A stretch of 17,295 nt of DNA, taken from positions 1-17,295 of the forward strand of contig JAAEMC010000580.1 of NCBI GenBank assembly GCA_024225895.1, read 5' to 3'. The position numbers and the translations under genes were made by a program. Below, piece by piece: positions 1 through 17,295 of this stretch. Numbering within the stretch: position 1 is the first letter of the stretch; every line of letters starts with the position of its first letter. The notes below the pieces were generated by a model. It searched no databases, was not told where the DNA came from, and saw only the letters and a list, made by a program, of their open reading frames with translations. This stretch comes from Desulfobacteraceae bacterium. GTDB lineage: Bacteria > Desulfobacterota > Desulfobacteria > Desulfobacterales > Desulfobacteraceae.

Positions 1-783
1 CTGGGGAGCCGTTGTTGATGCAATTATTTTTACGGCAAAGGGTTTGCTTTGCATTTCCTGTTTGGTCACAGCGGTTTCATAGGTGTCGCAATCCAGGAGT
101 GCCAGGCTGGACAGAAGATCTGAAAGGACTTCCTTGTCAAGTATGCTTCCATCTTCAAACGCCCATTGCTTTTTTACTGAATCCTCTTTGGATTCTTTTT
201 CATTGGCGACCAGTTTTTTTGTAATACCGTCTTTTTCAAGTGTCAGAGTTGTGATGTCCGGTTCCTTGAATTCAAGGACTTTTTTATCCCTGAAATCATC
301 CACACTTTTATCAAAGTGGCTTCTGAAATTTTCATTGGCATGGTAGACATTCTTATCATCTGTCAGTTTGACAAAGGTGTGGTTATAGGTAGGGGCGGTT
401 TTACCAATATCAAATGCCAGAAGTATTGCCCCATCCCCTAAGGCAGTGGCCTTAATTGTTTTTGATTCATCCAGTTCATACCGCTTGAAATCTTCTTTTT
501 CAGAGACAAGTGCTGATAATTTCAAGGTAGAAAATAAATCCAGCATGTCGTTAACCCGGGACATGTTTGCCGGATATTTTTTGTCGGTGAGCGTCCAGGT
601 TTCCCCTTGTTTGGTAAACTCTATTTTTTTGCCTTCTTTTTCAACGGCAAGGGCTGTAATTTTTGATTTGTCTATTTTCGTAATCTCAGGAAGTAAATAA
701 TTATCCTGGTTTCCCTTGTGGAAAAAAAGATAGGCACTCAGCACGAGAATAACAACAGCCAGTATCAGATATTCTTTTTTCAT
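1..783 (-). CDS. DUF4340 domain-containing protein (C-terminus outside window)
   Basis: An open frame runs from an ATG at 783 to the window edge without a stop: 261 residues, C-terminus missing. The N-terminus is a single membrane anchor (MKKEYLILAVVILVLSAYLF), and the rest is a soluble domain presumably outside the membrane. Features I associate with DUF4340 are an early WTLTDKKYPAN stretch, VYHANENFRSHFDK, and 'FRDKKVLEF' leading into a second, similar beta-rich unit that begins ITTLTLEKDG. It starts 17 nt after the GldG-like gene with an AAAGGA site, so it is the last visible gene of the ABC operon. DUF4340 proteins commonly sit beside GldA/F/G-like exporters. Their biochemical role is unknown, and an extracytoplasmic accessory of the exporter is the natural inference. 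Family assignment is fairly secure; function is not. Confidence 0.85.
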   Translation of the reverse strand, partial: MKKEYLILAVVILVLSAYLFFHKGNQDNYLLPEITKIDKSKITALAVEKEGKKIEFTKQGETWTLTDKKYPANMSRVNDMLDLFSTLKLSALVSEKEDFKRYELDESKTIKATALGDGAILLAFDIGKTAPTYNHTFVKLTDDKNVYHANENFRSHFDKSVDDFRDKKVLEFKEPDITTLTLEKDGITKKLVANEKESKEDSVKKQWAFEDGSILDKEVLSDLLSSLALLDCDTYETAVTKQEMQSKPFAVKIIASTTAPQ

Positions 784-800
784 TGATTTTTTTCCTTTTC

Positions 801-2981
801 TTACTCACTGAATAGCTTTGATATTTTTTTCTTTTTGGCATTCCTTCTGATCAGCACCCCAAACCCGAACAGGATAACAAGGCAGGGAAGGGCGGCAATG
901 TTAAAGGCCTTGATCAGCCCTCTTTTAAAGGGGGTTGTGACTTCAAGGGGATTTAACCTTTGCTGTTTGCTGCGCATCAGGGCAATCTGATCTTCATTGT
1001 TCAGATGATCCAGCACATTTAAAATAAAGGTGGCATTGGTGGTTCTGCCTTCCGGGTCCAGCATGTTGTCCTGGAGTACCTGGGAGCAGGCCAGTACGAA
1101 TATTTTGGCTGGTTTTGAGGTCTCAATAAGGGATGTCTTGGCTACCACACCTTCCAAGGTTTTGGCTTGGGCGGTCTCTTTTTCATCACCTTCTTTAAGG
1201 TCTTTTTCCCCCATTTCCTTTTGGGGAATTTTTTTGCCTTTAAAGTAACTGGTAAACGAGCCTTCCAGAATATAGGCCAGGTCATAGGCCTTCATTTCAT
1301 CTTCTGCCTCCGGCGGATAGATCATCATGGGATTTAGGTTGATGGTCTTTTCCATGAGCCAGGCCTCATCGGATGAGGATAAGAGTTTTGTGGCAGAAAC
1401 CTTGTGCTGCTTGATATTTTCCGGCTCAAGCTCCACCGGAGATATCTGCATGGCCACAAGCCCTTTGATATTTTTCATGAATCCGGGTTCGGTGTTGATG
1501 GATTTTTCTTTGAGCATGGGGGCAAAATAGATGCTTTGTTCCCGGCTGCCGCCCTGGGTCTGGGAAGCATCATGCTTGTAACATTGTTTATCCAGGACAT
1601 AGGCCTCTTTAATTTTGATCCCGTAATGGGACAAAAGTTTTTCAAGACCTGTGTCAATTGGTTTGTATTGGGGCGGCATGCCCATCATGCCCTGCTGGGG
1701 AAGGATTTCATTAAAGGCATCATAGAAAAGGGCAAGATTGGTACCTTTCATCAGGGCCTGATCAATCTTAAAGAGATCGTAATCTGTGAATTTTTCCGTG
1801 GGCCTGGCAATAATCAGGCTGTTGAGCCCGTCTGGGATGGGTTCTTTTTTTAGACTGATGCTCTTAATGGAATAGCGTTGGGAAACCAAGCTGTTAAAGA
1901 CCCGCATACCACCGCCCGGCCGTCCCTGCATCATGGCCATCCGGTCCGGCATGAGCATGTGGGTGCCATGGTCGGCCAGAAAACCAATATCCTGGTTAAT
2001 ACCGATCATTCGTTCCATTATCAGGTTCAGTTCATCGTCCAGCCCTTCGGGATCAGCCATCTGGTAGGTAGTGCCGATAATAGGCAGTTCAACGGATGAA
2101 ATAAGCGGGATGGTTCTGGACTGGTCCTTGAATTCAATAATCATTCCTGCGGCACCAATGCCGGCATTGATTTTTTTATCGGGTATGGCAGGCCAGGACA
2201 AGGACATGATATCATGCTTTTTGTTCAAGGCCTCCAATTTCTTTTTGTCACTCAGATCCAAGTGTTTGAATTCAATGATCCCTAAACTTTTATCATTGAG
2301 TTTAGCTATCACTTCTTTGATCCTGCCGGATAATTTGGGCAGGTTATCCAGTCCGATCAACGGGGCAATAGTGTTTAAAGAAGAGGAGAGGTACATGGTG
2401 ATTTTGATTTTTTCATCCAGGCTCAAAAAGGCACTGACCTTGTTGTTTAATTTCTGGATAGCGGTGGTAATTTTATACTCCAGACCGTTGGTGGAAGTAA
2501 TGGTAGGTATTTTTTCTATCAGATCACCATGGATGATGACAAGTCCCATGTATGCATTTTTGAATTTGACCTCATCATCTTCCAGTATCCGGATTTGAAC
2601 AGGGGTGATGCCGTAATTGCTGGCCATTTCCCGGTTTTCATCTGCTTTGCTGGTGAGAGTTCCTTCTTCAGGGGTGACATTATAGAAGGTATAATTAAAC
2701 TGCTTGCCGGCCCTGGCTGCATATTCCTGCATCAGGTCCCGCAGATACCGTTCAGTATTGTTGTGGGGTGCGGGCAGATCCATTGAAAAAAAGACCTTGA
2801 TGCTCAACGGCTCTGAAAGGGTTTTTACCACTTGCTGGCTGGCATCGGATAATGAATAGATTTTGCTCGCCGTAAGGTCCAGTCTGAAAAAGAGCGTAAC
2901 TCCCACAATATTGATCAAAACGATGATCACGCTGTATAAAATGAATTTAAAATAATTCTCTTTGTTTATAAAGTTTCCCAT
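801..2981 (-). CDS. GldG-like ABC transporter auxiliary protein
   Basis: This 726-residue protein has one N-terminal membrane helix (about residues 12-32), a very long extracytoplasmic middle and one C-terminal helix (about 690-711) followed by a lysine-rich tail. The start of the soluble part (LTASKIYSLSDASQQVVKTL, then 'PLSIKVFFS', then 'YLRDLMQEYA') is typical of the GldG/ABC_transp_aux family. The middle holds Met/Gly/Pro-rich loops near the MMGMPPQ segment and a charged linker near EKDLKEGDEKE. The ATG at 2981 has a strong AAGGAG site 5 nt upstream. It lies 9 nt after the permease gene and 17 nt before the DUF4340 gene. In Bacteroidetes, GldA-GldF-GldG support gliding. Here the family probably forms an exporter or envelope complex with an unknown substrate, since no other gliding genes are seen. 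Confidence 0.88.
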   Translation of the reverse strand: MGNFINKENYFKFILYSVIIVLINIVGVTLFFRLDLTASKIYSLSDASQQVVKTLSEPLSIKVFFSMDLPAPHNNTERYLRDLMQEYAARAGKQFNYTFYNVTPEEGTLTSKADENREMASNYGITPVQIRILEDDEVKFKNAYMGLVIIHGDLIEKIPTITSTNGLEYKITTAIQKLNNKVSAFLSLDEKIKITMYLSSSLNTIAPLIGLDNLPKLSGRIKEVIAKLNDKSLGIIEFKHLDLSDKKKLEALNKKHDIMSLSWPAIPDKKINAGIGAAGMIIEFKDQSRTIPLISSVELPIIGTTYQMADPEGLDDELNLIMERMIGINQDIGFLADHGTHMLMPDRMAMMQGRPGGGMRVFNSLVSQRYSIKSISLKKEPIPDGLNSLIIARPTEKFTDYDLFKIDQALMKGTNLALFYDAFNEILPQQGMMGMPPQYKPIDTGLEKLLSHYGIKIKEAYVLDKQCYKHDASQTQGGSREQSIYFAPMLKEKSINTEPGFMKNIKGLVAMQISPVELEPENIKQHKVSATKLLSSSDEAWLMEKTINLNPMMIYPPEAEDEMKAYDLAYILEGSFTSYFKGKKIPQKEMGEKDLKEGDEKETAQAKTLEGVVAKTSLIETSKPAKIFVLACSQVLQDNMLDPEGRTTNATFILNVLDHLNNEDQIALMRSKQQRLNPLEVTTPFKRGLIKAFNIAALPCLVILFGFGVLIRRNAKKKKISKLFSE

Positions 2982-2990
2982 TGCTGCTCC

Positions 2991-3695
2991 TTAGTTCTTT
3001 TCATGCATCACAAGATAGGTTGAAAAAATGAAAATGAAGATCACGCTGATAAAGTAGATGATATCCCTGGAATCAATGATCCCTTTGGAAATATTGTTAA
3101 AATGGGAACTGGCCCCGATGTGCTGGATAACTGCCAGCAGTTTGGCCGGCATGAAAAAGAGCATCCGGTCCAAAATGGTAAGCGTAAAACAGAAAGCACA
3201 CCCGATAATAAAAGCAATGATCTGGTTCCGGGTCAAAGAAGATGCAAAAATACCAATACTGCAATAGGCGGCTGCCAGGCAGATGGCCCCTAAATATCCT
3301 CCGATTACAGGGCCCGGGTCAATTTCGCCGATAAAGGCAATAAAGATGGGGTAGGAAAGGGTGGGCAGCAGCATGGCCATACTGAACAAGGTGGCTGCCG
3401 CAAATTTGCCCAGGGCAATGTCTTTGAAGGAGACCGGCAGGGTCAAAAGGGTTTCATAGGAGCCTACATTTTTTTCTTCTGCAAAAAGGCGCATGGTTAT
3501 AGCAGGGATGATAAAGGAAAATGTTATGGGCAGAAGGGAAAAGAAATCCCTTAAATCCGCACGGTCATAAATAAAAAAGGTGGAAAAGAAAAACCACCCC
3601 GTGACAATGAGAAAAAGGGAAATTACAATATAGGCAATGGGCGAGATGAAATAGTCTTTGAATTCTTTAATGGCAATGGTTTTAATTTGTGTCAT
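2991..3695 (-). CDS. ABC-2 type permease, GldF-like
   Basis: This 234-residue integral membrane protein has about six hydrophobic helices: two near residues 17-42 and 53-70, several between 100 and 190, and one at the C-terminus (FISVIFIFIFSTYLVMH). The opening (IAIKEFKDYFISPIAYIVIS) and the 'AITMRLFAEEKNVGSYETLLTLPVS' region, which has the conserved R..AEE..G..E.L...P pattern, mark the ABC-2/GldF permease family. The ATG at 3695 is preceded by a GGAGGA site lying inside the end of the ATPase gene, and the ATPase stop is only 3 nt upstream, so translation is probably coupled. It should form the membrane channel for the ATPase at 3699-4643, with the GldG-like protein as partner. The substrate cannot be read from sequence. 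Confidence 0.88.
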   Translation of the reverse strand: MTQIKTIAIKEFKDYFISPIAYIVISLFLIVTGWFFFSTFFIYDRADLRDFFSLLPITFSFIIPAITMRLFAEEKNVGSYETLLTLPVSFKDIALGKFAAATLFSMAMLLPTLSYPIFIAFIGEIDPGPVIGGYLGAICLAAAYCSIGIFASSLTRNQIIAFIIGCAFCFTLTILDRMLFFMPAKLLAVIQHIGASSHFNNISKGIIDSRDIIYFISVIFIFIFSTYLVMHEKN

Positions 3696-3698
3696 TTC

Positions 3699-4643
3699 TT
3701 ATGCGTCCTCCCTTGTCAGATCCTGAAAGATTTTTTCAAGGGCCTGGGTTTCCTTGTTCAGCTCGGTGAGAATCCAGTCGGTTTTTTTGACGGCAAGGTA
3801 GATATCTTTTCGTAGGTCATGCTCATTTAAAGTGGTGATCTCAAATGAGGCCTCCTCTTTGCTGGCTGAAGGTACCGGCTTGATTTCAAGTTCCGGCGAG
3901 ATGTTTTTCAATAGTGCCAGGGCTTCATCCTCGGGAGCATCACACAAGGTCAGGCGGATGATTGAATCCTTTTTTACGCTTTGTTTTAAGTTCTTTGTGG
4001 AGTCGTGGGCCACAATTTTGCCTTTATTGATAATGGCAATCCTATCACAGGTGGCCTCTGCCTCGCTTAAAATATGGGTGGAAAAAACAATGGTTTTTTC
4101 TTTTCCAATGGCCTTTATAATGTCCCTGATTTCTGCAATCTGATTGGGATCCAGGCCCGAGGTGGGTTCATCCAGGATGAGGATCTCAGGATCGGTCATC
4201 ATGGCATGGGCAAGCCCTACCCGCTGCTTGAGACCCTTGGACAGGGTTGAAATGGGTTTGTCCATAATACCGGAAAGCCCGCACAATTTTGACAACTCCT
4301 TAAATCGCTCCAGCCTTTTTTCTTCAGTATCGATCCCTTTTATTTTAGCTACATATTCTAAATAATCATACACCAGCATATTGTAATAAAGGGGGGCTGA
4401 TTCAGGCAGGTACCCGATCAGGGATTTGATTTTAATGGTATCATCAGGCATTAAAAGGTCTTTGACTTTAATGGTACCTTGGGTGGGTTTGAAATAACCG
4501 GTCAGCATCCTTAGCGTGGTGGTCTTGCCGGCGCCGTTCGGTCCTAAGAGACCTAAAATTTCCCCTTTGGGAATAGTCAGGCTGATTCTGTCCACCGCAC
4601 AAAAGTCGTTATAGAATTTGGTTAGATTCTGAACTTCAATCAA
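3699..4643 (-). CDS. ABC transporter ATP-binding protein, GldA-like
   Basis: This 314-residue cytoplasmic ATPase has Walker A GPNGAGKTT (residues 34-42), an ABC signature LSKGLKQR (134-141), Walker B ILILDEP (154-160) and the H-loop histidine in STHILSEAE (H190). The LSKG form of the signature, in place of LSGG, is common in GldA-type drug/lipid exporter ATPases. About 90 residues after the ATPase core form an accessory C-terminal domain. The frame begins at TTG (4643) with an AAGGAG site 6 nt upstream and no in-frame ATG nearby, so a TTG start is preferred. It follows the RHH-like gene by 41 nt and precedes the permease by 3 nt, which suggests that all are on one transcript. It energises the Gld-type export complex encoded downstream. 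Confidence 0.9.
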   Translation of the reverse strand: MIEVQNLTKFYNDFCAVDRISLTIPKGEILGLLGPNGAGKTTTLRMLTGYFKPTQGTIKVKDLLMPDDTIKIKSLIGYLPESAPLYYNMLVYDYLEYVAKIKGIDTEEKRLERFKELSKLCGLSGIMDKPISTLSKGLKQRVGLAHAMMTDPEILILDEPTSGLDPNQIAEIRDIIKAIGKEKTIVFSTHILSEAEATCDRIAIINKGKIVAHDSTKNLKQSVKKDSIIRLTLCDAPEDEALALLKNISPELEIKPVPSASKEEASFEITTLNEHDLRKDIYLAVKKTDWILTELNKETQALEKIFQDLTREDA

Positions 4644-4684
4644 TGCGTTCTCCTTTACTCTTTGATAAGGTTTTTATATGTGTA

Positions 4685-5260
4685 TTAGAAATCTTCTATC
4701 ACTCTGCTTTTTTCAATGTAATCGTCTATTTCCGCCCGGGATTTTTCGCAGGCAAATACCGCCTTTTCCAAGCGGCGGCAGAAGGGGTCATTTTCTCCTA
4801 AAATATTTCTTGCCTTTGTTAAAAATAAAATTCCCTGATCAAAATGGGAATTCAAATATCTTTGCAATTTTTTACGTTCTTCATGCCGGATTTTTTCAGC
4901 ATCAATCAAAGACTCAAGTTTTTGAATGGAGTATTCAACCAAGGCGTCTCTGGGTTTTCCATGGGCCTGTGAACTGGCTTCAAGTGCATCAATGGTTCTC
5001 CTGCTGATCACAAAGGTTTTTTGTATCCTGGGGATTTTTTTGAACTGCCGGACCTGGATATTTTTGGCCAGGGTGTTCAGGGCATCTAAATCTTCTATGA
5101 TATGATCAAACAAAGATTTTTGTTTAATGCCCATGTGAATTGCCACAAGACCGATGGCGTCAATGGCTTTTTGAGAAAGCTTGAATGTGGCCCTTACCGA
5201 TTGTTTCCCCCTAAGATCGAAGAGGGAAGATCCCGGAAATTGATCCTCAATTTTTGACAT
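4685..5260 (-). CDS. Tandem ribbon-helix-helix-like protein, putative regulator
   Basis: I do not recognise this 191-residue protein as a named family. The open frame extends to 5305, but the ATG at 5260 has a strong AGGAGG site 5 nt upstream and is chosen. Residues 22-61 and 79-118 are an internal duplication: 11 of 40 positions are identical without gaps, sharing TF-x-[LI]-S, IDA, a G and three spaced leucines. Each unit reads as a short beta strand, a helix, a turn and a second helix, the outline of ribbon-helix-helix DNA-binding domains. Two in one chain would make a pseudo-dimer. The C-terminal 70 residues are charged and helical with two cysteines. It is first in the same-strand cluster with the GldA/F/G-like exporter, so a role as its regulator is plausible. 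The DNA-binding role is inferred from pattern only. Confidence 0.6.
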   Translation of the reverse strand: MSKIEDQFPGSSLFDLRGKQSVRATFKLSQKAIDAIGLVAIHMGIKQKSLFDHIIEDLDALNTLAKNIQVRQFKKIPRIQKTFVISRRTIDALEASSQAHGKPRDALVEYSIQKLESLIDAEKIRHEERKKLQRYLNSHFDQGILFLTKARNILGENDPFCRRLEKAVFACEKSRAEIDDYIEKSRVIEDF

Positions 5261-5314
5261 AAGCGCCTCCTTTGCGGAGCAGGGCATTATTAAGTTTAAT
5301 ATCACTAAAATAGT

Positions 5315-5343
5315 AATATATTATTGATCAGATTCTATTACAA
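5315..5343 (-). promoter_or_regulatory. Candidate promoter of the RHH/ABC exporter cluster
   Basis: Read on the minus strand, TTGTAA (5343-5338) and TATATT (5320-5315) are separated by exactly 17 nt, matching sigma-70 -35 and -10 boxes at 4/6 and 5/6 positions. Transcription would begin near 5308, about 48 nt before the ATG at 5260. The -10 box sits in a perfect palindrome, TAATATATTA (5314-5323), which could serve as an operator, for instance for the RHH-like product itself. The rest of the gap to the bioN stop at 5530 is AT-rich, and I see no gene or convincing terminator in it. Confidence 0.45.
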
Positions 5344-5529
5344 TAAATTATAATAACGGGCAAGAAAAAATAAAGAGGTATAGTGATTACCAAATAATAA
5401 TTTTTCAAATAACTAAACAGCGTATAACAATCGCCAAAAACCCGGTTCATAAATTCAAAGATTTTAAGTCAAACGTCTCAATTTTGTTTTAACGCAATAT
5501 ATTTATGACATTTTGGTAAAAAGGGGATT

Positions 5530-6285
5530 TCAATACAGTACCAAACAAGCTGATAGGACAAGGCCGCCTATGAAAAACAATCCCTCTTTTCCGGACAAGT
5601 GAAATTCAGGATCGGTCCTGTCCTCATCATAACATCTTGCTTCCATGGCAAATGCCAGGTTGTCTGCTGATACAAATGTCTTTTTCAACAAAGGAATAGA
5701 CAGCCGGACAATTTTTTTTACAGGGTTTTTGTTAAGGTTTCCCAAACGCGCTTTCTGGGCATCGGAAACCTGGTTTGCCTGCCTTAATATCAAGGGAAGA
5801 AAGGTTAAGGCAAGGCTGACCATGACGGCCACCCTCTTTTCCGGCACAAAGGGGACTGGTTTTAAAAGCCATTGAATTGCATTTTTCAAGGAGGCCGGCC
5901 GGGTGGTTATTGAAAAGAGGATACCGGCCATCATTATGGTAAAAAATCTGGATACCATAAGCGCCCCATCTGTCATACCCTGTTTGGTAACAGAAATATC
6001 AAACAGGGTGAAAACCGGATCGCCTGGCAAAGCCACTGATCTGGAAATAAACATCAGAACCAGAAGCAGGAGAAAAAAGGCTAAGCCTGACAAATTTTTT
6101 AAAAGGTTTATTCTGCAGTTGATAAAAAAGAAGATCAACACAAAAATAAAAAGAAAAACAGAGGAAAAGTGTGCTTTAAAAATGCAAATGCTGGTCAGGC
6201 AAAGCAGGATGAATTTACATCTGACATCTAATAGATGCAGCAGGGAATCGCCTTTTCGGTATGTAAAAAGGGTTAATTCTGCCAT
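5530..6285 (-). CDS. bioN: ECF transporter transmembrane component, BioN/EcfT family
   Basis: This 251-residue membrane protein has about five hydrophobic segments (roughly 25-58, 66-82, 113-126, 151-167 and 236-250). It carries two cytoplasmic coupling helices, marked by 'SDAQKARL' (ARL at 179-181) and 'AFAMEARCY' (ARC at 216-218). These positions correspond to the two Ala-Arg-Gly motifs of EcfT proteins that dock on the ATPases. In both, the glycine is replaced, while Ala-Arg is kept. The ATG at 6285 lies inside bioM (13-nt overlap), so translation is coupled. With bioM and bioY it completes a biotin ECF importer. CbiQ and other EcfT proteins are similar, and the biotin assignment rests on the neighbours. 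It is the last gene of the operon. Confidence 0.88.
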   Translation of the reverse strand: MAELTLFTYRKGDSLLHLLDVRCKFILLCLTSICIFKAHFSSVFLFIFVLIFFFINCRINLLKNLSGLAFFLLLLVLMFISRSVALPGDPVFTLFDISVTKQGMTDGALMVSRFFTIMMAGILFSITTRPASLKNAIQWLLKPVPFVPEKRVAVMVSLALTFLPLILRQANQVSDAQKARLGNLNKNPVKKIVRLSIPLLKKTFVSADNLAFAMEARCYDEDRTDPEFHLSGKEGLFFIGGLVLSACLVLY

Positions 6286-7028
6286 GGTTGTATTCCGAAT
6301 CCCAGCCGTGAAGAGCAGGGTTCTTTGATCCCGAATCGTTCCAATGTTTTCACCAGATCTTTAGGGGGACCGTCCTTTTTTATCCGGCCGTCTTCCATGA
6401 TGATCAGCCGTGTTGCATGGGCAATGATGGCTTCCATGTTATGGGCAGCCACTATTATTGTGCGGCCGGACTCGTGCAGATCAATCAGGATTTCAAGAAT
6501 GCTGAGAGTCCCGGGATAATCCAGGTTGGAAAAGGGTTCGTCAAAAAGGATGATGTCCGGCTCCATGACCAGGATGCCTGCAATGGCAAGTTTCCTTTTT
6601 TCTCCGCCCGAGAGGGTTGCCGGGCTCCGGTCTTTAAGATGGTCAAGATGGAGCTGTTTTAAAACCTGCATCACTTTTTTGGTGATATACTGCCTTTCTA
6701 TCTTTAAGTTTTCCAGACCAAAGGCCACTTCGTCAAAGACCGTATCACCCACGATCTGGGTGTCTGCATCCTGGAAAATCATGCCGATTTTTTTGCGGGC
6801 AAGATTGATATCCTTAAATATGGAATTTCCGTTAAGTGTTATTTTTCCTGAAGACGGATGTAAAAGTCCGTTAAAGTGGCGGATAAGGGTGGTCTTTCCG
6901 GAACCATTTCTTCCAGCCAGTATGATAAACTCTTCTGGATCAATGCAAAGGCAGATATCCCGGATACCGCAAGTCCCGTCTGAAAAGCTGTGGTTAAGAT
7001 TTTCTATTTTAATCAGTGGTGTTTTCAC
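6273..7028 (-). CDS. bioM: Biotin ECF transporter ATPase BioM
   Basis: This 251-residue ATPase has Walker A GRNGSGKTT (residues 39-47), a Q-loop in MIFQDADTQIVGDTVFDEVA, signature LSGGEKRK (139-146), Walker B IILFDEPFSNLD (from 159) and the H-loop in AAHNMEA (H196). The DADTQ-x-V..TV.DEVAFG.EN stretch is characteristic of ECF-type rather than ordinary importer ATPases. The start is GTG at 7028, overlapping the bioY TAG stop by one base (TAGTG), which indicates translational coupling. A single ATPase gene suggests a BioM homodimer rather than the EcfA/EcfA' pair. It drives biotin uptake with BioN and BioY. Confidence 0.9.
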   Translation of the reverse strand: MKTPLIKIENLNHSFSDGTCGIRDICLCIDPEEFIILAGRNGSGKTTLIRHFNGLLHPSSGKITLNGNSIFKDINLARKKIGMIFQDADTQIVGDTVFDEVAFGLENLKIERQYITKKVMQVLKQLHLDHLKDRSPATLSGGEKRKLAIAGILVMEPDIILFDEPFSNLDYPGTLSILEILIDLHESGRTIIVAAHNMEAIIAHATRLIIMEDGRIKKDGPPKDLVKTLERFGIKEPCSSRLGFGIQPWQN

Positions 7029-7579
7029 TATGCTGTTTTGTTTTGGGGCTGTAAGGTGACCACTGGTTTCAGCATTCTGGCAATCATTGCCGCAGCTATA
7101 ACTTTAACGCAATCGCCAATAATAAAAGGATACATACCTGCTGCAAAAGCTTTTGTCCACGTCATGGAAAAGGCGAATTTGAGCCAGGGGACTCCCAGGG
7201 CGTAAATAATCACTGAACCCGCAACCATGGCAATAACATTACCGCTGAACTTTTGCCCCAATATTTTGGAAATGCTTGCCGTGGCAACTACAGCCGGAAG
7301 ATAGGCAATAAGGTAACCGCCTGTGGGGCCTAAGATCCATCCAATCCCTGAATGACCGCCTGAAAATACCGGCAGACCGCAAATGCCTATGAAAAGGTAG
7401 ATGGCCACACAGGCCAGACCCCATACAGGGCCCAGAATAATACCGGCCAAAAGGACAAACATATTCTGAAGCACAATGGGTATAGGGCCGATGGGTATGT
7501 GAATAAAAGCACCAATGGCGATCAGCGCTACAAATAGGGCGGCATATACGGTCATTCTTAACTGGTTTGGTTTGTTCAT
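7028..7579 (-). CDS. bioY: Biotin transporter substrate-binding component BioY
   Basis: This is the S-component of the biotin ECF importer: a 183-residue membrane protein with about six helices. Family hallmarks are 'IPIGPIPIVLQNMFVLLAG', 'ILGPVWGL', 'GLPVFSGG' and 'GPTGGYLIAY', the core that binds biotin. The frame is open up to 7603, but the ATG at 7579 has an AAGGAG site 5-6 nt upstream and begins MNKPNQLR. This start lies 2 nt after the birA stop, whereas the longer version would overlap birA. The C-terminus overlaps the bioM GTG by one base. Gene order birA-bioY-bioM-bioN makes the operon a dedicated, self-regulated biotin uptake module. Confidence 0.93.
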   Translation of the reverse strand: MNKPNQLRMTVYAALFVALIAIGAFIHIPIGPIPIVLQNMFVLLAGIILGPVWGLACVAIYLFIGICGLPVFSGGHSGIGWILGPTGGYLIAYLPAVVATASISKILGQKFSGNVIAMVAGSVIIYALGVPWLKFAFSMTWTKAFAAGMYPFIIGDCVKVIAAAMIARMLKPVVTLQPQNKTA

Positions 7580-7581
7580 GG

Positions 7582-8520
7582 TTACTCCTTTGTATGGAAA
7601 CAATCTCCATAAATTATTTTTTTATCAACACCGTCGTCTGTCTTTAAAAGCAGTGCTCCGGTTTCATCCACATCCATTGCCAACCCTGTATAAATATCAC
7701 TATAGGTTTCGATTCTGACTTTGCAGCCGATAGTGGATGTCTGCTGCTTCCACTGATTGATGATTTTTTTGGGTTCAATGGTTTGGATCTGCTGTTCAAA
7801 TTCATTCAAAAAATTTGTGAGAATACTTTTTCTGGAAACGTTTTTCTTTAATATCTCTTTCAAAGAGACGGATTTAGGTTCATCTGTTTTAGGCTCATTA
7901 TTTACATTGATGCCGATGCCGATATTTAAAAAACAGACCATGTCCCCCTGGGTTTCCATTTCTGAGAGCAGGCCTGCCAGTTTATATCCATTCAAAAGCA
8001 GGTCATTAGGCCATTTGACGCTGATATCCAGGTTAAGGCTTTTTTTTAAGGATTTGGCAAGGCTTAAGGAAGCGGCAAAATTATATATATAGGATAACGC
8101 TGCCGGGACATCTGGTTTCAAAATCAGGGTAAACCATAAACCGCCTTTGGATGAAAACCATTTTCTGTTGAGCCTTCCCCTGCCTTTAGTCTGGTGTTCT
8201 GCAACCACAATGCTTAAATGTTTTACCCCGCTCTTTGCAAGGGATCTGGCTTTATCCATGGTGGTTTCAACTTCATGGAAATGAAATATCCTGTCCTGGA
8301 TCGCTTTATCAAAACAAAAAGGGTAAAGCAGGTCTTCATGATCACAAAGCAGGTACCCTTTGGAAGAAGATGTGATGGCTACCCCATTTTCCTTAAGTGC
8401 CTTGATATGCTTCCATATCGCGACCCTGGAAATGTTCAGATTGCTGCTCAACTTTACACCGGAAACTGTCTTTCCTTGGGATTTGCTGAGGATGTCCAGG
8501 ATTTGTGTTTTTATGTTCAT
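7582..8520 (-). CDS. birA: Bifunctional biotin-[acetyl-CoA-carboxylase] ligase / biotin operon repressor
   Basis: Group II BirA that attaches biotin to carrier proteins and represses biotin genes when charged with biotinyl-AMP. With the start at 8520 (312 residues), a winged helix-turn-helix occupies about 16-55 (NISRVAIWKHIKALKENG, then a wing ending KGYLL). The ligase ATP/biotin loop GRGRLNRKW is at 113-121, the active-site KWPNDL follows from 169, and a small SH3-like C-terminal domain ends the protein. ATGs at 8535 and 8520 are both possible and neither has a good ribosome site. I prefer 8520 because the 8535 codon lies inside the BirA operator, close to the likely transcript start. It is the first gene of the birA-bioYMN operon and is expected to autoregulate it. 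Confidence 0.93.
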   Translation of the reverse strand: MNIKTQILDILSKSQGKTVSGVKLSSNLNISRVAIWKHIKALKENGVAITSSSKGYLLCDHEDLLYPFCFDKAIQDRIFHFHEVETTMDKARSLAKSGVKHLSIVVAEHQTKGRGRLNRKWFSSKGGLWFTLILKPDVPAALSYIYNFAASLSLAKSLKKSLNLDISVKWPNDLLLNGYKLAGLLSEMETQGDMVCFLNIGIGINVNNEPKTDEPKSVSLKEILKKNVSRKSILTNFLNEFEQQIQTIEPKKIINQWKQQTSTIGCKVRIETYSDIYTGLAMDVDETGALLLKTDDGVDKKIIYGDCFHTKE

Positions 8521-8524
8521 ATTT

Positions 8525-8557
8525 TCGTTAACCATTATGAGAATATGTAGTTAACAA
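8525..8557. promoter_or_regulatory. BirA operator
   Basis: An inverted repeat TCGTTAACC (8525-8533), 15-nt spacer, AGTTAACAA (8549-8557) matches the BirA-type operator TTGTTAACC-N14/15-GGTTAACAA at 16 of 18 positions with an allowed spacer length. It lies immediately before birA-bioYMN, across one of the two candidate birA start codons, and would block transcription of the operon when biotin is abundant. Agreement between site, regulator and regulated genes makes the call strong. Confidence 0.85.
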
Positions 8558-8576
8558 AACACAAATAAAGGGTCAA
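8548..8576 (-). promoter_or_regulatory. Candidate birA-bioYMN promoter
   Basis: On the minus strand TTGACC (8576-8571) is a good -35 box (5/6). The matching -10 region falls about 17 nt downstream, on the upstream operator half (TTAACTA, near 8554-8548), and is a weak match. Overlap with the operator agrees with repression by promoter occlusion. A start near 8541 would favour translation from 8520. Confidence 0.4.
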
Positions 8577-8612
8577 GAAAAACTTGATGTTTGTTAGATT
8601 TTTGATACACTA

Positions 8613-8642
8613 TTGTGTGTTGCATGCCTTAATATTTATAAT
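8613..8642 (+). promoter_or_regulatory. Candidate promoter of the FapA-like gene
   Basis: A perfect TATAAT (8637-8642) stands 18 nt after TTGTGT (8613-8618), a weak -35 (3/6). Transcription would begin near 8649, about 48 nt before the GTG start at 8697. A small inverted repeat, ACAC-N4-GTGT, just upstream overlaps the -35 region and could bind a regulator. Confidence 0.4.
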
Positions 8643-8696
8643 CTGAAATACTGCTTTATAAGAAGATAATCTTAAAAAAAGGTCAAATCCCTCATC

Positions 8697-11153
8697 GTGA
8701 GTGAAAAAAATAATCAATTTCAACTCGATAAAGACAACAGAGACATCATCTCCCTGGCTGTGAAGTGCAAGTTCATAAACATGGACCAGGAAGATAAAGT
8801 TTTAGCCCATCTGTTCAAACAATTGCAGTCTCAGCCGGGCAGATCCGTAGTTCAGATTTTTAAGGAGCTTAAAATACTTTCTGATGAAGAACTGAACCTG
8901 CTTTTATCCATTAAGCAACACCTGGAGATTAAAACACTGGACAAGCGGTTTGGCAAACTGGCTATCGCCAATAATTTCACCACTGTTGATGCGATTGAAA
9001 AGGGGTTGAAAAGTCAATCGGCTATATATAAAAAGACAAGGAGGAATCTGCCATTGGGCGATATTCTTGTGAAAAGCCGGCAGTTGTCTGAACCACACCG
9101 GACAGCCCTGATGTTAACCCAGGACCGAATCAAGGATGAATATCTTGCCAAAGCCATGAACGATTTGGCCAAAAGTGAGTTGGAACGTTTGGAGATCAGC
9201 AAACGATTCGGTACCATTGCTGCAAAATTGGGTCTGGTTTCCATTGAAGATGTCAACAAAGCCTTGGCTATCCAGAAAAATGAGGTAAAGCACGGCATGC
9301 CGAAACGGTCAATGGAAGATATTCTCAAAGAATCATTTGGGTTGCCGCCCGGTGCAGCATTGGGGATTTTTAAAAAACAGAAAATCGTTGAGAAACAAAG
9401 ACTGAACCTGGAAAGTGCCCTGTCCCAATACAATTCTGAAATAAAAATTAACCGGAAATTATCCAGACTGTTTGAATATTCTATTTCAAAGGATAAATTA
9501 GAGGTGTTTGTCCGGATTAACAAATCCTATTCAGATACCATTACGGTGTACAATCTGCAAAATTGGCTGAAGCTTGCCGGAATACAATTTGGACTTGTAG
9601 ATGATCTGCATATCCAGGAATTTTTAAACAACGGTCAAAAAGGTGCTGAAATAAAAGTTGCCCAGGGTATTCCGCCAAAAGGCGGCCAGGATGCAACCAT
9701 TAAATTTTGTTTTGATATACCTTCAACCACATCGCCTAAAAAGCAGGAAAAGGGTGCCAACCCATTTGTGAGAAAAGGAGATCCTCTGGCAAAAAGGGTT
9801 CCCCACAAAGAAGGTGAAACCGGTATGGATATTTTTGGACGAATCATATATCCCAAAGAACTTAAAACCTGGGACATTGGGTGCGGCAAAGGAGTGGAAA
9901 TAATCCAGGATAATACCTTTGTTTCCACGATTGACGGATATCCAATGTTGTATCAGGACCGGACCTTGTTTGTGACCCCTAAAGAAAAAAAGAGAAAAAC
10001 CCTGCTTTTTTCTGGAAATGTTGAACCCGGAATGGGAGATTCATATCAGAAAATCAATTTGGAAGTGGCTGGTAATATCAGTCCCGGAGCCTCATTGAAG
10101 TGTCATCAATTATCGATCAGCGGAGATGTTTTAGGGATGGTCAAGGCAACGGGAGATGTGGATATAAAAGGCGGGATCGGGATTAAAAATATGGATCCAA
10201 GCAATTCTTTACAAAAAAGCCTTGTAACCGCAGATGGGAACATCAATGTCAGAAAAAATGTTGAACATACCCAGGTGGATTGCGGTAAATTGTTCCAGGC
10301 ATTGAATGCAGATGTGGTCTCGTCTCAGATCAGCGCTTTTGAAGGGATATTTGTTAAAAACGTATATTGCAACGGCGGTGACCCCTGCACCCTTAGAATT
10401 GGTCATCAGGTCACCCAAAAAATTCTGGATCTGGATCAGGAGATTGACCAGATGACAAAAGAACTCAGAGAACTTCTTCAATCAGATAAAATGGAAGCTA
10501 TGGATGAAAGACTTCATCACCAGATTCAGGTGCAGGACGAGTTCAGAGAAAAGCAGAATGCTTTAACCTACCTGATCAAAATTATGGGGGACCTGGATCT
10601 GGATAATGTGGGTAAACTTGGTCCGGGATTTGATTTTTTATCGCTGCCCGATCAAGAAGAGGGTGACGGTGAAGTCACCTATGGTATCCCGAAAAAAACA
10701 AAAGCATATGAATATCTTCAGGAAGTACTGGATGAAATAGATGGTCTGTCCCCGAAAAAACAATTAGCCAAGGTTCAAAAAATGCTGGAGCTAAATTCAG
10801 GCATGTATAAGACAGCGGTCAATGCTACGGAAAGAATGGATAAAGAATCTCAGATCAAAACAGACCTGGCCCAAAAACAGGGGCAAGCGAATATTTCCAA
10901 GGTTCAGAAAATTGAAGAAAAACTGGCTACATCGAAGATGGAAAAGGATTATCTCTTCTCAGAACATGAGATGGCACTTTTAAATAAGGTCCCGGAAGTT
11001 CGGGTGAAAAATCAGATTTCCCAGGGAGTGGTTATAGAAGGCAACCAATCCCGGCTGGTTATAGAGAAGACCATCTACGGGGTAAAGTTTTTTGAAACAA
11101 AAAATCCGGTCAACAATAAATTCGGTATTGTTATAAAAGGTTATTATGAATAA
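8697..11153 (+). CDS. FapA family (DUF342) protein with N-terminal MshEN-like motifs
   Basis: This 818-residue cytoplasmic protein starts at GTG with a weak AAGGT site. The FapA/DUF342 core spans about 355-570: 'NPFVRKGDPLAKRVPHKEG', 'GMDIFGRII', 'DIGCGKGVE', then a repetitive beta-helix-like stretch (SGNVEPG, AGNISPG, SGDVLGMVKATGDVDIKGG). Residues 571-630 and 670-760 are charged helices, probably coiled coil. The N-terminal third has three related helical units. Two hold a 24-residue motif at 84-107 and 170-193 with R-F-G at the start, L at position 21 and Q at position 24, the spacing of the MshEN cyclic-di-GMP motif. FapA was named for flagellar assembly, but DUF342 proteins have wider, poorly known roles. 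It is divergent from birA and 29 nt upstream of the selenoprotein gene. The core assignment is secure; the MshEN reading is inference. Confidence 0.85.
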   Translation: MSEKNNQFQLDKDNRDIISLAVKCKFINMDQEDKVLAHLFKQLQSQPGRSVVQIFKELKILSDEELNLLLSIKQHLEIKTLDKRFGKLAIANNFTTVDAIEKGLKSQSAIYKKTRRNLPLGDILVKSRQLSEPHRTALMLTQDRIKDEYLAKAMNDLAKSELERLEISKRFGTIAAKLGLVSIEDVNKALAIQKNEVKHGMPKRSMEDILKESFGLPPGAALGIFKKQKIVEKQRLNLESALSQYNSEIKINRKLSRLFEYSISKDKLEVFVRINKSYSDTITVYNLQNWLKLAGIQFGLVDDLHIQEFLNNGQKGAEIKVAQGIPPKGGQDATIKFCFDIPSTTSPKKQEKGANPFVRKGDPLAKRVPHKEGETGMDIFGRIIYPKELKTWDIGCGKGVEIIQDNTFVSTIDGYPMLYQDRTLFVTPKEKKRKTLLFSGNVEPGMGDSYQKINLEVAGNISPGASLKCHQLSISGDVLGMVKATGDVDIKGGIGIKNMDPSNSLQKSLVTADGNINVRKNVEHTQVDCGKLFQALNADVVSSQISAFEGIFVKNVYCNGGDPCTLRIGHQVTQKILDLDQEIDQMTKELRELLQSDKMEAMDERLHHQIQVQDEFREKQNALTYLIKIMGDLDLDNVGKLGPGFDFLSLPDQEEGDGEVTYGIPKKTKAYEYLQEVLDEIDGLSPKKQLAKVQKMLELNSGMYKTAVNATERMDKESQIKTDLAQKQGQANISKVQKIEEKLATSKMEKDYLFSEHEMALLNKVPEVRVKNQISQGVVIEGNQSRLVIEKTIYGVKFFETKNPVNNKFGIVIKGYYE

Positions 11154-11182
11154 TTGTTTTATTTATTTAGGAGTTAATGTTC

Positions 11183-11398
11183 ATGGATATTAAAATTCAC
11201 TATTGCTCTCAATGAAATTACCAGCCAAGAGCTGCCGGTCTGGCAGATCAAATAAAAAATGAATTGAATCTCAACGCACAGATTGTGCCCGGATCAAATG
11301 GGATTTATGATGTGGTTGTCAATGATAACATTATCTTTTCCAAGCATAAGGAAAACCGTTTCCCTGAAAACAATGAAATCTTGAATATGTTGAAATAA
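11183..11398 (+). CDS. SelW-like (SelT/SelW/SelH, Rdx family) selenoprotein with in-frame UGA
   Basis: Reading the TGA at 11213-11215 as selenocysteine gives a complete 71-residue protein from ATG 11183 to TAA 11396. It begins MDIKIHYCSQ-U-NYQPRA, the CxxU redox motif (C8, U11) in the setting typical of SelW, and continues with AAGLADQIK (helix), NAQIVPGSNGIYDV and 'VVNDNIIFSKHKENRFP', the family's beta-strand layout with the usual G.FdV and lfskk..grfP features. An AGGAG site at 11169-11173 lies 9 nt upstream; the in-frame ATG at 11177 is too close to it. A SECIS-like hairpin follows the UGA. It lies 29 nt after the FapA-like gene, probably co-transcribed. SelW-like proteins are small thioredoxin-fold redox proteins whose bacterial role is unsettled. 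Standard ORF calling splits or drops it. A nonsense-mutated Cys homologue is the alternative, but the intact frame downstream and the hairpin argue against that. Confidence 0.88.
11213..11246 (+). promoter_or_regulatory. Bacterial SECIS element
   Basis: Directly after the UGA (11213-11215), CTGCC (11232-11236) and GGCAG (11242-11246) form a perfect 5-bp stem closing the five-base loop GGTCT (11237-11241). The loop carries the G-U pair that SelB recognises and equals the apical loop described for the E. coli fdhF SECIS. It starts 21 nt after the UGA, within the range normal for bacterial elements. No bulged U below the mini-stem, as in E. coli, is evident. The element lies wholly inside the coding region, as expected in bacteria. 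Confidence 0.75.
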
Positions 11399-11405
11399 TA
11401 GGTAG

Positions 11406-11436
11406 TTGGGCAATGTTGTTGCCAAAGCGTATTTTT
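11406..11436 (+). terminator. Possible weak terminator after the selenoprotein gene
   Basis: TTGGGCAA (11406-11413) pairs with TTGCCAA (11419-11425) as a 7-bp stem with one bulged G and a five-base loop. A run of five T (11432-11436) begins six bases after the stem. The gap between stem and T-run makes it imperfect, but its place 8 nt after the stop at 11398 fits termination of the fapA-selW transcript. Confidence 0.35.
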
Positions 11437-11519
11437 GAGTTATTAGTGTTGTATACAACCAGCATTGCATTGGTATTGTGTTGATTGTCTTTCAGGAAAA
11501 TTAATTAAAACCAAAGGTT

Positions 11520-12395
11520 TTACCGGTTTTTGTACCAGTTGAGCAGAAAGCCGCTGCAAAGGATAAGCGAACTGCCGATCCACAGCCGCCATGAGACAGG
11601 ATCATTGAGCAGGACAATACCGGCAATTAAGGTAAAGATGGTCTCGCTGGACATGTACACCCCGCCTTCCCATCCTTTGCAGTAATAAAATCCCTGGTTC
11701 ATTAAAAGTTGTGCAGCACATGAGGTTAAAATAATACCGGCGATCATGAACCACTCAACCGGCGTAGCAGGCAGTATGGGGTTCATGATGAAAACCGGTA
11801 TAGTTGCAATACTGCCCATGGTGCAAAGATAAAGGTAAATCGTAGCCGGACCGTTATGCTGCCTAAGATTTGTAATCAATGTAATGGTTAATCCTGCAAA
11901 AGCACCGGATACCACTGCCATGGTCTGGCCGAAAATACTTCCGGTAAGGCTGAAATCAAAGAGGATGGCTACACCGCAAAAAACCATAACCATGCACCCA
12001 AATTGAAAAATGGTGATGGATTCCTTATAGATAATAAAAGCAAATAGCGCGGCAAATACGGGGAAAGAGTAAAAAATTACCATTGCTGTGGATATGGGAA
12101 GAATTCGAAGTGCCGTAACCACGAAAAGGAAAGCAAGGGAACCTGTGCATCCCCTTGTGATCAGCAATGGGATGTTATGCCCTTTATACAGGTTTTTTTT
12201 CCGGCCAAATACAAGGAGCAATACAGTCAGCCCTCCTGAAAACCGGATAAATCCAAGATGCCATACCGTATATTCGCCGGGCATGCTCTTGACCAGCAGT
12301 GTCATTATCGTGAACAGCACGGCAGCAGACAGCATAAACAAAGGACCGGCCAGGGATTTTTCCATTTTAATTGATTTTTGATTGTTTAAAGCCAT
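11520..12395 (-). CDS. EamA/DMT superfamily transporter
   Basis: This 291-residue protein has about ten membrane helices in two EamA halves: first half about 15-145 (LAGPLFMLSAAVLFTIMTLL, 'FIRFSGGLTVLLLVFG', 'STAMVIFYSFPVFAALFAFIIYKE'), second half about 150-290 ('MSSETIFTLIAGIVLLNDPVSW', 'LILCSGFLLNWY'). The F(Y)..P...A..A....KE pattern in half one and E......G...L.....W.G in half two are EamA hallmarks. ATG 12395 has an AGGG site upstream; a later Met (residue 11) has none. It lies 48 nt after the AlaX-like gene on the same strand and may be co-transcribed. DMT exporters move amino acids, metabolites or drugs, and the substrate is not predictable here. Confidence 0.88.
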   Translation of the reverse strand: MALNNQKSIKMEKSLAGPLFMLSAAVLFTIMTLLVKSMPGEYTVWHLGFIRFSGGLTVLLLVFGRKKNLYKGHNIPLLITRGCTGSLAFLFVVTALRILPISTAMVIFYSFPVFAALFAFIIYKESITIFQFGCMVMVFCGVAILFDFSLTGSIFGQTMAVVSGAFAGLTITLITNLRQHNGPATIYLYLCTMGSIATIPVFIMNPILPATPVEWFMIAGIILTSCAAQLLMNQGFYYCKGWEGGVYMSSETIFTLIAGIVLLNDPVSWRLWIGSSLILCSGFLLNWYKNR

Positions 12396-12443
12396 TGGTT
12401 ACCCTGATATGAATTTGAAAATTATTTTTTTTGCTTTACTTCT

Positions 12444-12890
12444 TTATTTGGGCCTGTCCAGTTTGAAACGAATCCGTAAAACATTATTTTCAAATCCGGT
12501 GGTGGTGATCTTAAAGTGACCGATTTCGTTGGTTGATGAGACATGGGGGCCGATACAGGGGCAGGCGTCATAGTTTCCCATGCTGACGATCCTTAATTTT
12601 TCCAGTCCTTCTTTATCCGGTACCCTTTCAATATTGACTTTATTTTTTGCCTCATTCCGGGATATAAAATCAATGGTGACTGGCAACTCCTGTTCAATCA
12701 CTTCATTGACTTGTGCCTGGATCTGCTTTGTTTCTTCTTGCGTCAAGGGTCGGTCAAAATAATAATCGCACTTGGATTTTTTTTTATTAATATGAGCGCT
12801 GAAACATCTTTGGCAGTTAAAGATCCTCACCATGGTCTGGTTTAAGAGATGTTCTGCCGAATGCATGAAAGGATCATAATATTTGCTCAT
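12444..12890 (-). CDS. AlaX-type alanyl-tRNA editing hydrolase
   Basis: This 148-residue free-standing homologue of the alanyl/threonyl-tRNA synthetase editing (second additional) domain has its zinc ligands in place: HxxxH in MHSAEHLLN (H10, H14) and CxxxH in DACPCIGPHV (C112, H116). Such proteins hydrolyse mischarged tRNA, classically Ser- or Gly-tRNA(Ala). Here the short form lacks the N-terminal glycine-rich domain seen in longer AlaX proteins, so tRNA specificity is uncertain. Additional cysteines (C26, C29, C41) lie in the N-terminal third. The ATG at 12890 has a strong AGAGGAGGT site 7 nt upstream. It is first in a pair with the DMT transporter and divergent from the gene at 13011. Confidence 0.85.
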   Translation of the reverse strand: MSKYYDPFMHSAEHLLNQTMVRIFNCQRCFSAHINKKKSKCDYYFDRPLTQEETKQIQAQVNEVIEQELPVTIDFISRNEAKNKVNIERVPDKEGLEKLRIVSMGNYDACPCIGPHVSSTNEIGHFKITTTGFENNVLRIRFKLDRPK

Positions 12891-12922
12891 TTTTAGGACC
12901 TCCTCTTTACTGGACTGACAAT

Positions 12923-12951
12923 TTTATAAGGCCATACATTTATCATATAAG
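12923..12951 (+). promoter_or_regulatory. Candidate promoter of the 13011 gene
   Basis: TTTATA (12923-12928) and TATAAG (12946-12951) are spaced by 17 nt and match 4/6 and 5/6 of the sigma-70 boxes. They lie in a very AT-rich divergent gap that must also hold the promoter of the AlaX-like gene on the other strand, so chance matches are easy and the call is tentative. Confidence 0.3.
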
Positions 12952-13010
12952 AAATATTTTTAAAATTATAAAATCTGATATAGGGTAAGAACAAAAGGAG
13001 AATAAAACTC

Positions 13011-13541
13011 ATGGATGCAAAAACAATGGATATAGTTTTACCCAATGCAATGGATTTCAAACAATTCTGGAAAGAGCAGGGCCCTTTTAAATATGCATTG
13101 ACCAGCAATGAATTCCCCCCAATCCTCCTGGAACCTGAACAATGGCTTTTTTCCAATGACATCATCGATCTGTTAAAGTGGTTAATGCAGTTTGACAAAC
13201 GAAAAATGAAATTAGTAAAATCTGAGTTTAATCTGGAAAATAAAAAGATATTAAGGCCCAAAGATATCATACCCTGGAAGATTCACAATTTTCCTGAAGA
13301 ATGGGACGGCCTTTTTTGTGAAACATTTACACCACGGGGATACTTGACCCAAAAAGTAATTGAAAGCAGTAGTACTTTAAAAAAAGAAAAGGTTTTATCT
13401 GCATTTTTTAAAAGCCTTGAGACCAACATTGGACAGTTGGGATATTTGCTTTTGAAACCAAGGGAAAATTCAAAATTTGCTGCTGTTCAGGCATATCTTA
13501 AAGAATGGGAGCTAGATGAAAAGGATGCAGGGCTTTTGTAA
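13011..13541 (+). CDS. Hypothetical soluble protein
   Basis: I do not recognise this 176-residue protein. It has no signal peptide or membrane helix and is rich in Lys, Glu and aromatic residues. Trp pairs with acidic or basic residues recur (FWKEQG, EQWLF, LLKWLMQF, IIPWKIHNFPEEWDG, EWELDEKD). The N-terminal half looks mixed alpha/beta. Residues 120-172, from the TLKKEKVLSAFFKSLE stretch on, are clearly helical. The ATG at 13011 has a GGAG site about 10 nt upstream. The ORF covers its whole gap, and the AAAGGAG-ATG arrangement supports a real gene. It is transcribed alone, divergent from the AlaX-like gene and convergent with the ATP-grasp gene, whose stop is only 15 nt away with no clear terminator between. 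No function is proposed. Confidence 0.7.
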   Translation: MDAKTMDIVLPNAMDFKQFWKEQGPFKYALTSNEFPPILLEPEQWLFSNDIIDLLKWLMQFDKRKMKLVKSEFNLENKKILRPKDIIPWKIHNFPEEWDGLFCETFTPRGYLTQKVIESSSTLKKEKVLSAFFKSLETNIGQLGYLLLKPRENSKFAAVQAYLKEWELDEKDAGLL

Positions 13542-13556
13542 CTTCCTGGATATTTT

Positions 13557-14336
13557 TTAAATTATTTGATCAAGGACCAGTTTTTCCAATAATTTTTTGT
13601 AATCAATGCCCGCCTTTTTAAATCCTTTGGTGCCGTACTTCATATTTCCTTCCAATACATAGAATCGGTCGTCTTTTTGAATGATATCAATCCCTACATC
13701 ATCCCATCCGCATTTTTTGCATGTTTCCAATGCCAGTTCCAAAGCAGGCTTAGGCAATGGGGTAAAATCAATGGAGCCCCCCTGGGAAAGATTGGTTTTA
13801 AAATTTGCAGGGTCTGCAATACGCCAGTAAGAAAGAATAACTTGTCTGCCAATTACAATGATCCTCATATCCCGGTCTATGGGAAGATATTCCTGGATAT
13901 ATGCGGGTTGCGGTTTTTCAAGGTACTGGTCAAGATCTGTTTGATTTTCAATGAGAAAGACATCATTTCCTTTTGAACTTCCCCGTGCTTTTTTAGCTAT
14001 AAAGGGCCATTGAAAATGGTCTATGATTTGTTTTTTTTGCTTTTTCCCGTAGAAGATACGGGTTTTAGGGTGTGGGATGCCGCTCATTTGAAACACGGCT
14101 GTTTGCCTGATTTTATCCTGGGCAAATTTATAGGTATGATAACTGGGGAAAGTGGTTTTGCCCATGGCATTAAACAAATCGGCATAAAAACTTGTGGGAT
14201 AGTATATTTTGGGGGCGTTTAGGATCAGGTCCCGTTCTGTTGGTGAGTAATCATAAAAATTAGGCTTAAATCCAAGGGTGAGAATATGGGTGCTTTTTTT
14301 TAACCTTGCACCAATGGCAACCGGCATCGGTTTCAA
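13557..14336 (-). CDS. RimK-like ATP-grasp ligase
   Basis: This 259-residue protein has the ATP-grasp fold of the RimK/glutathione synthetase type. The N-terminal domain is 1-80; an ATP-binding lysine and glycine-rich loop follow in 'PFIAKKARGSSKGNDV' (K115-G123). Next come 'YIQEYLPIDRDMRIIVIG' (146-163), 'RIADPANFKTNLSQGG' (172-187) and the metal-binding end 'DVGIDII' with VLEGN (E229, N231). The family joins a carboxylate to an amine via acyl phosphate, and the substrate here is unknown. VLEGN in place of the common EVN near the end is a mild variation. The frame starts at TTG (14336), 8 nt after a GGGA site. An ATG three codons in lies farther from any site. It follows the HEAT/receiver gene by 19 nt, so it is probably in the same operon. 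Confidence 0.8.
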   Translation of the reverse strand: MKPMPVAIGARLKKSTHILTLGFKPNFYDYSPTERDLILNAPKIYYPTSFYADLFNAMGKTTFPSYHTYKFAQDKIRQTAVFQMSGIPHPKTRIFYGKKQKKQIIDHFQWPFIAKKARGSSKGNDVFLIENQTDLDQYLEKPQPAYIQEYLPIDRDMRIIVIGRQVILSYWRIADPANFKTNLSQGGSIDFTPLPKPALELALETCKKCGWDDVGIDIIQKDDRFYVLEGNMKYGTKGFKKAGIDYKKLLEKLVLDQII

Positions 14337-14355
14337 ATTAGAGGTCCCTTATCCG

Positions 14356-16020
14356 TCAGTTGACCCATGATTTTACCTGGTTGGGTTTGGGGGGGAAGTT
14401 GTACATAAAATTCACGCCGGAAGCATCCAATTCCTTTTTAATCATATCCTTATCCCAATTTCTTTGTAAAGCAGAAATAATGAAGACGACGTCCTCTTTC
14501 GGATATATCTGGCGGACTTCCCTGGCAAAGTCAAAGGCGGTCATGTCATTGAGAAAAAGATCACAAATAACTCCTTTGGGCTGCTTAGAAACAATGGTTT
14601 CAAAGGCATCCTGAGAACTGCTGAATGTCTCGGTCGAGCATCCGGCAAAAGAGAGAAGCTTTTCATATATTTTTAGTATGGTATCCGCAGAACTGATCAC
14701 GACAAAAGCCCCTTTTTTATTATTTTCCCTTTCTTTTTTAATGCTTTTATATTTTTTAACCGTGGATTTCAACTTCCGTTTTTCCAGAACATGGATATAG
14801 TTGTCCAGTGTGGGCACCGGCGCATTTTTTGACAGGTAGTTGGATGTAATATAAGAAAATGAGTCCGATATGGTCAGATATTCAATAATATTATTGGCCT
14901 GGGCATCAAGGATAGTTTCTCCAAGCTGTTCCCCTGTTTTTGTCCCGGACTCGATCTTGTTTTTGATTTCTGCACATACATAATCGGTCAGATTTTTGTC
15001 CAATACTTTTACTGCAGCCATTCTCACATGCATGGCTGATTCGGAAAGCCCTTTGACAATGGCAGCAGCGGATTCAAGTTCCGGAAAGGACGCCAGAGTA
15101 AGGTATGCTGCAAACTTGATGTTGGGTTCGGGTTTGTTGCCGGTCATAACTGAAAAAATATTGCTGACCGCATCCCTGGGGATGGTCCTTGAGAGCAGGC
15201 GCAGGATGTTGATCATCATATCATGGTCGCCTGTTTTTAAATTTTTTGCAAGATCCTTGGAAACTTGTGTGCCAAGTTCAGAGAGTTTGATAAAGGCCTC
15301 ATATCGTTTGTCGATTTGGCTGGAACCTAATTGTTCAACCAATCTGCCATGGTCCGGCTGTTCATGTTTTTCAGGTACAGGAACACTGGCTTTTGCAGGG
15401 GCGGGTGCCTGGGCTTCAGTCTCGTCTTCTTCAGCTTTCGCCTCCAGTTTGGCCCGGAGATCATTGATGGTTTCCAAAATATTGGCGTCGCATTTTTGTG
15501 TTTGCGCACACTGTTCAAGCCGGTTAAGGGCCATGGGAGTGCCTATCTTCTCTAAAGCATATATGGCCTCGGCTTTTAGATAATCGTCATCATAAAAGAT
15601 AAATTCAGCCACATCATCAGTTAATGGTTCCAGTTTCTCTTCGCCAATGGTGCGAAGGGTGGCAGTTAAAATATCAGTGTCGGTTTCATTTATCAGGACA
15701 TGCTTTAGCAAAGGGGCCGCCTGCAGTAGTGTGTCTCTTCCGGCATGGTCATATAATATTTGTGCAAATTTAAAATTAAGATGGGCCCGGTCTGTAACCA
15801 ACTGAACTACACGCGGAAAAATATCAGGGTCCTGGTTTTGTTTTTGCGCCAGAAAATCCAGGAGTTCTATAGCGATTTTGTCAGGTGCCAGGGCAAGAAC
15901 ATGCAGTGCGCCCATTTTTTCATCCTGATCTTTGGATTTCAGATCTTTTAGAAGATCTTTGGCCTTGCCCACCCGTGAAGTTATGACACTTTGCTTAAAA
16001 CTGCCTAAATAGTCTACCAT
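14356..16020 (-). CDS. HEAT-repeat protein with degenerate response-regulator receiver domain
   Basis: Residues 1-195 and 225-350 of this 554-residue protein are alpha-helical HEAT-like repeats (pattern such as 'YLKAEAIYALEKIGTPMALNRL' and 'HVRMAAVKVLDKNL'), separated by an Ala/Pro/Glu-rich linker at 196-222. A helical connector with many lysines (405-435) leads to a receiver-like domain at 437-554. There the phosphoacceptor aspartate (D487 in VICDLFLND), the Ser/Thr (S516 in FIISAL) and the lysine (K545 in PPKP) are present, but the acidic pair after strand 1 is SS (443-444). Phosphorylation is therefore doubtful, and it may act as a protein-binding module. The ATG at 16020 has an AAGGGTGG site. 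It heads a two-gene operon with the ATP-grasp gene. The domain calls come from pattern; the role is unknown. Confidence 0.75.
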   Translation of the reverse strand: MVDYLGSFKQSVITSRVGKAKDLLKDLKSKDQDEKMGALHVLALAPDKIAIELLDFLAQKQNQDPDIFPRVVQLVTDRAHLNFKFAQILYDHAGRDTLLQAAPLLKHVLINETDTDILTATLRTIGEEKLEPLTDDVAEFIFYDDDYLKAEAIYALEKIGTPMALNRLEQCAQTQKCDANILETINDLRAKLEAKAEEDETEAQAPAPAKASVPVPEKHEQPDHGRLVEQLGSSQIDKRYEAFIKLSELGTQVSKDLAKNLKTGDHDMMINILRLLSRTIPRDAVSNIFSVMTGNKPEPNIKFAAYLTLASFPELESAAAIVKGLSESAMHVRMAAVKVLDKNLTDYVCAEIKNKIESGTKTGEQLGETILDAQANNIIEYLTISDSFSYITSNYLSKNAPVPTLDNYIHVLEKRKLKSTVKKYKSIKKERENNKKGAFVVISSADTILKIYEKLLSFAGCSTETFSSSQDAFETIVSKQPKGVICDLFLNDMTAFDFAREVRQIYPKEDVVFIISALQRNWDKDMIKKELDASGVNFMYNFPPKPNQVKSWVN

Positions 16021-16082
16021 GATACCACCCTTGTCAGGACTTTTGTTTATCTTTTTAAAAGAATCACCATTTCGTGATCTGG

Positions 16083-16111
16083 ATTATATGATTTGTTCGA
16101 AAATGGTTGAA
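16083..16111 (-). promoter_or_regulatory. Candidate promoter of the HEAT-receiver/ATP-grasp operon
   Basis: On the minus strand a perfect TATAAT (16088-16083) lies 17 nt after TTCAAC (16111-16106), a weak -35 (3/6). Transcription would start near 16076, about 55 nt before the ATG at 16020. The inverted repeat at 16116-16133 ends 4 nt upstream of the -35 box. Confidence 0.45.
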
Positions 16112-16115
16112 GATA

Positions 16116-16133
16116 TGGCTAATAGGTTAGCCA
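16116..16133. repeat. Perfect 7-bp inverted repeat, operator or terminator stem
   Basis: TGGCTAA and TTAGCCA are perfect inverted copies around TAGG. The repeat lies 21 nt beyond the stop of the U32-like gene and 4 nt upstream of the -35 box of the next gene. On the minus strand it is not followed by a T-run, so an intrinsic terminator is doubtful and a protein-binding site is at least as likely. T-rich DNA lies on the plus-strand side, but no plus-strand gene reads into it. Confidence 0.45.
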
Positions 16134-16154
16134 CTGCCTTTTTAATTTTGTTTT

Positions 16155-17228
16155 TTAGAGGAAATCCTCATATTGCTTAAAATGTAATGGTATTCTTTTA
16201 ATGGCTTTCAGCGAAAGATTTTCACATATTATACATGGCCGGCAGTCTTTTGTACAGGATGTTATTAACTTAAAAAAGCCGGGATCCAGTTTTTTATTAT
16301 CAAGGAAAAACTGGCTGGTCAGCCAATTGGTTGCGTCCATCAGGTCAAAAAGATTCCCGTTATAGGATTGATTGATATACGCATTGACGGTTTGTTTTAA
16401 AAAATGTGTCCCTATGGTCCGTCCGCATAGTTTTATGGTGTCGGCTAAACCATTGTAATGCATTACGTCTTCAGGTCTGATAAAAGGCGACATGAAGAAT
16501 TTTTCAATGTGGTTGAAAAAAAAGCGGGCACAGCCAAGATTATTGTTTAATTGAAGGGTTTGTTCCTTGACAAGGGATGTGTTGGCCAGTGAAATATGCG
16601 CATCATGGGCCGGCTTGAAGGGACAATGAAAAATACAGCCCTCGTTGGCCAGCAATTCGATTTTCATATCCGGGTATTGAGAGCGAAGGGCTTTGCTGAT
16701 GGATTCAAGCTGCTCCAATTCACGGTTTAAAGAGCGGTCCAGGATGATTTTACCAGGTAATCTAAAAGAAGTCTGACAGATCATATCCAACATGGACACC
16801 ACTTTTTCTTTTTTATCCATCATCATATTGATACTGGGAACAGCTTCCAAGTTTGACAAACAAGTTCTTTTGGTTTTTAAGAGAGCATTTAAGAAATAGA
16901 GATCGCAAAACACAATTCCGGTAAGTCCGGCCTCAGAAGTGAGATATTCTAATTGATCCATTGTTTCATTTAAAAAAACATCATCATTGTAAAGGCTTGG
17001 CAGGATAAAGCGTGAATTCAAAAGGCAATACTTGTTCAGGGGTGCCAGGCCTTTCAGCGCATTGACAAGCAATTGAGTTTGAGTGTTTTTGAACCGCATT
17101 CTTGAATCCAAAACCGATCCTGAAGGGAGTGCAAAATACACGGATTCCAGCAATGGGGTTTTATTTTTTAAAAAACTTGTGTATTTTTCATCAGGTATAA
17201 ACGGGACAGACAGTTTCATAGTGTTCAT
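16155..17228 (-). CDS. U32-like (peptidase U32/COG0826-related) protein with cysteine cluster
   Basis: This 357-residue cytoplasmic protein has no signal or membrane helix. Segments such as 'GLTGIVFCDLYFL', 'MKIELLANEGCIFHCPFKPAH' (191-208), 'FMSPFIRPEDVMHY' and 'IKLCGRT' (266-271) resemble U32-family TIM-barrel proteins, where NEGC..C and IRPED...Y are recurrent. Cysteines lie at 198 and 202 and in a terminal cluster C325-x3-C329-x2-C332-x2-C335, together suggesting an iron-sulfur cluster, as found in the U32 members UbiU/UbiV. The name peptidase is historical, and several U32 proteins modify RNA or quinone precursors. ATGs at 17228 and 17219 are possible, neither with a good ribosome site. 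A possible gene end lies just upstream, so it may be internal to an operon. Confidence 0.6.
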   Translation of the reverse strand: MNTMKLSVPFIPDEKYTSFLKNKTPLLESVYFALPSGSVLDSRMRFKNTQTQLLVNALKGLAPLNKYCLLNSRFILPSLYNDDVFLNETMDQLEYLTSEAGLTGIVFCDLYFLNALLKTKRTCLSNLEAVPSINMMMDKKEKVVSMLDMICQTSFRLPGKIILDRSLNRELEQLESISKALRSQYPDMKIELLANEGCIFHCPFKPAHDAHISLANTSLVKEQTLQLNNNLGCARFFFNHIEKFFMSPFIRPEDVMHYNGLADTIKLCGRTIGTHFLKQTVNAYINQSYNGNLFDLMDATNWLTSQFFLDNKKLDPGFFKLITSCTKDCRPCIICENLSLKAIKRIPLHFKQYEDFL

Positions 17229-17231
17229 ATC

Positions 17232-17295
17232 TTACAATAATTTATAAAAGTTTGGCAAATAGTAATGAACCAGATCTTTAATCCAGATTTTTTCA
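17232..17295 (-). CDS. Possible C-terminal end of an upstream gene (window edge)
   Basis: One minus-strand frame stays open from the window edge to a TAA at 17234-17232 and reads EKIWIKDLVHYYLPNFYKLL, a plausible C-terminus, ending 3 nt before the ATG of the U32-like gene. A second frame is also open and ends on a TGA overlapping that ATG, so the choice between them is uncertain. About 20 codons are too few for identification. Confidence 0.35.
   Translation of the reverse strand, partial: EKIWIKDLVHYYLPNFYKLL

Follow-up and report, generated by a model that had tools for sequence, protein, structure and literature searches.

A reading frame for a SelW-like protein behind a FapA-like gene

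The window, i.e., the whole stretch of 17,295 nucleotides analyzed here, carries downstream of a FapA-like gene a frame running from ATG at 11183 to TAA at 11396–11398, with the TGA at 11213–11215 as its sole interruption (Table 1). When this TGA is translated as selenocysteine (U), the protein starts with MDIKIHYCSQUNYQPRAAGLA and the TGA occupies the U of a CxxU motif (C8-S-Q-U11-N-Y-Q-P-R-A); frame, codon and motif are exactly those described in an earlier note on this DNA, and the ribosome-binding site assumed there could be located as well. An alternative in-frame start at ATG 11177, leading to a protein of 73 aa, is possible; the position corresponding to 11183 is ATG in 34 of the 36 named homologues analyzed below. 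None of the standard-code ORFs of at least 60 aa listed for the window overlaps the frame, which standard gene finders skip because codon 11 looks like a stop. The gene had been called hidden in the earlier note, and this is right for 11183–11398, yet the SelW family itself is not new.

Table 1. Features of the predicted selW locus, with positions referring to the window.
Feature	Position	Strand	Basis
FapA-like gene, upstream	8697..11153	+	Pfam FapA_N 2.5e-29, FapA 1.1e-9; ends 29 nt before selW
Ribosome-binding site, AGGAG	11169..11173	+	Sequence; 9 nt 5' of ATG 11183
selW-like selenoprotein gene (predicted)	11183..11398	+	71 codons plus TAA; translation with TGA = U, Pfam Rdx 9.4e-19, TIGR02174
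Predicted selenocysteine codon U11 of CSQU, in-frame TGA	11213..11215	+	TGA conservation in homologues
SECIS-type hairpin, 5 pairs, CUGCC-GGUCU-GGCAG	11232..11246 (11232–11236 with 11242–11246)	+	Covariation

The FapA-like gene encodes a protein of 818 aa featuring a long N-terminal part beyond the FapA domains. Regarding the neighborhood, tblastn at 1e-5 did not detect FapA, EamA, AlaX-like, ORF 13011, ATP-grasp, or BirA in any of 58 SelW loci, for all of which the SelW control was positive (58/58); because the flanks available were short, reaching no more than 4000 bases for the named loci and about 1500 for the others, this search says little about the wider context. The promoter scan returned no promoter, and the sole terminator-like site, located within the gene on the opposite strand, was not taken as real.

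Family assignment and predicted fold

With Cys replacing U, residues 3–70 matched the Pfam family Rdx (PF10262) with an E-value of 9.4e-19 (67.8 bits versus a cut-off of 22.6), and since this match extends across nearly the whole frame, a chance frame is ruled out. The protein also scored above the cut-off of NCBIfam TIGR02174 (53.8 versus 34.2 bits). For NCBIfam NF041051 (SelTWH_Campy), the score of 86.8 bits, again with Cys replacing U, was under the cut-off of 88; because this cut-off was missed by 1.2 bits, the protein was placed only in the wider SelW/Rdx family.

SelW-related proteins were furthermore found by the PDB sequence search; the three alignments shown have Cys where the window protein has U. 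The predicted model (Cys for U) reached a mean pLDDT of 96.2 and places the CxxU motif after the first strand (residues 3–8), with a helix at residues 14–28. Foldseek analysis of this model listed bacterial SelW-related or Rdx-type proteins in the best 21 PDB rows (TM 0.80–0.91); mouse SelW scored TM 0.68, and thioredoxins scored weaker. The solved Cys-type SelW-related structures 2fa8, 3dex, and 2p0g share fold and colinear sequence with the window protein but possess Cys rather than Sec in the alignments shown, and proteins of this type need no SECIS element because Cys replaces Sec. Membership in the SelW/Rdx family and full-length colinearity, as previously proposed, are thus supported by the Rdx match, the colinear PDB homologues, and the SelW-like fold of the model.

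Conservation of the TGA codon among relatives

Scanning of genome contigs yielded 36 named homologous loci, the record titles of which name several phyla; in all 36, the aligned codon is TGA and the frame continues. At codon 11, none of these loci showed TAA, TAG, or a frameshift, i.e., the signs of decay that would have spoken against the earlier reading were absent. The scan was performed with six peptides of the window; since none of them contains residue 11, its design did not exclude Cys forms, and because they derive from the window, it favors close relatives.

In a search of 58 genomes of relatives, 21 had a SelW match. Within the same family, 19 out of 35 genomes (own genome included) were positive, each with one match containing exactly one TGA, and the other two matching genomes yielded weak matches only, including one with two TGA codons and one stop-free fragment. 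In the larger sample from the phylum, 57 of 395 genomes matched, and TGA was present in 53 of the 58 matches, the profile for this search having been built from Sec forms. The five stop-free matches represented four Cys forms and one tandem second copy with Gly at this place. Cys at position 11, for which a comparison had been suggested, was accordingly seen in the four forms from the phylum and in the three PDB alignments; Cys forms are maybe under-sampled because the searches relied on window peptides or on a Sec-form profile.

Two loci of the phylum sample deserve separate mention. L157 (G168:C32:38500-39000) comprises a SelW-like frame in which the TGA at the Sec place is accompanied by an additional in-frame TAG. 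L156 (G377:C134:8100-9400) contains tandem SelW-like copies at about 229–441 and 796–1014. The first has TGA and all five hairpin pairs; in the second, which has possibly lost selenocysteine, the Sec position is occupied by GGA (Gly) and four of the five pairs form.

In principle, the locus might be a Cys-type Rdx gene that has decayed through a mutation of TGC or TGT to TGA, and in the three alignments shown, solved Rdx-type proteins do carry Cys at this place. However, the TGA is common to all 36 named loci, the frame is otherwise open, and the hairpin described in the next section covaries, so that decay of this kind appears extremely improbable.

A SECIS-type hairpin downstream of the TGA codon

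The loop of the hairpin (GGUCU, 11237–11241) follows the TGA at a spacing of 21 nt, which falls within the UGA-to-loop distance of 16–37 nt given for bacteria (PMC10778597). As SECIS criterion, a hairpin 3' of the UGA whose small apical loop contains a G was applied; G was found at the first two loop positions in 51/51 and 29/29 sequences of the two sets introduced below. From the window sequence alone, the hairpin could be due to chance, because the 60 nt after the Cys codon folded no better than shuffled sequences (z −0.51; 56 of 200 shuffles equally good). Likewise, Rfam yielded no match, neither for the window with gathering scores nor around the gene with E-values. Comparison across homologues, in contrast, revealed conserved and covarying pairs, which indicates that the hairpin is not a chance structure. 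The downstream hairpin mentioned in the earlier note was therefore borne out by covariation, though not by folding of the single sequence.

The first set comprised 54 out of 59 sequences, i.e., the window, the 36 named loci, and 17 of 22 other loci. All five pairs were present in each of its 51 distinct sequences. L066 and L068, lying outside this set, also keep five of five pairs, and L069, L070, and L071, representing weak hits of genome G055 (with two TGA codons, one TGA codon, and a stop-free fragment, respectively), were left unscored. The second set, obtained from the phylum search, consisted of 31 of the 52 TGA matches from genomes other than the own one (29 distinct; 21 unscored). Here, 26 of the 29 distinct sequences retain all five pairs, and in the remaining three, pair three is the only one broken. 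As one sequence is common to both sets (79 distinct sequences together), the second set is almost but not fully independent of the first. In the four Cys forms, 3, 1, 2, and 2 of the five pairs are retained, which is a weak control because these forms are distant homologues.

Pair two is formed by the third bases of the Ala17 codon and of codon 21 and was realized in the 51 sequences as U-A (27), C-G (18), U-G (3), G-C (2), and A-U (1). Where residues 17 and 21 are both encoded by Ala codons, these third bases are free of protein constraint, yet they covary: pair two forms in 49 of 49 such sequences, compared to a mean of 34.1 and a maximum of 43 in 20,000 shuffles, calculated without tree correction. 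The two positions also featured the highest mutual information among the 105 third-position pairs in the stretch, which argues against mere G+C drift. Furthermore, 18 sequences, hand-picked from the 51 for variety, showed 100% pairing at the true register versus 18–61% when slid. For the same 18 sequences, four of five measures beat 500 of 500 shuffles; the number of pairs changed on both sides was two, a value reached in 35 of 500 shuffles.

Coupling of residues 18 and 21

Pair three is formed by the first position of codon 18 and the second position of codon 21 (the codons lie at window positions 11234–11236 and 11243–11245, respectively). The residues encoded there were Ala-Ala (49) or Ser-Glu (2) in the 51 sequences of the first set, and Ala-Ala (13), Ser-Glu (10), Val-Ala (3), Thr-Ala (2), or Ser-Ala (1) in the 29 of the second set. 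The combination Ala-Glu was never seen in the scored sequences, and the three sequences of the second set with a broken pair three are those with Thr-Ala or Ser-Ala. RNA pairing accounts for this coupling; a contact between positions i and i+3 of the helix is an alternative, and the counts are uncorrected for shared ancestry. Whether the SECIS hairpin, situated where the protein is most conserved, steers its evolution, such that RNA and not only protein contacts would set the residues following Sec, is in our estimation an even bet. The coupling is not described in the parts of the cited SelW literature consulted here, which were not the result of a literature search aimed at it.

Selenocysteine machinery in the own genome

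The own genome (G000) is represented by an assembly of 4.6 Mb in 1184 contigs with a completeness of about 81%. Of the four selenocysteine genes that the earlier note had proposed for examination, selA and selB were identified, and selC and selD were not found in this 81% complete assembly. The selB gene is whole (353.4 bits, over cut-off), so that its absence, which would have contradicted the earlier note, does not apply; selA (542.1 bits, over cut-off) runs without a stop as far as the end of its contig. For selC, no hit above the Rfam cut-off was obtained, and three weak tRNA-Sec hits (L007, L008, and L009) turned out to be Tyr, Arg, and Leu tRNAs by ARAGORN. The tRNA-Sec of a relative used as DNA query also returned nothing from the own genome, a search that lacks a positive control and hence shows little. 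Two selD-like hits were rejected as selD, being below cut-off and without TGA.

Among the 58 genomes searched, tRNA-Sec was detected above cut-off in 45 and selD in 51, and the selD matches listed over cut-off contain one in-frame TGA each, save one fragment. For the 18 same-family relatives possessing selW, the corresponding numbers were 15 for tRNA-Sec and 17 for a selD match over cut-off. As the assembly is only about 81% complete and most near relatives have both genes, the missing selC and selD are interpreted as assembly gaps, and both genes are presumably present in the living organism.

Concerning other selenoproteins, an in-frame TGA was found in two of three FlpD copies of the own genome, namely L121 (G000:C712:6831-7199) and L122 (G000:C748:4511-4879), and the copy L120 is without TGA. 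Formate dehydrogenase was dismissed as a second selenoprotein; its 11 matches in the own genome were all below cut-off and had no stops.

The fact that neither selC nor selD was located in the assembly would fit a strain in which selW is intact but one of these genes has been lost, so that the full protein is no longer made. This is considered very improbable, if somewhat less so than the other alternatives, in view of the 1184 contigs and incomplete state of the assembly, the whole selB, the selA open until the contig end, the two FlpD genes retaining an in-frame TGA, and the frequency of tRNA-Sec and selD in the selW-bearing relatives. Another possibility is that general reassignment or suppression of stops, with no selenium involved, lets the TGA be translated as an ordinary amino acid. 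Nothing was found that speaks for it, and it is again extremely improbable: table 11 suffices to keep the long neighboring ORFs open, a large number of genes could be identified with no read-through, the own genome contains selA and selB, and the SECIS-type hairpin accompanies the TGA forms and is incomplete in the four Cys forms, though these are distant homologues.

The region 11183–11398 is therefore very probably a functional selenoprotein gene of the SelW/Rdx family, as predicted from the evidence above. The ribosome would start at 11183, and at UGA 11213 a complex of SelB and Sec-tRNA, recruited by the hairpin 21 nt downstream, would insert selenocysteine, after which translation would continue to the TAA at 11396. 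The product would be a thioredoxin-like protein of 71 residues with a C-x-x-U redox pair just ahead of the first helix, probably acting as a thiol/selenol oxidoreductase.

Relation to known SelW-like selenoproteins and meaning of the finding

Bacterial SelW-like selenoproteins were reported as the most abundant family in a Sargasso Sea survey (PMC1088965), and Desulfotalea psychrophila and Geobacter sulfurreducens were already listed with a SelW-like selenoprotein in a study also describing few or no Cys homologues of SelW-like proteins in Sec-containing organisms (PMC1794560). Bacterial SelW-like selenoproteins (Rdx, PF10262) are likewise listed in PMC13188914. Bacterial SelW genes that annotation had overlooked were reported together with a hairpin of 5–6 pairs, supported by covariance, in Epsilonproteobacteria (PMC4607533); for SelW of C. 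jejuni, translation past the UGA was supported by Ribo-seq and proteomics (PMC11955535).

The window gene shares with the bacterial SelW-like selenoproteins, as far as they are portrayed in these sources, the CxxU motif, the Rdx domain, the in-frame TGA, and the hairpin just downstream, and differs from them in sequence and host alone. A likeness to Campylobacter jejuni SelW (NF041051) is evident from the 20 of 20 aligned relatives matching this profile at E 0.001, but the window protein itself remains under the cut-off (see above) and belongs to another lineage. Since bacterial SelW-like selenoproteins have been published since 2005–2006, the window gene is a further example and not a new family. 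With the finding, a missing gene is filled in and a selenoprotein is assigned to a genome that has known sulfate reducers among its relatives, but the general view of selenium biology stays as it was. The covariation of two synonymous bases provides a clean demonstration that the hairpin is under selection.
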